Below, piece by piece: positions 1 through 64,000 of a stretch of 64,000 nt of DNA (position 1 is the stretch's first letter; each line of letters opens with the position of its first letter). Origin of the DNA: an uncultured Sulfitobacter sp. (GTDB taxonomy: Bacteria; Pseudomonadota; Alphaproteobacteria; Rhodobacterales; Rhodobacteraceae); the NCBI RefSeq assembly GCF_947500075.1, contig NZ_CANMQS010000004.1:1-64000 (forward strand), given 5' to 3'. A program made the translations under genes and the position numbers. The notes beneath the pieces are model-generated. The model worked only from the letters and a program-made list of their open reading frames with translations, was not told where the DNA came from and made no database searches.

Positions 1-80
1 AGAAACCATTGTCCAGATGGACCAAAGGCCGATCATGCACTAACAATCAAATTGGACCACTCAAGTGGGGCTGATCAATG
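1..80. mobile_element. possible IS21-like transposon end
   Basis: The first 80 bases do not match the sequence that precedes the repeated recombinase segment near 60.79 kb; the match begins abruptly at 81. The stretch contains TGGACCA and TGGACCACTC words and a GTGGGGCTGATCA run resembling the ends of IS21-family elements. I infer that an insertion sequence cut off the front part of an older recombinase gene here. Too little of the element lies in the window to identify it. Confidence 0.3.
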
Positions 81-361
81 AACCAGGCGACCGGGATGAG
101 ACCCTGATCAAGAACATCGCCAAGGCGCATGTCTGGTATGAGCGGATCAAGGCAGGCGAAACCTTCTCAGATATCGCCGCCACCGAGACGACATCAAAGC
201 GCCGCATCCAGCAGATGATCGACCTGGCATTCTTGGCACCCGACATCTTGCGCGACGTCATTGAAGGCAAACAACCAATCGGACTGAGCTCCGACTGGTG
301 CCTGCGCCATGAGATTCCGTCCGACTGGTCAGAACAGCGCCAGCTGATCGCGGCGCTCTAA
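81..361 (+). pseudogene. C-terminal remnant of a large serine recombinase
   Basis: This open stretch encodes about the last 93 residues of a recombinase and is nearly identical to the end of the complete recombinase at 59433-61073, at a constant offset of 60712 bases. Only the distal C-terminal region is present, ending in residues RQLIAAL; the resolvase catalytic domain and the recombinase domain are absent, so it cannot be functional. The segment is followed by the same spacer that follows the intact gene. It is best explained as the tail of a second, older element that sat at the same tRNA-Gln site and was later truncated on its left. Confidence 0.85.
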
Positions 362-539
362 TCCGAAACACCCCAAACTCGTATCGCGGAAATGCCGACC
401 CCAGACTTCTGGGGTTTTTGGTCCGTAGTCGCCGGGCCATATCAGTCTGCAGGACGAGGCAGAGCAGGCAAGCCTCTGAATTTACGCCACTAAGTGACGC
501 CAATCTCGCATCGTCTGCAATCAAGAAGGTGTGTGGCTG
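81..539 (+). repeat. 459-bp direct repeat, left copy
   Basis: Bases 81-539 align without gaps to 60793-61251, with roughly 16 substitutions, most in the last 60 bases. The repeat holds the recombinase 3' end, the spacer after its stop codon and the sequence GTGTGTGGCTG, which on the minus strand is the last 6 nt (CAGCCA) of tRNA-Gln plus flank. The left copy stops matching at 540 and has no tRNA body. Together the copies delimit a ~60.7-kb element; recombination between them would delete it. Confidence 0.9.
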
Positions 540-540
540 T
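529..540. other. attL-like junction (tRNA-Gln 3'-end core)
   Basis: The word GTGTGTGGCTG is shared with the right junction at 61241-61251, where it overlaps the CCA end of tRNA-Gln. Sequence diverges immediately afterwards (tgcggcc here, ggatggt at the tRNA). This is the expected position of a recombination core. The exact crossover dinucleotide cannot be read from the sequence. Confidence 0.5.
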
Positions 541-581
541 GCGGCCAGTCTGCGGCTATCCAGTCTCGCTGAGTTGGCCGA

Positions 582-758
582 TTAACAGGGAATTTACAGG
601 GATATCCGGAGTTTTCCGCATGCATTTGACCCATCCTGGCCGGTTTGGGGCCTGGTTCATGTCGACATAACAGTGGTTTGGAGGCCATTTCCCTGTTCTT
701 TGTGGAACAGGGAATCTAGCGCTGTGCAACAGGGAAAGATCGACGAAGAACAGGGAAG
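582..758. repeat. cluster of AACAGGGAA iterons at the element's left end
   Basis: A 9-bp word AACAGGGAA occurs at about 584, 706, 729 and 749, with a close variant (TTACAGGGA) at 594. One inverted copy at 689-698 forms a 10-bp hairpin, TTCCCTGTTC/GAACAGGGAA, with the copy at 705-714. The cluster lies just inside the left junction in DNA with no gene (540-794). It may be a binding array for the recombinase, an accessory directionality factor or the neighbouring XRE regulator; that is inference. Confidence 0.6.
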
Positions 759-794
759 GGGGATCGCATTACAGGAACGTGCGCCCAGTGCTGA

Positions 795-1652
795 CTACCG
801 GAAGGTCGGCATACCGAGTTCGCGATGACTGTCACCATTATCGTCGCCCTCGTCGGGCATGTCAGCCCAAAGCAGCGTAACTGCATGTCCATTCTTGCCG
901 ATCCGGGTTTGCTCCCAAATTTCGATCTCAGGGTTGTTCGTCCAAGCAATAGCGGAGGTCTCGGTCATACGTGTGATGCCCCGTTCCCCTTTTTGGATGG
1001 CTCGAAACCCAGCCGTTCCTTTTGGAAGCGCGTGCCCTTTTTGGCAGGTTAGAAACGGGAATGCCCTGGACCTGACCGGGTACCTAACCCGGCCTTCGTG
1101 TGACCAAATCGCCGCGAGAGTTTGGTCCGCAAGCTCAATCTGCCGCCTAACGCAGGCCTCTAAACTAAGGTCCAGCAGATCGCGCATTGAAAGCGCTTGG
1201 CGAAGGTCAGGTGGATCTACAAGTAGGGGTACGGCAAGGTGCGCCGGAGCCAGCAGTTCGATCGCAAATCGATTGGCTTCCGCTTCCTGCCGGTAGTGCC
1301 ACTCTGCCTTGCGTCTCTCACGCATGTCAAAAGCCATGCACCGGAAACCCCCTTCATCCGATGGCACGTGTCGTTCCATCAAGAAGTGACCAAGTTCATG
1401 GGCTACCGTAAACCTCGCACGGCGATCTCCGCGCCGTGTATTTGCCAGGATCACGCCATCCGTGCGCCTTCTGTCTGTGAGCAGCATGCCTTCAAAACCG
1501 TCGAACCGATCGATGCGCACCGCGGAGATATCCAATGCTTCCGCAACCTGGACCACTGGAACAGCGCCATCCAGCGGTCCGAGCATATCCAACACCATGC
1601 CCGCAAGTCGCTTGGGTGCATGAATGTCAGCCAAATCAATGCGGTTGAGCAC
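795..1652 (-). CDS. ImmA/IrrE-family metallopeptidase
   Basis: A 285-residue protein with a zinc-metallopeptidase signature HELGH at residues 85-89, preceded by RFTVA, as in ImmA/IrrE proteases. A glutamate in the EAEANRFA segment near residue 124 is the likely third zinc ligand. Known members cleave or inactivate a partner XRE repressor and so derepress mobile-element or stress genes. It lies directly downstream of an XRE gene (stop at 1660, 7-nt gap), the classic ImmA/ImmR arrangement. The last ~110 residues show no domain I recognise. Placed at the left end of the element, the pair may control excision or the methyltransferase that diverges from it. A second, unrelated ImmA/XRE pair sits near the right end (55041-56458). 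Confidence 0.85.
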   Translation of the reverse strand: MLNRIDLADIHAPKRLAGMVLDMLGPLDGAVPVVQVAEALDISAVRIDRFDGFEGMLLTDRRRTDGVILANTRRGDRRARFTVAHELGHFLMERHVPSDEGGFRCMAFDMRERRKAEWHYRQEAEANRFAIELLAPAHLAVPLLVDPPDLRQALSMRDLLDLSLEACVRRQIELADQTLAAIWSHEGRVRYPVRSRAFPFLTCQKGHALPKGTAGFRAIQKGERGITRMTETSAIAWTNNPEIEIWEQTRIGKNGHAVTLLWADMPDEGDDNGDSHRELGMPTFR

Positions 1653-1659
1653 AGGGATG

Positions 1660-1989
1660 TTAGCGGCTCCTGCTGGGTTTAGACGCCATCGTCTTAATCA
1701 TCTGCTCCACGACAGCTCTGTCCCGTTCGCTAAGTGCCTCTAGGTTGCGGTTCATCTGAGCGATCTTCACATCCTTCTGACCGGGCTCTTCGGCCTCACC
1801 AGTCATCACCTCAATGCTAACGCCAAAGTGCTTTGCCAGCTTCCGGACCAGATCAAAGGAGGGGTTCTTGCTCCGTCCTTTCTCCAACTCCCAAACATGC
1901 GCCTTTGATGCGCCAACCTTGTCAGCAACGTCCTGCAAAGACTCTTCGGTCTTCTGGCGCAGGCTGAACAGACGTTCTCCGATGTCCAT
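1660..1989 (-). CDS. XRE-family transcriptional regulator
   Basis: A 109-residue protein with an N-terminal helix-turn-helix of the Cro/C1 (XRE) type over residues 3-62: the SLQDVADKVGASKAHVWELEKG segment is helix 2-turn-recognition helix. The remaining 45 residues are charged and probably form a dimerisation or cleavage tail. It is the first gene of a two-gene operon with the ImmA-type protease below it, and such repressors are usual substrates of that protease. It is transcribed away from the methyltransferase at 2121, so the ~130-bp gap between them is the likely operator region. No clear operator palindrome was found there by eye. Confidence 0.85.
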   Translation of the reverse strand: MDIGERLFSLRQKTEESLQDVADKVGASKAHVWELEKGRSKNPSFDLVRKLAKHFGVSIEVMTGEAEEPGQKDVKIAQMNRNLEALSERDRAVVEQMIKTMASKPSRSR

Positions 1990-2120
1990 CTTGTCTCTCC
2001 CGTTCGGTTTGTCTGACGAAGCTATACGCGTAAGATTGACGACATGCCAGTCGTAAGATACATCATACGAAGAGGGCTGATCAGACAGATTCGGCCGAGC
2101 ACCAGAAAAGGAGAGCCTAA

Positions 2121-3422
2121 ATGGCCTCGAGAAATATCGAGATGATTGCGATCCGCGACCTCAAGTCCTGGGCGCGTAATGCGCGGACGCACTCCAGAAA
2201 ACAGGTTCGCCAGATCGCTGACAGCATCGAGACTTTTGGGTTCACCAATCCGGTGCTGATTGACGAGCACCGCACGATTTTGGCCGGGCACGGTCGGGTC
2301 GCTGCGGCGGAGCTCTTAGGGATGACAGAGGTGCCATGCCTTCACCTCGACCACATGAGCGAAGCGGAGAAGCGGGCCTATGTGCTGGCGGACAACAAGC
2401 TGGCGCTGAATGCGGGCTGGGACGATGACCTATTGGCGGCGGAGCTTGGCGCGCTGATGTCGGAGGATCTGGATTTTGATGTTGGTGTGATTGGCTTCTC
2501 GATTCCCGAGATCGACAGCTTGATGGAGACGGTAGCACCGGAGGAGCCGGATGATCCGGCGGATGACAGAGTTCCAGACGTGGTGCCAGCGCGGGTGCGT
2601 CCAGGTGATCTGTGGCAGTTGGGTCGGCATCGACTTGTCTGTGGAGACGCCCTGGATGGCGGTGTGGTTGACGATCTGATGAACGGCGAAATGGCCCGGA
2701 TGGTGTTTGCTGATCCGCCGTACAACGTCCCAATCGAAGGGCATGTCGGCAACTCCGGTAAGATCCAGCACCGCGAGTTCGCAATGGCATCAGGTGAGAT
2801 GACGCCTGCCCAGTTCACGGACTTCCTGACCAAGGCCATGCGCAACTTGGCGGATCACAGCGTTGATGGATCGATCCACTTCCTCTGCATGGACTGGCGT
2901 CACATGTCCGAGCTGCTGGAGGCCGGGCAGGGGGTCTATACCGAGTTGAAGAACCTCATTGTCTGGGCCAAAGACAATGGTGGCATGGGAACGTTCTATC
3001 GCTCTCGTCATGAGTTGATCTTTGCCTTCAAGAAAGGCAATGCGCCGCACATCAACACCTTTGAGTTGGGACAGCACGGGCGGTACCGCACCAATGTTTG
3101 GCAGTACCGGGGTGTCAACACGATGCGTGCAGGGAGGATGGAAGAGCTTGCGCTGCATCCGACGGTGAAGCCAGTGCAGATGATTGCAGATGCCATCCGG
3201 GATGTCTCGGGGCGCAGGGACATTGTTCTTGACACCTTCGGCGGCTCTGGCTCCACGCTGATTGCGGCGGAAAAGACCGGGCGGCGCGCCTTCATCTGTG
3301 AGTTAGACACGACCTACTGCGATCGTATCCTCGCGCGGTGGGAGGCCTTTGCCAGAGATGATGCGGCGCAACTGGTCTGCGGTTGGCCGCGGCAAGATGC
3401 ACTTCTGGAGGCGGCGGAATGA
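2121..3422 (+). CDS. ParB-domain site-specific DNA methyltransferase
   Basis: A 433-residue fusion. Residues 6-100 are a ParB/Srx-like nuclease-fold domain (the GHGRVAAAELLG segment at 56-67 is its hallmark). Residues ~160-420 are an adenine-N6/cytosine-N4 methyltransferase with the catalytic motif DPPY at 198-201 and the S-adenosylmethionine motif FGGSGS at 373-378. Because DPPY precedes FGGSGS this is the beta class; HPTVKP at 346-351 fits. Proteins of this layout are common in prophages and integrative elements of alphaproteobacteria, where they modify element or host DNA without a partner restriction enzyme. No restriction endonuclease gene is visible nearby. The next gene overlaps it by 4 nt (ATGA), so the two are co-translated. 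Confidence 0.92.
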   Translation: MASRNIEMIAIRDLKSWARNARTHSRKQVRQIADSIETFGFTNPVLIDEHRTILAGHGRVAAAELLGMTEVPCLHLDHMSEAEKRAYVLADNKLALNAGWDDDLLAAELGALMSEDLDFDVGVIGFSIPEIDSLMETVAPEEPDDPADDRVPDVVPARVRPGDLWQLGRHRLVCGDALDGGVVDDLMNGEMARMVFADPPYNVPIEGHVGNSGKIQHREFAMASGEMTPAQFTDFLTKAMRNLADHSVDGSIHFLCMDWRHMSELLEAGQGVYTELKNLIVWAKDNGGMGTFYRSRHELIFAFKKGNAPHINTFELGQHGRYRTNVWQYRGVNTMRAGRMEELALHPTVKPVQMIADAIRDVSGRRDIVLDTFGGSGSTLIAAEKTGRRAFICELDTTYCDRILARWEAFARDDAAQLVCGWPRQDALLEAAE

Positions 3423-4138
3423 GCGCACCAAAGCCTGCAAAACTTCCAGCCGTTCCATCCCAAGCCGACTACGATGTTGGCTATGCCAAGCCGCCAACCG
3501 GCAGCCGCTTCAAGCCGGGGCAATCCGGTAATCCCAAGGGGCGGCCGAAAGGTGCGAAGAACAAGCGCCCTGCTTTGAATGATGAGCGACTCAAAAGCAT
3601 CATTCTAGATGAGGCATACCGCGAGATCACGGTTCGTGACGGTGACCGCAACGTCTCGGTGCCGATGGCGCAGGCAATCGTGCGCGCGCTTGCGGTCAAC
3701 GCCGCCAAGGGCCAGCACCGGGCACAGCGGCTATTTGCAGAGATGCTCTCCTCCACAGAACGCCAGAACAAGGCTCTGGCTGATGAGTGGTTGCGGACAG
3801 CGATCGAGTACAAAGTGGAATGGGAGCGCGAATTGCAGCGTCGCGAAGCGCTTAGTATCACCAACTTGCCGCAACCGTTGCCGCACCCTGATCAGGTGAT
3901 CATCGACATGAATGCCGGCACCGCGCGTGTTCGAGGCCCGATGACCAAGGAGGATCGCCAGGAGCTGGAGGATTGGAAGAAACGACGCGATGACTGGATC
4001 GCGGAGTTGCAGGACATCGAAGAGCATCTGCGGTCAGAGGCGGATCCAGACATCCGCAAGCTGTTGGAGGATGATAAAGCGCAGGCTGAGAAACTCCTCG
4101 CTATCATTGATCCAATGCTTGAAAAGATTGGATATTGA
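3419..4138 (+). CDS. DUF5681 domain protein
   Basis: A 239-residue protein whose N-terminus carries the DUF5681 signature: residues ~25-48 include GSRFKPGQSGNPKGRPKG, a basic, glycine-rich motif. The C-terminal half is charged and predicted helical (EELxDWKKRRDDW-like stretch, then a lysine/glutamate-rich tail), suggesting a coiled coil. The start ATG overlaps the methyltransferase stop. DUF5681 proteins are usually found beside phage packaging or ParB-methyltransferase genes, and their biochemical role is not established. Here no terminase or portal gene follows, so the pair looks like what is left of, or what was borrowed from, a prophage module. Confidence 0.85.
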   Translation: MSAPKPAKLPAVPSQADYDVGYAKPPTGSRFKPGQSGNPKGRPKGAKNKRPALNDERLKSIILDEAYREITVRDGDRNVSVPMAQAIVRALAVNAAKGQHRAQRLFAEMLSSTERQNKALADEWLRTAIEYKVEWERELQRREALSITNLPQPLPHPDQVIIDMNAGTARVRGPMTKEDRQELEDWKKRRDDWIAELQDIEEHLRSEADPDIRKLLEDDKAQAEKLLAIIDPMLEKIGY

Positions 4139-4522
4139 GATGCAGTGTCGCGGTGTCTGGGCCGCGTTGGATCAAGAGCTGACATTCTCGCCAAGCTCAG
4201 AGAAAGGTTGCTTCGCGGACGCCTAGCGAGGCGGTTTCTGATCGTCGAATGTGGGCTAATAGCCAGCGGAAAGGCCATTGCCGATGTCAGTCTTCGAGTT
4301 TCGGACGGAACCTGGAAGGTAGTTCTTTGCCACTTGGATTTCTGGTTGCAGGCGAGGCGGCATTGCCTGCGTTCTTGATTTTTGCTTCCGTGCGAAACGC
4401 TCTCGTTTCCAAATCGTTCCTGTGCATTTTTCCACGAATTTTTGGAACAGATTGCGGGTCGGCCTGTTCACTCATCTGAACGGCGAACGCGGTCGTCTCG
4501 CCGAGGATAGAAAGGAAACACA
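4139..4522. other. intergenic region, no gene seen
   Basis: These 384 bases contain no convincing reading frame on either strand. The only structure I can support is a sigma-EcfG-type promoter motif at 4444-4468 ahead of the PRC-barrel gene. The segment marks the change from the phage-like left part of the element to the stress-gene block. Confidence 0.6.
4444..4468 (+). promoter_or_regulatory. EcfG-type promoter of the PRC-barrel gene
   Basis: GGAAC at 4444-4448, a 16-base spacer and TGTT at 4465-4468. This matches the alphaproteobacterial general-stress sigma consensus GGAAC-N16/17-NGTT and lies 54 bases before the start codon at 4523. Confidence 0.7.
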
Positions 4523-5023
4523 ATGACACGTCTTGCAAAACTCAGCGCAACAGCCCTGATCAGCACTCTGGCAGCTTCTATGGCATTTGCTGAATCCCCG
4601 CAGGTGTCGACCGACACGAGCAATGAGGTCGCGTCCGAAACCGGGCACACTTACGACACCAACTCACCGCGGATCACAAATGGTGAAGCTGAAGCAGACA
4701 TGTTGGCTGCTGGTTTCTCTACCGACAAGATTATGGCGCTGGCTGCAGCTGAAGGTGAGATGCTGAAAACCAACGAAGGGTCTGAAATCGGTGTGATCGA
4801 GGACGTCATGTATAACGCACAGGGCAACCCAGAGCTCGTCATCGACGTGCTCGATGATGCGTCAGTCGGTGCGGACAAAATGGTGGTGACGATCCAGCCC
4901 GGCAACATCATGGTCGCCGAAAACCGGATCATTCTGGAAACCTCCTTTGACGAGTTGATGCTCAAGGTGAACGCCGCCGGTTCTCGCGGATCTTCCGACC
5001 GGGTCGACGTGACCTTGTTCTGA
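4523..5023 (+). CDS. exported PRC-barrel domain protein
   Basis: A 166-residue protein with an N-terminal signal peptide (residues 1-24, hydrophobic core ALISTLAASMA, cleavage likely after AFA), so it is exported to the periplasm. The second half is a PRC-barrel-like fold: the segment KTNEGSEIGVIEDVMYNAQG and the following strands match the beta-barrel that mediates protein or RNA contacts in this family. A clear ribosome-binding site (AAAGGA) precedes the ATG. Secreted PRC-barrel proteins are frequent general-stress genes in alphaproteobacteria, and the upstream EcfG-type promoter fits that. Its molecular function is unknown. Confidence 0.85.
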   Translation: MTRLAKLSATALISTLAASMAFAESPQVSTDTSNEVASETGHTYDTNSPRITNGEAEADMLAAGFSTDKIMALAAAEGEMLKTNEGSEIGVIEDVMYNAQGNPELVIDVLDDASVGADKMVVTIQPGNIMVAENRIILETSFDELMLKVNAAGSRGSSDRVDVTLF

Positions 5024-5328
5024 TCCGTAGCAACATCCAAAAAGCTGTCAGCGGGCTCATGTGCGAGTCACAGAGCCGATGAACGCCATTGTACCAGCGT
5101 ACGCCATGAAAATGGCGCAAGCTGGTATCCACGTTAAAAGAGGCCGAAGACCAGCCAATGTGGTCGTCTGCATCCAGCGTAACAATTCTGCTTGACGTAG
5201 TAATTTTGTAAGGCAGGCGATGCTTGAAACACCACATTGCGTTGTTCGGGGGAGGCTCGATGCAATGGCATCCCTTCAGCTGCCAGTCTCGCGGTTTCGG
5301 ACAGCCTACCTTTTCGAGGACAACACCT

Positions 5329-5979
5329 ATGACCAACTTCCCTAAGAGTGATCGCTTTGGTTGCGACGAAGTCACCTGGGGCGGGCATCGCTCAGAGCTT
5401 CTCCTCGTTTGCGCCCTTTCCGGCATCGTTGGATCTGTCGCACCTATCGTGCTGAATGTGATTGCCGCTGGTGTTGCCGAGCATGATTTTGTTGCCGACA
5501 CCATCAGCGACCTTGGCCGAGGCCCACATAAATGGATCATGGACTACGGATTCTACATCAACGCCTTTGGCTTACTGGCCTTGGCGATTGGTTCTGCGCA
5601 CGCCCATCTTGGTCGTTTGGGGTGGTCTTTGGGTATTTTCGTGCTTGCTGGTACAGCTTTTGTCACTGTTTTGATCGGCGTCTGGGACAAGTTCGGGGGT
5701 CCTACTGACATGTCAGTTCACACGAAACTGACATTTTTCCTTGGTCCCCTGTACTTGTTCGGACCGCTCTTAATGTTGGGTGGAGCAGGGCCGCTGGGTC
5801 GTGGTTATACATGGCTCTTCATCACAGCTGCAGTGCTCTGGGCATTCCTCGCGACAGCCTTCAAACTCGCCCCGAATGGCATTGATGGCGCACTTGAGAA
5901 GGCCGCAGTCATCGCAACACAGCTTTGGACGATCCCCCTGGCGTGGTTGCTCTGGACCGTTGGACGTGAAGCAACATGA
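5329..5979 (+). CDS. DUF998-type integral membrane protein
   Basis: A 216-residue protein with about six hydrophobic membrane segments, starting near residue 24 (LLLVCALSGIVGSVAPIVL) and ending near residue 210. The pattern of short loops and the motif around DTISDLG after the first segment fit DUF998 proteins, whose function is not known. I chose the ATG at 5329 because GAGGA lies just upstream; an in-frame start 105 bases earlier would add an unconserved, soluble extension. The 305 bases before it (5024-5328) hold no gene or recognisable promoter. It lies between stress-type genes but has no EcfG motif of its own that I could find. Confidence 0.75.
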   Translation: MTNFPKSDRFGCDEVTWGGHRSELLLVCALSGIVGSVAPIVLNVIAAGVAEHDFVADTISDLGRGPHKWIMDYGFYINAFGLLALAIGSAHAHLGRLGWSLGIFVLAGTAFVTVLIGVWDKFGGPTDMSVHTKLTFFLGPLYLFGPLLMLGGAGPLGRGYTWLFITAAVLWAFLATAFKLAPNGIDGALEKAAVIATQLWTIPLAWLLWTVGREAT

Positions 5980-6013
5980 TTGGTGTCGCTTAAGTTGCAC
6001 TTTCTTACGCGAG

Positions 6014-6038
6014 GGAACGAATTGCTGATCTGATAGTT
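6014..6038 (+). promoter_or_regulatory. EcfG-type promoter of the DUF2945-topoisomerase operon
   Basis: GGAAC at 6014-6018, a 16-base spacer and AGTT at 6035-6038, 30 bases before the first ATG at 6069. It would place the DUF2945 protein, topoisomerase IB and perhaps the MATE transporter under general-stress control. Confidence 0.7.
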
Positions 6039-6068
6039 GTTGAACGTCACACCAATCCAGAGGAGGGA

Positions 6069-6287
6069 ATGATGTCAACGGTTAGTGAAGGCACTAAGGT
6101 ATCATGGCGTTGGGGCGAGGGGCGGGCCGAAGGCACTGTTCTGTCTGTTTTCCACGAAAAAACCACGCGGAAAACTAAAGGTAATGAAGTCACGCGCAAC
6201 GGGACGAAAGACAACCCGGCGCTTTACATAAAGCAGGACGACGGCGACAGCGTCTTGAAACTGGCATCAGAAGTTGATGCTGCATGA
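6069..6287 (+). CDS. DUF2945 (HVA1/Tudor-like) small protein
   Basis: A 72-residue basic/acidic protein. The segment GTKVSWRWGEGRAEGTV at residues 8-24 and YIKQDDGDSVLKLASEV near the C-terminus are typical of the DUF2945/hypervirulence-associated Tudor-like family, small SH3-like barrels of unknown ligand. The start may be the ATG at 6069 or the adjacent one at 6072; AGGAGG lies upstream. Its stop overlaps the topoisomerase start by ATGA, so the two are translationally coupled. A DNA-related stress role is inferred from that coupling and from the EcfG promoter. Confidence 0.85.
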   Translation: MMSTVSEGTKVSWRWGEGRAEGTVLSVFHEKTTRKTKGNEVTRNGTKDNPALYIKQDDGDSVLKLASEVDAA

Positions 6288-7246
6288 CTTCCGATATCGT
6301 CTATGTGACTGATGCAGATCCGGGTATTTCCCGGCGGCGACGGGGTAGGGGATTTTCGTATGCTGCACCGGATGGAACAGTGATCGCTCGGGGGCCTATT
6401 CGTGAGCGAATTGAGGCGCTTGCGGTACCACCGGCTTATGAGGATGTCTGGATTTGCGCCCAAGAAAACGGCCATTTGCAAGCCACTGGTCGCGACTCGC
6501 GAAACCGAAAGCAATACCAGTATCATCCTGACTGGACAGCTATGCGTTCAGAGACGAAATTCGACAATCTTGTTGCGTTTGGCCAGCGGCTCCCTGCCAT
6601 TCGACGCAGAGTGCTGCGAGACTTGCAAACAGATCCGGGCGATCTGGAGTTTGCGCTGGCAGCTGCCGTCGACATAATCGATCGGGCAGCGTTACGGGTA
6701 GGGCATCCGGAGTATTCGGAACAAAACGGCAGTTATGGCGCTTTGACGCTGCGAAGACGGCATCTGAGCATGAAGGATGGTGCGCTTATGCTTAGGTTTA
6801 CCGCTAAGGGCGGGCAGAAGGTGCGTAAGGTTGTAACGGACCGGAAACTTCATAGCTCATTGCAGCGGGTCAACGACGTTCCCGGGGCGAGGCTGCTGAG
6901 TTGGCTGGACGATGCAGGCGCTCCGCAAAGCCTTTCGTCGGAGCAGCTGAACGGGTATCTCGCCAAAGCTGCTAAGGATGATGCGGTTACGGCAAAGACC
7001 TTCAGGACCTGGGCTGGCACACTTGCAGCCTTCGCCGTGGCAGAAGACGGGCCCGTGACGATCAAACAGATGTCCATGGCGGCTGCGGACAGATTACACA
7101 ACACGCCAACTGTTGCGCGAAACAGCTATATTCACCCTGCTGTTGTTGATCTGGCAGGCGCGGGAAGTGTTACGTGCAAACCTCAAAACCGTTCTGGATT
7201 GCGGGTTGGCGAGCAACGACTGCTCGGCTTTCTCACCGCGCAGTAA
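6284..7246 (+). CDS. DNA topoisomerase IB (poxvirus type)
   Basis: A 320-residue enzyme that relaxes supercoiled DNA by transient 3'-phosphotyrosyl nicking. The N-terminal beta domain (residues ~20-100) has the NRKQYQYHPDW motif. The catalytic domain shows R138 in RVGHPEYSEQNGSYGALTL, a conserved KGG lysine region near 175, R241 in KTFRTWAG and the nucleophile Y282 in NSYIHP, so all key residues are present. It is translationally coupled to the DUF2945 gene, and these proteins are often part of alphaproteobacterial stress gene sets. Length is normal for bacterial pox-type enzymes. The gene ends 26 bases before the MATE transporter start. Confidence 0.93.
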   Translation: MTSDIVYVTDADPGISRRRRGRGFSYAAPDGTVIARGPIRERIEALAVPPAYEDVWICAQENGHLQATGRDSRNRKQYQYHPDWTAMRSETKFDNLVAFGQRLPAIRRRVLRDLQTDPGDLEFALAAAVDIIDRAALRVGHPEYSEQNGSYGALTLRRRHLSMKDGALMLRFTAKGGQKVRKVVTDRKLHSSLQRVNDVPGARLLSWLDDAGAPQSLSSEQLNGYLAKAAKDDAVTAKTFRTWAGTLAAFAVAEDGPVTIKQMSMAAADRLHNTPTVARNSYIHPAVVDLAGAGSVTCKPQNRSGLRVGEQRLLGFLTAQ

Positions 7247-7271
7247 CGACATCCTTTCCCGGAGAGGCCAA

Positions 7272-8651
7272 ATGTCAGAAGACAACAAACGCGACCTCAC
7301 TGCAGGTCCGGTATGGAAAGCCCTCGCCGTGATGTCCGCACCCATGAGTTTTGGGATCTTTTCGGTGATTGCTGTGGGGCTGGCGGATGCCTATTTCCTA
7401 GGACAGGTGAGTGGCGCAGCCCTTGCCGCGGTGGGATTTATTTATCCAGTCATCACCGCGATCACCTCTCTTTCCATTGGGTTGAGCGCGGGAGCAAATG
7501 CGGCAGTGTCACAAAAGATCGGTGCCGGAGGATCGGAGGATGACACACAGCGGCTGGGACTTCATGCGATCGGGCTGGGTTGTGTGCTGTCGCTTATTCT
7601 TGCGGCTTTGCTGATTTTTGCTTTTCCCTTTCTGTTCAGCGCGCTGGGTGCAAAGTCCGATGTGGCTGACGAAATCGCTGCTTACATGCCCCTCTGGGCA
7701 ATTTCGTTTCCCTTTCTGGTGACGATGATGATCACAAACTCAGTTTTTCGCGCACATGGCGACGGGGCAACCTCAGCTGCGATAATGGTTGTTGCTGCGT
7801 TTTTCGGCATCGCGCTGAACCCAATATTTATCTTTGGCTGGGGCCTGATCCCCGAAATGTCGACTGCGGGTGCCGCATTATCAACGTTGATCGGCCGGGT
7901 TGTTGCGATGTCTGTCGCACTTTGGATTGCGTGGCGGCGGGGGCTGCTGGGGGTATGCGGCAGCATGTTTTCAGGGGTTTTTCGAAGCTGCCGGAAAATC
8001 CTCAATGTCGGCGTGCCTGCGTCAGTCTCAAATGCAATCAACCCTGCTGGTATGGCGTTGGTCACGGCTGCGGTTGCCACGGTGGGCGATGATGCCGTCG
8101 CGGGCTTTGGAGCGGCAGGGCGTATCCAGTCCATTTTGCTCGTCCCTCTGATGGCGTTGTCCGCAGGGATAGGCCCTGTCGTCGGTCAAAACTGGGGTGC
8201 CGAGGAAAAGGCAAGAGCGCAGTCAGCCACCGGTTGGGCATTTGCGTTCAGCTGCGGCTATGGTGCGCTAATCGGAACAGCGCTTGTACTCTTCGCGACA
8301 CCGATCGCCGGATTGATTGCGGCGGGTGAGAACGATTTGGAATATGCGGCACGGTACCTTCGTATCGTCGGGTTGACGATGTTTGGGTACGGTATTGTTG
8401 TCATTGCAAACTCCGCAATGAATGCGCGGGACAAAGCAGTTTGGTCTATGTCACTGAGTTTGGGAAGGGTTTTTGTTGTCTATCTGCCGGCCGCTTGGGC
8501 AGGCGCTATGCTCTTTGGCTATTCTGGTGTGGTCTTCGCTGCCGCGCTTGCGAATATCATCGGCGCGCTCGCAGCCTTGTATGCTGTCAAGAAGACGGGG
8601 ATGTTTTCGATCGATTTTCGATCGATAAAGACATTGGAGAACCAAACGTAG
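7272..8651 (+). CDS. MATE-family efflux transporter
   Basis: A 459-residue membrane protein with about twelve hydrophobic segments and the two-fold repeat of MATE antiporters, which expel cationic or hydrophobic compounds using a sodium or proton gradient. Family features include the early FSVIAVGLADAYFLG segment in TM1 and the matched segment after residue ~240. The ATG at 7272 follows a GGAGAGG ribosome-binding site; a longer in-frame start would run back into the topoisomerase gene. The gene follows topoisomerase IB closely and may be in the same stress operon. The substrate cannot be predicted. Confidence 0.92.
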   Translation: MSEDNKRDLTAGPVWKALAVMSAPMSFGIFSVIAVGLADAYFLGQVSGAALAAVGFIYPVITAITSLSIGLSAGANAAVSQKIGAGGSEDDTQRLGLHAIGLGCVLSLILAALLIFAFPFLFSALGAKSDVADEIAAYMPLWAISFPFLVTMMITNSVFRAHGDGATSAAIMVVAAFFGIALNPIFIFGWGLIPEMSTAGAALSTLIGRVVAMSVALWIAWRRGLLGVCGSMFSGVFRSCRKILNVGVPASVSNAINPAGMALVTAAVATVGDDAVAGFGAAGRIQSILLVPLMALSAGIGPVVGQNWGAEEKARAQSATGWAFAFSCGYGALIGTALVLFATPIAGLIAAGENDLEYAARYLRIVGLTMFGYGIVVIANSAMNARDKAVWSMSLSLGRVFVVYLPAAWAGAMLFGYSGVVFAAALANIIGALAALYAVKKTGMFSIDFRSIKTLENQT

Positions 8652-8780
8652 TGCTACAGATTTGACGTGGTCAGGGTCAACGATAGGCTTGCAGCTTGCT
8701 TTGTTTATGGTCTGCAGATGAGCGGCCTTTGTTGGTCAACCAATCGCGTGCGCCCTACGCCGCTGATCAAGCTTGATCGC

Positions 8781-9011
8781 TCAAGTTTCGCCCGCATGAT
8801 TGCAGGCGATCGATGCCTCGATCTTTCGTGTCAGCGCAGAGAGCGAGAACGGTTTGTCCAAGAACCCAAAGCCTTCCGCTTCGAGAGCAGGCGCATCGCC
8901 GCTGTTGCCAGAGGCGAAAATAAATTTCGTGCCGGATGCTGCGAGCTCTTTTCCAAGTGCGATGCTGGTTTGCCCACGGTCAATGTTGATGTCTAGGATC
9001 GCTAAGTCGAT
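8781..9011 (-). pseudogene. truncated response-regulator receiver domain
   Basis: Reading the minus strand gives the second half of a CheY-like receiver. There is a phospho-acceptor region LAILDINID, then an FIFASG strand corresponding to the conserved Ser/Thr position, and DKPFS with the conserved lysine, ending at a stop at 8781. Just upstream an in-frame TAG (9012-9014) interrupts the frame. The preceding codons still read like receiver sequence (LTDRLKKAESIADT), but no start is present. It is the decayed remains of a regulator, probably once part of the stress-signalling genes nearby. The rest of 8652-9055 has no other gene. Confidence 0.7.
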
Positions 9012-9055
9012 CTAGCGTGTATCAGCAATACTTTCCGCCTTCTTCAGGCGGTCTG

Positions 9056-9130
9056 TCAGCGCAGCCCGAAGAATGACAGGATGGCAAGGATCACGACGAT
9101 CAATCCGATGATATAGATAATGCGATTCAT
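9056..9130 (-). CDS. 24-residue single-span membrane peptide
   Basis: A very short frame, ATG at 9128-9130 to TGA at 9056-9058. It encodes a basic start (MNR) followed by an unbroken hydrophobic stretch rich in Ile, Val and Leu and ending FFGLR. A good ribosome-binding site (GAAAGAAG) sits 6 bases upstream. Peptides with this sequence pattern are common in roseobacters. I infer an inner-membrane micro-protein, possibly stress induced like its neighbours, with unknown role. It lies between the receiver remnant and the BrkB gene, separated from the latter by ~130 bases. Confidence 0.55.
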   Translation of the reverse strand: MNRIIYIIGLIVVILAILSFFGLR

Positions 9131-9259
9131 ATTACTTCTTTCGTTTGTTGACATTTGAGGTGGAGTTTCGGGTTACAATGACCAATGTTTAAGATCATGA
9201 CGGCTCACTTAGCTGTCCATTTCGTCGGTCCGGGGCACAGACTGCATCATGACACTCAT

Positions 9260-10204
9260 TCATGTCGACAACTCGCCAAGCTGGTCAGCTTTTTCAGCGT
9301 CGCGGTGACCCATGGGCCGGTCGCAGCCAACAGTGGTGTCGTGGCGGGTTTGTGCCTCCATTTCGGCGTTCAGCTCAGCGCCAAGGATGATTACGTAGGC
9401 CGAAATCCAAAGCCACATCAGTAAGACAATCACACCACCCAAGGTGCCGAAACTCTCATTGTAGGACCCGAAATTCGCTACATAGAATGCGAACATAGCT
9501 GAACCCACGAGCCAAAGGGCGCTGGCAGCGATTGCACCGGGTGTCACCCACTTCACTTCCGCCGGATCACGGGACGGTCCGTAACGATAAAGCACTCCAA
9601 GGCCCAGAATTGTGAGGGTGACAAGCAAAGCGAGTATGGTTGCAGTACCAACGACTTCGGTCAAAAAGCCAAGCGACAAGATGCGAAGCAAAATGGGCAA
9701 CCCAGTCATGATGAAAAAGCCCACGAGGACAGCGATAATTAGCAGAACTGTCAACGCAAGCGTCTCCAGCTTCAGTCGTAGAAAGCCGCGCTCTTCTTGC
9801 TCGTCATAAGCAACGTTCATTCCTTCGATCAGGCTGCCCATCCCTTTAGAAGCTGAGTAGATCGCAAGCCCGATACCAAAAATTGCAGCTAGACCCAGCC
9901 CACCTTCACGCGAGCCAGCGACTGCCGTTGCTTGTGTTTCGACGATATCCATTGCCGCTGCCGGTACGATACCAGACAGTGTTTCCAATTGACCAATGAT
10001 CTGCACTGGATCAACGAGAAGCCCGCCGATGGCCAGGATAGCGGTAATCGCCGGGAAAAGTGCCAGAAGCCCATAGAAGGCGACACCTGCTGCAATCAAG
10101 CCGACCCGGTCTTCGCTCACCTCGTCTTTCAGGCAAAATGCGATGTCTTTCCACCCTTTTGCGGGTATGTCGACGGGGGCGGTGGCATGGCGTCCATGTT
10201 CCAT
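9260..10204 (-). CDS. YihY/BrkB-family inner-membrane protein
   Basis: A 314-residue protein of the YihY/virulence factor BrkB family (once called RNase BN in error). It has about six transmembrane segments between residues ~30 and 275. Conserved motifs include AAGVAFYGLLALFPAI at the first segment and YASKGM-like IYSASKGMGSLIEGMNVAY in the middle. The start at 10204 follows an AGGAG site. The gene is downstream of, and probably co-transcribed with, the YciF-like ferritin-fold gene (34-base gap), which has a perfect EcfG promoter. BrkB proteins are often stress-induced in this class; their transport activity is unresolved. Confidence 0.9.
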   Translation of the reverse strand: MEHGRHATAPVDIPAKGWKDIAFCLKDEVSEDRVGLIAAGVAFYGLLALFPAITAILAIGGLLVDPVQIIGQLETLSGIVPAAAMDIVETQATAVAGSREGGLGLAAIFGIGLAIYSASKGMGSLIEGMNVAYDEQEERGFLRLKLETLALTVLLIIAVLVGFFIMTGLPILLRILSLGFLTEVVGTATILALLVTLTILGLGVLYRYGPSRDPAEVKWVTPGAIAASALWLVGSAMFAFYVANFGSYNESFGTLGGVIVLLMWLWISAYVIILGAELNAEMEAQTRHDTTVGCDRPMGHRDAEKADQLGELST

Positions 10205-10237
10205 ATAATCGGGCTCCTGGCGATTGTGGGCGTCAGA

Positions 10238-10732
10238 TCAAGCGGCTGCTTTGTTGATGCCACCGGTCGCGATCGACGTCATGGTGCGGTCACCATCATA
10301 GGTGCTGTCGAGGCATTCCTGCAGTAGGGCGCCATCGGAGTCGTGACCCAAGCGATTGGCAAAGGCGACCAAGCAGCCATAACCCGCCAATGCGTAATGG
10401 ACCATGCGCTGATACTGCGTGATGATCATGGCATCGCGAACTGCTGGATCGTCGAAGTTCGCATCCAACGCGTGGGCCTGGGCTTCGGAGACCAGACCTT
10501 CCATCCCTTTGCAGTGCTCGCCGGACGGGGCGATGTCATGCGCGTTGCAGATCTCTTCGATCTTCGCGATGCCGTCGTTCATGCCATTCACACCAGCAAT
10601 CAGTGCTTCGGACAAATCTTTGTTGCCTGCAGCCTCGCCGAGCTTCGCTACGATGTTGATGGCTTGGGTGTTCGCGCTCCAAAGATCCTGCAGCTGATCG
10701 TGGTAGACGTCCTTAAGGTTGGTCATTGTCAT
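10238..10732 (-). CDS. DUF892/YciE-YciF-like ferritin-fold protein
   Basis: A 164-residue, all-helical protein of the DUF892 family (YciE/YciF), ferritin-like four-helix bundles linked to osmotic and general stress. The N-terminal segment NLKDVYHDQLQDLWSAN matches the family, and glutamate and histidine residues (for example in EEICNAHD and HYALAGYG) occupy positions suitable for a di-metal site. I placed the start at 10732, where AGGAGA precedes MTMTNL; the longer frame lacks support. A perfect GGAAC-N16-CGTT promoter lies 41 bases upstream. BrkB follows in the same direction. Confidence 0.88.
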   Translation of the reverse strand: MTMTNLKDVYHDQLQDLWSANTQAINIVAKLGEAAGNKDLSEALIAGVNGMNDGIAKIEEICNAHDIAPSGEHCKGMEGLVSEAQAHALDANFDDPAVRDAMIITQYQRMVHYALAGYGCLVAFANRLGHDSDGALLQECLDSTYDGDRTMTSIATGGINKAAA

Positions 10733-10772
10733 CCTGGTTCTCCTCTCGTTTTTTAACTTTGATCGGTGAAGC

Positions 10773-10797
10773 AACGCAGGTTTTCTATATTCGTTCC
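10773..10797 (-). promoter_or_regulatory. EcfG-type promoter of the YciF-like gene
   Basis: On the minus strand GGAAC (10793-10797), a 16-base spacer and CGTT (10773-10776): a perfect match to the EcfG consensus. It is back to back with the plus-strand motif at 10812. Confidence 0.8.
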
Positions 10798-10811
10798 ATT
10801 TTTTTCAGATT

Positions 10812-10836
10812 GGAACGCAACAGCATTTTGAGGGTT
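10812..10836 (+). promoter_or_regulatory. EcfG-type promoter of the small membrane gene
   Basis: GGAAC at 10812-10816, a 16-base spacer and GGTT at 10833-10836, 33 bases before the ATG at 10870. Together with the minus-strand motif at 10773-10797 it forms a divergent pair. Confidence 0.65.
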
Positions 10837-10869
10837 ATTTGCCAGAACCAACTCGAAAAGGAGAAATCT

Positions 10870-11040
10870 ATGGAACCCGGCTTTATCGTGCCACTGCTGG
10901 CACTGTTTACACTTTTGGTCTTCATCGTTCTTGCATTGATCAGCAAGCGAAAGACCGAGAAGCGGATGCAGGATGACAGCGCGCCGAAATCAACCTTGGC
11001 TGCGGACAAGTCATCTCACGGTAAGCCAGCTGATGTCTGA
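10870..11040 (+). CDS. small single-span membrane protein
   Basis: A 56-residue protein with one membrane helix (residues ~5-25, FIVPLLALFTLLVFIVLALIS) followed by a positively charged KRKTEKR stop-transfer and a short hydrophilic cytoplasmic tail. A strong ribosome-binding site (AAAAGGAGA) precedes the ATG. I do not recognise the family. The EcfG-type promoter directly upstream puts it among the general-stress genes of this block. The damaged App1 gene follows on the same strand, starting about 10 bases beyond the stop, so both may once have been one transcript. Confidence 0.7.
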   Translation: MEPGFIVPLLALFTLLVFIVLALISKRKTEKRMQDDSAPKSTLAADKSSHGKPADV

Positions 11041-11049
11041 CACCTTCAA

Positions 11050-12042
11050 ATGAATGCAAAAATCTTGCTAGCGCGCATCGCACACGGCGTTGAGCGGGGA
11101 CTGGAGAACCTGACCCGCGGCCCTGCACGCGACAACCCGATCGTAGATTGTTAAGGCGGTTACACAGCCAAGGATTTGGTCATCCTTCGGGGCCGCGTAC
11201 TTGCAACACCGCGGCGCATTAGCGAGCCGGGTAATCAGTCGCAGTGGCGCAACTTTGTCGATTTTGTCAGGCTTTTCTGCACTGACGAACTGTCCGAATT
11301 GCACGTGACGACGGCGGATGGAAATGCGCAGACCGTGACGGACGAAGAAGGCTTCTTCACGCTGGCTTGGCCAGTTGGTGACGCACCTCCACCGCATCAG
11401 GTTGCCGTTCAACTGGAAGGCTCTGACGAAGAACACATGATACCTGTCTATTCAAGCGTGGACGCGGTGGGCGGCGTGATCTCTGACATCGACGATACGC
11501 TTCTTCTCACTGGCGCGCATTCGCTTGTCCGCAACCTATGGACCTCCGCGACAGGCAATGTACATCAGCGAAAAATCTTTGATGATGCGGCTGAACTGCT
11601 CCAGAAATTCGATGAACAAGATACATCTTTCTTTTTCGTAAGTTCGTCACCGTGGAACCTCTTTCAGTATCTACAATCAATTTTTGTGCGCACAGGCCTG
11701 CCACTTGGTCCATTCTTCCTGCGTGATCTCGGCGTTTCGGAAACAAAATTCATTACCGGAACCCATGGTGATCATAAAACGGCTGCAATCAATACAGTAT
11801 TGGACGCCAACCCCCATCTGAAATTCACGCTGATTGGTGACACCGGGCAGCATGACCCGCACATCTACAGAGCGGCCGTGGAGCAATCACCGAGCCGGTT
11901 TGACCGAGTGGTTCTGCGTCGCCCGACCGATGCGGATCTGCCAAAGAGTGTGGCGGATGACATTTCGCGGATTAAAGCGAAAGGGGTGCCGGTATCGGTG
12001 GGGCACGATTTTCGGGATCTGCTCGCTGAGCTTGAAACTTAG
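11050..12042 (+). pseudogene. App1-family phosphatidate phosphatase, interrupted by an in-frame stop
   Basis: The C-terminal part is an App1 (DUF2183) catalytic domain: GVISDIDDTLLLTGA carries the DxDxT phosphatase motif, and LIGDTGQHDPHIY is the downstream acidic motif. The natural start is ATG 11050, giving a family-like N-terminus (residues ~1-34, ending PIVDC). An in-frame TAA at 11152-11154 then replaces what is a tyrosine-like position before GGYTAKDLVILRGRVL. Translation could restart at TTG 11176, giving a 288-residue protein with the whole catalytic domain. I therefore treat it as a recently damaged, possibly still active gene. App1-like enzymes dephosphorylate phosphatidic acid. Confidence 0.75.
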
Positions 12043-12060
12043 CTTTCATTGAGCAGCAAC

Positions 12061-12083
12061 AAGGGCGGCTGCGCGCCGCCCTT
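12061..12083. terminator. hairpin between convergent genes
   Basis: AAGGGCGGC, loop TGCGC, GCCGCCCTT: a 9-bp perfect stem between the App1 gene and the convergent DUF3618 gene. There is no strong T-run on either side, so it is a probable rather than certain bidirectional terminator. Confidence 0.55.
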
Positions 12084-12102
12084 CACCCGATCATTGTAGG
12101 TT

Positions 12103-12867
12103 TCAGATGCCTAACTGGCCGCCTGCAGTGTCACTCTGCTGCTTGATGATTGTCTCAGCCTTCAGCTTGGCCTTGCGCATTTCATCATTAAGCGCTTGTC
12201 GCGCTTCAGCCATCAGCGCATCCCGGCGCGCACCCAGCAGAGCATCTTCGCGGCGTGTTGCCGGGAGCAGTGTGGCGAACAATGCACCAAAGCCAAGCGC
12301 GAGCGCGCCAGCTGCAAGCGGCTGTTCTTGCACAAAGCCCTTCGACGCCCGAGTGGCTTTCTTCGCTTTTACTTCAACCCTTTCTTGCGCTTCGATTGCA
12401 GCCTTTCGGGCCTGGGTGATGCGCGCGCGCGCTTTCGGTGGCAACTGGTCGAGCCCGCTATTGAGTGCAGAACGCAGCGCCGACGCATTCGGCGCAGGTT
12501 CCATCTCACCGCTCATTTCTGCGCGCATTTCAGCATCCGCTGCGGCGACGCGTTCTTCAAACCCCATCATCGCGACTTCTGGGTCGACCGCGTGAGTCGG
12601 TTGCGGCGTAGTGCGTTTCACCGACCCACGCTGTGCGCCGGACGCCAGCAAACCAAGGCCAATGGTTACCAGCAACCCGCCTACAGGCTGCTCACGCAAC
12701 GACCCCCACGCCATGTTCACCAGATCGCCACCAATCTTTTGGGCACTCTGCGTCACGTCATGGGCGAGTTTCTGCGGATTTACGGTGTCTGTAAGATCAT
12801 CCAGCGTGGTGGCGAGGCGGGCGCGTCCCGCCGCAACCTCTTGCGAAATCTTGTCAATGTCAGACAT
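12103..12867 (-). CDS. DUF3618 domain protein
   Basis: A 254-residue protein. Residues 1-60 match DUF3618 (the ISQEVAAGRARLATTLDDLTDTVNP segment), followed by hydrophobic stretches at ~65-80 and ~190-208 and charged helical linkers rich in Ala/Glu/Lys. These proteins are membrane-associated and typically encoded with a holin-like protein and a YqjD/DUF883-like helix protein, as here. They are thought to shape or protect the cell envelope under stress, but no biochemical role is proven. Its start overlaps the end of the holin-like gene by 8 bases; the three-gene operon is driven by the promoter at 13759-13783. Confidence 0.85.
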   Translation of the reverse strand: MSDIDKISQEVAAGRARLATTLDDLTDTVNPQKLAHDVTQSAQKIGGDLVNMAWGSLREQPVGGLLVTIGLGLLASGAQRGSVKRTTPQPTHAVDPEVAMMGFEERVAAADAEMRAEMSGEMEPAPNASALRSALNSGLDQLPPKARARITQARKAAIEAQERVEVKAKKATRASKGFVQEQPLAAGALALGFGALFATLLPATRREDALLGARRDALMAEARQALNDEMRKAKLKAETIIKQQSDTAGGQLGI

Positions 12868-13255
12868 TGGAGGCCTCCTTAAGAGTCATAATATCACGAC
12901 GGACGTTTGCAGCCGTCCGCTGCGGGGTGAGGGCATCGGCCGATAGGCGCGATTTCCCGGCGAGAACAAACCCAACCGCGACAAACAGTAGGATCCCGCC
13001 AACGAGCAGTGCCCCGGTACCAACGGACAGGCCATTTGCCGCGACATAGGCTACGGCGGCTGATGCCAGAACGTTCAGTGCGACCAGCGCAAGCAAGAAC
13101 GCAACCGCCAGGAATGCGATGCCGACTGTAGCGCGTGTCGCGATGCTGGACACTTCGGCGCGTGCCAACTTGATCTCGCCTTGGATCAGCGACGTGAACT
13201 GGCGCAGCGTATCGACCAACATAGAGGGTGCTTCTTCGAGTTTTTGCTTAGCCAT
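12860..13255 (-). CDS. putative phage-holin-superfamily (DUF1469-like) protein
   Basis: A 131-residue protein with two adjacent membrane segments (residues ~45-70 and ~75-100) after an amphipathic N-terminal helix (LRQFTSLIQGEIKLARAEV). This is the layout of the Actinobacterial holin-X/DUF1469 family (phage holin superfamily III by name only). Such genes are chromosomal partners of DUF3618 and DUF883 proteins and need have nothing to do with phage lysis. It is the middle gene of a tightly overlapping operon (8-nt overlaps on both sides). An envelope-stress role is inferred. Confidence 0.8.
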   Translation of the reverse strand: MAKQKLEEAPSMLVDTLRQFTSLIQGEIKLARAEVSSIATRATVGIAFLAVAFLLALVALNVLASAAVAYVAANGLSVGTGALLVGGILLFVAVGFVLAGKSRLSADALTPQRTAANVRRDIMTLKEASNV

Positions 13256-13721
13256 TGGAAAAGCCCCCGGCAGATCTGTGAGTGTGCGCAGGTCCCGCAG
13301 GCTCAGCCCAAGGATCAGCTTTGAACGTCGTACTCATTGGCTTGGGGTCACGGGCCTTTAGAAAACGCGCAGCGGCAAAGCCGAGAAGTGCCGCACCTCC
13401 GATGAAAAGCAGTGGGTTCTGGCGCGCAACCTCGGTCGTTTGGGTCGCCAACTGGCGTACGTCCGCATGACGGAGTTTTGCTGCAACCTCCTCGATCTGG
13501 TCTGCAACCTGTTGAATCGCCTGTGCTTGCGGAGACGATGGGTCAAGTTCACTGGCCGCAGCCGTTGTCGCGTCAGCGGCGCTTTGAACATTGTCGGCCA
13601 CTGCGGTTTTAGCTGTGTCCGCCTGCGCGACTGCTTCCTGTTCAATCGTGTCCTTTGCCTGCGCCGCAAGTTCGTTTGCGTGGCGCTTTGCGGCAGTATT
13701 GAGATCGGAAGTCTGTGACAT
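13248..13721 (-). CDS. YqjD/DUF883-like helical membrane-anchored protein
   Basis: A 157-residue protein that is mostly alanine/glutamine-rich amphipathic helix (residues 5-105). It ends in a hydrophobic anchor (PLLFIGGAALLGFAAARFL, ~109-127) and a proline-rich tail, the organisation of YqjD/ElaB-like C-tail-anchored proteins that bind ribosomes or the membrane. I place the start at 13721, preceded by AAGGGAGA; a frame extending to 13787 would run through the promoter. A perfect EcfG promoter lies 38 bases upstream, making this the first gene of the stress operon with the holin-like and DUF3618 genes. Confidence 0.8.
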   Translation of the reverse strand: MSQTSDLNTAAKRHANELAAQAKDTIEQEAVAQADTAKTAVADNVQSAADATTAAASELDPSSPQAQAIQQVADQIEEVAAKLRHADVRQLATQTTEVARQNPLLFIGGAALLGFAAARFLKARDPKPMSTTFKADPWAEPAGPAHTHRSAGGFSNG

Positions 13722-13758
13722 TTCTATTCTCCCTTGCTTCCATTCCGTTCGGCCAATC

Positions 13759-13783
13759 AACGCAAGCACCTGCAAAACGTTCC
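13759..13783 (-). promoter_or_regulatory. EcfG-type promoter of the YqjD-holin-DUF3618 operon
   Basis: Minus-strand GGAAC (13779-13783), 16-base spacer, CGTT (13759-13762): a perfect consensus match, divergent from the plus-strand motif at 13797. Confidence 0.85.
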
Positions 13784-13796
13784 CCAAACTTTCATT

Positions 13797-13821
13797 GGAA
13801 CGAACTACCGCCGACGGCGTT
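13797..13821 (+). promoter_or_regulatory. EcfG-type promoter of the YqaE-DUF4112 pair
   Basis: GGAAC at 13797-13801, 16-base spacer, CGTT at 13818-13821: a perfect consensus match, 36 bases before the ATG at 13858. Confidence 0.85.
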
Positions 13822-13857
13822 ATCGGGGTGATTATTCAGCAATGGAGAACCACCCTC

Positions 13858-14016
13858 ATGGATATCGTAAGGATCATCTGCGCAATCATTTTGCCGCCGC
13901 TCGGCACCTTCCTTGAGGTCGGTTTGTCGCGCCAGTTCTGGCTCAACGTCCTCTTGACGTTACTCGGCTATATTCCGGGGATCGTACATGCGGTCTACAT
14001 CATTGCACGGCGCTGA
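13858..14016 (+). CDS. YqaE/Pmp3-family membrane protein
   Basis: A 52-residue proteolipid with two transmembrane helices. The signature ILPPLGTFLEVG near residues 11-22 and LLGYIPGIVHAVYII at the C-terminus are diagnostic for the Pmp3/YqaE family, which modulates membrane potential and salt tolerance in bacteria, yeast and plants. The ATG at 13858 lies directly after a perfect EcfG promoter. The following DUF4112 gene starts inside its last 29 bases, so the two are coupled. Confidence 0.93.
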   Translation: MDIVRIICAIILPPLGTFLEVGLSRQFWLNVLLTLLGYIPGIVHAVYIIARR

Positions 14017-14353
14017 GGCGCGGGCCCAGCTGGACAAATTTGACCGATGGGCTGGGCTGCTGGACTCACAGTTCAGCATACTTGGCTTACGCATTGGCTG
14101 GGATTCGATCCTGGGTCTGATCCCTGGCGTCGGCGACGCGATCACCGTCGTACCTTCAGCTGCTATGCTTCATGCGGGCTACCGCGCTGGGATACGCAAA
14201 AGCGCGATGGCAAACATGGTGCTCAATACTGGGCTAGACCTTGCTGTCGGTGCCGTGCCGCTCGTCGGCGACCTTTTCGACGTCGCCTTCAAAAGCCACT
14301 CAAAGAATGCAGTTATTTTGCGCCGAGAGTTCGGTCGCAAAAACCTCGATTGA
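13988..14353 (+). CDS. DUF4112 domain protein
   Basis: A 121-residue protein matching DUF4112: the IGWDSILGLIPGVGDAITVVPSA stretch and the later VPLVGDLFDVAFKSHSKNA are the family's two glycine-rich, partly membrane-inserted motifs. Its function is not known. Members are widespread in alphaproteobacteria and cyanobacteria and often sit beside small stress membrane proteins. The start overlaps the YqaE gene by 29 bases, so expression from the EcfG promoter at 13797 is expected. CsbD follows 120 bases later with no separate promoter motif that I could find. Confidence 0.85.
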   Translation: MRSTSLHGAEARAQLDKFDRWAGLLDSQFSILGLRIGWDSILGLIPGVGDAITVVPSAAMLHAGYRAGIRKSAMANMVLNTGLDLAVGAVPLVGDLFDVAFKSHSKNAVILRREFGRKNLD

Positions 14354-14473
14354 TCCAGGTCGCTCCCCCGCAAGCAGCGGTTAGGCCATTCCAGAAGGTT
14401 CCAGGGTGCAGCCCGACGGAATGAAAGGATCAGAATACCCGCACGCCACTAAAAAACTGAAAAGGAGATCACA

Positions 14474-14665
14474 ATGAATTGGGATGAAATCAAAGGCAAC
14501 TGGACCCAGGCGAAAGGTCAGCTTCGTGAGAAATACGGTGAACTGACCGACGACGAAATGGAACAAGCCAAAGGTGAACGTGACCAACTGATCGGAATGA
14601 TCAGTGAAAAGTACGGCAAGGCAAAGTTTGAAGTGGAAAAGGAGTTGGACGAACTCTTTGGCTGA
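14474..14665 (+). CDS. CsbD-family stress protein
   Basis: A 63-residue, highly charged helical protein with the CsbD signature: NWDEIKGNWTQAKGQLREKYG at the N-terminus and DDEMEQAKGERDQLIG in the middle. CsbD is one of the most abundant general-stress proteins in many bacteria, under SigB in Bacillus; its activity is unknown. A strong AAAAGGAGA ribosome-binding site precedes the ATG. It may be transcribed from the YqaE promoter region. A 15-bp terminator hairpin lies downstream. Confidence 0.93.
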   Translation: MNWDEIKGNWTQAKGQLREKYGELTDDEMEQAKGERDQLIGMISEKYGKAKFEVEKELDELFG

Positions 14666-14765
14666 AGTTGGAGCTGTGGAAAGGCTCATATTGGCTGATG
14701 AAACGCTCTATCGGCGAGCGGGCTCAGGTACCTTCCAATTCAGCACTACTACTTAAGATCTAACA

Positions 14766-14800
14766 AATAGGCCGCCGTGACAAGATCACGGCGGCCTATT
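14766..14800. terminator. bidirectional terminator hairpin
   Basis: A perfect 15-bp stem (14766-14780 with 14786-14800) around a CAAGA loop, between the convergent CsbD and DUF883 genes. The AT-rich ends give short A/T runs on both sides. Confidence 0.8.
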
Positions 14801-14820
14801 CATAATTTCAGGCTTTGGTT

Positions 14821-15090
14821 TTAGTCGCGCCCGCGCAGGGCAAGGCCCACCAAGATGCCCACTCCGACTGCGCCTGCGATTGCTACGCCTGGATTGTCCC
14901 GGACAAACTTGGTGCCGCTGTCGGCCATTTTGCGGATTTCCGCGGAGGCTTCATCGGCGGCCTGCATCACAGTCTCCTGCGTTGCTTCAACGGTATCCTC
15001 AATCCTGCCTGCCATCTCGCTCGCCAGTCCCTTGGCTGACTTGTCTTTGCCGTTTGGTTGGCTCGTGTCAGATGCTGCGGAATGTGTCAT
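14821..15090 (-). CDS. DUF883/YqjD-like membrane-anchored protein
   Basis: An 89-residue protein: a hydrophilic helical region (residues 20-60, rich in Ala, Glu, Thr) and a C-terminal glycine-rich anchor (NPGVAIAGAVGVGILVGLALRGRD). The anchor with terminal basic residues is the hallmark of DUF883/ElaB/YqjD proteins. A strong AAGGAGAGAGA site precedes the ATG. It lies 42 bases below the small exported protein gene and shares its EcfG promoter at 15416-15440. This is the second such protein in the block (see 13248-13721). Confidence 0.85.
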   Translation of the reverse strand: MTHSAASDTSQPNGKDKSAKGLASEMAGRIEDTVEATQETVMQAADEASAEIRKMADSGTKFVRDNPGVAIAGAVGVGILVGLALRGRD

Positions 15091-15132
15091 GTGTCTCTCT
15101 CCTTATCCAAAAATCTCGAAGACGTGATGGCC

Positions 15133-15381
15133 CTAGCTGTCGCTTTGCGATGTCTCACCGGGAGCTTCGATCTCGACTGTTGGGATCTCCATGGTAACTT
15201 CTTCTGTACCAACGTTGATTTCACCAACTTCTGCTTCGTACTCGGGCAGATTGCCGCCTTCGACACTTACGTCGACGTCTGGGAAACTTGCCTCTTCCGT
15301 CTGGTTAATGTCGATCATGTATGATCCGACGGCCAAAGCGGCGATTGCTCCGACGATCCCAATACCAAATGCAATTTTCAT
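15133..15381 (-). CDS. small exported or membrane-anchored acidic protein
   Basis: An 82-residue protein with an N-terminal hydrophobic segment (residues 2-20, signal anchor or signal peptide) and a strongly acidic remainder rich in Glu, Val and Thr with repeated VEI/EV dipeptides. I do not recognise the family. The ATG has a good AGGGAG site. A perfect EcfG promoter motif 35 bases upstream makes it a probable general-stress gene, most likely periplasmic. Confidence 0.7.
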   Translation of the reverse strand: MKIAFGIGIVGAIAALAVGSYMIDINQTEEASFPDVDVSVEGGNLPEYEAEVGEINVGTEEVTMEIPTVEIEAPGETSQSDS

Positions 15382-15415
15382 AATATTACTCCCTTCGTTC
15401 AGGTTACGGTGAAGT

Positions 15416-15440
15416 AACGGATGTCAGCTTGAACCGTTCC
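15416..15440 (-). promoter_or_regulatory. EcfG-type promoter of the small exported protein/DUF883 operon
   Basis: Minus-strand GGAAC (15436-15440), 16-base spacer, CGTT (15416-15419): a perfect consensus match. Confidence 0.8.
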
Positions 15441-15466
15441 CATCTTGCGTCTGATTATTTTGGTTT

Positions 15467-16195
15467 CTACATGATCGGGCGTTGTACGACTTCGGTGTCG
15501 TCCAACAGCGCAACTTCCGCCAGTGCATCTGTGTCAGTGATGCTGAGCGTTCCGTCAGCCCAGTGTGCCAACTGGCGACGACGCAGTGTGGCGAGCATTT
15601 TGTTCGTGTGAACAAGTGACAGGCCCAAAGCGTCGGCGATGTCCTGTTGGCGGAAGGGTAGGGGCATCTGTCCGTTGTTGACCATTCTGAGGCTTTGACC
15701 ACGCATGAATATCTTGCATAACGCCCAAGCAACGGACTGGAGTGCGGTGCGTTGACCGAGCGTGGTCAGCGCTTCACCTAAAAAATGCTCCTCCACCGCC
15801 GCCAGCCAGGTTATAGAGAAAGCCCGCTCGGGATTGTCGCGGAAAAAACTCCAGAAGGCAGATCGGTCAAACACGCAGAGTGTCATTTTAGTCGTCGCTT
15901 CAACCGAGTGCCCCATTTCGCCCATGACACCGGCCTGAAGGCCAATGAAATCACCCGGCATGATTAGATTCACGACCTGCCGCTTGCCATTTTTCAATAT
16001 TCTATAACGCAGGCCCATACCGTAGAGGGCTGTGAACAACTGCGGGCTGTTAGACCCCTCCATCAGGATGGGCGCCCCTGCATCCACAATCAGTTCACCG
16101 ACCTTGAATCGCTGCATGACAGAGACTTCGTCGCGGGTCATCGGCACAAAAAGGTCGCGTTGACGCAAAGGACAATTTTCACATTTAGTCGCCAA
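15467..16195 (-). CDS. Crp/Fnr-family transcriptional regulator
   Basis: A 242-residue regulator with an N-terminal cyclic-nucleotide-binding-like barrel (residues ~25-140) and a C-terminal winged helix-turn-helix (FRQQDIADALGLSLVHTNKMLATLRRR, ~180-207). The N-terminus has a CENC pair but not the full set of four cysteines of oxygen-sensing Fnr, so redox sensing by an iron-sulphur cluster is unlikely. This subgroup is frequent beside general-stress genes in alphaproteobacteria. It is divergent from the degenerate receiver gene at 16276. Its targets are unknown. Confidence 0.9.
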   Translation of the reverse strand: MATKCENCPLRQRDLFVPMTRDEVSVMQRFKVGELIVDAGAPILMEGSNSPQLFTALYGMGLRYRILKNGKRQVVNLIMPGDFIGLQAGVMGEMGHSVEATTKMTLCVFDRSAFWSFFRDNPERAFSITWLAAVEEHFLGEALTTLGQRTALQSVAWALCKIFMRGQSLRMVNNGQMPLPFRQQDIADALGLSLVHTNKMLATLRRRQLAHWADGTLSITDTDALAEVALLDDTEVVQRPIM

Positions 16196-16275
16196 TTTTT
16201 CTGTTCTCCCTATGTCATAGATTAATGATGGGTCGGTGGGATGTTGATAGAGCGTGGCGGTCTGAGAGGAAACTT

Positions 16276-16623
16276 ATGCCGCATCGCATCATCATAGTTG
16301 AACCTGATCCTATCGTTTGCATCGACTTGGAAGGGACGTTGAAAGATACCTTTCCGGACCATGAAGTTGTCGTCGCTAGCGAGCCCGCTACCGCGACCGC
16401 GCTTCTTCAAGGCGCTGAGGCTGACACGACAGTGTTTGTCAAAGCTAGTTGGTTGATCAAACACGATGGTTTGGACGAAATCATCCGGGAAGCTGCGGCC
16501 GTTGGGTCCCGAATTGTGACACTTGGACAGGTTGATGGGCTACCTCCTTCGTTCCGCGGTGTCGAAGTTCCATTTACCACCGAAATGGTAGTTCAAGCGA
16601 TGTCCTCGGACGCTAAGGCTTGA
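16276..16623 (+). CDS. degenerate receiver-domain protein
   Basis: A 115-residue protein that follows the CheY-like receiver pattern in its first strand (RIIIVEPDPIVCIDLEG, acidic pair kept) and overall length. The third strand reads TTVFVKASW with no phospho-acceptor aspartate, and the usual lysine-proline motif is VPF. It therefore cannot be phosphorylated in the normal way and may act as a pseudo-receiver or protein-binding module. The start at 16276 has a GAGAGGAA site. It sits next to the Crp-type gene and 1.1 kb from phyR, which suggests a role in the same signalling network. Confidence 0.7.
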   Translation: MPHRIIIVEPDPIVCIDLEGTLKDTFPDHEVVVASEPATATALLQGAEADTTVFVKASWLIKHDGLDEIIREAAAVGSRIVTLGQVDGLPPSFRGVEVPFTTEMVVQAMSSDAKA

Positions 16624-16757
16624 GCGAAACTTTCGGCTTTGATCAAACGATCTAGTATAGGCGTGTAGTTCTCTCCCTCCCGGCCAGTCCAAATCTTTAC
16701 ACGTTTTGTGCAGTACCAGAAAGCAACGGTGCACACTTGGTTTCAAAGAAATCAAAT

Positions 16758-16782
16758 GGAACGGTTTCCTAATCTATCAGTT
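16758..16782 (+). promoter_or_regulatory. EcfG-type promoter of the DUF1328 gene
   Basis: GGAAC at 16758-16762, 16-base spacer, AGTT at 16779-16782, 59 bases before the GTG start at 16842. Confidence 0.7.
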
Positions 16783-16841
16783 TTATACTCAGCGATCCTC
16801 AATGGATTGTGTTGTTTGACTTGTTGAGAGGAGGAAAAGAA

Positions 16842-17003
16842 GTGTTGAATTATGCCTTGGCATTTTTGATCGTCGCAATCATTGCCGCTATCTTTGGGTT
16901 TGGAGGGATTGCTTCTGCGTCTGCTGGAATCGCGCAGATCTTATTCTTTGTCTTCCTAGTATTGTTCATTGGTGTGCTGATCCTGCGGTTGATGAAATCT
17001 TGA
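16842..17003 (+). CDS. DUF1328 (YtjA-like) membrane protein
   Basis: A 53-residue protein with two hydrophobic helices; [23 protein letters not shown] at the N-terminus is the DUF1328/YtjA signature. The start is a GTG at 16842 preceded by an excellent GAGGAGG site; an upstream ATG in frame lacks one. Such proteins are small inner-membrane stress proteins of unknown action. An EcfG-type promoter lies upstream, and the convergent ExoD gene ends shortly after it. Confidence 0.9.
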
Positions 17004-17051
17004 CAACACCTCATTGCTAGCGCCGCTCTGCGGCTTTCAAAAAGTTGGTGC

Positions 17052-17690
17052 TTAAGACTGGGAAAACGCAGTTGAAAGAAGGGCAAGGGTGAATCCAAGC
17101 GGCAGAAACCCCAGAAGGATGATCATGCCATCCCGTGCGAGCATCCCCAACGCAAACAGTGCAACGCTAAAGCCTACGATGGATGATGAAAACGGAACAA
17201 ACTCCAGAAGCGGCATCACTGCACCTGAGCAAAGACAAACGAGTTGTGGAAGAGAAACCAATGGTTTGCGCGCGAAGAGCACCAGACGCTTGTTGGTCCG
17301 GTCATCAAGCCATGCGGCAGGCCGTCTGACATAATTAAATGCACGAGCGACGAGATCGCCGTTGACCTGCTGGTTTAGAATCCATCTCGGTAGCCATAAG
17401 TTTTCTCGGCCTGTAAGCATCTGCAATGCCACAAGGAAGATGATGGTGCCCATAACAGTAGATAGCATTGGGATCCCGCTCAATGGCGTCGTGACGGCAA
17501 GGGCAGGCATGAGGAGTATTGCGGCAAACCCAGCACCACCGATAGCGCGAAGAATCTCGCGAACGGAAACTCGCTTCGCTGCCGCCGCGTGCACGACTTG
17601 GTCGATAATTTCGACTAGCGACGGCGCGGGCGACGCGATCTTCGCGGTTGTGCGCGTCAGCCCCGTCTGGGTAGGGTCCGAACTATGCAT
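17052..17690 (-). CDS. exoD: ExoD-family membrane protein
   Basis: A 212-residue protein with about four to five membrane segments. It matches ExoD: SLVEIIDQVVHAAAAKRVSVREIL at residues ~24-47, GGAGFAAILLMPALAVTTPLSGIP, and a conserved WLDDRTNKRL-like cytoplasmic loop. ExoD in rhizobia affects exopolysaccharide production and alkaline tolerance, though its reaction is unknown. It begins 12 bases after the phyR stop on the same strand, so it is read from the phyR promoter, an uncommon but sensible coupling to the stress response. Confidence 0.85.
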   Translation of the reverse strand: MHSSDPTQTGLTRTTAKIASPAPSLVEIIDQVVHAAAAKRVSVREILRAIGGAGFAAILLMPALAVTTPLSGIPMLSTVMGTIIFLVALQMLTGRENLWLPRWILNQQVNGDLVARAFNYVRRPAAWLDDRTNKRLVLFARKPLVSLPQLVCLCSGAVMPLLEFVPFSSSIVGFSVALFALGMLARDGMIILLGFLPLGFTLALLSTAFSQS

Positions 17691-17702
17691 CGTGCCTGCG
17701 CC

Positions 17703-18512
17703 TTAGCCCTTCAAAGTGACGGTTGACGCAAAGAACATGGCTTGGCTGACAGCGGATCGCACCTGTTCCTCCTGAAATGGCTTCGAGATCAAGAATGCAG
17801 GTTCCGGCTTGTCTCCGGTCAGCATTCTTTCGGGGAACGCTGTGATAAAGATTACAGGCACGTCCATCAGTCCCAGCAGGTCGTTCACGGCGTCGATGCC
17901 GGAGGAGTTATCAGCCAGCTGAATATCGGCAAGAATGAGATCTGGTTGCGAAGTCCTTCCGTGATCAAGGGCCTCTGTGTGGGTTCGAGAAACACCCGTT
18001 ACATCATGTCCAAGCGATTGTACGATTGCGGAAAGGTCAGCGGCGATGATCGGTTCATCTTCGATGATCATCACCCGGCCTTGGGTGCTTTCGGCCAGCT
18101 CAGTGTTGGCCGTTTCAATCAGATGGCGTACTTCTGAAGAGTTCACGTCCATAATCTTAGCGATATGATCAACGCTGAACTCCTCGATTGTACGTAGCAA
18201 TAGCGCTTCTCGGGAATTCACTGTCAGCTTCGCTAACAACGCGTGAGTGCGGCCCCGCAACGCGTCTTCAGGCGCAGACGGCGACACACCCGACAAAGAC
18301 CATATTCTGTGAAAGCACTTAAAGAGGTTAACTTTGATTGGATCAGAATTCTCAAAGGGGCTCCTGTCATCCAAAATCGTCTTCAGCGTTGCGACCGTAA
18401 TTTTGTCCCCGCGCGATTGGGAACCGGTGAGGCCTCTAGCGTACCTCCTTAGGTATGGCATCTCTGCAGTGAGCTGTTCGGAGAACGTCTTATCCCGCAT
18501 TGTGTCGTTCAT
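17703..18512 (-). CDS. phyR: PhyR, general-stress anti-anti-sigma response regulator
   Basis: A 269-residue regulator with an N-terminal sigma-like domain (residues ~10-140, lacking DNA-binding ability in this family) and a C-terminal receiver (~145-265). The receiver has the acidic pair at E151/D152, phospho-acceptor D196 in LILADIQLA, T224 in FITAF and K244 in SKPF. Phosphorylated PhyR captures the anti-sigma factor NepR and so frees EcfG. It is divergent from nepR-ecfG across a compact shared promoter. The likely phosphodonor is the HisKA_2-type kinase at 19320. All residues needed for activity are present. Confidence 0.95.
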   Translation of the reverse strand: MNDTMRDKTFSEQLTAEMPYLRRYARGLTGSQSRGDKITVATLKTILDDRSPFENSDPIKVNLFKCFHRIWSLSGVSPSAPEDALRGRTHALLAKLTVNSREALLLRTIEEFSVDHIAKIMDVNSSEVRHLIETANTELAESTQGRVMIIEDEPIIAADLSAIVQSLGHDVTGVSRTHTEALDHGRTSQPDLILADIQLADNSSGIDAVNDLLGLMDVPVIFITAFPERMLTGDKPEPAFLISKPFQEEQVRSAVSQAMFFASTVTLKG

Positions 18513-18538
18513 TGTTCGCGCCTTTTTTAATTTTCTAT

Positions 18539-18563
18539 GGAACGAACACCCTACGTCGCAGTT
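18539..18563 (+). promoter_or_regulatory. EcfG-type promoter of nepR-ecfG
   Basis: GGAAC at 18539-18543, 16-base spacer, AGTT at 18560-18563. It overlaps the minus-strand phyR promoter within a palindrome GGAACGAAC-N13-GTTCGTTCC. Confidence 0.75.
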
Positions 18564-18569
18564 CGTTCC
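18545..18569 (-). promoter_or_regulatory. EcfG-type promoter of phyR-exoD
   Basis: Minus-strand GGAAC (18565-18569), 16-base spacer, TGTT (18545-18548). It shares most of its bases with the nepR promoter, so two polymerases could not use the site at once. Confidence 0.75.
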
Positions 18570-18607
18570 GTATAAGTGTTACTTTTTCCTTAAGGCAGCG
18601 CAGCGCA

Positions 18608-18772
18608 ATGACAGACGAAGAGGCTTCAAAGCAGGAGCGGATAAATCAGTATATTAACAACAATCTCAAGACGATCTTGGCCGATCTGGCAGAAGACGAG
18701 ATGCCGGACGAGATCACGGATCTGCTGATGGTTCTTCGAGCTCAGGATGAGCAGATGAAGGACAAGAAATGA
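18608..18772 (+). CDS. nepR: NepR-family anti-sigma factor
   Basis: A 54-residue helical protein with the NepR core INNNLKTILADLAEDEMPDEITDLL at residues ~15-40, which forms the two helices that grip EcfG or, in competition, the sigma-like domain of PhyR. The start at 18608 gives the normal short N-terminal tail. Its stop overlaps the ecfG start (ATGA), ensuring matched production of sigma and anti-sigma. It lies between phyR and ecfG, the canonical order in alphaproteobacteria. Confidence 0.95.
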   Translation: MTDEEASKQERINQYINNNLKTILADLAEDEMPDEITDLLMVLRAQDEQMKDKK

Positions 18773-19323
18773 GTGTGATGGATCCAAGAGATGAATTGGT
18801 GACGCACTTGCCTGCCGTACGTGCTTTCGCGCTTAGTCTAACCCGCAACCGAACTGTTGCCGACGACATGATGCAGGACACCGTACTGAAAGCCTGGACT
18901 AACATGGACAAGTTCACGCCAGGCACGAACATGCGGGCATGGCTGTTCACAATTTTACGCAACAATTTCTACTCCTCGCGGCGCAAGCTTAATCGTGAAG
19001 TTGCTGATGTGGATAATACTTATTCTGACAGGCTCGCCGTGAAACCCGATCACGATGGGAGGCTACAAATGTCAGATTTCAAGGTCGCCTTCGATCAACT
19101 AAAAGATGAACATCGCGAAGCGCTGATCTTGGTGGGTGCGTCTGGATTTTCCTACGATGACGCAGCAGAGATGTGTGGTGTTGCGCCGGGCACAATGAAG
19201 AGCCGCGTAAACAGAGCACGCGCCAAGCTGACGGAGATGCTTCATCTAGATGAAGACGATGTACTGGAGCTCACTGACGTTGAAACATTGTCCGTTGTGG
19301 GCAGTCCGAACATTCCTTCATGA
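18769..19323 (+). CDS. ecfG: EcfG-family RNA polymerase sigma factor
   Basis: A 184-residue ECF sigma factor of the EcfG (ECF15) type. Region 2 spans residues ~10-75 (FALSLTRNRTVADDMMQDTVLKAW and the following NMRAWLFTILRNNFYS). Region 4 spans ~105-160 (REALILVGASGFSYDDAAEMCG and GTMKSRVNRARAKL), with a short acidic tail. It directs transcription from GGAAC-N16/17-NGTT promoters, of which fifteen are visible in 4.4-28.4 kb. It overlaps nepR upstream and the kinase gene downstream, forming a nepR-ecfG-kinase-PLD transcript. Confidence 0.95.
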   Translation: MSVMDPRDELVTHLPAVRAFALSLTRNRTVADDMMQDTVLKAWTNMDKFTPGTNMRAWLFTILRNNFYSSRRKLNREVADVDNTYSDRLAVKPDHDGRLQMSDFKVAFDQLKDEHREALILVGASGFSYDDAAEMCGVAPGTMKSRVNRARAKLTEMLHLDEDDVLELTDVETLSVVGSPNIPS

Positions 19324-21029
19324 TTGGAAAACAGCATTTCAAGCGGCTGAATGTCCAATTGGTCGCTTTCCTTTTACTGGCACTCTTGCCTCTTGGATCC
19401 GTCGCGATTTACCAGACTAACCGCGTTGCTCTCACAGCAGATGAAAACGCAAACCTCGCGCTCTTGGCATTGACTGAACGCGCCGCAAGGCGAGAAGAAG
19501 CCCTCATTGAGCGCGCTGTCGGTGCTGCGCGCTTTTTCGGACTAATCGCAGCGGATTTGTTGCGTGAGCCTGGGAGTTGCAAGCCTGTGCTGTCGCGCTT
19601 TGTCGCCGCAAACCCGGACTACAGTTTTGTCGGAGTGATACCGCCGACGGGTATCGTCGAGTGTTCATCAGTAAACAATGCGGTCGATTTTAGGGACATG
19701 CCCAACTTCGAGGCGACGATGTCAAAACAGACGCCAACGATCGTTGTGAACCGGGTCGCACCAACCTCTGGTGAGTCCGTCTTTGTGGTATCGGAACCCT
19801 TCAAGGTGAAGGGCAGCTTTGCCGGCTTGGTGTCGGTGTCGATCCCGCATCGAAACCTACCGGAAACGCGGGAAAGTTTGCAAAATCTAGGACTTATAGA
19901 TTTGATCACCTTTAATGAGGATGGTTTGGTTCTAACCACTCGCGAGGGGGTATCTGCTGCAGCCAACGAACTTCCAATTGACAGGGATCTGAGGAATCTA
20001 CCAACGGATCGCTCTAGATCATTCCGATCGGAAAACCGTGACGGGGTAGAGCGGCGGTACAGTGTGGTCCCGATTGCAGGGACACCCGCGACAATTCTGG
20101 CCGTTTGGTCGCTTAACCCGGCGTTATCTGGGGACGAAAGCGATCACATTCCAGCATCGATTTTTCCAGTTTTGATGATGTTTTCCAGTCTCGGCGTCGC
20201 GATGCTCGCCATGCACACGCTTGTTTTGCGGCATCTGCAACGCATCGGACGGGACATGGACAAATTCGCCGATGACCGAACCGTGCAGCACTACCGTGAA
20301 GACATCGTCCTGTTGCCTTTAGAGATTGAAAAGCTCTCTGACAATTTTGCCCGGATGAGCAAAGAAATCCTAGAAGATGAAGCTAACCTTGAGAGTTCAT
20401 TGCTAGAGAAGGAGGTCTTGATCAAGGAGATCCATCATCGAGTGAAGAACAACCTTCAACTAATTTCCTCTGTCATGAACATCCAGATCCGCTCGGCGCA
20501 ACATCGCGAAACGAAGGACGTCCTGCGCCGACTTCAAGACCGCGTTCTCAGCCTTGCGACAATCCATCGCGATCTTTATCAATCACAAGACGGTGGACTT
20601 GTGGACGCGGCTGGTTTGGTCCGCGAAATCGTCGATAAATCAGCTGAAATGGCGATCTCTGAAGGGAGTCGTATTACGGTCGACACAGAGATTGATGACC
20701 TGCGGTTGTTCCCTGATCAAGCTGTTCCGCTTTCAATGCTGGTCGCAGAAGCAGCAACGAATGCAATGAAATATGTTGGTAGCGACAATGATGACCACGC
20801 GTCGATTGAGGTTCGCTTGCGGCAATCGGGAGCGAAATGGAAGCTGGTCTTTGCCAACTCGATTGGCGACACTGTTTCAACAGATAGCACTGGATTGGGT
20901 GGAACGTTGATGGATGCCTTTGCTCAGCAACTGGGAGGTGAACTAGAAATCCACCGGGATGATCAGCGCTATGTAATGGAGCTCTGCTTTGAAGCGCTTG
21001 AGTTCGAACCAGAGGTCCGAAACTATTGA
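19320..21029 (+). CDS. HisKA_2-type membrane sensor histidine kinase
   Basis: A 569-residue kinase. A first membrane helix (residues ~13-33) and a second (~280-305) enclose a ~245-residue periplasmic sensor resembling a Cache domain. A HAMP-like linker, then the HisKA_2 motif EIHHRVKNNLQL around residue 372 (phospho-acceptor histidine), and an ATPase domain with a LVAEAATNAMKYV N-box follow. HisKA_2/HWE kinases are the usual partners of PhyR. Its gene overlaps ecfG by 4 bases, so it is the probable input sensor of this general-stress circuit. The ligand is unknown. Confidence 0.92.
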   Translation: MIGKQHFKRLNVQLVAFLLLALLPLGSVAIYQTNRVALTADENANLALLALTERAARREEALIERAVGAARFFGLIAADLLREPGSCKPVLSRFVAANPDYSFVGVIPPTGIVECSSVNNAVDFRDMPNFEATMSKQTPTIVVNRVAPTSGESVFVVSEPFKVKGSFAGLVSVSIPHRNLPETRESLQNLGLIDLITFNEDGLVLTTREGVSAAANELPIDRDLRNLPTDRSRSFRSENRDGVERRYSVVPIAGTPATILAVWSLNPALSGDESDHIPASIFPVLMMFSSLGVAMLAMHTLVLRHLQRIGRDMDKFADDRTVQHYREDIVLLPLEIEKLSDNFARMSKEILEDEANLESSLLEKEVLIKEIHHRVKNNLQLISSVMNIQIRSAQHRETKDVLRRLQDRVLSLATIHRDLYQSQDGGLVDAAGLVREIVDKSAEMAISEGSRITVDTEIDDLRLFPDQAVPLSMLVAEAATNAMKYVGSDNDDHASIEVRLRQSGAKWKLVFANSIGDTVSTDSTGLGGTLMDAFAQQLGGELEIHRDDQRYVMELCFEALEFEPEVRNY

Positions 21030-22561
21030 ACGCCGAAGACGCCCATCGTGAGTTTGACGTCCTTGTCACCGCATCGGAGGCCTATCCGCGTCTGGAGACC
21101 GAGTTTCTCAAAGCCAAGCAAGAAATCGTAGCTGGGTTCCGCATCTTTGATCCTGAGACAACTTTGTACTCGGACGAAGCTAGGGATGTGGGAGAAATCT
21201 GGGCAGACCTTATAACCCATACCCTGAACAGGGGTGTCAGGATCAAGATATTCACAACCGACTTTGATCCAGTCGTGCGCATGGACATGCATTATTACGC
21301 TTGGCAGTGCCATCATGGCTTGATTGCTGCCGGTGAGGCTTCAGATCAACCAGAAAATCTATCGGTTGATACGGGCCTGCATCCGGCAAGACTGGGTTTG
21401 CTACCGCGCACAGTTCTTTGGATGCGATCTGTGAAGGAGATCCGCAACCAACTGCATCAGCTTGCAAAAAGGGTCCGCGTTGAGGACCTTTTGGAGACGG
21501 CACCTCAGATCAAACGCCTCACCAGAAGAGTAGCAGGTCAACTGAAGCCACGCTTGTTTCCCCCCCCCGCCCTGGTGCCAGTGTCGCATCATCAGAAACT
21601 AGCAGTTTTTGATGAAACGCGGCTCTACATCGGGGGCTTGGATTTGAATGATCGGCGCTTCGATACCCCAGAGCACCAGAGAGATGGGCCAGAAACCTGG
21701 CATGACATCCAAGTTCTTGTGACTGGACAAATTGCGCGCGAAGCACGGAACCACTTGTTGACTATGGATCAGGCATTCCACGGACACAAAGTGACGCGAC
21801 CAGAAAAACTGCTTCGCACACTCTCTGCCAAGCGCAAATTTCAGTTGCCCTATATGTCTCCCAAACCGGTCTTCAGCGAGATCGCCGATGCACACCGTAC
21901 AGCGATCGGTAAATCCAAACAGTTAATTTACTTTGAAACACAGTTTTTTCGGGACGAAGCGCTGGCGCAATGTCTGGCCGCCAGAGCGCGTGAAATACCT
22001 GACTTGGATCTGATCATGATGTTGCCTGCGGCGCCGGAAGACATCGCTTTTACAGACACTTGGGGCCCCGACGCAGCTTTTGGCGAGCACCTGCAGACAA
22101 AATGTGTCAGTATTTTGCAGGAAGCTTTTGCTGAACGTTTGTTTATTGGATCACCTGTTCAGAAACGCACGAAGGTTACGAAAGGGCGCGACACTCACTT
22201 TGATGCGCCGATTATCTATCTGCACGCCAAGGTCTCCGTTTTCGACGACCATACTGGCATCGTATCTTCGGCAAATCTGAATGGTCGCAGCATGAGCTGG
22301 GATACAGAAGCGGGTGTCGCGACGCAAACTGGCGCAGAAGTTGCGCAACTGAAAAGGCGCTGTTTCAAGCATTGGTTGCAGGATGGTTTCCGGCAAGAAT
22401 TCTACAACCCAAGGACCGCGTTGCAGGCGTGGAGCACGCTGGCAGCAACCAACACGCGATGTGTGCCGGAGGAACGTCAGGGTCTTGTCGTGCCTTACAA
22501 CGTGCAGGCAGCAAAAGAGGATGCTCAGTTTTTGCCGGGTGTTCCGCCTGAGATGGCTTGA
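21026..22561 (+). CDS. phospholipase D-family protein
   Basis: A 511-residue enzyme with two HKD motifs: HHQKLAVFDETRLYIGG near residue 190 and HAKVSVFDDHTGIVSSANLNGRS near 400. Both are complete, as required for phosphatidyl-transferase or phospholipase activity. There is no signal peptide, so it probably acts on the inner leaflet. The start is a TTG overlapping the kinase stop (TTGA), making it the fourth gene of the nepR operon. Similar PLD genes are found beside PhyR circuits in roseobacters; substrates are unknown, with cardiolipin or phosphatidylcholine turnover being possible. Confidence 0.88.
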   Translation: MNAEDAHREFDVLVTASEAYPRLETEFLKAKQEIVAGFRIFDPETTLYSDEARDVGEIWADLITHTLNRGVRIKIFTTDFDPVVRMDMHYYAWQCHHGLIAAGEASDQPENLSVDTGLHPARLGLLPRTVLWMRSVKEIRNQLHQLAKRVRVEDLLETAPQIKRLTRRVAGQLKPRLFPPPALVPVSHHQKLAVFDETRLYIGGLDLNDRRFDTPEHQRDGPETWHDIQVLVTGQIAREARNHLLTMDQAFHGHKVTRPEKLLRTLSAKRKFQLPYMSPKPVFSEIADAHRTAIGKSKQLIYFETQFFRDEALAQCLAARAREIPDLDLIMMLPAAPEDIAFTDTWGPDAAFGEHLQTKCVSILQEAFAERLFIGSPVQKRTKVTKGRDTHFDAPIIYLHAKVSVFDDHTGIVSSANLNGRSMSWDTEAGVATQTGAEVAQLKRRCFKHWLQDGFRQEFYNPRTALQAWSTLAATNTRCVPEERQGLVVPYNVQAAKEDAQFLPGVPPEMA

Positions 22562-23613
22562 TCACCAAATCCACGGAAAACCGTCCAGGTCCAGATCAGC
22601 AGCGGGATAGCAATGATTCCACCTATCGGTCCCCAAAGCCAAAGCCAGAAAATGAGAGATAAAAAGATCAGCAGCGGGTTGACTGCCAAGCTCTTACCCA
22701 CGAGCGTTGGGGTAACAAATTGGGCCTCTGTTGCATTCATTGCGAGATAGAGTGCAGGTGGCACAAAGCTGGCCGCGCCGTCGAAGGCAACCATTCCTGT
22801 GACGGTAAGCATGGCCACTAGTGCCGCTGGCCCAAGGTAAAGGACAAAATTCAGCAGAAACGCGAGCAAGCCCCAGATGACAGGGTAGGGCATCCCGATC
22901 AAATGCATGACGACCACGACCAATGTCCCGAAACCGAAATTTATGGCTGAGATGGTCAGAACATACCTTGCTACCTGCTTGGCGGCGAGGTGCAGATCAG
23001 ATTTCTGTAATGGCGCGATGCGGCGGCTCAACCAGTCATAGACGGAGTCACGGGCAAGCAAGAAGAAATACAGGGTGCCAGTAAAAATCAGAAACTGGGC
23101 AGCGAATTGCGGGGCGTAGAAAAGTGCGTCTGTGAGGGAAGGGAGCTCCGACGCACCGTCGCCGGACCCAGTTGAACCGTTCAGTTCAATAGCTGCTACC
23201 ATGTCGTCTGACAGCTGCTCAAGCCCGCTAAGCAAAGCTCGAAGTTCCCGAATGGAAGCGCGCAGTTCATCGCGGATCACTGGCGCTTGGCTGATCGCAA
23301 GTGAGATGTAGGGCTCCAATAGCAAGAGGATCAAAAGGATCATTGCGAGCGCAAGCAACACCGACAGAAACGCTGCAACAGCCTTCGGAAGACGGAGCTT
23401 TTCCCAAAGGTCTGACAATGGCGTCATGACAACGCCGAGCAAGAAAGCAGCAACAATAGGTGCAAGGATGTCCTGCGCTTGCTGCAATGTGACGAGGACA
23501 ACTATGGCTGCCAAGATCACAAGACAAAAAGTGTTAATGGACGCGTTCATTGTGCTGACCCGTCTGCTGACGCTGGTCGCCACGGCTGATAGATCAAGCT
23601 CATGCCCTGGCAT
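22525..23613 (-). CDS. AI-2E/PerM-family transporter
   Basis: A 362-residue membrane protein with about eight hydrophobic helices and the family pattern: an N-terminal pair of helices (LVILAAIVVLVTLQQAQDILAPIVAAFLLG), a polar central region (~120-180) and a C-terminal GPIGGIIAIPLLIW segment. Members export small molecules or act as sodium/proton antiporters; autoinducer-2 export is known for only some. Its stop overlaps the convergent PLD gene by 37 bases. The start could also be the internal ATG at 23550, which begins right at the first helix. No EcfG motif was found in front of it. Confidence 0.88.
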   Translation of the reverse strand: MPGHELDLSAVATSVSRRVSTMNASINTFCLVILAAIVVLVTLQQAQDILAPIVAAFLLGVVMTPLSDLWEKLRLPKAVAAFLSVLLALAMILLILLLLEPYISLAISQAPVIRDELRASIRELRALLSGLEQLSDDMVAAIELNGSTGSGDGASELPSLTDALFYAPQFAAQFLIFTGTLYFFLLARDSVYDWLSRRIAPLQKSDLHLAAKQVARYVLTISAINFGFGTLVVVVMHLIGMPYPVIWGLLAFLLNFVLYLGPAALVAMLTVTGMVAFDGAASFVPPALYLAMNATEAQFVTPTLVGKSLAVNPLLIFLSLIFWLWLWGPIGGIIAIPLLIWTWTVFRGFGDQAISGGTPGKN

Positions 23614-23676
23614 CCATTTTTTTGAGACTGTCCAAGCGCGGTGCGATGACCCGCCTTCTGCCTGCGGCGTTGGAGA

Positions 23677-24054
23677 TTACAACAGCCAAAGGATAATTCC
23701 TGCCGCAATCGCACCAACCGTCAAAGCGGCAGAAATGATAATCATGCCGTGATGTGATTGCGCGTTGGTGTCATGGTCGTCGATACGGCGTTGCGCTTCA
23801 TTGCAGCGTTTGGCAGCAGATATGAAGATTATCACCGCCGCAATAATAAATAGTTCTGCCACTGCCTTGGCGGCCAGAGGGTGCGCGGTCGACCCGAACA
23901 CTGCCTTCAAGCCCAAGGCGACACCCACACAGCCCATTCCGGTACGCATCCATGACGCAAACGTGCGCTCATTGGCAAGGATGGTTCGGTCTTCGGCCCA
24001 ATCAGTGCGTTGCGCTGCCGACCCGTTGGCTGAGGATTGATCCGATTTTGCCAC
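23677..24054 (-). CDS. DUF202/YidH-family membrane protein
   Basis: A 125-residue protein with three membrane helices. The segment RTILANERTFASWMRTGMGCVGVALGLKAVF is the diagnostic DUF202/YidH motif near residues 24-54. Homologues also form the membrane part of VTC-type polyphosphate proteins, but the stand-alone form has no known function. It is on the same strand as the small PLDc_N-like gene, but a terminator hairpin (24073-24100) separates them. The AI-2E gene follows 63 bases downstream. Confidence 0.88.
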   Translation of the reverse strand: MAKSDQSSANGSAAQRTDWAEDRTILANERTFASWMRTGMGCVGVALGLKAVFGSTAHPLAAKAVAELFIIAAVIIFISAAKRCNEAQRRIDDHDTNAQSHHGMIIISAALTVGAIAAGIILWLL

Positions 24055-24072
24055 TTATAAACCTACGAAACG

Positions 24073-24100
24073 AAAAGGGCGCATGCAGCAACATGCGCCC
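24073..24100 (-). terminator. rho-independent terminator of the small PLDc_N gene
   Basis: Stem GGGCGCATG (24077-24085)/CATGCGCCC (24092-24100) with loop cagcaa. On the minus strand the hairpin is followed by TTTT. It lies 12 bases after the stop of the gene at 24113-24301. Confidence 0.8.
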
Positions 24101-24112
24101 CTTATCTGTCAA

Positions 24113-24301
24113 TTATACTGTGCTTGCTGCGGCGCGTGGCCCGGCTACAAGCCAAATGACGAAGCCGATCACTGGCAGCACCAGAACCAGCAAAGTCCAA
24201 AGCACTTTGCTGCCTGTGGATGCACCAGATCCGAAGATCGAAATGATTGCCCAAATGTTCAGGGCCAAAACGATCAGTCCACCGATACCTGCATATTCCA
24301 T
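24113..24301 (-). CDS. PLDc_N-type two-span membrane protein
   Basis: A 62-residue protein with two hydrophobic helices joined by a short SGASTGSK loop. The second helix has LWTLLVLVLPVIGFVIWLVAGPR, the signature of the PLDc_N domain that otherwise precedes cardiolipin synthases; stand-alone copies are common stress proteins. The ATG at 24301 has a GGAGGA site. An EcfG-type promoter lies 35 bases upstream and a strong terminator just downstream, so it is a monocistronic stress gene. Confidence 0.88.
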   Translation of the reverse strand: MEYAGIGGLIVLALNIWAIISIFGSGASTGSKVLWTLLVLVLPVIGFVIWLVAGPRAAASTV

Positions 24302-24336
24302 TGTCTGTGTCCTCCAGTTGAAAAGTTCACTGACCC

Positions 24337-24361
24337 AACACGGGAACCATAAATTCGTTCC
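24337..24361 (-). promoter_or_regulatory. EcfG-type promoter of the PLDc_N gene
   Basis: Minus-strand GGAAC (24357-24361), 16-base spacer, TGTT (24337-24340). Confidence 0.75.
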
Positions 24362-24379
24362 CAATTAGTTTGGAGGTTG

Positions 24380-25195
24380 TTAAGGGAGCTCTCTGCGGAC
24401 CTGGCCAAACGCAAGCAGCGCGAAGATAGCCGTTCCACCGAGAATGTTGCCTGCTAACACCGGTAGGAAGAACCCGAACATAGCATCTCCGACAGGCAAT
24501 AGACCCTGCACCATGAGATATGCCATCTCCACGCTGCCCGCGACGATGTGGGTAAAATCCCCCGCAGCGATGAGCCAGGTAAAGGTCAGGATAACAAAAA
24601 AGCCGAATCCTTCTGATTCAGGGAGCATCCAGACAATCGCAGCCACCAGGATGCCGGCCGGGATCGCACGCTGAAAGCCTTCGAACGGTGCAAAGCCCGT
24701 GGCATGTTGCGAGAGCTCCGTGATTGCAGGGCGTAGAACCTCTGGAATGAAGCTCCCGTAGGCAAACGCGCTCCCCACGATAAATGCGCCGATCACATTC
24801 GCAAACAACACGATCGCCCAGAGCGTTGCCAGTCTGAGAAACATCGACTTTACCGGATTGTTCATCACAGGCAGCACAGTTGTAATGGTATTTTCGGTAA
24901 AGAGCTGCATCCGGCCTAGGATAACCACGAGAAATCCAAGGCTGTAACCTAGGTTTTCCAGCAAATATGCCCAATCGGTTTCCGGCAGATATGTCCGGAA
25001 AATCGCTTCGCCAAGAACAGAGAGGGAGATCATCAACCCGGCCGCAACCCCGGACCAAAAGAGCGAGGCGTTTGGTCGCTCCAATTCCTCTTCTCCTTCT
25101 CTTCGGATGATCTCGAAGATGTGCTTGGATGCCAAGTTTTCGGATTGTACAACGATATCCTCATCGGTCGTTTTAGCTTGGCTGTCATTGGTCAT
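24380..25195 (-). CDS. formate/nitrite transporter-family (YfdC-like) channel
   Basis: A 271-residue membrane protein of the FNT family: six helices from about residue 45 to 265. It has an N-terminal soluble extension and the family motif FTENTITTVLPVMNN at residues ~101-115. The extension resembles the YfdC subgroup, whose ions are not established. I chose the internal ATG at 25195 because AGGA lies at the correct distance before it. An EcfG-type promoter with a 17-base spacer lies just upstream and overlaps the divergent promoter of the DUF2254 gene. Confidence 0.88.
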   Translation of the reverse strand: MTNDSQAKTTDEDIVVQSENLASKHIFEIIRREGEEELERPNASLFWSGVAAGLMISLSVLGEAIFRTYLPETDWAYLLENLGYSLGFLVVILGRMQLFTENTITTVLPVMNNPVKSMFLRLATLWAIVLFANVIGAFIVGSAFAYGSFIPEVLRPAITELSQHATGFAPFEGFQRAIPAGILVAAIVWMLPESEGFGFFVILTFTWLIAAGDFTHIVAGSVEMAYLMVQGLLPVGDAMFGFFLPVLAGNILGGTAIFALLAFGQVRRELP

Positions 25196-25227
25196 GGGGA
25201 TCATCCTGAAAAAAGTGTCGACAGTGA

Positions 25228-25253
25228 ACGCCTTTGGAACTGACTTGGTTCCC
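25228..25253 (-). promoter_or_regulatory. EcfG-type promoter of the FNT gene
   Basis: Minus-strand GGAAC (25249-25253), 17-base spacer, CGTT (25228-25231). It interlocks with the opposite promoter at 25237-25262. Confidence 0.75.
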
Positions 25254-25262
25254 TGTGCGTTA
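25237..25262 (+). promoter_or_regulatory. EcfG-type promoter of the DUF2254 gene
   Basis: GGAAC at 25237-25241, 17-base spacer, CGTT at 25259-25262. Each promoter of this pair contains the -35 element of the other in its spacer. Confidence 0.75.
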
Positions 25263-25324
25263 CGGTTAAATGTGCGTTTGGTGGCAACTAGTGGCCCCGA
25301 GGGAATTTTTGAAAGGACGACCGG

Positions 25325-26545
25325 ATGGGCAAGCGTGCATATCTATTCAAGCTTCTTCAGGATATCCGGGCGAGTTATTGGTTCCTTCCTATGGTCCTAG
25401 TTTGCTTGGGTTTGATCCTTGCGACATTCATGGGTTGGGTAGATCGTCACGCGACGACTTTGCCTTTCAGTCTTCCGCCTAGTTTGCTGGACACCCAGGC
25501 TGATGGTGCACGTTCGACCCTGGCTGTCATAGCACAGTCCATCATTGGCGTTACGGGGGTGATGTTCTCCATGACCTTGGTCGCTGTGTCCTTTGCGTCA
25601 GGCAACTTCGGACCCCGTCTGATCGGAAATTTCATGCGTGATCGGGGCAACCAACTGAGCCTTGGCATCTTGATTGCTACCTTCGTATACGCCCTTGCGG
25701 TGCTGCGCACCGTCCAAGACGGCAATGATGGGGATGTCGTGCAATATGTCCCGCATTTTTCATTGTTGGTAGCGCTACTGCTCACGCTTGTCTGTATCTT
25801 CACCCTCATCTACTTCGTTCATCACGTCCCTGAGACGATCAATGTGTCGCGCATATCAGCAGGCATTGGCACGTCGCTTGAATTGCAGGTCCGGCAACTC
25901 ATTGACGCACATGAGGATGCGCAATCTGCACCCGAGATGCCCGAGCGCGACCCAAACGAGTTCATTTCCTCGAAGATTTCAGGCTACATTCAGACGGTCA
26001 ACTTTGGTCAGCTGAATAGCCTCGCGGAAAACAACGAGTGGTACATTGAAATGGTGTCGTCGATCGGTGCATTCGTGACCTGCGAAACACCAGTCTTTAA
26101 AATCTGGTCTCAAGATCCGATCAGCTCAGAAGCTCGTTCGCAGCTTCATGGATGCTTTGCGGTCGGCGCAAGCCGAACTGAAAATCAGAACCCGACATTT
26201 CTGGCAGAGCAATTGGTGGAAATGGTAGCACGCGCTCTGTCGCCAGGAGTGAATGATCCCTACACAGCGATTGATTGCCTGAACCGGCTCAGTGCTGCGC
26301 TGATGGTAGCAGGCACTTACAAACAAGGCTTGAAAAACCCAGCATATGAACGGATCGCTTTTTCTTACTTAACGTTTGACCGGCTTTTCGCAGCAACCTT
26401 CCCCTTGTGCCGCCAATACATAAAACCAGACGCGATCACGCTGGAGCACGTATTGTCTTTGCTGCGCGCTCTAGTGGTGCACGTTCGAGAAGAAAACAGG
26501 CCACGCATTCAAGATGAGATCGACATTCTGACATCCGCGAGCTGA
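25325..26545 (+). CDS. DUF2254 membrane protein
   Basis: A 406-residue protein with four N-terminal membrane helices (residues ~18-165) and a large soluble C-terminal domain. The motifs ARSTLAVIAQSIIGVTGVMFSMTLVA and, later, LVEMVARALSPGVNDPYTAIDCL are diagnostic of DUF2254, a family without known function. The ATG at 25325 is preceded by GAAAGGA. It is driven by an EcfG-type promoter that overlaps that of the FNT channel. Stress relatives around it suggest a role in envelope homeostasis, but this is inference. Confidence 0.9.
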   Translation: MGKRAYLFKLLQDIRASYWFLPMVLVCLGLILATFMGWVDRHATTLPFSLPPSLLDTQADGARSTLAVIAQSIIGVTGVMFSMTLVAVSFASGNFGPRLIGNFMRDRGNQLSLGILIATFVYALAVLRTVQDGNDGDVVQYVPHFSLLVALLLTLVCIFTLIYFVHHVPETINVSRISAGIGTSLELQVRQLIDAHEDAQSAPEMPERDPNEFISSKISGYIQTVNFGQLNSLAENNEWYIEMVSSIGAFVTCETPVFKIWSQDPISSEARSQLHGCFAVGASRTENQNPTFLAEQLVEMVARALSPGVNDPYTAIDCLNRLSAALMVAGTYKQGLKNPAYERIAFSYLTFDRLFAATFPLCRQYIKPDAITLEHVLSLLRALVVHVREENRPRIQDEIDILTSAS

Positions 26546-26627
26546 CCCCACGAAGAGATCTACCACGCGCAACACGACCCACTTTGCTTCGTAAAGGTCG
26601 CAGTTTGATGATCCGTTTCCCCAAGTT

Positions 26628-26652
26628 GGAACCATTTGCGCGTTGGTCAGTT
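26628..26652 (+). promoter_or_regulatory. EcfG-type promoter of the MscS gene
   Basis: GGAAC at 26628-26632, 16-base spacer, AGTT at 26649-26652. It lies 111 bases before the start codon, longer than at the other genes. Confidence 0.6.
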
Positions 26653-26763
26653 AGTAGTCCGACAATTCGCAACGGATGGTCGGTTAAGCTTGGACTAGAG
26701 CGATCCTCATTCCAGACCGACCAAGCTGTATACGCGAGACATACGTAGAATAAAGGTCCCAAC

Positions 26764-27684
26764 ATGGACGCACTTACTGATTGGTTTCAGCAAATTTTCA
26801 CTACGGAAATTTACGATGGAAAGTCCTTCGCTGACTATCTTACCCTCGACGCTATGGTTGCAGTCGTTGGGAGTACAGTGGCAGCGACACTGATCATCTT
26901 TGTCGGTTTCACCATCGCAGGGTTCGCCAGCCGCAGGATTCAACGGATCGGTCAAGATCACGCTAGCCTCGACAAGACACTCTTCAGTTTCTTGGGAAAT
27001 ATCGCGCGGTACGTAATCTTGGCGTTCACGGCATTGTTTGTCCTGAACACCTTTGGTGTGCAAACAACATCTGTCATTGCCGTAATCGGTGCCGCCGGTT
27101 TGGCCATCGGTCTTGCGCTACAAGGAACACTCTCCAACGTCGCTGCGGGCATCATGCTTGTGCTGTTTCGCCCCCTCAAACTCGGTGATTTCGTCGAAGT
27201 TGATGGAACAACGGGCACGGTCAAGTCCATCACCCTGAACTATACCGAGATCGCCGACCTCTCGAACGTGAAGGTCACCGTTCCCAACTCAGAAGTTTGG
27301 GGCAATAAGATCAGAAACTACTCGGAGTACCCAACACGTCGTGCCGAATGGACTTTCGGGGTGGGTTATGGCGCCAACCTTGCCGATGCCGAACGCGTGA
27401 TCCGCGATACTATCATGGCAGATAGCCGATCCCACCAAGAGCCCGAACCGTTTTTTCAGGTGAATAACCTCAACAGCAGTAGCGTGGATTTTCTTGTCCG
27501 TGTCTGGTGCGACAGCGAAGTATATTTTCAGTATCAGGCGGACATGAAGCGTTTGGTAAAGGAAGCGCTGGATGCGGCGGCGATCGACATTCCATTTCCC
27601 ACACGCACGCTCGTCCCTGAGAAGCCGTTTCTACAGCCTGTGCAGGATGACGAAGAGACGGACAGTCGGCATGCAGCCGAGTAA
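26764..27684 (+). CDS. MscS-family mechanosensitive channel
   Basis: A 306-residue small-conductance mechanosensitive channel. It has three membrane helices (residues ~30-135); the pore helix carries GLAIGLALQGTLSNVAAGIMLVLFRP with the glycine/alanine pattern of MscS TM3. A beta domain (GDFVEVDGTTGTV) and an alpha/beta C-terminus follow. It opens on osmotic downshock to release solutes. An EcfG-type promoter upstream and a small charged protein downstream place it with the stress genes. The second MscS protein in the window (61384-62712) is a different, BON-fused type. Confidence 0.93.
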   Translation: MDALTDWFQQIFTTEIYDGKSFADYLTLDAMVAVVGSTVAATLIIFVGFTIAGFASRRIQRIGQDHASLDKTLFSFLGNIARYVILAFTALFVLNTFGVQTTSVIAVIGAAGLAIGLALQGTLSNVAAGIMLVLFRPLKLGDFVEVDGTTGTVKSITLNYTEIADLSNVKVTVPNSEVWGNKIRNYSEYPTRRAEWTFGVGYGANLADAERVIRDTIMADSRSHQEPEPFFQVNNLNSSSVDFLVRVWCDSEVYFQYQADMKRLVKEALDAAAIDIPFPTRTLVPEKPFLQPVQDDEETDSRHAAE

Positions 27685-27723
27685 CTCAATCCATTATGTA
27701 GCCATCAAGAAAAGGAGAGAACC

Positions 27724-27906
27724 ATGGAACGGCACAAACTGAACGTAAAATACCCCGACCTCGAGGGTTCGGAGCAACACCACGATCTCAAAGATAACCC
27801 AGGCGAGCATGGCGATTCCGATCATGCATCGAAGGACGGCGATTGGGAAAAGTTAACTGATGAAGAAGCGGCGAAACTGAAGTCCAAGCTTTCCGCTCAG
27901 AAATGA
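27724..27906 (+). CDS. small charged hydrophilic protein
   Basis: A 60-residue, very hydrophilic protein rich in His, Asp, Lys and Glu (EQHHDLKDN, DSDHASKDGD) with a short C-terminal helix (EEAAKLKSKLSAQ). There is a good AAAGGAGAG site. It follows the MscS gene by 39 bases and is probably co-transcribed. I do not recognise the family; composition resembles small hydrophilin-like stress proteins. The 509 bases after it (27907-28415) contain no gene, only the EcfG motif at 28357. Confidence 0.65.
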   Translation: MERHKLNVKYPDLEGSEQHHDLKDNPGEHGDSDHASKDGDWEKLTDEEAAKLKSKLSAQK

Positions 27907-28356
27907 CCTGAGATCGGTGACTTTCAGAGGGGCAGGCAGGGGTGGATCTTCTGCCCGCCCAGATGCAGCAATAAACACTATAACGCAGCCACAGTCGGCA
28001 TAATTCGCTGTGCGCCGTAACAGCGTGCAGGAAATGTGTCTCGTTCTGTCAAGTCGGGCGTAATTCTCTTGTTAAGGTACAACTCATTGAGGCCGTGCAA
28101 TCCTGCCCAAAATGAGTGACTGAAGCGCTTGCGCTATTGTTCTAGCTGAAGACGATGGCGGCTTTGGTATGCCGAGCCTAACTGAACGGTTCTGCAAAAC
28201 CGCTTGTGGATAATCGGTGAATTCCTCAACGTCCCATGATTTCTAACCTGATGCAAAAACAGTTAACTCTCGATCGTACGCTTTGTGATCTCGACTAGTC
28301 GAGGTTACTCACTGCAGAGCAGGGATTGTTGTTTCAATAACTGAATGCATCGATTT

Positions 28357-28381
28357 GGAACGAATATGTGGGCTAGGTGTT
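28357..28381 (+). promoter_or_regulatory. EcfG-type promoter of the small membrane gene
   Basis: GGAAC at 28357-28361, 16-base spacer, TGTT at 28378-28381, 34 bases before the ATG at 28416. It is the last such motif I found in the block. Confidence 0.7.
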
Positions 28382-28415
28382 CAGTCCTTGAACCATTAGG
28401 AAAGGAAGCCTGGCT

Positions 28416-28586
28416 ATGTCCGCACCCGACACAAATATCTCGAAACAGAAGAAACGACATCTACCCGCCTTGATTGGGATCGCGGTCGTCGCAGTTTTCG
28501 CGGGCGCGGTATTTTTAGCCAATGTGTTTACTACGGTCGATGACGCAGGCGATTCCAGCGATGTCAGTGTACCCGCAGTTGACTGA
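28416..28586 (+). CDS. small single-span membrane protein
   Basis: A 56-residue protein with a basic N-terminus (KQKKRH), one membrane helix (residues ~17-37, PALIGIAVVAVFAGAVFLA) and an acidic C-terminus (DDAGDSSD), predicted to face the periplasm. The AAAGGAAG site and the EcfG-type promoter upstream support it as a real gene despite its size. It has no recognised family. The following 344 bases (28587-28930) hold no gene and mark the right edge of the stress block. Confidence 0.65.
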   Translation: MSAPDTNISKQKKRHLPALIGIAVVAVFAGAVFLANVFTTVDDAGDSSDVSVPAVD

Positions 28587-28930
28587 GCCTTCCGGTGAAG
28601 GTCATTGTAAGTTGGCAATTTGGAGACACTTTCAGTCTGCTCTTCTGAGGGATCCTGCCATAAACGCAGGTTGGCTCTCTCGGGTCAGTGACATCGAGGT
28701 TAAGAAGCATCCGTCCTTATACTGGTCAGTGCATTCGTAGAAGCTCACCTGATGATGGGTGCTGGCCTCTCAAGCGCTGTCCGTTAAACATTCTGTGGTA
28801 GGCCGCCATGCCGAGCGTTGGGTGTACATGAGGTGTCGGCCCATACCGGTCACTCAACCATGTATTGGATTGCTGCAGTCGCAGCCCGCTTTCCGGACAT
28901 TCGCTGCAAGCCGGCAGTGAAAGGTGTCCC

Positions 28931-29821
28931 TTAGTTCAATAGTTGAGGCACCTGCGCGGCATTGCTCCATTGCCGGGGCGACTGGCCGTACATCCGTTTG
29001 AACTCACGGCTGAATTGAGAGGAGCTTTGATAACCCACGTCCCAGGCTGCTTCCGACACGGTCTTCCCTTCGGCGATCTTCATCGCGGCGTGGTTCAGCC
29101 GCATGGATTTCACGAACTGTATCGGGGACATGGTCGTCGCTTCCTTAAAGCGCCGATGGAAGACCGCCCGACTCATACCGACGTGGTCGGCCATGTCGTC
29201 GATGGTGACCTGTTCGTTCAGGTGGTTCGAGAGATAATCGATGGTGCGCGCGATTTCGTTGCCAACGCCAAAAGCCCGTCTTGCCGCGGCCCCGGCCTCA
29301 CCCCTGAGCACTGCATAATATAATTCGCGCAGTCGCCCCTGTCCGAGCACCTCCAGATCAACTGGATTATCGAGCAACTCAAGGAGCCGTAACAAAGCCT
29401 GCGTGAAGCCCGTATCCCAAGCCGCCAATGCCAAAGCCGATGGCACGCCATCCCGCGATTGTCTGTTGCCACCGGCGGCGGTCTCAACCTCCATGGTCAG
29501 CTCGAGCATCTTCCGTGGCTCCAGCGCAATCACCACGCCAAGCAGAGGATCGTCCTTGGACGCCAAGGGCGTGCCTGCCTCCACCGGTAAAGTCATGGGG
29601 CACAGCAAGTATTTATCGCTGCCATAGACGTGGTGCTCACCGTCCAGAACAGCTTCCTTGGTGCCACTGAGAATAGCCACCACCGTGGGCTCGTACACAG
29701 CAGGCACGCAGGGCATGGCCTCGGTCACCCGGAATAGCTGGACGCCTTTCAACGCGGTGTCGACGAGGCCTGCCTCTGGCAGACGGCGCTCGATAAGGTT
29801 TTTGATCTGGTCTTTGCTCAT
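28931..29821 (-). CDS. AraC-family transcriptional regulator
   Basis: A regulator of about 296 residues. It has an N-terminal AraC_N cupin-like effector domain (VYEPTVVAILSGTKEAVLDG and CPMTLPVEAG, residues ~35-130) and a C-terminal double helix-turn-helix (VTIDDMADHVGMSRAVFHRRFKEAT and SEAAWDVGYQSSSQFSREFKRMYG, ~200-285). I favour the ATG at 29821, which gives the usual N-terminus; the frame is open to 29878. Regulators of this subgroup commonly control an adjacent dehydrogenase. The SDR gene at 29983 diverges from it, making a regulator-enzyme pair. Confidence 0.9.
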   Translation of the reverse strand: MSKDQIKNLIERRLPEAGLVDTALKGVQLFRVTEAMPCVPAVYEPTVVAILSGTKEAVLDGEHHVYGSDKYLLCPMTLPVEAGTPLASKDDPLLGVVIALEPRKMLELTMEVETAAGGNRQSRDGVPSALALAAWDTGFTQALLRLLELLDNPVDLEVLGQGRLRELYYAVLRGEAGAAARRAFGVGNEIARTIDYLSNHLNEQVTIDDMADHVGMSRAVFHRRFKEATTMSPIQFVKSMRLNHAAMKIAEGKTVSEAAWDVGYQSSSQFSREFKRMYGQSPRQWSNAAQVPQLLN

Positions 29822-29982
29822 GCACTCTAGCTGGCAGAGGACTTTCATCTTTGCAATGGGGTTGAGACGATTGGGCAAGTAATCGAGAGGATATCGCCTG
29901 TTTCTGCATCCTGCCGAGTTCTATCTGTGCTTTCAGACAATGAAACCGCAAACCGCCAGCCTGCGCTGGCAGGAGACAGAAC

Positions 29983-30936
29983 ATGGCAGATACGACATTC
30001 GGACCCAAAGGCTGGACATCCGAGCGCCTCGACGACCAGTCAGGTAGGACCTACATCATCACTGGCGCCAATGCTGGGGCGGGCTTTCAAGCCGCGCGTA
30101 TCTTGCTGAAGAAGAACGCCAGGGTGGTGATGTTGAACCGCTCGGCCGAGAAATCCGAGGCGGCAATCGCGGACCTGAGACAGGAATTCGGCTCGAAAGC
30201 CGACGTAAGCTTCATCCGCATGGACCTGTCCGTTTTGGACAGCGTGCGCAAGGCTGCCGAAGAAGTCTTGAAAACGGTGCCTCGGATCGACGCGCTGATC
30301 AACAACGCGGCCATCGCTCAGGTACCAACGCGCAAGCTGACTGTCGATGGGTTCGAAAGCCAGCTTGGCACCAACCACTACGGGCATTTTCTGCTCAATG
30401 GTCTGCTCTTTGATCGTATTGCGGAAAGCAAGGGTCGGATCGTCGTGGTCGCGAGCCTCGGCTACAACATGGGTCTCAAGACCATCAAGTTCGACGATAT
30501 GAATTGGGATGATGGCTACGGCGCGAACACTGCCTATTCGCAAAGCAAGCTGGCGCAGATGATGTTTGCCTATGAATTGCAGGACCGGCTGGCTGCAGCA
30601 GGGCGCAAAGATGTCGAGGTTTACGTTTGTCATCCGGGCTCGTCGGCTACATCGCTGATCTCCACCAGCGGCAGCCGCACGATGCGTTTCATCTGGTGGC
30701 TGATGACCAAGACGCCGATGGTCCAGACTGCGGAACAAGGCTCATACCCCGAGGTCATGTGTGCAACCGAAGAGGCTCTGACTGAGCAACGCGCCCTCTA
30801 CGGTCCGACGGGCCGCATGGAAGCGGTCGGCCCGGTCGGCAAGGGTACACTGAACGCCCACGCCCATGACAAAGCTGTCATGACAAGGCTTTGGAATGAG
30901 TCTGAAAAAGCTGTCGGATTCGAGTGGAAACTCTGA
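29983..30936 (+). CDS. short-chain dehydrogenase/reductase
   Basis: A 317-residue NAD(P)-dependent oxidoreductase. The cofactor motif TGANAGAGFQAAR (TGxxxGxG type) is near residue 24, NNAA near 106 and the catalytic YSQSK near 186, so the active site is complete. It resembles retinol-dehydrogenase/WW-domain oxidoreductase-like members that act on hydrophobic or aldehyde substrates. It is transcribed divergently from the AraC-type gene, which probably regulates it. The true substrate is not predictable. A GGAG site precedes the start. Confidence 0.9.
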   Translation: MADTTFGPKGWTSERLDDQSGRTYIITGANAGAGFQAARILLKKNARVVMLNRSAEKSEAAIADLRQEFGSKADVSFIRMDLSVLDSVRKAAEEVLKTVPRIDALINNAAIAQVPTRKLTVDGFESQLGTNHYGHFLLNGLLFDRIAESKGRIVVVASLGYNMGLKTIKFDDMNWDDGYGANTAYSQSKLAQMMFAYELQDRLAAAGRKDVEVYVCHPGSSATSLISTSGSRTMRFIWWLMTKTPMVQTAEQGSYPEVMCATEEALTEQRALYGPTGRMEAVGPVGKGTLNAHAHDKAVMTRLWNESEKAVGFEWKL

Positions 30937-31140
30937 TCCCATTGCCACGGTCACCGGCACCGGCAAGGCAAATGCACACCGGTTGAGCCTAGAGGATGCG
31001 GCAATGAAATTGCAGCGAGCAGTAAGGGTCGCTCTTCGAAGCGGCCCAAAGCAGCCTTCCGAAGCAGGCCAATGCGCCGCAGTGCAGAATCCTCGAAGCG
31101 GACGTTGCTTCGCAGCTTTTTCATCTGGGTGGATCAGGCG

Positions 31141-31497
31141 CTACTCGCCAGCTGAGCGATTGACCCACCAGTCATGCATCGACGTAAACACTGGCTCCAA
31201 CGCCATCCCATCTGCGCTCGCCGAGTATTCGACACGAGGCGGTACCTCGGCATAGACCTTGCGCGTGACCAGTCCGTCGGCCTCCAAAGCCCGAAGCTGG
31301 TTGGTCAACATTGTCTGGGTAATCCCATCGATAGACTTGCGCAGCTCACCAAATCTCTTGGTGCCCTGAAAGATCAGGATCTGCAGAATCAAAAGCTTCC
31401 ATTTACCGCCAATCATCCCGATCACCCGGGGCGCCGGGCATGGAGATTCATCCGCAATAAGCGTTTCAACTGGGGCGGCGGTAAGGGTCTCGGACAT
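31141..31497 (-). CDS. HxlR-family transcriptional regulator
   Basis: A 118-residue winged-helix protein with the HxlR motif set: C at residue ~19, IGGKWKLLILQIL, LRKSIDGITQTMLTNQLRALEADGLVTRKVYAEVPPRVEYS. HxlR proteins respond to electrophiles, often through a conserved cysteine. It diverges from the glutathione-transferase gene, and a perfect 21-bp palindrome lies between them, the obvious operator. The 204 bases between it and the SDR gene hold only a dispersed repeat-like sequence. Confidence 0.9.
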   Translation of the reverse strand: MSETLTAAPVETLIADESPCPAPRVIGMIGGKWKLLILQILIFQGTKRFGELRKSIDGITQTMLTNQLRALEADGLVTRKVYAEVPPRVEYSASADGMALEPVFTSMHDWWVNRSAGE

Positions 31498-31519
31498 CTA
31501 GTTTCTCCCAATAGTATGA

Positions 31520-31540
31520 TTTTTGATAGTATATCAAAAA
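31520..31540. promoter_or_regulatory. palindromic operator of the HxlR-GST pair
   Basis: TTTTTGATA-GTA-TATCAAAAA, a perfect 9-bp inverted repeat, bracketed by a further AGTAT (31513) and ATACT (31541) pair. It lies 23 bases from the HxlR start codon and 74 bases from the GST gene. Confidence 0.75.
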
Positions 31541-31613
31541 ATACTGCCTACTTTTCGGATCGTACTGCCCCGGGTAAGCCTCTGTAAACAGAGAACGATG
31601 GAGGGCTTTCAAC

Positions 31614-32282
31614 ATGACCTTGGAATTTTGGACAGTAAGTGGCGCGCCCAGCCCGTGGCGCGCAGAACTTGGAATGGCTTTCAAGGGGCTGGATTATGAC
31701 GTCCACATGCTCTCTGCCCAGCAGGAGGAGCATAAGTCGGATGCCTACCTCGTCATTAACGGCAGGGGCACGGTCCCGACCTTGAAGGAGGGTGACGTGA
31801 CCCTTGGCCAATCCATCGCGATCTTGGCATGGCTCGACAGGGAATATCCCGCGCCGCCCTTGTTCGGAAAGACCGCACTGGAGGCAGGCATGATTTGGCA
31901 GCGCACAATGGAGATTTTCGACTATCTGCCGCGCGCAACCAGCGGTGTCCTGTCCCCAATCTTCTTCGAAGCCGCAGACAAGGCAACGGATGATCTAATT
32001 GCGGCCAGTAATACTTTGCGGTCCGAACTTGCCCGTCTGGCCAAAATCCTGATCGATGACTCTTTCCTATCAGGTGCCCGTCCGGGCGCAGCAGACGCCG
32101 TCGCTTTTCCCCATGTCCGTCTCATCCAACGGGCAATGGAGACGAAACCGCAGATCATGCAAGACCTAGGCTTGTCCGATCTGGCCGTGTTTTCTCCCGA
32201 GATCGCCGACTGGGTGCGACGGGTCGAGGCCCTGCCTAATGTCGCGCAAACCTTCCCGCCCCACTGGGTTGAAGCCACTTGA
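31614..32282 (+). CDS. glutathione S-transferase family protein
   Basis: A 222-residue protein with an N-terminal thioredoxin-like domain (residues 3-80; WTVSGAPSPWRAELG at the active-site loop, GTVPTLKEGDVTLGQSIAILAWL at the glutathione-binding turn) and an all-helical C-terminal domain. GSTs conjugate glutathione to electrophiles. The adjacent HxlR-type regulator and the following SRPBCC gene suggest an inducible detoxification unit. The start at 31614 lies 74 bases after the operator palindrome. Confidence 0.9.
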   Translation: MTLEFWTVSGAPSPWRAELGMAFKGLDYDVHMLSAQQEEHKSDAYLVINGRGTVPTLKEGDVTLGQSIAILAWLDREYPAPPLFGKTALEAGMIWQRTMEIFDYLPRATSGVLSPIFFEAADKATDDLIAASNTLRSELARLAKILIDDSFLSGARPGAADAVAFPHVRLIQRAMETKPQIMQDLGLSDLAVFSPEIADWVRRVEALPNVAQTFPPHWVEAT

Positions 32283-32293
32283 GGACCTCCAAG

Positions 32294-32752
32294 ATGACCA
32301 CGCAAAGCTACAAGAAATCCATCGAAGTCGCTGCAAGTCCCGCCACCGCCTTCGAGGCGGTGACCCGAGGGGTCGAGCATTGGTGGACACGTCCAGACCA
32401 ACCTTTGGTCCGTTTGGGCGATCGCGCGAAGTTCACATTTCCTCCGGGCGTGTCTTACTGGACATTCGAGCTGACCGGAATGGATGAGCCATCGCAGGTC
32501 GAGTGGACCTGCGTCGACGCCCTGCATATTCACGAAGGTCAGCCAAAAGAGATCGAGGCGGAGTGGCTCGACACCAAGGTCTTGTGGGACATCCGCGGGC
32601 ACGTCGACGGCACACAGATCGAGTTACAACATGCAGGCCTTACTCCACAACTGCTCTGCTACGACATTTGCGAGGCAGGTTGGGACCTGTTCTTTCTCGG
32701 CAGCCTTAAGCGTTATCTGGATACCGGAATAGGCTCTCCACACAGAGGATGA
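32294..32752 (+). CDS. SRPBCC (AHSA1/START-like) domain protein
   Basis: A 152-residue protein of the SRPBCC superfamily: a helix-grip fold with a deep hydrophobic pocket. The N-terminal segment KKSIEVAASPATAFEAVTRGVEHWW and the C-terminal helix WDLFFLGSLKRYLDTG are typical of AHSA1-like members. They bind or transform small hydrophobic ligands. I chose ATG 32294, 11 bases after the GST stop, with AGGACC upstream; the two genes are probably co-transcribed and co-regulated by the HxlR protein. Confidence 0.85.
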   Translation: MTTQSYKKSIEVAASPATAFEAVTRGVEHWWTRPDQPLVRLGDRAKFTFPPGVSYWTFELTGMDEPSQVEWTCVDALHIHEGQPKEIEAEWLDTKVLWDIRGHVDGTQIELQHAGLTPQLLCYDICEAGWDLFFLGSLKRYLDTGIGSPHRG

Positions 32753-32969
32753 ATGCGGAGTTTGACATGCCAGGCTAACCGATGTCGGCCCACACCGGAC
32801 CTTCACCCCTGCCATTAACGCCGCGGTGCTGCATCCCCACCCCGGACCTTCATATTTAGCGCAGCATTATCGGGTCGTTAGCTTGCAAGATCAGACCCCA
32901 TTTAGCTCTAGCCGGCGCACTTTACCGCCTAAAACAAGTGAGCGGGCGTCCATCGAAACAGGCTTTTTC

Positions 32970-33845
32970 CTATTCAGTGATTGATTTCGAAAGCCACTGC
33001 ATGAACAGCTTTGCCGCTGGCCGAACCGGACCGGGCAGCGTGACAAGGTAATAGCCGATCTGCGGTATTGGATCATCAAACAGCGCCACGAGTTGTCCGG
33101 ACTTCAACTCGTCAGAGATAAAGGCCGGTACCGTCGCCCCGATACCGTCACCTCGGCGGATGCCATCCAGCAGCATGTTACCCGGCATGCGGACAACTCT
33201 CCGGTCAGCGTCGGGCGGAATTCCAACCTTTTCCAACCACAGATCAAACTCGACTGACGCTTGTTCCTGAAGAAGAGTGAAATCAAGCAATTCTGCAGGA
33301 TTCGAGAGCACCCGGTTTCCGATTAGTTCGCGGGACGCGACGACCGTCAGACAACCTGGTAGCAGCATCTGCGAAACAAGCCCTGGCCAGCGACTTGTTC
33401 CGTATCGGATGGCCATATCAATTCCTCCCGGCTTGAGGTCGACAGCCTGAATCGTTGAATCGATCCTCAATTCGATATTGGGGAATTCGTCAATAAACGT
33501 CGACAGACGTGGCATGAGGAACGCACTTGAAAACATAGGAGTCGCGCTGACCACCAACGGCCGAACCGACTCTGCACTCGACACGCTCTCGGTCACGGAA
33601 GCCATTTCAGCGAAGGCTTCAAGCAGGCCAGCCGACAGGAATTCGCCTTGCGATGTCAGAGAAATGCCGTGCTGCGTACGAGTGATAAGCCGGGTGCCGA
33701 GATGTAGTTCGAGCCCGCGGATTTGCTGGCTGACAGCGGAATGGGTCACGTTCAGCGCCTCTGCCGCCCGGGTCAGATTTCGCAACTCGGCAGCGGCAGC
33801 GAAGGCTCTGAGAGATGTCAACGAGGGAAGCGTGCGCCAATCCAT
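32970..33845 (-). CDS. LysR-family transcriptional regulator
   Basis: A 291-residue LysR-type regulator (GcvA-like subgroup) with an N-terminal winged helix-turn-helix (residues ~6-65; LRAFAAAAELRNLTRAAEALNVTHSAVSQQIRGLE) and a two-lobed effector-binding domain (~90-290). It diverges from the reductase gene at 33951. A T-N11-A palindrome (33849-33861) abuts its start codon, so it most likely represses itself and controls the reductase. Confidence 0.92.
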   Translation of the reverse strand: MDWRTLPSLTSLRAFAAAAELRNLTRAAEALNVTHSAVSQQIRGLELHLGTRLITRTQHGISLTSQGEFLSAGLLEAFAEMASVTESVSSAESVRPLVVSATPMFSSAFLMPRLSTFIDEFPNIELRIDSTIQAVDLKPGGIDMAIRYGTSRWPGLVSQMLLPGCLTVVASRELIGNRVLSNPAELLDFTLLQEQASVEFDLWLEKVGIPPDADRRVVRMPGNMLLDGIRRGDGIGATVPAFISDELKSGQLVALFDDPIPQIGYYLVTLPGPVRPAAKLFMQWLSKSITE

Positions 33846-33848
33846 AAG

Positions 33849-33861
33849 TTAGATCATCTAA
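33849..33861. promoter_or_regulatory. LysR-type operator (TTAGAT-C-ATCTAA)
   Basis: A perfect 6-bp inverted repeat with the T-N11-A form of LysR boxes, located between the divergent LysR and reductase genes and only a few bases from the LysR start. Confidence 0.7.
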
Positions 33862-33950
33862 CAATATAGAAAAATTTACAACTATGCGATCCCTCGATGC
33901 CGGCGCATGCTGGCGCAGGAATCCATTGGCGGACACAGGAGGCAAACACT

Positions 33951-34811
33951 ATGGAACTTGCAGTATTGGGACTGGGCAATATGGGTTCAGCGCTGGCGCA
34001 TTGCCTGCTCAAGGCAGGCCATGATGTCAGCGTTTGGAACCGCACAAAAAAAAAGGCAGAGGTTCTTGCTGAGGCTGGAGCCACAATCTGCTCTTCACCG
34101 GATGATGCCATTGCGGCGTCTGATTTTGTCATCATCTGTATCAAGAGCCATAAGGAAACTGTTGAACTGGTCAACGGGCTGAGTGTTTCGCTAGAGGGTA
34201 AGACCATCTGCGACATGAGCACCGGCGATACCTGGGATGCCGATAAACTGGTCACCATCCTTGAGAAACAGGGAACTGGCTACATGCTGGGCATGATCAA
34301 TGCCTACCCTTCCGGCATTGGCGGTGACGAAACCACAATCCTGACGGTGGGCAGTGCCGGAACCTGGGACCGTTATGGTAGCATCATTAGAGAACTGGGT
34401 GGAAAGTCCGCCCATGTTGGAGAGAAACCAGCGGCACTTGCCGCGCTCTTTGCCGGCCTCTTCACGGTTCGGCAGGGGTTTATGTTTGGAATGATCTACG
34501 GTGCACTTGTTTGCCAGAAAGCGGGCATCCCGATGCAGATTTATGCCGACCAACTCCCTGCCACGATCAAATTGGTTAATGACTACCATGATCTCTTTGC
34601 CAGAACTGTTCCGACCCAGGATTACGACGGTGCGGAAGCCTCTCTGAAAGTTTACGCGATGGCGCAAGAGGATGCGTTGAAGACCTATCTCTCACTTAAT
34701 GCTCCCGCTGATTTCATCCGGTTGATGCATGACCGCACTAAGGCGGCCTGGGACGATGGCTACGGCGACAGACAGTTGACTTCATTGGTCCAGCATATGA
34801 CCGATGCCTGA
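33951..34811 (+). CDS. NAD(P)-binding beta-hydroxyacid dehydrogenase/imine reductase-like protein
   Basis: A 286-residue protein of the 6-phosphogluconate dehydrogenase/3-hydroxyisobutyrate dehydrogenase superfamily. The Rossmann motif GLGNMGSALAHCLLKAGHDVSVWNRT is at residues ~7-32 and the C-terminal half is an all-helical dimerisation domain. The segment usually holding the catalytic lysine is replaced by ALFAGLFTVRQGF, without a clear lysine, which points to the imine-reductase-like branch rather than classic hydroxyacid dehydrogenases. The ATG has an AGGAGG site. It is divergent from, and probably controlled by, the LysR regulator. Confidence 0.85.
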   Translation: MELAVLGLGNMGSALAHCLLKAGHDVSVWNRTKKKAEVLAEAGATICSSPDDAIAASDFVIICIKSHKETVELVNGLSVSLEGKTICDMSTGDTWDADKLVTILEKQGTGYMLGMINAYPSGIGGDETTILTVGSAGTWDRYGSIIRELGGKSAHVGEKPAALAALFAGLFTVRQGFMFGMIYGALVCQKAGIPMQIYADQLPATIKLVNDYHDLFARTVPTQDYDGAEASLKVYAMAQEDALKTYLSLNAPADFIRLMHDRTKAAWDDGYGDRQLTSLVQHMTDA

Positions 34812-34968
34812 TGCAAAAAGGCTCCGGCTCAAAGCCGACATCCGACGGTAAGTCAGTGTGCTGCGGCCGTAGCCCGCATTGCAGACATCCGCCGCTAACC
34901 CTAATTCGATATTTCTTGGATGCACGTTCCGGAATAATACGCTCATCATAGTTGGTTTGCTCGAAACA

Positions 34969-35418
34969 TCATTTGTTCGACTGAATCGCACTAATTCGAT
35001 TGCTGATCTGCCTAAGTGTTTGAAGCGTTGTGGCGAGGTCTTCCGACGAAACACTTTCTGTTGTTTCGTCAATGAGAGAGAGAGCGCTACTGATAAGCGC
35101 TCCCCGGATGTCATTCGACCGATCTGTCGTCTCAACAACAACCAGTCTGCGATCTTCCGGCGCAGCAACGCGTTCGACGAGACCCTTTGTAACAAGGCGG
35201 TCAATTAATCTGGTGACGGTTGTTCGATCCCGCAGGGTCTTCTCCGCGAGGTTGTTCATCGGTGTGGCGCCATCTTCCCAAAGGATCATGAGCATGGCCC
35301 ATTCCTCGACAGAGATATCAAGGCCGCTTTCCTTGATCCGCTTCTGCATTTCAGCGCGAATTTGAAAGGCCACACGATTTACCCAGTGATGCAGTTTGGT
35401 TTCGTATTCGAAGGTCAT
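34969..35418 (-). CDS. MarR-family transcriptional regulator
   Basis: A 149-residue winged-helix protein: VEEWAMLMILWEDGATPMNNLAEKT and RTTVTRLIDRLVTKGLVERVAAPEDRRLVVVETT are the MarR DNA-binding helix and wing (residues ~35-100), flanked by dimerisation helices. MarR proteins are usually derepressed by small aromatic or oxidant ligands. It diverges from the unknown gene at 35488, and a perfect 7-bp inverted repeat lies between them. Confidence 0.92.
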   Translation of the reverse strand: MTFEYETKLHHWVNRVAFQIRAEMQKRIKESGLDISVEEWAMLMILWEDGATPMNNLAEKTLRDRTTVTRLIDRLVTKGLVERVAAPEDRRLVVVETTDRSNDIRGALISSALSLIDETTESVSSEDLATTLQTLRQISNRISAIQSNK

Positions 35419-35435
35419 CGGCGTTCTTGACTTTT

Positions 35436-35452
35436 ATGTGTAGTATACACAT
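35436..35452. promoter_or_regulatory. MarR operator palindrome
   Basis: ATGTGTA-GTA-TACACAT, a perfect 7-bp inverted repeat with 3-bp centre, followed by a looser GTGT...ACAC pair. It lies 17 bases from the MarR start codon and 35 bases from the gene at 35488. Confidence 0.75.
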
Positions 35453-35487
35453 AGTGTTTAATACACCTTAACAATAGGACGTTCCCC

Positions 35488-36264
35488 ATGACCCATCAAG
35501 GGCAAACGGAATCGCTTGAGGGGCTGACTATCGTCGGTGACAGAGGACGATTCCCGAAAGTGACCTTAGTTGAGCCGACGAAATCTGGTTACCTTTTACT
35601 TGCTGCAGAAGTCGACCACAGACCACCCTTCATGTTTGGTTTGGAAAGCTCAAAAAAGCGCAAAGCGAAATCCATCCTCAAGGCCGCAGCAAGTGAGTCC
35701 CGGAATGCACCCGGCCTGATAGATGCAAATGTATTTAGAGCACTTCTGTTGCCACCCGGTCGCAAGCCCATTCGCAAGACGTGGCAAGCCATGGCCCCGG
35801 CAAGATTTGACCTGGTGTTCCTACTCGAGTTTGACACCCCAGCTAGCGCGGCGGCTTTTGAAGCCTCTCAAACTTGGCAGGATCTCGAAACTACGATTGA
35901 GCAGATAGCGCGTCGAACGCTTTCGATCGAAGCAACCAATGCCCGACGGATTGGGTCAGTTGATCACAGCAAGGATGGTATCTTTCTTTTCAACTTCTTC
36001 GTTGCGGATGAATTGGAGCGGAACCTCAGCATTTGGGAATACACAGCAGGTTGGTTCGAGGATCAGACAGGGCTTAACAACTCTACACTTCTGATCCCTG
36101 CGCCAGTTCAAACAGATCACACTGTTATCAATCACTGCAGATGGGACAGTCTTTCCGACATCCTGCCATCGTTGCTGTTCAAGCGCAGCTTTCACACATT
36201 CGTGCTCGCCAATTTTTCAGCAAATGCAACGACGGCGATGCCTATCCTATATTCACGCGCATGA
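35488..36264 (+). CDS. unknown 258-residue protein controlled by MarR
   Basis: A soluble 258-residue protein I cannot assign. It seems to contain two repeated halves of about 90 residues with the pattern FDLVFLLEFDTPASAAAFEASQTWQDLE and, later, GIFLFNFFVADELERNLSIWEYTAGWFEDQTG. Each looks like a ferredoxin-like, dimeric alpha/beta-barrel unit (EthD or antibiotic-monooxygenase style). The region RFDLVFLL...NFFVAD would be the central strands. This fold reading is by eye only. The divergent MarR gene suggests a role in inducible detoxification or catabolism. Confidence 0.55.
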   Translation: MTHQGQTESLEGLTIVGDRGRFPKVTLVEPTKSGYLLLAAEVDHRPPFMFGLESSKKRKAKSILKAAASESRNAPGLIDANVFRALLLPPGRKPIRKTWQAMAPARFDLVFLLEFDTPASAAAFEASQTWQDLETTIEQIARRTLSIEATNARRIGSVDHSKDGIFLFNFFVADELERNLSIWEYTAGWFEDQTGLNNSTLLIPAPVQTDHTVINHCRWDSLSDILPSLLFKRSFHTFVLANFSANATTAMPILYSRA

Positions 36265-36449
36265 GCAATCGCACACGGCCCATTGCGGACCTTCGCCTGG
36301 TTAGTCCGCGCCACGGTTCAGCTTCACCGAACCGGACTTTCGCTGCGACAGCAAAATCTGGCGGCATTCGAACTGACAGTCTGCGGGACATTTCTGCCGT
36401 TCAACTATCAAATCTAAAGGTCCGATGTTGAGGAATCCATATCCTGTTC

Positions 36450-37058
36450 TCAGGACGTCCCTAGGTTGCCAAGATCACCAAAGCTGCGTTCAATTTCCAC
36501 AGTGGGAGGAGCGCGCAGTGTTTGCAGGATGACACAGCTTCGCTCCGCCGCATCGATCAGCGCGTTTAGGTGCGGCGTTGACATGTCACACCCTGTTTTC
36601 AGTTCAACCTTCATGTGCGCAGTTTGAAACCCGACGGGCACATTGTCGCCTGTCATCAACGCTCCGCGAACGTCGGCTCCTAAGCTGACCTGCACTTCAA
36701 GGTGGCTCAGTTCAATACCCTTGAGATTGGCAATCATGCGAATGGCCGTATCAAGGCAGCTGGCCAAAGCTGCGGCCAGAATTTCGCCTGGACATGGAAA
36801 GTCACTTTCGCCACCTACAGCTTTGTGAACGGATATTGGAATGTCCACTGGGATGCCTTCGCCGCAGACCACATGCCCGTGGAGAGGATGGTTTGCGGGA
36901 GCTTGGGCATCAACGGTTTTTGCGTGATCGTACACCCATGCTGCGTCAGGCGTGCCATGATAACGCTTTCGCAAGGGGAGTTGCCGGTCGAGAATGCTGG
37001 GCGGTTTTGTATCTGTGAAAGACTGAATATGGTGCAGATGTTTGGGGTCCAGTGTCAT
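36450..37058 (-). CDS. OsmC/Ohr-family protein
   Basis: A 202-residue OsmC-like protein: CPGEILAAALASCLDTAIRMIANLKGIE (residues ~93-120) includes the redox-active cysteine of the family, and HLEVQVSLGADVRG continues the fold. A second reactive cysteine is seen as ERSCVILQTLR near the end. OsmC/Ohr proteins reduce organic hydroperoxides. The gene begins inside the end of the methyltransferase-like gene upstream (4-nt overlap), so the two form an operon, possibly dealing with volatile thiols and peroxides. Confidence 0.88.
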   Translation of the reverse strand: MTLDPKHLHHIQSFTDTKPPSILDRQLPLRKRYHGTPDAAWVYDHAKTVDAQAPANHPLHGHVVCGEGIPVDIPISVHKAVGGESDFPCPGEILAAALASCLDTAIRMIANLKGIELSHLEVQVSLGADVRGALMTGDNVPVGFQTAHMKVELKTGCDMSTPHLNALIDAAERSCVILQTLRAPPTVEIERSFGDLGNLGTS

Positions 37059-37798
37059 TTTGCCGCCCCCCGCCCAATACTGGGAATAAATGCGGGAACT
37101 TCGTTTTGATACGTGATGTAGTCATCACCGATCTGGGCAATCAGGTCCTTTTCTTCGAGCCGTAGCACAGCGATGACGATGTATCCTGTGGTCACCAACG
37201 CAAACAAAAGATGCCCAGCGGTCATGGTCGGCGCGGCCCAAAAGGCGATCATAAATCCGGTCATGATTGGATGGCGCACCAGTCGATAAAGCCCGACTTT
37301 CAAAAATCCCAGTTGGATTGTTCGGCGCCTTTTAAGATTTGCGTAAATTTGTTTCAGGCCAAACAGATCAAAGTGATCAATCATGAAGGTTGAGGCCAAA
37401 ACAACCAGCCAGCCGGTCCAAAACAGAACGATCAATGCTGTGCCGAGGACCGTGTTGCTGACGTCCCATAAAACCATCGGAAGCGGTTGCCAGAACACGA
37501 AAATCAGGATCAGGGCAACGCATGTCATAAGAATATACGTGCTGCGTTCGGCAGCTTGGGGAATAACTTTGGTCCAGACACGTTTGAATGCTGGACGCGC
37601 CATGATGCTGTGCTGAAGAGCAAAGACGGACAGCAACACCAGATTGATAACCAGAGAAGCGACGATTGGTCCTTGCGCGCCGGAATCGATGGATTTTGGC
37701 ACCAGCACATTCCCGACAAACCCGATGGAATAGAGGAAAGTCACCAGAAAAGCGACGTAGACGGCGATGCCGTAGATAAATGTAATTGAGCGGCCCAT
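37055..37798 (-). CDS. mddA: MddA-like methanethiol S-methyltransferase
   Basis: A 247-residue membrane protein with about six helices and the isoprenylcysteine-methyltransferase/NnrU fold. The N-terminus (ITFIYGIAVYVAFLVTFLYSIGFVGN followed by PKSID) and the C-terminal VGLYRLVRHPIMTGFMIAFWAAP with GDDYITYQNEVPAFIP match MddA, which methylates methanethiol to dimethyl sulfide using S-adenosylmethionine. The assignment rests on motif resemblance. It is divergent from the HxlR gene at 37950 across a palindrome and co-transcribed with an OsmC gene. Confidence 0.8.
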   Translation of the reverse strand: MGRSITFIYGIAVYVAFLVTFLYSIGFVGNVLVPKSIDSGAQGPIVASLVINLVLLSVFALQHSIMARPAFKRVWTKVIPQAAERSTYILMTCVALILIFVFWQPLPMVLWDVSNTVLGTALIVLFWTGWLVVLASTFMIDHFDLFGLKQIYANLKRRRTIQLGFLKVGLYRLVRHPIMTGFMIAFWAAPTMTAGHLLFALVTTGYIVIAVLRLEEKDLIAQIGDDYITYQNEVPAFIPSIGRGAAK

Positions 37799-37897
37799 GC
37801 CAAACCCCTTTCAACAGAAAATCACCCGAGAATCCGGATTTGGTCATATGGTGCGCGCGGCGTGCATCGGGGGATACTTCGCAATCCGTACTAAACC

Positions 37898-37914
37898 ACT
37901 ACGGAATCCGTAGT
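37898..37914. promoter_or_regulatory. palindromic operator of the HxlR-MddA pair
   Basis: ACTACGGA-A-TCCGTAGT, a perfect 8-bp inverted repeat. An extra half site (AATCCGTACT, 37883) lies beside it. It sits 36 bases from the HxlR start and 100 bases from the mddA-like start. Confidence 0.75.
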
Positions 37915-37949
37915 AGTCACGCGGCCCTTGGTTGCTGTAGGCATGGCTG

Positions 37950-38654
37950 ATGGACAGCAACACAAAAAATATATCGGGCAGCTTATGTCCCGCGATGGCC
38001 TCTGCCGACATCCTGGGGGACAAATGGACGCTGTTACTACTGCGCGAAATGTTTCTGGGCACGACGCGCTTTGGCGGTTTTCAAAAAGCGATCCCGCGCA
38101 TGTCTCCTTCGATCCTGAGCAAACGGCTCAAAACATTGGAAGCGGCAGAGATCATCATCCGCAAATCCGCGCCGACCAGCCAAGCTGCGGACTACAAGCT
38201 GACGCGTTCGGGGCGAGAACTTGGACCAATTGTCGAAAACATGGCCATCTGGGGAATGCGGTGGCGCAAACGCAGTATCGCGGCGCAGGATTGCGATGTT
38301 GGTGGGTTCATGTGGGATTTCCATCGCACACTGAGTACCGAAGGCTTGCCGGACGGGGAAACGGTGATCCTTGTGCAAATTTCCGACCGTACAGATCTTA
38401 ATATGTGGTGGGTAATTGCAAACAGTGACTCCGTTGATCTGTGCCCCACAGACCCTGGTCATGATGTGGACGTGTACCTCACGGCCACGCTCGCAAATCT
38501 AGTAGCGCTTTGGTTGGGGGATATGGGCGTGCGCGAGGCTGTCGAAGCCAAGTCAGTCTTTTTGGACGGGCCAAGGCATCTGACAAATACGGCACCCGAC
38601 TGGATGGCCCGGTCCCCTTTGGTTGGGGTGAAGCCTGCCTCGTCGGGTAGATGA
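37950..38654 (+). CDS. HxlR-family regulator with C-terminal sterol-carrier-like domain
   Basis: A 234-residue protein. The N-terminal ~105 residues are an HxlR winged helix (CPAMASADILGDKWTLLLLREMFLGTTRFGGFQ, then SPSILSKRLKTLEAAEII). The C-terminal half (VILVQISDRTDLNMWWVI, VYLTATLANLVALWLGD) resembles an SCP2-like hydrophobic ligand pocket, a known layout for long HxlR proteins. It probably senses a small hydrophobic molecule and regulates the divergent mddA-osmC pair. The next 490-508 bases (38655-39162) contain no supported gene. Confidence 0.88.
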   Translation: MDSNTKNISGSLCPAMASADILGDKWTLLLLREMFLGTTRFGGFQKAIPRMSPSILSKRLKTLEAAEIIIRKSAPTSQAADYKLTRSGRELGPIVENMAIWGMRWRKRSIAAQDCDVGGFMWDFHRTLSTEGLPDGETVILVQISDRTDLNMWWVIANSDSVDLCPTDPGHDVDVYLTATLANLVALWLGDMGVREAVEAKSVFLDGPRHLTNTAPDWMARSPLVGVKPASSGR

Positions 38655-39162
38655 CCTTTGAAGGCAGGGCCCTCGTTTATCTTGTCGTTTAAAGGGGGAT
38701 TTTGCACTCAGCCGCACTCGACCCCGATACTGGGGATGTTTTGATCAATCTTGGTGGGGTCTGCTCGGGCTGGGTGCGGAATCGTATCATTGGGCATTTT
38801 CGACACTCGCTGCACCACGCTTGAACTGGTAAGATGCGGACAAAGTGTGAGCTTCTGCGTTTGCGCAGGAGGCTGCTTTCTCGCGCTTTGCGGACCTTCA
38901 CTTTGGACTGCACACAAGTTGCACACCTACAGTGGCTACGACATTGAATCAGACGGAAGGTCTGTCCACTCCTCCATCGGTTGCCTGGTGCTAAATCCGT
39001 AGGCATGTTTGTACTGGTCTGTAGGGGCGTCGGCAGCAATCGCTCGGTCTGAGGTCATTCCTTGGCATCTATGTGCCACGAACTGTTTCGGTGTCGCAAA
39101 CGGAAGGCTAATGCGACAGCCATATCGCTAGCAATGAGACAGAAATGCCTTACGGAGCGCAA
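38655..39162. other. intergenic region, no gene seen
   Basis: About 500 bases without a plausible gene. They contain a copy of the dispersed CTTTGCGGACCTTCACT word (38886-38903) seen in other gaps of the 28.8-50.9 kb part. I saw no promoter motif of the EcfG type. Confidence 0.5.
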
Positions 39163-40080
39163 ATGACTGTCATAAGCCAACCGTCAAACAGCACGGACGG
39201 GCATCGTTTTGGTGTCCTGTTTGTCTTTGCCGCTGGTGTGCTTTGGTCGACCGTCGGGCTTGGAATACGGCTGATCGAAGACGCGGTTGTGTGGCAGGTA
39301 TTGCTTTACCGTTCGGTCAGCCTGTCACTTCTTCTATACGTGTTCATTCGCATTCGGTCCGCAGAAACCCCCTTTGCCCAGATCCGCCGCACCGGGTTTC
39401 CAGCGGTGATCGCGGGGCTGTCGCTGGTTGCTGCCTATTCCGGCGGGATATATGCGATCCAGTCGACATCCGTGGCAAACGCCATGCTTTTGTTTGCAAC
39501 AGCACCCTTCATGGCGGCAGTTCTGGGGTGGATCGTTTTGCGCGAACCTGTACGCCCTGCCACCTGGGTGGCCATCGCCGTTGCCATTGCCGGTATCGCG
39601 ATCATGGTCGCCGATAAATCTGGGGGCGTTGCCTTGACGGGCAGCCTTGCGGCTTTGGGGTCCGCCTTTGGGTTTGCGGTCTTCACTGTGGCGCTTCGGT
39701 GGGGAAAATCAGGTGAAATGCTGCCGTCGGTTTTTCTGTCCGGATTATTCGGCATTATCGTGACGTCCGGCATATGCCTGTTTTTGGAATTGTCTCTAGT
39801 GCTGTCAGTCCGGGATGGCGGCATAGCAATGGGCATGGGTGTGTTTCAGGTCGGCGCAGGGTTGATCCTGTATACTCTGGGGTCTCGCAGCCTTCCTGCT
39901 GCGGAACTTGCGCTGTTGTCACTGGCTGAAGTTCTGCTTGGCCCGTTATGGGTCTGGTTGTTTATCGGCGAAACGGCCACGCTGAACACATTGACTGGAG
40001 GCGCAGTTTTGCTTGCGGCCATCGCTGGAAACGCTCTGTCAGGCAAGCGACGCAAGCCGCCGCCGATCACCTCACCTTAG
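39163..40080 (+). CDS. EamA-family (drug/metabolite) transporter
   Basis: A 305-residue membrane protein with ten hydrophobic helices in two five-helix EamA repeats; VANAMLLFATAPFMAAVLGWIVLREPVRPATWVAI and ALLSLAEVLLGPLWVWLFIGE are the paired repeat ends. Such transporters export amino acids, metabolites or nucleotide precursors. I prefer the ATG at 39163 (GGAG seven bases before it) over the one at 39145. It is followed by 541 bases without a gene and then the transaminase cluster, so joint function is uncertain. Confidence 0.88.
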   Translation: MTVISQPSNSTDGHRFGVLFVFAAGVLWSTVGLGIRLIEDAVVWQVLLYRSVSLSLLLYVFIRIRSAETPFAQIRRTGFPAVIAGLSLVAAYSGGIYAIQSTSVANAMLLFATAPFMAAVLGWIVLREPVRPATWVAIAVAIAGIAIMVADKSGGVALTGSLAALGSAFGFAVFTVALRWGKSGEMLPSVFLSGLFGIIVTSGICLFLELSLVLSVRDGGIAMGMGVFQVGAGLILYTLGSRSLPAAELALLSLAEVLLGPLWVWLFIGETATLNTLTGGAVLLAAIAGNALSGKRRKPPPITSP

Positions 40081-40621
40081 GGGATTGGGGACAACCTGTT
40101 CCTGATGGAGCTGCCGTGGGTGGGTGCGTTGCATGTGTGATCCGGTCCAAGTGCACATGATGGGTGTTGCACTTGGGGTTCCGATATTTGTGTTGCTATT
40201 GCGCGACTTTGGCCCTACGGCTCATGGAGCACCAGTTTGGCGTGCGACAGTATTTTTTTCGGCCAATCCTGATCGCTCACCTTATCGTCCTGCATTGACC
40301 CAAGCATTTGCACCCGGGCGACGCTGGTCAGATGACGATCAATTGGCCGCATAGCTAACGACCATTTCTGTTCGAACCTACGATACCGTTGCCAAGATGC
40401 TGCCAAGCAGCACCTGAGGCGCTTCTGGTCCGCTCACCTTGGCAGGATCAGGTATTCCATATTTTTTCCATACCCGTCCAATTTTCGGACGGCACGACGA
40501 CGGCCCCGAATTGGGCTGTGTTTTCGAACTCGATTTGTGCCCTCTCGACGTCTCTGCGCGGTTCGCGCTCAGGGGCACATCATGGGCGTACCGGCGCTGA
40601 AACCAAGGGGTTGCAGCGTCG
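40081..40621. other. intergenic region, no gene seen
   Basis: Some 540 bases with only short, unsupported reading frames. No hairpin followed by a T-run and no family motif could be recognised. It separates the EamA gene from the transaminase operon. Confidence 0.5.
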
Positions 40622-41821
40622 TTGGAGCATGACCTGAATTTGGACAAACATCTGCTTTTCACCCCCGGCCCTGTGAATGTGGCCGAGACCCTGCGTACCG
40701 CGATTTGCAAACAGGATATCTGCCATCGGGAAACTGATTTTGATGCCCTGCTTGCAGGTATTGAGCACAAATTACTTTCACTTTTTCAGATAAGAAAAAG
40801 AGAACGCTACCGCGCGGTGGTGATCACCGGCTCCGGGACAGCGGCGAATGAGGCGATACTGTCCTCAGTTGTCGGAGATGGTGCCGTTCTGATCCTGTCG
40901 AACGGAGAGTTTGGCGGTCGACTGCACAAGACATCGGTGATCCACAACAAGAAGACCCATCTGATCGAAATGCCCTGGGGCATCGCCTTCGACATACCGC
41001 AGATCTCAACTTACCTCGCGACACACAAGATCGATGTGGTGGCCATGGTCCACCACGAGACGTGTTCCGGCATGCTCAACCCGCTGGCCCAGATCGGAGC
41101 CCTGGCAAAAGCCAGCGGTGCACTCTTTGTGGTGGATGGGGTCAGCTCGGTTGGCGCAGAGGTGATCGACATGGAGGCGTGTAACATCGCGTTTGTGTCC
41201 AGTTCCAGCTCCAAGGCCTTGGGTTCATATCCCGGCCTGTCTTTTGTCGTGGGTCGCAAGAAACAGTTCAAACGGCTCAAACACCATGCAGCCAAGACCA
41301 CTTACCTGAACCTCGCGACGTTCTACGCATTCCTCAAGACCCACAGCCAGACGCCAAACACACCCGCCGTACCGTTGTTTTTTGCACTGGACCAAGCGCT
41401 AACGGATATTCTGAACGAGGGCGTCCTTAAGCGACATGCCCGCATCAAGGCACGGGCTGATCTGCTGCGCAACGGCATGCGCAGGCTCAACCTCGACTTT
41501 TTGGTTGATGAGGCGGACATGTGTTCGATTCTGACCACGGTCCACATTCCGGCATCAGTATCCGTGCAGGATCTGCGTGCGCGTCTACGTGAAAAGTCCA
41601 TCATCATCTATGAAGGTAAGGGATGCTTTGCAGGCAAGGTTTTTCAGGTCGGTAATATCGGGGAGCTCTCGGATGACGACATCCGGTATTTCCTGTCCAC
41701 CCTCAAGGACGTGTTGCTGACGCTTCAGGCAGATGCGGCAGACCTTGTAATTCCGGTCAGGCAAAAGCAAGAGCCCTCCGCCGTGTCGCCAGTGCCCGCA
41801 GATCTGCGGGTGGTGTCATGA
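40622..41821 (+). CDS. 2-aminoethylphosphonate transaminase-like class V aminotransferase
   Basis: A 399-residue pyridoxal-phosphate enzyme. The N-terminus LLFTPGPVNVAETLRTAI and CHRETDFDALL match 2-aminoethylphosphonate and alanine-glyoxylate transaminases. ITGSGTAANEAIL binds the cofactor phosphate, VVDGVSSVGAE contains the cofactor aspartate, and SSSKALGSYPGLSFVVG holds the Schiff-base lysine. The start is taken as the TTG at 40622: an in-frame stop lies just upstream and no ATG is near. It overlaps the CDP-alcohol transferase gene by 4 bases. With that gene and the cytidylyltransferase it forms a triad likely to make a CDP-linked headgroup. Confidence 0.85.
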   Translation: MEHDLNLDKHLLFTPGPVNVAETLRTAICKQDICHRETDFDALLAGIEHKLLSLFQIRKRERYRAVVITGSGTAANEAILSSVVGDGAVLILSNGEFGGRLHKTSVIHNKKTHLIEMPWGIAFDIPQISTYLATHKIDVVAMVHHETCSGMLNPLAQIGALAKASGALFVVDGVSSVGAEVIDMEACNIAFVSSSSSKALGSYPGLSFVVGRKKQFKRLKHHAAKTTYLNLATFYAFLKTHSQTPNTPAVPLFFALDQALTDILNEGVLKRHARIKARADLLRNGMRRLNLDFLVDEADMCSILTTVHIPASVSVQDLRARLREKSIIIYEGKGCFAGKVFQVGNIGELSDDDIRYFLSTLKDVLLTLQADAADLVIPVRQKQEPSAVSPVPADLRVVS

Positions 41822-42585
41822 ACGATAAGCTGAAACGCCTCTGGGCGACCAAGACCCGCGATGACGAATGGTGGTCGTCTTTTGTCACGGCACCGCTGGC
41901 TATCGCTGCCAATTATGGCGCTGTCGACATCCCCTGGATTACACCGAACCGGATCACAGCGGCATCGTTCCTTGCGGCTATCGTGGCAACCTTTGCAATT
42001 CTGATCGGGGGAACTGCGTGTTTCATCGAAGCGGCCATCCTGATCCATATCAGCCATGTCCTGGATTGCATGGATGGCCAGTTGGCGCGCTACAGAAAGG
42101 TTTCGTCCCCTGTTGGCAGCTATTACGACCGTATCACGGATCAAGTGCAGGTCACGTTATGGTTCGGGGCGGCAGGCTTTGCTGCATTTGCGCAGACAAA
42201 CAGCGTCATACCAGTTTTTCTGTCGCTATTCGGTATCGCGTTCTACGGGTTACGCGGATACGCCAAATACGTGGCGTTGGAGATCGAAACGGGACGCAAC
42301 CCGGATTACCCTGCTCAGATCGCGCAAATGAAACAGGTACAGACCACCGCGGGTCCAGGATTCGGTCTGAAGGCAAATCTAGCGTGGTTCGGGCGTGAAC
42401 AAAGCAAGGTGCTCGCCTTTGATGAAGGCGTCTTCATCTTCATGCTCTCTGCGGCGCTCATCTTTGACCAACTCACACCGATGCTTTGGGTGTTTGCGGC
42501 AAGCCAGGTGTTCTGGGGTCTCTACAAATCGTGGCTGCGCGGAAAACACATCGACGAAAATCTGAAGGTTCCAACGCAAAAATAG
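41818..42585 (+). CDS. CDP-alcohol phosphatidyltransferase family protein
   Basis: A 255-residue membrane enzyme with about five or six helices. The catalytic CDP-OH-P motif is complete: DGQLAR at residues ~82-87, then G, then YDRITD about a dozen residues on (DGxxAR-x8-GxxxDxxxD pattern). It transfers a phospho-headgroup from a CDP carrier to a lipid or polyol. Coupled to a transaminase and a cytidylyltransferase, it may attach aminoethylphosphonate or a related group to diacylglycerol. The start overlaps the transaminase stop. Confidence 0.9.
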   Translation: MNDKLKRLWATKTRDDEWWSSFVTAPLAIAANYGAVDIPWITPNRITAASFLAAIVATFAILIGGTACFIEAAILIHISHVLDCMDGQLARYRKVSSPVGSYYDRITDQVQVTLWFGAAGFAAFAQTNSVIPVFLSLFGIAFYGLRGYAKYVALEIETGRNPDYPAQIAQMKQVQTTAGPGFGLKANLAWFGREQSKVLAFDEGVFIFMLSAALIFDQLTPMLWVFAASQVFWGLYKSWLRGKHIDENLKVPTQK

Positions 42586-42621
42586 CCTGCTTCAATACGG
42601 CTCATTTAGGGTTCAAACAAA

Positions 42622-43449
42622 ATGAAAAACGAAAAACACCGTGCACCGATTGCCGTCATTCTGGCCGCTGGCATTGGCTCTCGCCTCAGCCCGCTGACCG
42701 ACAATTGCCCAAAAAGCCTTCTGTCGGTGGGCGGGTCTGTCATTCTGGAACGCATGATCCGGAATTGCCTGAGCTGCGGAATGTCGCAATTCGTTCTGGT
42801 TCTGGGTCACCGGGCTGATGAGATCAAGAATTTTGTAGACAAGACGTTTCGCGGCATCCGCGCCACCTATGTGATCAACGACCGATACCGCGAGACGAAC
42901 ACAGGCTACTCCCTGATGCTGGCCGCCAAAGCGATTGGCACAGCTGAGTTTGTGAAATTCGATGCGGACGTCGTGTTCGATGTCAAAATCCTGCGCCAGC
43001 TTTTGGACAGTGACCACGCAAACGTCTTGTGTATCGACCGCAACATCGCGCTTGAGGACGAAGAAGTTAAGGTTATCGCAAACGATCAGATGCAGGTTCT
43101 TGAGGTTGGCAAGTCCGTCGATCCGAAGCGGGCGTTGGGTGAATCTATCGGCGTTGAGAAGATCAGCGCCGGAACGGGTGCGCTGCTGTTCGCAGAGCTT
43201 TCGGAAATGATGGAGAGTCGCGAAAAACTTCAGGCGTATTACGAGGCGGCTTACGCGCAATTGGTCGACAAAGGTACGCAGTTCCATGCTCTTGATATCA
43301 GCGGCCTGGATTGGACTGAGATCGACACAGCCAAAGACTTTGCCGCTGCAAATGCGATGTTTGGCAGCCCTGTCACCACCATATCCCGTAGCCAGCAAAA
43401 GGTGCTGGACGAGGCTGCGGAAGACGCGGCCACACAGACGCACGTCTGA
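42622..43449 (+). CDS. sugar/phosphonate nucleotidyltransferase (CTP-type)
   Basis: A 275-residue nucleotidyltransferase with the Rossmann-like signature LAAGIGSRLSPLTDNCPKSLL at residues ~14-34 (nucleotide loop and catalytic lysine), VKFDADVVFD for the metal-binding aspartates, and a C-terminal DIDTAKDF motif that closes the site. It resembles phosphocholine and phosphonate cytidylyltransferases (LicC/PntC type). It lies 36 bases after the CDP-alcohol transferase and would supply its CDP-activated substrate. The identity of the activated alcohol is inferred from the neighbouring transaminase. Confidence 0.85.
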   Translation: MKNEKHRAPIAVILAAGIGSRLSPLTDNCPKSLLSVGGSVILERMIRNCLSCGMSQFVLVLGHRADEIKNFVDKTFRGIRATYVINDRYRETNTGYSLMLAAKAIGTAEFVKFDADVVFDVKILRQLLDSDHANVLCIDRNIALEDEEVKVIANDQMQVLEVGKSVDPKRALGESIGVEKISAGTGALLFAELSEMMESREKLQAYYEAAYAQLVDKGTQFHALDISGLDWTEIDTAKDFAAANAMFGSPVTTISRSQQKVLDEAAEDAATQTHV

Positions 43450-43549
43450 TGCACTTACTGCCCTGCGCCGGAAATCTGGTGCGCGGTTTACAGCGCAGTG
43501 ATGCCCTTGCCATCCCGGCACAGGATCGCTGCATTTGAAAGGACCTCTC

Positions 43550-43687
43550 ATGGCCAAAGGCAACAAGAGCAAGCGTGGCAACAAAGAAGCCAAAAAACCC
43601 AAGCAAGAGAAACCAAAGGTTTCTGCGACGGCCAATTCGCAGGATGGAAAACCCGCGCTTGCAATTGGCGGTAAAAAGATAAAGTAG
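43550..43687 (+). CDS. small lysine-rich conserved protein
   Basis: A 45-residue, very basic protein (KGNKSKRGNKEAKKPKQEKPK at the N-terminus) ending in PALAIGGKKIK. A GAAAGGA site lies 7 bases before the ATG. Nearly the same sequence pattern recurs as a hypothetical small protein across roseobacters, so it is real, but its role is unknown; the charge suggests nucleic-acid or ribosome contact. Confidence 0.65.
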   Translation: MAKGNKSKRGNKEAKKPKQEKPKVSATANSQDGKPALAIGGKKIK

Positions 43688-43806
43688 CCAGAACGTTTCG
43701 GATTTCGTCCGTCGGAGGTATTCAGCTTGGTTTAGTTGCGCACCTTGGCACGGGCGACATCCGAGACTTGTCCCAAAACGCCTATTATTTAGATTTGGAA
43801 AGCCCG

Positions 43807-44082
43807 ATGAGCGAAAAAGAAGAGTCCGGCACAAAGGTTCACTATGTCTGCCAGACATACATCGCCAAGACGACTGCGCGGGGGCAGCAAGGCCCCCTGA
43901 AAATCGACAAACAGTTGCAGTATTCTACGCCGCGTGAAGCTGAAGAGCGGGCAGAACGGGAATTTCGCGCGGAAAATTGCGTCGGTGCCGATGCCTATAT
44001 GGTGACAGAAGACAGCAGTAGTGGCGAAGTAGGAGACCCTACATTTTTAGTGAGACTTGGGTCTGTTCCGGAGCAGGAGTGA
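43807..44082 (+). CDS. hypothetical 91-residue protein
   Basis: A soluble, acidic 91-residue protein with a KVHYVCQTYIAKTTARGQQGPLKID start and a helix rich in Glu/Arg (REAEERAEREFRA). The pattern of two beta strands, helix and two strands is suggested, with no recognised family. The start at 43807 was chosen for length; no strong ribosome-binding site is visible. It is convergent with groEL. Confidence 0.5.
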   Translation: MSEKEESGTKVHYVCQTYIAKTTARGQQGPLKIDKQLQYSTPREAEERAEREFRAENCVGADAYMVTEDSSSGEVGDPTFLVRLGSVPEQE

Positions 44083-44156
44083 CTGCAAAATCGCGCGTGC
44101 GTTGAAGAACACAGGTTGGCCCACAAGCATTTGCCTGCAGGCCAGTGGTTCGCGAT

Positions 44157-45824
<1,668 letters not shown>

Positions 45825-45834
45825 TCAGCGTCGT

Positions 45835-46122
45835 TCAGGCCATTATGCCCAAGATGTCGCTCTCCTTCATGATCATCAGCTCTTCACTGTCGATCTTGAT
45901 TTCAGTGCCCGACCATTTGCCGAACAGAATTTTGTCGCCAGCTTTGACGTCCATGGCGATACGCGCGCCAGCATCGTCCTTTGCACCTGCGCCAACAGAT
46001 ACCACTTCGCCTTCTTGTGGTTTTTCCTTGGCGGTATCGGGAATGATCAGACCGCCTGATGTCTTTTCGTCACTTTCAATGCGACGAACCAGAACGCGGT
46101 CGTGGAGCGGAGTAAACAACAT
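45835..46122 (-). CDS. groES: 10-kDa co-chaperonin GroES
   Basis: A 95-residue Gro[38 protein letters not shown] at residues 5-40 includes the mobile loop that docks to GroEL. The C-terminal [15 protein letters not shown] is standard. The start at 46122 gives the usual length and has an AAAGG site. It is the promoter-proximal gene of the operon; the CIRCE operator is 54 bases upstream. Confidence 0.97.
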
Positions 46123-46175
46123 AGGTATGCTGCCTTTCAAGATTTACGGGGGTGGATGGCGTGCTTAGAAACCCA

Positions 46176-46202
46176 TTGGCACTCGCCACACCAGAGTGCC
46201 AA
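46176..46202. promoter_or_regulatory. CIRCE operator (HrcA binding site)
   Basis: TTGGCACTC-N9-GAGTGCCAA, a perfect 9-bp inverted repeat matching the CIRCE consensus TTAGCACTC-N9-GAGTGCTAA with two compensating changes. It lies in front of groES, so this operon is presumably repressed by the host HrcA; no hrcA gene is in the window. Confidence 0.92.
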
Positions 46203-46477
46203 TACGACTGAGATGGCTATCGTTGAGGTTGGCTACAATAGACTAGTCGTAAATTTTTTAGGGCCTAGCACAGAATTGGGCGCGCCCGACCATTGATCTC
46301 TGCAGCCGCTCCAGACCGCAGTCACCTCTTCAGCCGCCAGCAATCTCTACCCACTCAAAGAGCAGGGTACTGCTTTGGATTTAGGTCGTATTCCCCCGCT
46401 TTGGTCGAAAATGGATAAGCATGGCGTGCAAAATGACCTGCATTGTCGAGTACAATTCAGGACAAGGGACTTAGCAG

Positions 46478-47026
46478 GTGAACGTACGTTCTATTGACGA
46501 TGGATTTACGCCTGCCGAATGCAGCGCAATCGTCAACGCCGTGGCATCAGCTCCAGCGAGAGAAGCTTTGCTTGTCGGCCAGAACCGGGATCATAATCTG
46601 CGCCGCGCTAAGCTCGTTTGGCTGGATGAGATAGACGGCATGGCGTGGGTCATGGAGCGACTTATCGACGTTGTGAGAACCTCAAACCGAAACTGGTTCG
46701 ACTTTGATCTCAGAGAATTTGCCGAGAGCCCACAGGTTGCCAGCTACGATGCCACGGATGGCGGTCATTTTACATGGCATTCCGACATCGGTGATGGCCC
46801 AATCGCACAAAAACGAAAACTGACGTTGGTCGCGCAGCTTTCCAAGCCCGCAAGCTATGATGGCGGTGATCTGGAAGTTATGCCGGGCGCGCATATCATC
46901 GCCGCAAACCGGACGCAGGGCTCCATCACTATTTTCCCAAGTTTTCATCTGCATCAAGTGAAGCCTGTGTCACGAGGGACCCGACATTCTTTAACCGTCT
47001 GGGCGCACGGCCCTAAGTTTCGGTAG
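46478..47026 (+). CDS. 2-oxoglutarate/Fe(II) oxygenase (PKHD type)
   Basis: A 182-residue oxygenase with a double-stranded beta-helix. FTWHSDIGDG around residue 105 gives the H-x-D iron ligands, and FHLHQVKPVSRGTRHSLTVW near 155-172 gives the distal histidine and the 2-oxoglutarate-binding arginine. It resembles PKHD/PiuC-like prolyl hydroxylases. The start is a GTG at 46478 with a modest AGCAGG site. It is flanked by groES and rpsU in opposite orientations. A protein substrate, possibly ribosomal, is conceivable but not shown by the sequence. Confidence 0.85.
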   Translation: MNVRSIDDGFTPAECSAIVNAVASAPAREALLVGQNRDHNLRRAKLVWLDEIDGMAWVMERLIDVVRTSNRNWFDFDLREFAESPQVASYDATDGGHFTWHSDIGDGPIAQKRKLTLVAQLSKPASYDGGDLEVMPGAHIIAANRTQGSITIFPSFHLHQVKPVSRGTRHSLTVWAHGPKFR

Positions 47027-47042
47027 ATAGAAGAACGTAGAG

Positions 47043-47243
47043 TTACGTTTCGCGTTCCAGTTTTTTCCGCGCCAGTTTGCGGGCACGGCGGATTGCTTCA
47101 GCTTTCTCTCGTGCCTTTTTCTCAGAGGGTTTCTCGAAATGTTGCTTAAGCTTCATTTCTTGAAATACGCCTTCGCGTTGCAGCTTTTTCTTCAAGACCC
47201 GAAGAGCTTGATCGACGTTGTTGTCGCGAACACTGACCTGCAT
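47043..47243 (-). CDS. rpsU: 30S ribosomal protein S21
   Basis: A 66-residue, strongly basic S21: [41 protein letters not shown] is the normal family sequence, with a lysine/arginine-rich C-terminal tail. S21 binds near the 3' end of 16S rRNA and affects initiation. Its presence inside a mobile element suggests an extra copy that could replace the host S21 under some conditions. It is convergent with the PKHD oxygenase (16-base gap). Confidence 0.95.
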
Positions 47244-47493
47244 TTGGCTTTCACCACCTTGGAAGACTTACCTGAATGAGAGTTCCCAGAACCCTCGCCT
47301 TGTCAAGGTAATTTTGGTGTCGTCCACATTCCAACATGAGCGTTTTGCCGCCCACTCTGCTCTTGAACCCGACATCTTAAGTCGAAGGGTGCGATCACTC
47401 TGGTACTGGCGATCAAATACGCGCGGGAGACCAAGCATAGGTCATCGTGCCGATACACCGGTACGGGGAAATGGGGTCAGTTGGTGACTGACC

Positions 47494-48747
47494 TCAGGTC
47501 TCGGGAAAAGGTACCTGCCGCTCTACTTGCAATGGTGGAACAGGCTTCAAACGATTTTCGCCCAGACGCGGATGCAGCCGCCCGGCAATTCCCCAGGCCA
47601 GCAGGCTTGCCGCTCCGGCGGCGGCAAAAATGCCGGATATCGGTGCCACCAAAAGGATCAGCCAGGCCACACCCGGTGTCAGGATGCCGGACACATCCCG
47701 ATAGGATGAGTAGACTGCCGACATTTCGGTGCGTTCCGATGGTTTGACGGCCATCAGGAACGGCAATCCGGCACAAATATCCAAAAGGATCAGAAAGAAA
47801 CTGCCGACAAAGAGAACGAATACTGTTGCAGACGGGGCTGCTGAAACCAAACTGGCGGTACAGAACAGACATGCGAAAGCCATGAAGCCGGTTTGAACCG
47901 AGCTGCGCACGGAGTTTTTCTGCATCCATCTCAGCATCACCGGCGACAAGAACAATCCAGCATTTGTGATCGACAAGAGCGTGCCGCCCAGCGTTTCTCC
48001 TAGACCATTCTCGACTGCGAATATGGGCAGATAGACAACATAGGCCCACCAACCGCAGGAGCGGATCACCGCAAAGAGCCAACCAGCGATCAGGCGGGGT
48101 TGGCGCAAGAAACGCCCTAGAAATGCCAGCGGATTGACAGGTGCACTCTGCGCCCGGGTGATCTGTTTGCCGTTCCCCAGCCGCAGAAAGATAAACGCTC
48201 CCAGCATGGCTGCCGCCGCCACGCCCGAAATCACGAACGGGGCGGGCTTCCACCATTCCCACAACAGCACGCCCAGCATGGGGCCAACGGTCCATCCAAG
48301 GGCCGAATAGAACATGCGCAGCGTTTCGCATTTCCCCAACTCGACCCGCGTGATGTAATCCAGCACATAGGCGTTGAAACACACAAAGGTTACGACCGTG
48401 GCAAGCGAATTCAGGACAAGCCCCAGAACGATCATCTCTGGAGAGCCCAAGGTTGCAAGGCCCGATCCAATGACGAACGCCATCGCCCCGATGCCATACA
48501 TCCATCGCCTCGCTATCCAGCGATTGAGAAAGGGAACGAGAAGCCCAGTCAGCAATGAGATGATACCGATCACGAAGTAAATCGAACTGATCAGAACCGC
48601 GTCCTGGAGCGCGTCGTACATCGCAACCGGAAAGACGGAAATCAGGATGCCACGCGCAACTGCCTCAAATGCGGCAAGGGTCGCAAAACCCCGCACTGAT
48701 GGTGCAGGTGCATGACGTAGCCATTCAGGGATTCGACGCTCAAACAT
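47494..48747 (-). CDS. MFS transporter
   Basis: A 417-residue membrane protein with twelve predicted helices in two halves; the loop FLNRWIARRWMYGIG after the second helix corresponds to the major-facilitator loop 2-3 motif, and a short central hydrophilic linker (GKQITRAQ) follows helix six. Substrate cannot be inferred. It stands alone; the 686 bases upstream (48748-49433) hold no convincing gene. Confidence 0.88.
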   Translation of the reverse strand: MFERRIPEWLRHAPAPSVRGFATLAAFEAVARGILISVFPVAMYDALQDAVLISSIYFVIGIISLLTGLLVPFLNRWIARRWMYGIGAMAFVIGSGLATLGSPEMIVLGLVLNSLATVVTFVCFNAYVLDYITRVELGKCETLRMFYSALGWTVGPMLGVLLWEWWKPAPFVISGVAAAAMLGAFIFLRLGNGKQITRAQSAPVNPLAFLGRFLRQPRLIAGWLFAVIRSCGWWAYVVYLPIFAVENGLGETLGGTLLSITNAGLFLSPVMLRWMQKNSVRSSVQTGFMAFACLFCTASLVSAAPSATVFVLFVGSFFLILLDICAGLPFLMAVKPSERTEMSAVYSSYRDVSGILTPGVAWLILLVAPISGIFAAAGAASLLAWGIAGRLHPRLGENRLKPVPPLQVERQVPFPET

Positions 48748-49433
48748 CTCTAACGGGCCTAAAAGTATGGCTGGAAAAGTACGCAGTGCTCTTTGCGTGT
48801 CTGTTCGAAAGGCGACACCGATGTTGGTTCACGACCCATATTGAGTTTGACGGTCATCTCTTTGCGGTCTCAGCTATCGGAAATGAGCCAATGACTGAGC
48901 TGGGTAGAAGCAAACGAAGGCTACGAATGGCTTTCAGTGTTTGCTGAATCCCTCGATTTTCGAAATATGGTCCCAGACCGGAGCGCTGAGGCCATTGTTG
49001 CCCTCTACTGTCCGTCCTCAACACAGTCAGCTCAATCGGACCACTTCATTTGATGACGGACAATTGAGATGCCGCGATCCAAACGATTTCGCGATAGCAA
49101 TATTCGACGAGCGCCAAGTATGGGCCTTGCACAGCGGTGAGAGCACCCTTCGCCTGCCAATAGCCCTCGCAAAACTCTCTTTGGTTTTGCCAAGGCTTTG
49201 GCTTCAGTTTAACAAGCGGACATTCCTGCAAAACGCAGCATTTGTCACTCCGGGCTCAAACCGGCCATCTGAGGTTTTTAATGGGTCTCGCTTCGCCTTG
49301 GAAAGCAACAATGGTCGGCTCGGCGGACAAAGCACCATTTCGCTGCACTTGCGCGAAGGTCGGCAATGCGTTCAGGCACCGGAACAAAAGACGATAGATA
49401 GCAGTGGCTTGTTAGTCAGTGCTAATTCAAGAC
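48748..49433. other. intergenic region, no gene seen
   Basis: A 686-base gap. A long frame on the plus strand (48941-49522) exists, but it lacks a ribosome-binding site and domain pattern and runs into the end of the opposing zinc-ribbon gene, so I do not call it. Nothing else was recognised. Confidence 0.5.
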
Positions 49434-49871
49434 TCATGTATTGGAGCCAGCTTGTCTGTCATCAACTTCTGATGGCTGTGCAATTCCGACGATTTCAAAT
49501 CGTGCCAGCATACTCAAACTAACGTAGATCGCAGCGCAGATCAGAAGGAACCCAAAGAAGTTCGGTTCAAATGCTTCCCGAGCTTCACGATAGATGTTTA
49601 GGCCATCAATGTGTCTGAGGATGGAAAATCCTGATAGGCCAACTCCGAAAAATACTGGCAAATCAAGCAGGAAAAACCGCCGTAAACGCCGCTCACCGGT
49701 CAAATAGAGTAGGTTTCCACAGCCGCCACACATGTGGAAGTCCGTACGATTATGACCGCGATGCGGGTTGGTTGAACCCATCTTTCGAGGAGATTGGGGG
49801 CGACCACATTTTGGGCATCGAATGCCGATAATTTCTGACCACCAAGTTGGAAGCTCACCTTTTCGCGGCAT
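49434..49871 (-). CDS. membrane protein with zinc-ribbon
   Basis: A 145-residue protein. Near the N-terminus a zinc-ribbon is seen (IRCPKCGRPQSPRKM, then FHMCGGCGNLLY, about 30 residues apart). Two membrane helices follow (FFLLDLPVFFGVGLSGFSIL and FLLICAAIYVSLSMLARF). I chose the ATG at 49871 because the upstream extension (to 50006) looks unrelated. The family was not recognised. It sits next to the tyrosine recombinase, at the edge of the defence-like region. Confidence 0.55.
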   Translation of the reverse strand: MPRKGELPTWWSEIIGIRCPKCGRPQSPRKMGSTNPHRGHNRTDFHMCGGCGNLLYLTGERRLRRFFLLDLPVFFGVGLSGFSILRHIDGLNIYREAREAFEPNFFGFLLICAAIYVSLSMLARFEIVGIAQPSEVDDRQAGSNT

Positions 49872-50130
49872 GCTCACTTGGGGTGGACTGCTAGTACTTC
49901 GTGCCAATTCTCTAAACGCACCTTTTCGCAAAATCCTGTAGTTCAGTCGGTGTAGAATGCACCAACGACTGATAATACTTATTCCACAAAGCAGCCCTTC
50001 GAACAATGTGCAGCATTCAACACTTTGGGCTCCAAGCCGACCTCAGAGGCAGCGCAGCAATCCTGTGGTATGTTGCCTTGTCAACGTCGGGTTGTCGTTG
50101 TGGAGGGCATGGCGGATCGGAGGATCAGTC

Positions 50131-50763
50131 ATGGAAACACCAAACTTACCAGCCATTCGCGCACTTCGCCCAGCATGGAACAAAGGCCGTATCGTCGGCC
50201 AGAAGCGCCCTCTGAAACCGAAACACGTCTGGGCAATCCGCGTTCGACTTGAATTGGCCGAGAACCATCGCGACCTCGCGCTGTTCAACATGGCAGTCGA
50301 CAGCAAGCTGCGCGGTTGCGATCTGGTCAAGATGAAGGTCGTAGATGTGATGGCTTCCGGTCAGATCAAGGAACGAGCATCGGTGCTGCAAAGCAAGACA
50401 CAGAAACCTGTGAGATTCGAAATATCCGAAGGTACACGCGCCTCGGTCGAAGAGTGGATGGAAGATGAGCTCATGGTCGGCTCGGAGTACCTTTGGCCGG
50501 GCCGCTTTCACGAACGCCTGCACATCTCGACACGCCAGTATGCGCGGATGGTCCGTGAGTGGGTCACGTCGATCGGTCTTGAGGCGAGCGCATATGGCAC
50601 GCATTCGATGCGGCGCACAAAGGTGACCCAGATCTACAAGAAGACAGGCAACCTGCGTGCTGTTCAGCTTCTCGTCGGACACACGAAGATGGACAGCACG
50701 GTGCGATACCTTGGCGTTGAACTTGAAGATGCACTGGCGATCGCTGAGGCCATCGAAATCTGA
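50131..50763 (+). CDS. tyrosine-type site-specific recombinase
   Basis: A 210-residue integrase-like protein. Catalytic residues are in place: R61 in DSKLRGCDL, K in the KTQKPV strand near 89, H158 and R161 in THSMRRTK, H184 in LVGHTKMDST and the nucleophile Y193 in TVRYLGV. The N-terminal core-binding domain is short, as in the small integrases found in alphaproteobacterial islands. Its start follows CGGAGGA. It lies at the left border of the HEPN/MazG/peptidase region and could have brought it in as a nested insertion. A terminator-like stem lies just past the stop. Confidence 0.9.
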   Translation: METPNLPAIRALRPAWNKGRIVGQKRPLKPKHVWAIRVRLELAENHRDLALFNMAVDSKLRGCDLVKMKVVDVMASGQIKERASVLQSKTQKPVRFEISEGTRASVEEWMEDELMVGSEYLWPGRFHERLHISTRQYARMVREWVTSIGLEASAYGTHSMRRTKVTQIYKKTGNLRAVQLLVGHTKMDSTVRYLGVELEDALAIAEAIEI

Positions 50764-50770
50764 CGCAATC

Positions 50771-50792
50771 GGGCCGTCTTCACGGGCGGCCC
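50771..50792 (+). terminator. hairpin after the tyrosine recombinase
   Basis: GGGCCG (50771-50776) pairs with CGGCCC (50787-50792) and is followed by TTT. A short stem, so moderate support. Confidence 0.5.
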
Positions 50793-50976
50793 TTTGCGGA
50801 CCTTGAACACATTGTAGGGATGCTGCAGTTGCTGCCCGCGTAGCGGCCATTCGCTGCGATGGCAAAATTCGAGGCTGCATGAACTCACGGTCCGCGGACC
50901 TGCCAAATGCATATCTTGATACTCGAGCGTTATCTTTGCTCTATCCTGAGTGCTCTATCTGGAATTTGGAGTAAAC

Positions 50977-51489
50977 ATGCCGGACCCTGCCCGATGGCTA
51001 AATGCCAAGATCCCAGGATGGCGAAACCTTGAAGTCAAGGAAAAGAAGGCGATACGCGACTTCGCTGTTTTGTGGTCGTTCTTCGAGTTGAATTCGACTT
51101 GGCGGTATGGTCGGCCGAATGCCACGCCAGAAAATATCATTCGAGCTGTGAACGATTTGGAACAAGTTCCGACTAACAATCATTCTGAAACTGCGAGGGC
51201 GTACTTCGCAGAGAGGTACCTAATCGGCAATGGGTACACCGAGCACTGGTATCATCTTCGTGTAAGGGCCGAGTTTGTCGAGACGGTGCGACATGGATTG
51301 GCAGGTGAAAACCGGACGAACCGCGATACACTTCTCGCCCTGCTACTAGTAGCGAACCGGCTGCGAAACAACTTTTTGCATGGTGAGAAAGCTAGTTACA
51401 ATTTTGCGGACCAATATGACAACTTCACCAAAGCGAACTCTGTCCTAATCTATGCGCTAGAGCTGTGGCCAAACGCCCAAGAGGGCTAA
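50977..51489 (+). CDS. HEPN-like protein
   Basis: A 170-residue, mostly helical protein. Near the C-terminus RLRNNFLHGEK contains the Rx4H motif (R130, H135) followed by G, characteristic of HEPN-type RNases in toxin-antitoxin and abortive-infection systems. No antitoxin gene is obvious beside it. It stands alone on the plus strand between the recombinase and the MazG gene, with no strong ribosome-binding site. The HEPN assignment rests on this motif and on helix content. If correct it would be an RNA-cleaving defence effector. Confidence 0.6.
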   Translation: MPDPARWLNAKIPGWRNLEVKEKKAIRDFAVLWSFFELNSTWRYGRPNATPENIIRAVNDLEQVPTNNHSETARAYFAERYLIGNGYTEHWYHLRVRAEFVETVRHGLAGENRTNRDTLLALLLVANRLRNNFLHGEKASYNFADQYDNFTKANSVLIYALELWPNAQEG

Positions 51490-51715
51490 TGAAGCTTGGG
51501 GTTGAGCAGATAGCGCAGCCAAATTTACGCAGGCAAGTTTTTCGAAACAGCTCTCACGCGCAACACCATCTGTACGCAACCTCGAATAGTAAGAAGCGAC
51601 CGGCAGAAAGGTGGCAATCAGGCGGGTCCATTAAGAATCGAATTCGCTCATTGAGTTGTTGACGGGTCGTCAAGCACATGATTCAATTAAACAATATTTT
51701 ACAGGACCTAAAAAA

Positions 51716-52942
51716 ATGCATTCACCGAGCGTCTTCAATCGATTGTGGCCTTCCGTCCAACTCCCCGAGGAAATCGGGGATGCGTCGAGGATCGGGATGA
51801 ACGCTTATCAAAGGGTCACAGAGCTGACAGATAAATTCGGAAGTACCGAGATCGATCTGCCAATCCTGGGACTTTTTGGTGAAGTTGGCGGGCTTCTCAG
51901 CGCCTTGAAGAAGAAGCAACGTGATCAGTCTTACGAGCAGAGCTATGACGAAGCGGTTGTCGAGGAGCTGGGCGACGTTCTGTGGTACTTCACTCGGATT
52001 GCAGCACGGGCAAATCTTGATCTCAGTGTAATAGCGCAGCGTGCCTTCCGTGACATGTCGGATTGGGACGAGGTGATGGCCGACGAAAACGGTATCTTCG
52101 GTGACATTCAGCACATCCACAAAGAGCCGATCTCGAATGAGGAGTTTTCGGGACGGGTAGTGCAGCTAGCAGGACGTGTCGGCGATTTGATGAACGATCT
52201 CCATTCCGGTGCATTCTCATCAAATCGCGACAAACTGGCTGGGCACCTTGTCGAGATTTTCCGCGCGATAATCGAAGCCGCGGATGCAGCCGAAGTAGAA
52301 CTTGAAGACGCGGCCCGCCAGAACCTCTACAAGATTTTCAGCCGTTGGCCTCATCAGAAGGAATACCCTGCCCTCTTCGACGAAGATGACGATCCCGCCG
52401 AGCAGTTGCCGAGACGTCTCGAAATCGAGATTTTCGAGCGCGAGCGGGGCGGCAACGTTCTCGTGTTCCAGCGATGCAATGGATTGAACATCGGAGACCC
52501 GCTGACCGACAATAAAGAAGACGCTGATGACTACCGATTCCACGATGTCTTCCACTACGCCTACGCTGCGATTCTGGGCTGGTCGCCAGTGATGCGCGCG
52601 CTATTCAAGCTGAAACGAAAATCAGACCCCGTGAAAGACGAAAACCAGGATGGTGCCCGCGCGAATCTCGTGGAGGAAGGAATTTCAACCTGGATATTCA
52701 ACCGGGCCATGAAGCAGGATTTCTTTGCCGGCGTAGAGCAAGGAAAGCTCAGTTATGACATGCTGAAAACCGTCCATCAATTCTCCTCCGGCTATGAGGC
52801 GGAACGATGCCCATTGTGGCTATGGGAGGAAGCAATCCTCGAAGGTTTCAGGTGCTTCCGGTATCTCAAGCAGCATCGGCAGGGCAGGTTGATCCTCGAC
52901 CTGAAAAAGCGAAGCATCGACATTGAGGCTTTAAAATTATGA
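51716..52942 (+). CDS. double MazG-like protein with conserved C-terminal domain
   Basis: A 408-residue protein. Residues ~30-120 form a MazG-like all-alpha NTP pyrophosphohydrolase unit; the EELGDVLWYFTRIAA motif is intact but the first metal-binding helix (GLFGEVGGLLSALKK) has lost the second acidic position. Residues ~140-210 look like a second copy (GRVGDLMNDL, LVEIFRAIIEAADAAEVELED). The C-terminal ~170 residues have a distinctive motif, YRFHDVFHYAYAAILGW ... EEGISTWIFNRA, with histidines and acidic residues suggesting another metal site. The gene overlaps a UDG-like gene by 4 bases. A role in hydrolysing non-canonical nucleotides is inferred. Confidence 0.75.
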   Translation: MHSPSVFNRLWPSVQLPEEIGDASRIGMNAYQRVTELTDKFGSTEIDLPILGLFGEVGGLLSALKKKQRDQSYEQSYDEAVVEELGDVLWYFTRIAARANLDLSVIAQRAFRDMSDWDEVMADENGIFGDIQHIHKEPISNEEFSGRVVQLAGRVGDLMNDLHSGAFSSNRDKLAGHLVEIFRAIIEAADAAEVELEDAARQNLYKIFSRWPHQKEYPALFDEDDDPAEQLPRRLEIEIFERERGGNVLVFQRCNGLNIGDPLTDNKEDADDYRFHDVFHYAYAAILGWSPVMRALFKLKRKSDPVKDENQDGARANLVEEGISTWIFNRAMKQDFFAGVEQGKLSYDMLKTVHQFSSGYEAERCPLWLWEEAILEGFRCFRYLKQHRQGRLILDLKKRSIDIEALKL

Positions 52943-53613
52943 GCGCGAGTGAATTCATCTGTGAACTCCAGTCCTTTTCGGCAGAGCGGGTCTTCAATCC
53001 ATATCGCGATGTGTGCCCAGATTGGGACCGCGCTGACGCCGCGGCCACGAGGTCTGGTAACCTCAAAAACCTTCTTGAAGCCGTACATGCCTCCGGCGTG
53101 GACACAATCTGGGTTGCTAGGGACCTGGGTTATCGCGGAGGACGCCGAACGGGTGTGCCACTGACCGATGAGGTTCATTTGAACACGGTCGAACGTCTGT
53201 TTGGCACTGGATCGCTCGTTCGCGCCACCCAAGGCGAAATCGTTGCCGAGCGTACCGCTGCCGTGATTTGGAAACTCCTGGGTACTATTGGACGGCCGGT
53301 GATGCTTTGGAACGTCTTTCCGTTTCATCCACATGAAGAAGCAAAACCGATGACTAACAGATGCCATACAGCAAAAGAGCGCGAACTGACTTTGCCATTC
53401 TTGTGGTATCTGATCGAGTTTCTGAAGCCGAAGCAGCTCGTAGCTATCGGACGCGACGCACAGGCAGCACTGGAAGATTCACCAATACCGGTGATTAATG
53501 TCCGGCACCCGAGCTATGGCGGACAACGCGAATTCAACGAAACACTGGCGGACTTTTACAAGGTCGACGTGCCATTGGCAGCAAAGCAAGAAACTATGAA
53601 GTTCTTTGCTTAA
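52939..53613 (+). CDS. uracil-DNA glycosylase-superfamily protein
   Basis: A 224-residue protein with the UDG-superfamily layout. VARDLGYRGGRRTGVPLTDE (residues ~59-78) is motif A with an unusual arginine in place of the common water-activating acidic/Asn residue. WNVFPFHPHE near 123 and VRHPSYGG near 190 correspond to the pocket and DNA-intercalation motifs. It overlaps the MazG-type gene, so the two act as a pair. Such a pair could recognise modified or uracil-bearing DNA of an invader while controlling the nucleotide pool. The gene ends in a 4-bp overlap with the convergent ThyA-like gene. Confidence 0.75.
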   Translation: MSASEFICELQSFSAERVFNPYRDVCPDWDRADAAATRSGNLKNLLEAVHASGVDTIWVARDLGYRGGRRTGVPLTDEVHLNTVERLFGTGSLVRATQGEIVAERTAAVIWKLLGTIGRPVMLWNVFPFHPHEEAKPMTNRCHTAKERELTLPFLWYLIEFLKPKQLVAIGRDAQAALEDSPIPVINVRHPSYGGQREFNETLADFYKVDVPLAAKQETMKFFA

Positions 53614-54383
53614 GCGGCCTCCGCCAGATCAACTGCTACCGCACATTCGTCGATCAGATTTTTTATGTCTCCGACGTTTGCTTTGCATTGCTGAGTCGTT
53701 GTTGCATGTGTCGATAGAATGGTGAGTGAACCCGGCTGCACACCGGCTTCCTTGGATACGAAAGAGAGCAACTGAGCAAGTCCCATGAGATTTCCTAGCA
53801 GCTTCTCGATGTAATAGTGATTGCGGTAGGTCACAGTCAGCATCAGTTTCTTCTCTGCTTTGCCGGCAAGCTTGAAACTGAGATGGCTCATGCATTGCCC
53901 CCCGTACGGGGAGTCGCTGAGGTCCCTGAAGGGATCAAAGATGGCGATCTCGAACTTATTCTTCGCAGTGATGCTGGGGTCGCTGATCCGGCGAATGACG
54001 TCTTGGAGAGGATTGATAACTCTGCCCTCGGCCGAGATGACCTTGGTCATTCGCTCAAAATAGTAACCTGTCCAGTTGCAGTCTTTCCGAATTTTTGGAA
54101 GCAAGACATCATGGAAGGTTTCATAGAGCCCTTCGATTCCGTGTTTTTTATAGAGTGCGTTTGGGAAGATCGTGTTAGCGACGGTCATCAGCGGCTTGGA
54201 TCGAGGTCTCAGAAACCCGTCGACGCGCTGGATGATCGCAAGACTGGTCGCATCGCAGATTACCGGTTCCTTAAGGTCCACAATGACGTTGTAGGCTTCG
54301 TGCTGTGGCTGCGCGAAGACTTGCTGTGTTGCCTCGAGCCAGGCGCGCGCAGCATCAGGCTGCGGCTTTGTTGCCAGATACAT
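53610..54383 (-). CDS. thymidylate synthase-like protein
   Basis: A 257-residue protein whose second half follows thymidylate synthase: GGQCMSHLSFKL (C164 in the position of the catalytic cysteine), then LTVTYRNHYYIEKLLGNLMGLAQLLSFVSKEAGVQPG, matching the synthase YQRS...N...LL...G helix, and LSTHA where the synthase has GDTHLY. The first half (residues 30-120) is divergent. It may act on dUMP/dCMP-like nucleotides, or be a nucleotide sensor without catalysis. It is the last gene of the peptidase operon (29-nt overlap with the C1 peptidase). Confidence 0.65.
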   Translation of the reverse strand: MYLATKPQPDAARAWLEATQQVFAQPQHEAYNVIVDLKEPVICDATSLAIIQRVDGFLRPRSKPLMTVANTIFPNALYKKHGIEGLYETFHDVLLPKIRKDCNWTGYYFERMTKVISAEGRVINPLQDVIRRISDPSITAKNKFEIAIFDPFRDLSDSPYGGQCMSHLSFKLAGKAEKKLMLTVTYRNHYYIEKLLGNLMGLAQLLSFVSKEAGVQPGSLTILSTHATTTQQCKANVGDIKNLIDECAVAVDLAEAA

Positions 54384-55044
54384 GTGATCCCTCCTTCAAT
54401 ACGGCAATGTCATACAGACTGGCGTCGAAGAGATCTTCGGCGATCCAGGCATAGCCATCGTCGCCCCAGCCATTGCCCCAACTGTTCCGAATAAGAAAAC
54501 AGCGCCCTGACGAAGCCGTGCCGTAGCCGACCGCAACCACTGCGTGTCGCATATTGATGTTTGGCGTCGATGCGGGCGATGTCTCGATAATTCTTCCCCT
54601 CTGCGCCGCGAAAAACGAGTCGCAAAGAAAAATCAAGGAAATAACCGGCAATCCGGCATTCAGATACTGGACGACGTCGTTTGCGAGTTGACCGCACCGA
54701 TCGCCATTGCGCTTGTAGATATCACCGAAGTCGGTCGGTGGGGTCCAGGATTTCATAACCTGATCCGGCTTTTTCTGGATGTAGGGCCAGTCGGCTTCGA
54801 TTGGCTGACCTTCGGACTTGAGCGCCGCCAATACATCGGGAACAGTGGCACCGGAGGTGGCATCCCGCCCCCCAATCTTCTGGGCATGGTAGTAAAGGAA
54901 TTCGCAAGAAAGTTCAGTGTCTGGATCAAGCAAAGCGCCATGCGCGTCACTTGCTGCGAAGGCGAGGCAAGTCGGTCGGCTGCCCTGATCGCGGATCGGT
55001 GCAAACTGGCCGCGCAAGTCGACTGTCGGGATTACCAGAGTCAT
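54355..55044 (-). CDS. C1 papain-like cysteine peptidase
   Basis: A 229-residue papain-fold peptidase with a complete active site: oxyanion glutamine Q20 and nucleophile C26 in RDQGSRPTCLAF, H167 in MRHAVVAVGYG and N187 in RNSWGNGWGDDGY. It has no signal peptide and no propeptide, so it would be cytoplasmic and active as made unless inhibited. The gene directly upstream encodes a chagasin-like inhibitor domain, a known inhibitor class of C1 peptidases. I infer a toxin-like protease held in check by that partner. Its substrate might be an element-encoded or host protein, or its ACP-like neighbour. Confidence 0.9.
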   Translation of the reverse strand: MTLVIPTVDLRGQFAPIRDQGSRPTCLAFAASDAHGALLDPDTELSCEFLYYHAQKIGGRDATSGATVPDVLAALKSEGQPIEADWPYIQKKPDQVMKSWTPPTDFGDIYKRNGDRCGQLANDVVQYLNAGLPVISLIFLCDSFFAAQRGRIIETSPASTPNINMRHAVVAVGYGTASSGRCFLIRNSWGNGWGDDGYAWIAEDLFDASLYDIAVLKEGSHVSGNKAAA

Positions 55045-56051
55045 GCGGCCAGCAACGCCTTTTTCTTGTCCGCTCTCGACAAACCTTCGAGTTCGGGTCC
55101 GGATAGATCGAAATCAAAGGAGAGTTTGCTTAGGGGCTCTTGAGGTTGCCAGGGTCTTTGTTCGGTGAGATCGACCCGTCCGTAGTTGCTGTCTTCGAGA
55201 TGGGCAGTGATGTTGCGGAACACAGGATTGCCGACGCCCTGTTCATCCAGCGCTTCTCTTGTGTCCTGAACGATAAGAAACCCGCTCTCCACCAGCTGGT
55301 CTAAGTTCCACACATATCCTCCGGAGCTATGCTCTTTGAGACGAATGACGAACAAGTCGTTCCGGCTGCCGGATATGCTTGTGCCCTGATCTGCCTCCGT
55401 TAAGAGCCAGGTGTCGCCGAAGTAATTCTCGGGGACGAAATCTCCCAGCAAACGCTGCTTGCGCGTCCGCACTTCAGCCGCCAGCAACTCTTTGGCAACA
55501 GACGGATCGATTACATTGTATCGTTGCAGTGTGTAGCAGGTTGCTGCGTAGCTTGTGCCCAGCCGCAGCGCGAGTTGGTACACCTTGTCAGGGTCCTGCA
55601 AGTCAACCGCCGTCCAGCCGCGCTGGCGGCAGTGTTGCATTACAAGCCACCTTGGCATCAAGAAAGCGGCCGCAAACGTGTTTGCTTCGAGTTCCTGAAG
55701 ATCCGGCAGACCTCTGTTTTGAAATGGTGAACGCCGCAGTACCTGCTCATCATCGAGACTCGGTTTATGCTCCAGATAGAAATGCCCCAGCTCGTGCGCC
55801 GCGGTGAACCGCTGAATGCTTAAGGGCCGTTGAGTCGTTATCAGTATACCCGGCGCAGGTTCGCGCAAATAGGCACCCAAGAGACCATTGAGGGGGCGGA
55901 GCAAGAGCGTAATGTCGAGTTGGCTGATCGTGTCGAAGACATCGATACTGCCAAGTTGAGCCACCATATCGGTCTGGCTGCCCAGTTGCTCATGCAGCCT
56001 GGCAGCCTTCGCGACACCATTGCGGATTGCTTCCGAAGTCGAACTTGCCAT
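55041..56051 (-). CDS. ImmA/IrrE metallopeptidase fused to a chagasin-like inhibitor domain
   Basis: A 336-residue fusion. Residues ~40-190 are an ImmA/IrrE zinc protease (HELGH at 86-90, third ligand E122 in LQELEANTFAAAFLMP). Residues ~225-320 match the chagasin (I42) family in its three inhibitory loops in order: SSGGYVW at 242-248, GVGN at 272-275 and RPW at 299-301. Chagasins block C1 papain-like peptidases, and the very next gene (4-nt overlap) encodes one. The fusion ties a repressor-cleaving type protease to an inhibitor and looks like a control node. I have not seen this fusion described. Confidence 0.85.
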   Translation of the reverse strand: MASSTSEAIRNGVAKAARLHEQLGSQTDMVAQLGSIDVFDTISQLDITLLLRPLNGLLGAYLREPAPGILITTQRPLSIQRFTAAHELGHFYLEHKPSLDDEQVLRRSPFQNRGLPDLQELEANTFAAAFLMPRWLVMQHCRQRGWTAVDLQDPDKVYQLALRLGTSYAATCYTLQRYNVIDPSVAKELLAAEVRTRKQRLLGDFVPENYFGDTWLLTEADQGTSISGSRNDLFVIRLKEHSSGGYVWNLDQLVESGFLIVQDTREALDEQGVGNPVFRNITAHLEDSNYGRVDLTEQRPWQPQEPLSKLSFDFDLSGPELEGLSRADKKKALLAA

Positions 56052-56062
56052 TTTGGATGTCT

Positions 56063-56458
56063 CTAATTCGACCTGTTTTGAAGATAATCCGCGAAGCGCG
56101 TGAGTTCTTCGCGATCGTTGCCGGATAGGGCCGCTGCCTTTCGAGCAAGATGTGCGACATCAGCAGGTAGCGCGGACGTGGCAGCATCTTCACCTGTGAA
56201 ATGCGTGATCGGTTGTTTATAGAGCTGTGCAAGCTTCTTGAGTTCTAGCGCTTCGATTTTTCGGTTGCCCTTCTCGATCTCGACGAGCGCTGTCCGTGTG
56301 ACAGTGAGATATTCCGCGACCTCCTCTTGCGTGAAGCCAAGATACTTCCGCGCATCCTGCAGACGTTGGCCGATCAGAATTCTCTCCTGTTTGTCGGTTG
56401 CCGATTTTGTCTGAACTTCGCTCATGCTTTCGCCTTTCCTTTTTGATTTTTCTGCCAA
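56063..56458 (-). CDS. XRE-family regulator
   Basis: A 131-residue protein with an XRE helix-turn-helix at residues ~28-82 (RLQDARKYLGFTQEEVAEYLTVTRTALVEIEKGNRKIEALELKKLAQLY). A C-terminal tail follows that may dimerise (ALSGNDREELTRFADYLQ). It lies 11 bases before the ImmA-chagasin gene, so it is the likely repressor and protease substrate. It overlaps the ACP-like gene by 37 bases. An alternative start at an internal ATG (KSKRKGESM) would shorten it by about 11 residues. Confidence 0.88.
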   Translation of the reverse strand: MAEKSKRKGESMSEVQTKSATDKQERILIGQRLQDARKYLGFTQEEVAEYLTVTRTALVEIEKGNRKIEALELKKLAQLYKQPITHFTGEDAATSALPADVAHLARKAAALSGNDREELTRFADYLQNRSN

Positions 56459-56769
56459 ACCTTCTCGATCTTAGGCATCAGATTCTCAACCGCCTGATCG
56501 ACAGAAGCGTACCCTCCTTCCTTCACAAGTTTTTGCGGCAACTCACTGCCAACTAATGGTTCCACCGCGCACAGGATTTCAACGACAATCAGGGAGTCGA
56601 TGGATACTGACTGCTTTGAAACGTCCGAGAGCGACTCCGGCAATTCTACACCGTAAAGTGTCGCTTGATCCTGAACGTTCGATATCAACGCATCTCGCAA
56701 CGCCGCTTCGATGGCAGCTGCCTGAAACGTATCGGTCGATATTTGTTCAGTTTGTGTAGTCAGCGCCAC
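56422..56769 (-). CDS. acyl-carrier-protein-like small protein
   Basis: A 115-residue protein. Residues ~45-105 have the pattern of an acyl carrier domain: SVSIDSLIVVEILCAVEPLVG holds a DSL motif (S59, the phosphopantetheine-attachment position in ACPs), then ELPQKLV and a closing helix. Length and spacing fit an ACP, but the flanks and lysine-rich tail do not. It is the first gene of the peptidase operon. If modified, it could be a carrier or a target of the peptidase; this is inference. Promoter not identified. Confidence 0.55.
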   Translation of the reverse strand: MALTTQTEQISTDTFQAAAIEAALRDALISNVQDQATLYGVELPESLSDVSKQSVSIDSLIVVEILCAVEPLVGSELPQKLVKEGGYASVDQAVENLMPKIEKVWQKNQKGKAKA

Positions 56770-57028
56770 TAGTCGAACCTTTCCAACATGGAGCTAACAT
56801 AATGTTGGAATTCCCAACAGTCAAGCATCCCGTCTCTGTGCCACGGTCTGATACCTTGGCCTTACTCCGAATAGCGTCGAGAAGCTCACGCCAAATAACT
56901 CAAATGATTTGTCAGAAACATGTGGCGCATGAACCGCCATTTCGCTTGAACACGCCGGAAGTCAAAGTCCGCTTTCCAGAGGCTATTTGGACCACTTAGC
57001 GCGCGCAGCGAACTTCCGCTTCCCGCCC

Positions 57029-58562
57029 ATTCTGTTGAAAAACAACGTGTTGCGAGCGCAGAAATTAGCGGCATGAACAGTGCGCGGGCGCCTTTCTGAC
57101 TAGGCTTTGCGTGGTTGCTGCGGTGCAGGAAAGATCTTGGCCAGTTTCCGGAGATTCTGGGCGGTATCTGCGAGGAGGAATTCGTCGCTTGCGCCGCATG
57201 GACCGCGTAATCGAAGGCGCCCGAGGCCGAGGATGCGTTTGAGGTGGGCGAAGAGCATCTCGACCTTCTTGCGGAGCTTGGACGAGACTTTGTACTGACG
57301 TGTTTTTCTGATGGCGCGAGCGACGTCCCTGGCATCTTCATGTTCTTCGCGGGTGATCTTGCGTGCGTCTGCTTTCGGGCAGCACTTCATCTTTGAGGGG
57401 CACGCCTGACAGGTGTGTTTGAGAGCTTGGTACTTGGCAACACCTTTACCGGTCGGGCCACGATTCGGATCGGAATAGTTCCGGCGGAACTGCTTGAGCG
57501 CTTCACCTTCGGGACAGATGTATTGATTGTTCTCGGCGTCCCATTCGAAGTCAGCGCGGGACCATGTGCCGTCCGTCCGGCCAGCCTTGTCGATGACCGG
57601 GATGTGCGGTGCGATCTTGCGCTTCACCAGCCAGTCCAGCATCGGGCCGGAGCCGTAGGCGGTGTCCGCAATCAGACGTTCCGGGTGCAGGTCGAACTTG
57701 TCTTTAACCCGCGTTAGCATGGTCTTCGTCGATCCCACCTCGGCCTGTCGGATCGATCTGGTCGCTTCGACATCGACGATTACACCGTGATCCGTGTCGA
57801 TCAGATAGTTGTCGGAATAGCTAAAGAATGCAGGGCCTTTGCGCGCAGCAGTCCATTGGCTGGCAGGGTCGGAAAAGGATGTGAACTTCGGCTGTACTTC
57901 ACTCGCAGCACCAAACGCGGCCTCATCCAGCGTGTCGAGATACTCGCGAACAGCCCGTGGTGCAGTGCCCACATCAACGCGCGCCGGGTCCCATTCTTCC
58001 TTTGGAGCAGAGTACTGCCGGTTCGCGTCGGCTTCGATCAAGCTGGCATCAACAGCCATACGCTGTCCGCTCACCAAACCTTCGGTGATGCATCTCGCAA
58101 CGGTTGTCTCGAACAGATGGCGCAATAGCTCACTATCGCGGAAACGGCCATGCCTGTTCTTTGAGAAGGTGGAATGGTCAGGGATGCGTTCGCTCAGATC
58201 AAGGCGGCAAAACCAGCGATACGCCAGGTTCAGATGCACCTCTTCACACAGACGTCGCTCAGAACGGATGCCAAAGCAGTATCCCACCAAAAGCATGCGG
58301 ATCAGTAGCTCTGGATCGACCGATGGACGACCAGTATGGCTGTAGAAATCGGCCAGATACGGGCGGATGTCGCTCAGATCGACGAACCGATCAATCGACC
58401 GCAGCAGGTGATCTTGAGGGACATGGTCTTCCAGCGAGAACTCGTAAAACAGCGCCGCTTGTGCTTCCTGCTTCGGTCCCAACATCGCCGCATCCCCCCA
58501 CATCCTAGCGAGAATTGAATCAGCGACAGCACCTCAAATCAACAAGAGTTTTTCAACGGAAT
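57029..58562 (-). mobile_element. IS1182-type insertion sequence
   Basis: A ~1.53-kb element containing one transposase gene and bounded by imperfect inverted repeats ATTCTGTTGAAAAAC (57029-57043) and GTTTTTCAACGGAAT (58548-58562), with further matches inside (TGTTG, GAG). No clear target-site duplication could be read, so the last few bases of each end are uncertain. It separates the peptidase operon from the integration module. Confidence 0.85.
57100..58485 (-). CDS. IS1182-family transposase
   Basis: A 461-residue DDE transposase. The N-terminal helical DNA-binding region (FYEFSLEDHVPQDHLLRSIDRFVDL) and RPSVDPELLIRMLLVGYCFGIRSERRLCEEV match IS1182. Catalytic acidic residues are in MAVDASLIEADAN, LIADTAYGS and the C-terminal E of KVEMLFAHLKRILGL. 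A cysteine-rich insert (CQACPSKMKCC) is also typical. The start at 58485 (MLGPKQEAQ) is preferred over the in-frame ATG 18 bases earlier. The gene appears intact, so the copy may still move. Confidence 0.92.
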   Translation of the reverse strand: MLGPKQEAQAALFYEFSLEDHVPQDHLLRSIDRFVDLSDIRPYLADFYSHTGRPSVDPELLIRMLLVGYCFGIRSERRLCEEVHLNLAYRWFCRLDLSERIPDHSTFSKNRHGRFRDSELLRHLFETTVARCITEGLVSGQRMAVDASLIEADANRQYSAPKEEWDPARVDVGTAPRAVREYLDTLDEAAFGAASEVQPKFTSFSDPASQWTAARKGPAFFSYSDNYLIDTDHGVIVDVEATRSIRQAEVGSTKTMLTRVKDKFDLHPERLIADTAYGSGPMLDWLVKRKIAPHIPVIDKAGRTDGTWSRADFEWDAENNQYICPEGEALKQFRRNYSDPNRGPTGKGVAKYQALKHTCQACPSKMKCCPKADARKITREEHEDARDVARAIRKTRQYKVSSKLRKKVEMLFAHLKRILGLGRLRLRGPCGASDEFLLADTAQNLRKLAKIFPAPQQPRKA

Positions 58563-58748
58563 ACGCCCTTCCAGCAGGTCGCGGCGGTTCCAAACGGACA
58601 TTCCAATGCGTGCAGATAAGACTGGACTACCGCGGTAATTGGAGCGGTAGTGTCCACGCGCCAGGCCCTGTTCGGAGGCGCAGCTCGGGAACGCCGGGCT
58701 TTGCTCAGTAGCAGCGGAATTCACCGCTGATCATCTGAGGAGACGGAT

Positions 58749-59036
58749 ATGACCAAGAAAACGAGCAAGAAGACACACGCGGCTGGGCGCGTGACCAAGA
58801 AGGATCGGTTGATCAAATTGCTGAGCCACAAGACGGGCGTTGATGTCAAAGTATTGAGTGAGAAGCTGGGTTGGCAGCAGCATACGACACGGGCGGCGCT
58901 GACAGGGTTGCGCAAGGCGGGTTATGAGATCGCAGGGGAGAAGCCAGCGAAGGGCGGGATCTCGAAGTATCGGATCCTGGCAACACCGCAGCCAGAGAGT
59001 TCCGCACGGCCCTTGGAGGCAGCCAATGCGGCGTGA
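58749..59036 (+). CDS. DUF3489 domain protein
   Basis: A 95-residue basic protein with a DUF3489 winged-helix-like core (RLIKLLSHKTGVDVKVLSEKLGWQQHTTRAALTGLRKAGYEI, residues ~24-65). The family is almost always found in front of DUF2924 and a serine recombinase. It may be the accessory DNA-binding or directionality factor of the integration module, though this is not proven. Its stop lies 11 bases inside the next gene. Confidence 0.9.
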   Translation: MTKKTSKKTHAAGRVTKKDRLIKLLSHKTGVDVKVLSEKLGWQQHTTRAALTGLRKAGYEIAGEKPAKGGISKYRILATPQPESSARPLEAANAA

Positions 59037-59436
59037 ACCAGACCGGGCGCGGCCCGCGACGCTAGCACGATGGGAGGCGGTCTTTGGATCGCCTCCGCCG
59101 CTCTATTTGTCTGTGCCGTTCATGCAAAAGGCGCTGGCGTATGAGGCCCAGTGCGAGGCGATGGGCGGGTTAACAGCCAAGACACGGCGCTCCTTACGGC
59201 AAATCGCAGCAGGAGAAGACGTTACCAATGCGGCGCCGCCCAAGCTGAGCACGGGGGCGCATCTTGTTCGGGAATGGAATGGGCGCACCTATCAAGTGCA
59301 GGTCACGGATGCGGGCTTTGAGATGGATGGCAAAACTTGGCGCTCGCTCACCGCCATCGCCAAACACATCACCGGGGCAACCTGGTCTGGTCCTCGCTTC
59401 TTTGGACTGACAGCAGGAGCAGGGGGCGGGGCATGA
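59026..59436 (+). CDS. DUF2924 domain protein
   Basis: A 136-residue protein with the DUF2924 motif set: ARWEAVFGSPPPLYLSVPFM near the N-terminus, LSTGAHLVREWNGRTYQVQV in the middle and ITGATWSGPRFFGL at the end, the last segment being a DNA-recognition-like helix-loop. It is co-translated with DUF3489 (11-nt overlap) and with the recombinase (ATGA overlap). Families of this kind accompany the recombinase in alphaproteobacterial elements, and a role as recombinase co-factor is inferred. Confidence 0.9.
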   Translation: MRREPDRARPATLARWEAVFGSPPPLYLSVPFMQKALAYEAQCEAMGGLTAKTRRSLRQIAAGEDVTNAAPPKLSTGAHLVREWNGRTYQVQVTDAGFEMDGKTWRSLTAIAKHITGATWSGPRFFGLTAGAGGGA

Positions 59437-61073
59437 AGAAGATCCGCTGCGCCATTTACACCCGCAAGTCCTCGGAAGATGGCCTTGAGCAAGAGTTCAA
59501 CTCGTTGGATGCGCAAAGGGAAGCCTGTGCTGCCTACATCTCCAGTCAGAAGCATGAAGGCTGGGTGCTGTTGCCGCAACATTACGGTGATGGTGGGTTG
59601 TCGGGCGGCTCGCTGGAGCGGCCTGCGCTGAAGCATCTACTGCAGGACATCGCAGACGGGCTCGTTGACCAGATCGTCGTCTACAAGATCGACCGGCTTA
59701 CGCGCTCCCTCGCGGACTTCTCCAAGATTGTGGACACACTGGATGCTGCCGAAGCGTCGTTCGTTTCCGTAACCCAATCGTTCAATACGGCCACCAGCAT
59801 GGGGCGCTTGACGCTGAACATGCTCCTTTCATTTGCTCAGTTTGAACGCGAAGTGACAGCAGAACGCATCCGAGACAAGATCGCGGCATCCAAGCGGAAG
59901 GGGCTGTGGATGGGCGGTAGTGTGCCGCTGGGATATGATCCGGATGGGCGGACACTGACGATCAACGGAGTTGAAGAAAAGACGATCAGAACGCTTTACG
60001 ATCTCTACGAACAATACGGGACGGTCCGCGAAGTAAAGGCGCAGGCTGATGTGCTTGGTCTGAGGAGCCGCCAGCGTACAGCCTCAGATGGCACCATGAC
60101 CGGTTTCAACCCCTTCGACCGGGGCCACATCCATCACATCCTGACCAATCCGATCTACGCCGGGCGCATTCGCCATCGGGAGAAGGTTTTTGACGGTCAA
60201 CACCCGGCGATCATCGACCCCGAGCGCTGGGATTGCATCCAACGCCAACTACAGGACGGCGCAGCAAAGGGCAGGACGCGCAAGACCGCTAAGCAACGAT
60301 CCCTGCTCTGTGGCAAGGTCTTTGATGAGACAGGGGATCGCCTGACGCCATCACATACCAAGACCCGTAAGGGTGCGCGGTTGCGATACTACGTCTCGCA
60401 TAGGTTGATCAAACACAGCGGTGAGGCCAGTAAAGATGGCTGGCGCTTGCCGGGGGAGGAACTGGAACAGAAAGTTGCGCATGTCTTGCAGCAAGGTATC
60501 AACAGCCCCTCGTTCATTGGTAGGGTTGCGCGAAATGCCACGGCCAGCGAAATCGCGACAGCCAAATCCAAGGCTCAAACGGTCTGCGCTAGGAAAGCCA
60601 TCGTTCCATCGCTGGATCTCATCGAGCGCATCGATCTTGGCCTTGGCCAGCTCAGCATTACCCTCGATACAGAAAGGCTGGGTGCACTGCTTGAGCTAGA
60701 TATCAATGACACTCCGCAGGATGATCTTGCCATCACAGCACCATTCCAACTGAGGAAACGCGGCGTCGAGACCAAACTGATCCTTGCTGATCAACCAGGC
60801 GACCGGGATGAGACCTTGATCAAGAACATCGCCAAGGCGCATGTCTGGTATGAGCGGATCAAGGCAGGCGAAACCTTCTCAGATATCGCCGCCACCGAGA
60901 CGACATCAAAGCGCCGCATCCAGCAGATGATCGACCTAGCATTCTTGGCACCCGACATCTTGCGCGACGTCATTGAAGGCAAACAACCAATCGGACTGAG
61001 CTCCGACTGGTGCCTGCGCCATGAGATTCCGTCCGACTGGTCAGAACAGCGCCAGCTGACCGCGGCGCTCTAA
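59433..61073 (+). CDS. large serine recombinase (integrase)
   Basis: A 546-residue recombinase. Residues 1-150 are the resolvase catalytic domain (IRCAIYTRKSSEDGLEQ with the nucleophile serine in YTRKSS; VYKIDRLTRSLADF; AQFEREVTAERIRDKI). Residues ~165-290 are the Recombinase DNA-binding domain and the zinc-ribbon-like C-terminal part follows. It is the likely integrase of the 60.7-kb element and points at the tRNA-Gln. The ATG at 59433 overlaps the DUF2924 stop. Its last 93 codons are duplicated at the left end of the element. Confidence 0.95.
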   Translation: MKKIRCAIYTRKSSEDGLEQEFNSLDAQREACAAYISSQKHEGWVLLPQHYGDGGLSGGSLERPALKHLLQDIADGLVDQIVVYKIDRLTRSLADFSKIVDTLDAAEASFVSVTQSFNTATSMGRLTLNMLLSFAQFEREVTAERIRDKIAASKRKGLWMGGSVPLGYDPDGRTLTINGVEEKTIRTLYDLYEQYGTVREVKAQADVLGLRSRQRTASDGTMTGFNPFDRGHIHHILTNPIYAGRIRHREKVFDGQHPAIIDPERWDCIQRQLQDGAAKGRTRKTAKQRSLLCGKVFDETGDRLTPSHTKTRKGARLRYYVSHRLIKHSGEASKDGWRLPGEELEQKVAHVLQQGINSPSFIGRVARNATASEIATAKSKAQTVCARKAIVPSLDLIERIDLGLGQLSITLDTERLGALLELDINDTPQDDLAITAPFQLRKRGVETKLILADQPGDRDETLIKNIAKAHVWYERIKAGETFSDIAATETTSKRRIQQMIDLAFLAPDILRDVIEGKQPIGLSSDWCLRHEIPSDWSEQRQLTAAL

Positions 61074-61251
61074 TCCGAAACACCCCAAACTCGTATCGCG
61101 GAAATGCCGACCTCAGACTTCTGGGGTTTTTGGTCCGTAGTCGCCGGGCTATATCAGTCTGCAGGATGAGGCAGAGCAGGCAAGCCTCTGAATTTACGCC
61201 ACTAAGCGACGCCAACCTCGTATCGTTTGCAGTCGGAAGTGTGTGTGGCTG
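60793..61251 (+). repeat. 459-bp direct repeat, right copy
   Basis: The intact counterpart of 81-539: recombinase 3' end, 172-bp spacer and the last 6 nt of tRNA-Gln. The two copies show no length difference, so they derive from closely related elements. Confidence 0.9.
61241..61251. other. attR-like junction (tRNA-Gln 3' end)
   Basis: The word GTGTGTGGCTG, shared with 529-539, overlaps the CAGCCA 3' end of tRNA-Gln on the minus strand. This is the expected right junction of the element. Confidence 0.5.
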
Positions 61252-61320
61252 GGATGGTAGGATTCGAACCTACGGTACACTGTACCAAAAACAGTTGCCT
61301 TACCACTTGGCTACATCCCA
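61246..61320 (-). tRNA. tRNA-Gln (anticodon TTG)
   Basis: A complete cloverleaf on the minus strand: acceptor TGGGATG/CATCCCA, D-arm GCC...GGC, anticodon arm ACTGT-TTTTGGT-ACAGT with TTG, T-arm GTAGG-TTCGAAT-CCTAC, discriminator G and an encoded CCA. Its last 6 nt lie in the right direct repeat and serve as the integration target of the element. Confidence 0.97.
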
Positions 61321-61383
61321 ACGTGAGGGGCTAATTAAGGCTGTCAGGCGGCTAGTGCAAGACCCGTTTTGGGAAAAATCGGC

Positions 61384-62712
61384 CTATTCTTCCTGTGCAT
61401 TCTCTCTCAGCAGGTCATCACGGGCGAGCTCTGCACGTTCAAGATCGACGATTTTCTCCAGCTCTTTCTCCTCGGTCGCCTCAACGTCCTGCACCGGTGC
61501 GGCCACGGGGGAGGGGGCGGGGGCGCGTTTTGGGGCTGGGGGGTGACCGGCCATCGCGGGCAGGCCGTCGATCCGGTAGGTGGGCAGGGGGGCGGAAATC
61601 CCGGCGGCGTCAAAGGCGGCCTGGGTCAGGCGGATCGCTTCGGATCGGGCCAGCACAATGGAGGTGTCGTTCTGGTTGATCCAGGCGGCCATCTCCAGCG
61701 TGATCCAGAAATCGTCGACAGAGGCGATCCAGGCGGACGCCTCGGGCGTGTCCAGCACAAACGGCAAGCCCCGCAGCCTGTCCTCGGCCAGCTGACGCGC
61801 TGCGTCCAGATCGGCATCCGATGCCACGCACAGCGCAAAGGTAAACCGACGCTCCGCATTGCGGGAGAAGTTCACGATGCGGCTTTTGAAGACTGTCGCG
61901 TTGGGGATGCGGATGTGGTTGCCATCAAAGCTGAGCAGGATGGTCGCGCGGGACGTCAGGCGGATCACCTTGCCGACATCGCCTTCGATCTCCACCGTGT
62001 CATTGGGGCGAAAAGGCTGCCGGATCGACAGCATGATGGAGGCGATGAAGTTCTCCACCGTGTCGCGCACGGCAAATCCGATGGCGAGGCCAACGATCCC
62101 GGCAGCCCCCAGGATGCCCGACAGCAGGGCCGTTGCACCGACAATATCCAGTGCCACGACAAGCCCGCCGACGATGAACAGCAACCGTATGATCTGCCGG
62201 TAGATATCTGCGATGAAAGCATTGGGGGAAAGCCGCTCCCAGGGCTGGCGCAGCCGGGCAATGAAAAAGCCAAAGAGGATGATCAGGACAAAGACCGTCA
62301 CCGCAATCAGTGCAAGCGGCAGGAAGGCAATTGCCTGTTTCATGCGGTCGCGGAACCGCTCCACCGCCGGGTTCAGACGGCGTGCGACATCCGTGGTCTC
62401 GGCCACGTCGTTCTCGATGGCGACCACGCCTTCGACCCGTCCCACCAGTTCTGACAGCCGCGCGGCAGCAGGCATGTCCAGTGTGGTGCCCCGCAGTGTC
62501 ACGATCCCCGAAGAAACGGTGACCGTGATGTCATCATACCCGTCCAGCTCTCCCAGAATGTCGCGGATGCGGTTGGCGATGGCGGCATCTGCGGCCGCAC
62601 TGTCCTCAACCGTGATGGTGCCGCTGGGTTGGTTTGTCTGTGCGGCAAGCGGCAGGGCAAAAGCAAAGGTCAACAGAACAAGTGTGATCAGGCGCATCGG
62701 AAATCTCATCAT
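61384..62712 (-). CDS. BON-domain MscS-like mechanosensitive channel
   Basis: A 442-residue protein: signal peptide (residues 1-24), a BON domain (~30-105; VTVSSGIVTLRGTTLD and VEGVVAIENDV), then MscS (helices at ~130-230, pore helix GAAGIVGLAIGFAVRDTVENFIASIML, beta domain GDVGKVI). A long Pro/Ala-rich and then charged C-tail follows. The BON domain probably contacts phospholipid in the periplasm. The gene is much GC-richer than the element and belongs to the host chromosome. Confidence 0.92.
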   Translation of the reverse strand: MMRFPMRLITLVLLTFAFALPLAAQTNQPSGTITVEDSAAADAAIANRIRDILGELDGYDDITVTVSSGIVTLRGTTLDMPAAARLSELVGRVEGVVAIENDVAETTDVARRLNPAVERFRDRMKQAIAFLPLALIAVTVFVLIILFGFFIARLRQPWERLSPNAFIADIYRQIIRLLFIVGGLVVALDIVGATALLSGILGAAGIVGLAIGFAVRDTVENFIASIMLSIRQPFRPNDTVEIEGDVGKVIRLTSRATILLSFDGNHIRIPNATVFKSRIVNFSRNAERRFTFALCVASDADLDAARQLAEDRLRGLPFVLDTPEASAWIASVDDFWITLEMAAWINQNDTSIVLARSEAIRLTQAAFDAAGISAPLPTYRIDGLPAMAGHPPAPKRAPAPSPVAAPVQDVEATEEKELEKIVDLERAELARDDLLRENAQEE

Positions 62713-62756
62713 TGCAATGCACCCGACCCTAGGGCAGTCGGGTGGCCTTTTGCAAT

Positions 62757-63749
62757 TCAGCTTTGACAGGCGATCAACGTCGCCCCTACGCGCCCGGCGG
62801 CTTCTACCGCTTCATGGGCAGCGGCGGTTTCGGCCAGCGGGAACACCGCGTCAATCGGGCTGTCCAGCGCTCCGGCATCAAGAGCGGCATGCAGCTTTTC
62901 AATGGCCAGCGTCCGTTCGGGCGCGGGCAGCAGGTAAATCAATATGATGTCGATGGTTGCGGCTTTGAACAGCAGCGGGCCAAACGGCAGCGTTGGCGAC
63001 ATCTCCGCAGCGGAGCCATAGGCCGCCAGGCGGCCATTGGGGGCAATCACCTCTGCATCCACGGTAATGTTGCGTCCGAATTCGACCTCAACCACACTGT
63101 CGACGGGTGCATCGCCGTTTGCCGCCAGAACTTCTGCGGCCAGATCAGGGGCGCGGTAGTCCAGCACCACATCTGCACCCGCTGCCGCAACCCGGTCGCG
63201 GTCGCGCGCGCTGCAGGTGGCGATGACCCTGGCCCCGCCCCATCTGGCGAACTGTACGGCAAGGTATCCCACGCTGCCGCCGCCGCCCTGGATCAGCAGG
63301 GTCTTGCCGCGGATATCGCCACCGCCGAAAACGGCGTGGCAGGCGGTGAGCCCCGGAATGCCAAGGGTGGCGCCTGTCTCAAGGGAGGTGCCATCGGGCA
63401 GGGGCACGGCCTGCGCGGCGGGCAGGGTGATCTCCTGCGCGGCGGTGCCATGGCTGCGTTGCCACTGGCCGTTCCAGATCCAGACCTTCTGACCGATGCG
63501 CGCGCTGTCCACGCCGGTGCCCACGGCCACGATCTCTCCGGCGCCGTCGCTGTGGGGGACGATCAGGGGGAAGGCGGGTTTTGTCACGCCGGGGCGCGTG
63601 CCTGCGCGGGATTTCACGTCTGACGGGTTGACGCCGGAATAGGCAAGGGTGACGCGCACCTCGCCTGCGCCGGGAGCGGGGCTTGGAATGTCTGACAGGG
63701 TCAGGACGTCGCGGGCGGCGCCGAAGCGGTCATAGGTGATGGCCTGCAT
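62757..63749 (-). CDS. NADPH:quinone reductase-like zinc-type alcohol dehydrogenase
   Basis: A 330-residue medium-chain reductase without the zinc-ligand cysteines of true alcohol dehydrogenases. There is an N-terminal GroES-like domain (ITYDRFGAARDVLTLSDIPSPAPGAGEVRVTLAYSGVNPSDVKSRAG) and a Rossmann domain with LLIQGGGGSVGYLAVQFARWGGARVIATC near residue 150. Such quinone reductases use NADPH to reduce quinones or enones. I chose the ATG at 63749 over the longer frame (63794), because MQAITYDRFG is the normal N-terminus. Confidence 0.92.
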   Translation of the reverse strand: MQAITYDRFGAARDVLTLSDIPSPAPGAGEVRVTLAYSGVNPSDVKSRAGTRPGVTKPAFPLIVPHSDGAGEIVAVGTGVDSARIGQKVWIWNGQWQRSHGTAAQEITLPAAQAVPLPDGTSLETGATLGIPGLTACHAVFGGGDIRGKTLLIQGGGGSVGYLAVQFARWGGARVIATCSARDRDRVAAAGADVVLDYRAPDLAAEVLAANGDAPVDSVVEVEFGRNITVDAEVIAPNGRLAAYGSAAEMSPTLPFGPLLFKAATIDIILIYLLPAPERTLAIEKLHAALDAGALDSPIDAVFPLAETAAAHEAVEAAGRVGATLIACQS

Positions 63750-63830
63750 GGAGGATCCTTGGAGAGAGGGAAAGCAGGCGTCACTTTGGGTCAAACAGCG
63801 CCGGGATGCAATTGGCCGGTGCCCGGCGGA

Positions 63831-64000
63831 TCAGTCGCGAATCTCTCCCGGCGCGACGCCCCAGATACGCGCCTTGGGCGCCCAGCCACGATAGCCACCG
63901 GTGCGCAATTCACACCATTCCACGTCGCAATCGCCCAGACGCGCCACAACGCCCAGTTCCAGCGCGGCCGTCACCGGCGCTTTGGGGTCGGGACGGGCGT
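63831..64000 (-). CDS. SH3-domain protein (partial)
   Basis: The last 56 codons of a gene running off the window. The protein reads PVTAALELGVVARLGDCDVEWCELRTGGYRGWAPKARIWGV and ends GEIRD, the pattern of bacterial SH3-like cell-wall-binding domains. The stop is at 63831-63833. Only the C-terminus is seen, so the whole protein cannot be described. Confidence 0.75.
   Translation of the reverse strand, partial: ARPDPKAPVTAALELGVVARLGDCDVEWCELRTGGYRGWAPKARIWGVAPGEIRD

Follow-up and report, generated by a model that had tools for sequence, protein, structure and literature searches.

The pairing of an XRE repressor with an ImmA-type metalloprotease is known from IrrE/DdrO and ImmA/ImmR, and it is also found in CapH/CapP of CBASS. 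The locus described here lies in a window of 64,000 nt (the whole stretch of DNA that was analyzed, to which all coordinates refer) of contig NZ_CANMQS010000004.1 from an uncultured Sulfitobacter sp. (GCF_947500075.1). It resembles these pairs in that its XRE repressor-like gene adjoins the gene of an ImmA-type metalloprotease with an intact HExxH motif (HELGH, residues 86-90 of a fusion protein). In contrast to CapH/CapP, the ImmA protein carries a chagasin domain in copies that bear a C1 peptidase, the operon adds a carrier protein, the C1 peptidase itself and a thymidylate synthase (TS)-like enzyme, and the XRE protein scores higher in PADLOC with RmrA, its best model (E=1.7e-16), than with capH (E=5.5e-11). 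No defense system was named when eight proteins of the window were scanned with PADLOC, and no CD-NTase or Cap effector of CBASS was found among the matches or among the recurrent neighbors. Inhibitors of the chagasin/amoebiasin type have in common with the locus an I42 domain above the profile cut-off, similarity to amoebiasin-2 and the GGYxW and RPW loops, but here the domain forms one protein with a metalloprotease, and its gene adjoins that of its presumed target in a bacterial operon. To our knowledge, gating by a chagasin domain fused to a regulatory protease is known from no described system. The gene set was not found in the published literature searched; an earlier mention in older computational work, such as Iyer 2013 NAR or Burroughs 2015 NAR, is possible.

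According to the main text of the DefensePredictor paper (PMC13092281), thymidylate synthase and 5-hmdU kinase domains occur in systems that have been validated as defensive, and MazG, MazG-C and UDG are predicted to be so. Compared by domains and not by gene order, these systems hold the same kinds of nucleotide domains as the locus. The terms protease, cysteine protease and acyl carrier are absent from the same main text, and peptidase is used there only for an M15 family, whereas the locus has a C1 peptidase and an ACP-like protein.

Seven genes form two convergent operons, ACP–XRE–ImmA/chagasin fusion–C1 peptidase–TS-like facing MazG–UDG (Table 1). An earlier note on this DNA had presented the five minus-strand genes (ACP-like, XRE, ImmA-chagasin, C1 and ThyA-like) as the unit, lying next to MazG/UDG and HEPN genes in a mobile element. 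All five are real, and ORF and sequence inspection found them intact where they had been placed, but they are not the whole. Relatives were collected with the fusion protein, and the best 80 of 155 confirmed were retained: ACP, XRE, fusion and C1 are present in 80/80, TS-like in 78/80, UDG in 74/80 and MazG in 72/80. Because the first four occur together in all of these relatives, their association is more than chance, and because UDG and MazG belong to the gene set, the five-gene unit is incomplete. The peptidase gene adjoins the fusion gene in all 80, as the earlier note would have it. The HEPN-like gene does not belong to the unit: the ORF at 50950-51489 matches nothing in Pfam or PADLOC and has relatives in none of the same 80 loci; an integrase gene was rejected as a part on the same count (0/80). 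The repressor control and the mobile-element setting that it proposed are both supported: an operator-like palindrome precedes the operon, and copies lie on plasmids and within conjugative elements.

Table 1. Features of the seven-gene locus, in window coordinates.
Feature	Position	Strand	Details
Promoter-like sequence and palindrome	56796..56824	-	TTGACT 56824-56819, 17-nt spacer, TATGTT 56801-56796
ACP-like carrier protein, 115 aa	56422..56769	-	Invariant D58-S59
XRE repressor-like protein, 131 aa from TTG	56063..56458	-	Pfam HTH domains
ImmA/IrrE (M78) and chagasin (I42) fusion, 336 aa	55041..56051	-	M78 ~55922-55527, I42 ~55364-55110
C1 (papain-like) peptidase, 229 aa	54355..55044	-	Q20/C26/H167/N187, no propeptide
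TS-like protein, 257 aa	53610..54383	-	C164, R187, N198; start overlaps C1 gene
UDG-superfamily protein, 224 aa	52939..53613	+	Pfam UDG; convergent with ACP-to-TS operon
MazG and MazG_C protein, <=428 aa	51656..52942	+	Pfam MazG_C, MazG

The palindrome, TGTTGGGAATTCCAACA at 56819-56803 on the minus strand, sits inside the promoter-like sequence ahead of the ACP gene. Of 61 distinct relatives, 44 have it at the corresponding place, and it occurs nowhere else in the 1,087,496 bases of the 61; it is likely the operator of the XRE protein. The promoter scan alone was at chance level (3 found against 3.0 expected). No shared operator was visible by eye in the sequences inspected upstream of MazG, and a MazG-side copy was rejected, the palindrome pattern being found only ahead of the ACP gene in the 61 relatives. 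If the XRE gene began instead with the ATG at 56425, its start would run into the stop codon of the ACP gene (ATGA). The M78 domain of the fusion is recognized by Pfam (E=4.3e-13) and by the PADLOC capP model (E=2.9e-18), and a PDB sequence search matches an IrrE orthologue to its N-terminal half (E=2.7e-6). XRE, M78 and I42 form a single chain in one relative.

The gene cluster, frequently carried by plasmids or other mobile DNA, is likely an undescribed, switchable antiviral defense system. Our preferred reading, which we put forward tentatively, is that the seven genes make an inducible anti-phage system, with ImmA removing the repressor, the peptidase being released from chagasin and the nucleotide enzymes altering pyrimidines. 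We infer its activities, trigger, release step, targets and defense role as follows. The XRE protein would likely repress the ACP-to-TS operon, and the ImmA domain is predicted to cut this repressor on a trigger, e.g. infection or DNA damage. Until then the chagasin domain fused to ImmA would likely keep the papain-like peptidase inactive; candidate targets of the freed peptidase would be the TS-like enzyme, the carrier protein, or proteins of the host or the phage. Modification at C5 of dUMP, or of a related pyrimidine nucleotide, would fall to the TS-fold enzyme, the supply or cleaning of the nucleotide pool would fall to MazG, and DNA with altered (or plain) uracil would be the substrate of the UDG-family protein. 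The purpose is most likely phage defense, with the genes traveling as cargo on plasmids and conjugative elements. If this is true, bacteria or archaea would restrain an intracellular cysteine peptidase through a chagasin domain that forms one protein with the regulatory protease from the same operon, and uracil-DNA enzymes would be linked with a TS-fold enzyme and a carrier protein at a mobile locus that has numerous relatives in the databases.

The TS-like protein has, in its AlphaFold model (pLDDT 90), a TS fold with a catalytic Cys. The best Foldseek matches are thymidylate synthase (E=1.1e-10) and the CMP hydroxymethylase MilA, with which the catalytic Cys (C164, in 59 of 59 sequences) and the dUMP-side Arg and Asn align, although identity is ~13%. 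Searches of PDB sequences gave less: the family profile finds TS weakly, at E=0.35, the profile A2 gave chance matches only, and a haloarchaeal TS-like protein gave none. The thymidylate synthase motif QRSxDxxLGxPFN contains the folate-binding D/G; residues at the aligned TS-like positions differ, in an alignment that is itself weak (E=0.35). A family lacking the folate motif may therefore not make 5-hydroxymethyl-dUMP. For the plus-strand genes, the UDG-superfamily protein of the window exceeds its Pfam cut-off (28.6 bits against 24.3) and GYRGGRRTG and RHPSYGGQ are conserved among relatives; in PDB the profile matches family-4 UDG at E=0.012 and the single sequence has chance matches only, and we hold the UDG family assignment with modest confidence. 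The MazG protein matches MazG_C (E=2.5e-78) and MazG (E=1.2e-5) in Pfam; its first ~38 residues are unconserved and the true start may be further in. MazG_C was also considered as a homologue of HMUDK_hel and rejected (hhalign probability 0.1).

Across 82 loci, UDG is present in 66 and a 5-hmdU-DNA-kinase-type domain in 10, with both in 0 and neither in 6, and dCTP deaminase, dTMP kinase and the 5-hmdU-kinase-type domain recur beside copies. The gene set beyond the C1/I42 pair thus points to modified-uracil chemistry, and the either/or of UDG and kinase yields a testable prediction, namely modified uracil in DNA. The same enzymes could instead mark the element itself: TS-like and MazG, together with UDG or the kinase domain, would produce or police a modified pyrimidine in the DNA of the element, and the peptidase pair would only limit the pathway. 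The modeled TS fold, the kinase-type domain in 10 of 82 loci, the dTMP kinase and dCTP deaminase beside copies and a carrier protein accompanied by a transferase all suit such marking. However, constant marking fits an operon under tight repressor control less well than an induced response does, the recurrent neighbors include neither a polymerase nor a DNA-transferring enzyme, and searches of 50,697 phage records with the TS-like, fusion and UDG proteins found nothing; we consider this explanation unlikely.

Judged by its profile and inhibitory loops, the C-terminal half of the fusion is a chagasin-like (I42) domain. Pfam I42 matches at E=8.6e-7 (29.6 bits against a cut-off of 27.2), amoebiasin-2 matches residues 216-313 in a PDB sequence search (E=1.3e-6), and the chagasin residues G245, W248, R299 and W301 are kept in 62/62 sequences (conservation was computed over 54-62 sequences per family). 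The neighboring protein matches Peptidase_C1 in Pfam (E=2.9e-15) and keeps Q20 and C26 in 62/62, H167 in 61/61 and N187 in 60/61 sequences; it starts 19 residues before Q20, which leaves no room for a propeptide. Both descriptions given in the earlier note, a chagasin domain in the ImmA fusion and a papain-like peptidase with a complete Q/C/H/N site and no propeptide, are upheld at the level of sequence. The link that it drew between the two is also upheld: across the 82 loci C1 and I42 are both present in 74, both absent in 8 and never single, and because of this joint presence or absence we regard them as one linked add-on. Its placing of the pair at the heart of the system is contradicted, since in a second class (Streptomyces, cyanobacteria, Rhizobiaceae) ACP–XRE–ImmA–TS persists without C1 and I42, so the peptidase is inessential to the core. 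The strongest partial covariation of C1 is with I42 (r=0.27; 11 of 2000 shuffles), but a simple leash on C1 does not predict that I42 covaries more with XRE (0.37) or that M78 covaries with ACP (0.28). In one copy the fusion is without RPW. An apparent C1-TS fusion in another was rejected as a decayed copy.

In the window the start of the C1 gene, which is single-copy in the host genome, falls in the final codons of the fusion gene (ATGA overlap), and the fusion ORF ends in ATGA in 29/61 relatives. An inhibitor ahead of its enzyme, an overlap and an operator-like palindrome are also traits of type II toxin-antitoxin systems. With C1 as toxin, the chagasin domain as antitoxin and XRE as autoregulator, the unit might serve to retain plasmids and conjugative elements, in keeping with the plasmid setting of copies, and the nucleotide enzymes would be passengers. 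Unlike such systems, the locus is never a stand-alone two-gene unit: C1/I42 are accompanied by XRE and ACP in 80/80 and by TS-like in 78/80 relatives (best 80 of 155), and ACP, XRE and TS-like, found in nearly all loci, persist without C1. Addiction therefore seems to us a doubtful explanation.

In the ACP-like protein, D58-S59 is kept in 62/62 sequences and is likely the phosphopantetheine attachment site. A search of PDB with the family profile recovers acyl carrier proteins (best E=4.3e-4), so that at profile level the DS site lies within a carrier protein; the window protein itself has no Pfam match, its AlphaFold model is mediocre (pLDDT 72) and Foldseek returns carrier proteins only at E ~1. 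PP-binding Pfam is above cut-off in 3 of 4 C1-less ACP relatives scanned. Two copies have NS instead of DS. A phosphopantetheinyl transferase gene lies nearby in 7/20 plasmid/IMG-VR loci, which would also fit a C1-fold protein that, instead of acting as an endopeptidase, transfers acyl or amide groups or cuts thioesters and works with the carrier and the TS-like enzyme under regulation by I42. The gene order ACP to C1 to TS, the TS start inside C1 and the partial correlations C1-TS (0.20) and C1-ACP (0.17) agree with this, but the complete papain tetrad and the strict pairing with a known C1-inhibitor fold make it improbable.

A more elaborate form of the anti-phage reading, which as a whole is a long shot, is a two-layer immune switch. 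The phosphopantetheinylated carrier would pass a group to a folate-independent TS-fold enzyme that marks dUMP at C5, and the marked nucleotide would enter replicating phage DNA, to be attacked there by the glycosylase in the C1-bearing class or by the base kinase in the C1-less class. In the C1-bearing class the caged peptidase would add a proteolytic kill step, with one protein both opening the operon and holding the executioner.

The context of mobile elements and defense-type neighbors would fit anti-phage defense. Defense-type genes near copies were counted without a control. A phage origin was rejected on the 50,697 phage records. IMG/VR holds no fusion relative; the TS-like alignment finds 1 locus there and the UDG alignment 8, and in the C1 scan the fusion, TS-like, UDG and MazG genes are absent from 80 loci among the matches listed. 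In ICEBs1, ImmR/ImmA govern transfer or excision, and control of a mobile element by XRE and ImmA could likewise be proposed here from the XRE-ImmA pair, the near-identical 17-21 kb stretches with copies in different Sphingomonadales genera and a copy beside type IV secretion genes on a conjugative plasmid, but it is very unlikely, as neighbors differ by element (the largest shared family is in 12/61 loci) and copies are also on plasmids predicted to be non-mobilizable and in a haloarchaeon. At a threshold of E<=0.001, 1,863 of the 7,994 proteins scored are related to the fusion, some via the M78 half alone, and in the haloarchaeon the five-gene core is present with its active sites conserved.

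The five minus-strand genes described in the earlier note were recovered at their places in the window, and the anatomy of the gene set is firm. The first gene encodes a carrier-protein-like product (ACP) and precedes an XRE regulator. The 336-aa protein proposed to join ImmA/IrrE to chagasin matches Pfam M78 (E=4.3e-13) and I42 (E=8.6e-7) as well as amoebiasin-2 (E=1.3e-6), and the C1 peptidase without a propeptide that was expected beside this fusion is indeed the next gene. For the product of the last gene, a thymidylate-synthase (TS) fold is predicted by structure modelling (pLDDT 90; Foldseek best E=1.1e-10). Among PADLOC models, XRE and M78 are similar to CapH and CapP, with XRE scoring better with RmrA. 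One database protein (P0078) carries XRE, M78 and I42 in a single chain. No described system with this gene set was found in the literature searched.

When GTDB genomes were scanned with an alignment of the fusion, 155 relatives were confirmed, and the analysis went on with the best 80. In these 80, ACP, XRE, the fusion and C1 are always present and the TS-like gene is found in 78. The five genes thus stay together, but they are not the whole unit: UDG (74/80) and MazG (72/80), both oriented towards the operon, belong to it too. Insertions interrupt a few of the relatives (L073, L075, L080) and contig ends cut some. The 80 relatives represent 61 distinct fusion proteins. The largest common family among the other neighbours occurs in 12 of these 61 loci; hence the seven-gene set moves as a cassette. 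A small protein ahead of MazG, ribbon-helix-helix-like by eye, is seen in 22/61 relatives and is absent from the window. Neither the HEPN-like ORF nor the integrase ORF of the window had a relative in the best 80 loci; the former (179 aa, with an RNNFLHG stretch) is HEPN-like by eye and has no Pfam or PADLOC match.

Each family was compared over 54 to 62 sequences, and at most one sequence departs from any of the following active-site residues: C1 Q20, C26, H167 and N187; ImmA HELGH and E120/E122; chagasin G245, W248, R299 and W301; ACP D58-S59; TS-like C164, R187 and N198; and UDG GYRGGRRTG and RHPSYGGQ. In the haloarchaeal copy the residues of C1, ImmA, chagasin and the carrier protein are likewise retained, as are Cys, Arg and Asn of the TS-like protein.

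The fusion is matched by 29 plasmid records, 14 of them over ≥80% of the protein, and 19 of the 29 plasmids are predicted to be conjugative. Twelve C1-bearing plasmid loci (L082-L093, including Haloarcula marina) were taken, together with seven C1-less plasmid loci (L183-L189; three Streptomyces, two cyanobacteria and two Rhizobiaceae) and one further C1-less locus from IMG/VR (L094); L190, where XRE-ImmA stands without the rest of the set, was excluded from the counts. Genes of the C1-less class are ordered ACP-XRE-ImmA-TS, and all eight loci also have MazG and a 5-hmdU-DNA-kinase-type helical domain (PF18723). The combined set numbers 82 loci: the window, the 61 distinct genome relatives and 20 loci from plasmids or IMG/VR. 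Of these, 74 have C1 together with I42 (a decayed C1 in L050 being scored as present), eight have neither, and no locus has one alone. The eight were retrieved with ImmA and TS queries, come from about four lineages and are not independent of one another; in the 61 genome loci only C1 is a free observation because the query contained I42. We consider it probable that C1 and I42 form a functional pair. Covariation was calculated for 36 modules differing by >10%, with 28 pairs tested. The top partial correlation of C1 is with I42 (0.27; 11/2000 shuffles as high), against 0.08 with the M78 half. However, I42-XRE (0.37) exceeds I42-C1 and M78-ACP reaches 0.28, and both speak against the simplest reading of the pairing.

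UDG is found in 66/82 loci and the kinase domain in 10, with both in none and neither in six; four of these six stop at a contig end, and in the other two (L005, L050) the TS-like gene is truncated. Because the two replace each other, a shared substrate is suggested, which would be modified uracil in DNA. In a weak TS alignment, the Arg and Asn that we take to be dUMP-side residues agree, whereas the presumed folate-side residues do not. A dCTP deaminase adjoins four copies (L084, L085, L088, L187) and a dTMP kinase two (L082, L094). A metallophosphatase of 700-780 aa lies on either side of the cassette in 9/61 relatives and in L089; its second half is TS-like, below the Pfam cut-off in two proteins scanned. 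Just upstream of one C1-less copy (L187) are a second gene annotated as thymidylate synthase and a dCTP deaminase. Phosphopantetheinyl transferases are near 7/20 plasmid or IMG/VR loci (L082, L085, L087, L088, L089, L187, L188), with no match in the best 80 genome loci.

A TGTCGG-N5-CCGACA-type palindrome precedes the ACP gene in 44 of the 61 distinct relatives, 59 of which had enough upstream sequence for the search, and has no other occurrence in their 1,087,496 bases. A loose form of the pattern has 3 matches in the window vs 0.33 expected, the patterns having been defined only after the sequences had been inspected. In this region, sequences resembling promoters are no more frequent than chance predicts (3 found vs 3.0 expected).

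Six loci (L022-L027) share ≥99.98% identity over 21,008 bases and another eleven (L029-L041 without L031 and L039) 99.8-99.98% over 17-21 kb, the two groups being about 96% identical to each other. These near-identical stretches span several Sphingomonadales genera, which may be due either to a conjugative element having spread recently or to shared contamination. On Rhizorhabdus plasmid p1 (L090), the cassette has mobilization genes on one side and type IV secretion genes on the other.

Coordinates of features in the window and in fetched loci carrying relatives (L-numbers)
Feature	Location	Remarks
Tyrosine-type integrase	window 49957-50763	Pfam; flanks cassette
HEPN-like ORF	window 50950-51489	
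ImmA-chagasin fusion	window 55041-56051	
Palindrome, window copy	window 56803-56819	inside spacer of promoter-like sequence
Transposase-like ORF	window 57100-58503	by eye; flanks cassette
Serine recombinase	window 59337-61073	Pfam; flanks cassette
Metallophosphatase with TS-like half	L013:6886-9210; L089:10484-12667	
Small protein ahead of MazG	L090:14294-14491	example
Caspase-family and 293-aa genes	L091:1317-4117; L092:1299-4108	
Second TS and dCTP deaminase	L187:1662-4146	
MazG-UDG pair	L095:6824-9700; L097:1619-4007; L098:5771-8663	Nmad2 by Pfam (L095, L098), by eye (L097)

The proposed mechanism, in which ImmA would remove the XRE repressor, the chagasin-held C1 peptidase would be released and the nucleotide enzymes would alter uracil chemistry, could amount to inducible phage defence, a tentative reading to which we give somewhat less than an even chance. 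In the DefensePredictor work (PMC13092281), domains of the TS and 5-hmdU kinase types occur in validated defence systems, and MazG, MazG-C and UDG are predicted to be defensive. The 111 nearest flanking proteins of the 61 relatives, scanned without a control set, gave PADLOC matches to SoFic (3), Septu PtuA (2) and PtuB (2) among the 25 families listed out of 71, and Pfam matches to metallophosphatase (8), integrase (4), thymidylate kinase (4) and conjugation families (3 each). Among individual copies, L088 has a Shedu neighbour, L090 an AbiEii-type one, and caspase-like genes lie near L085, L087, L091 and L092. In the last two, which are rhizobial plasmids, the operon is directly preceded by a caspase-family gene together with a gene for a 293-aa protein. 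The MazG-UDG pair also occurs in other operons, on IMG/VR contigs, with Nmad2 and a ThsB-type TIR (L098) or with Nmad2 (L095), and the contigs combining it with Nmad2 possibly carry a second defence operon having this pair in common. One of them (L095) is P4-satellite-like by eye.
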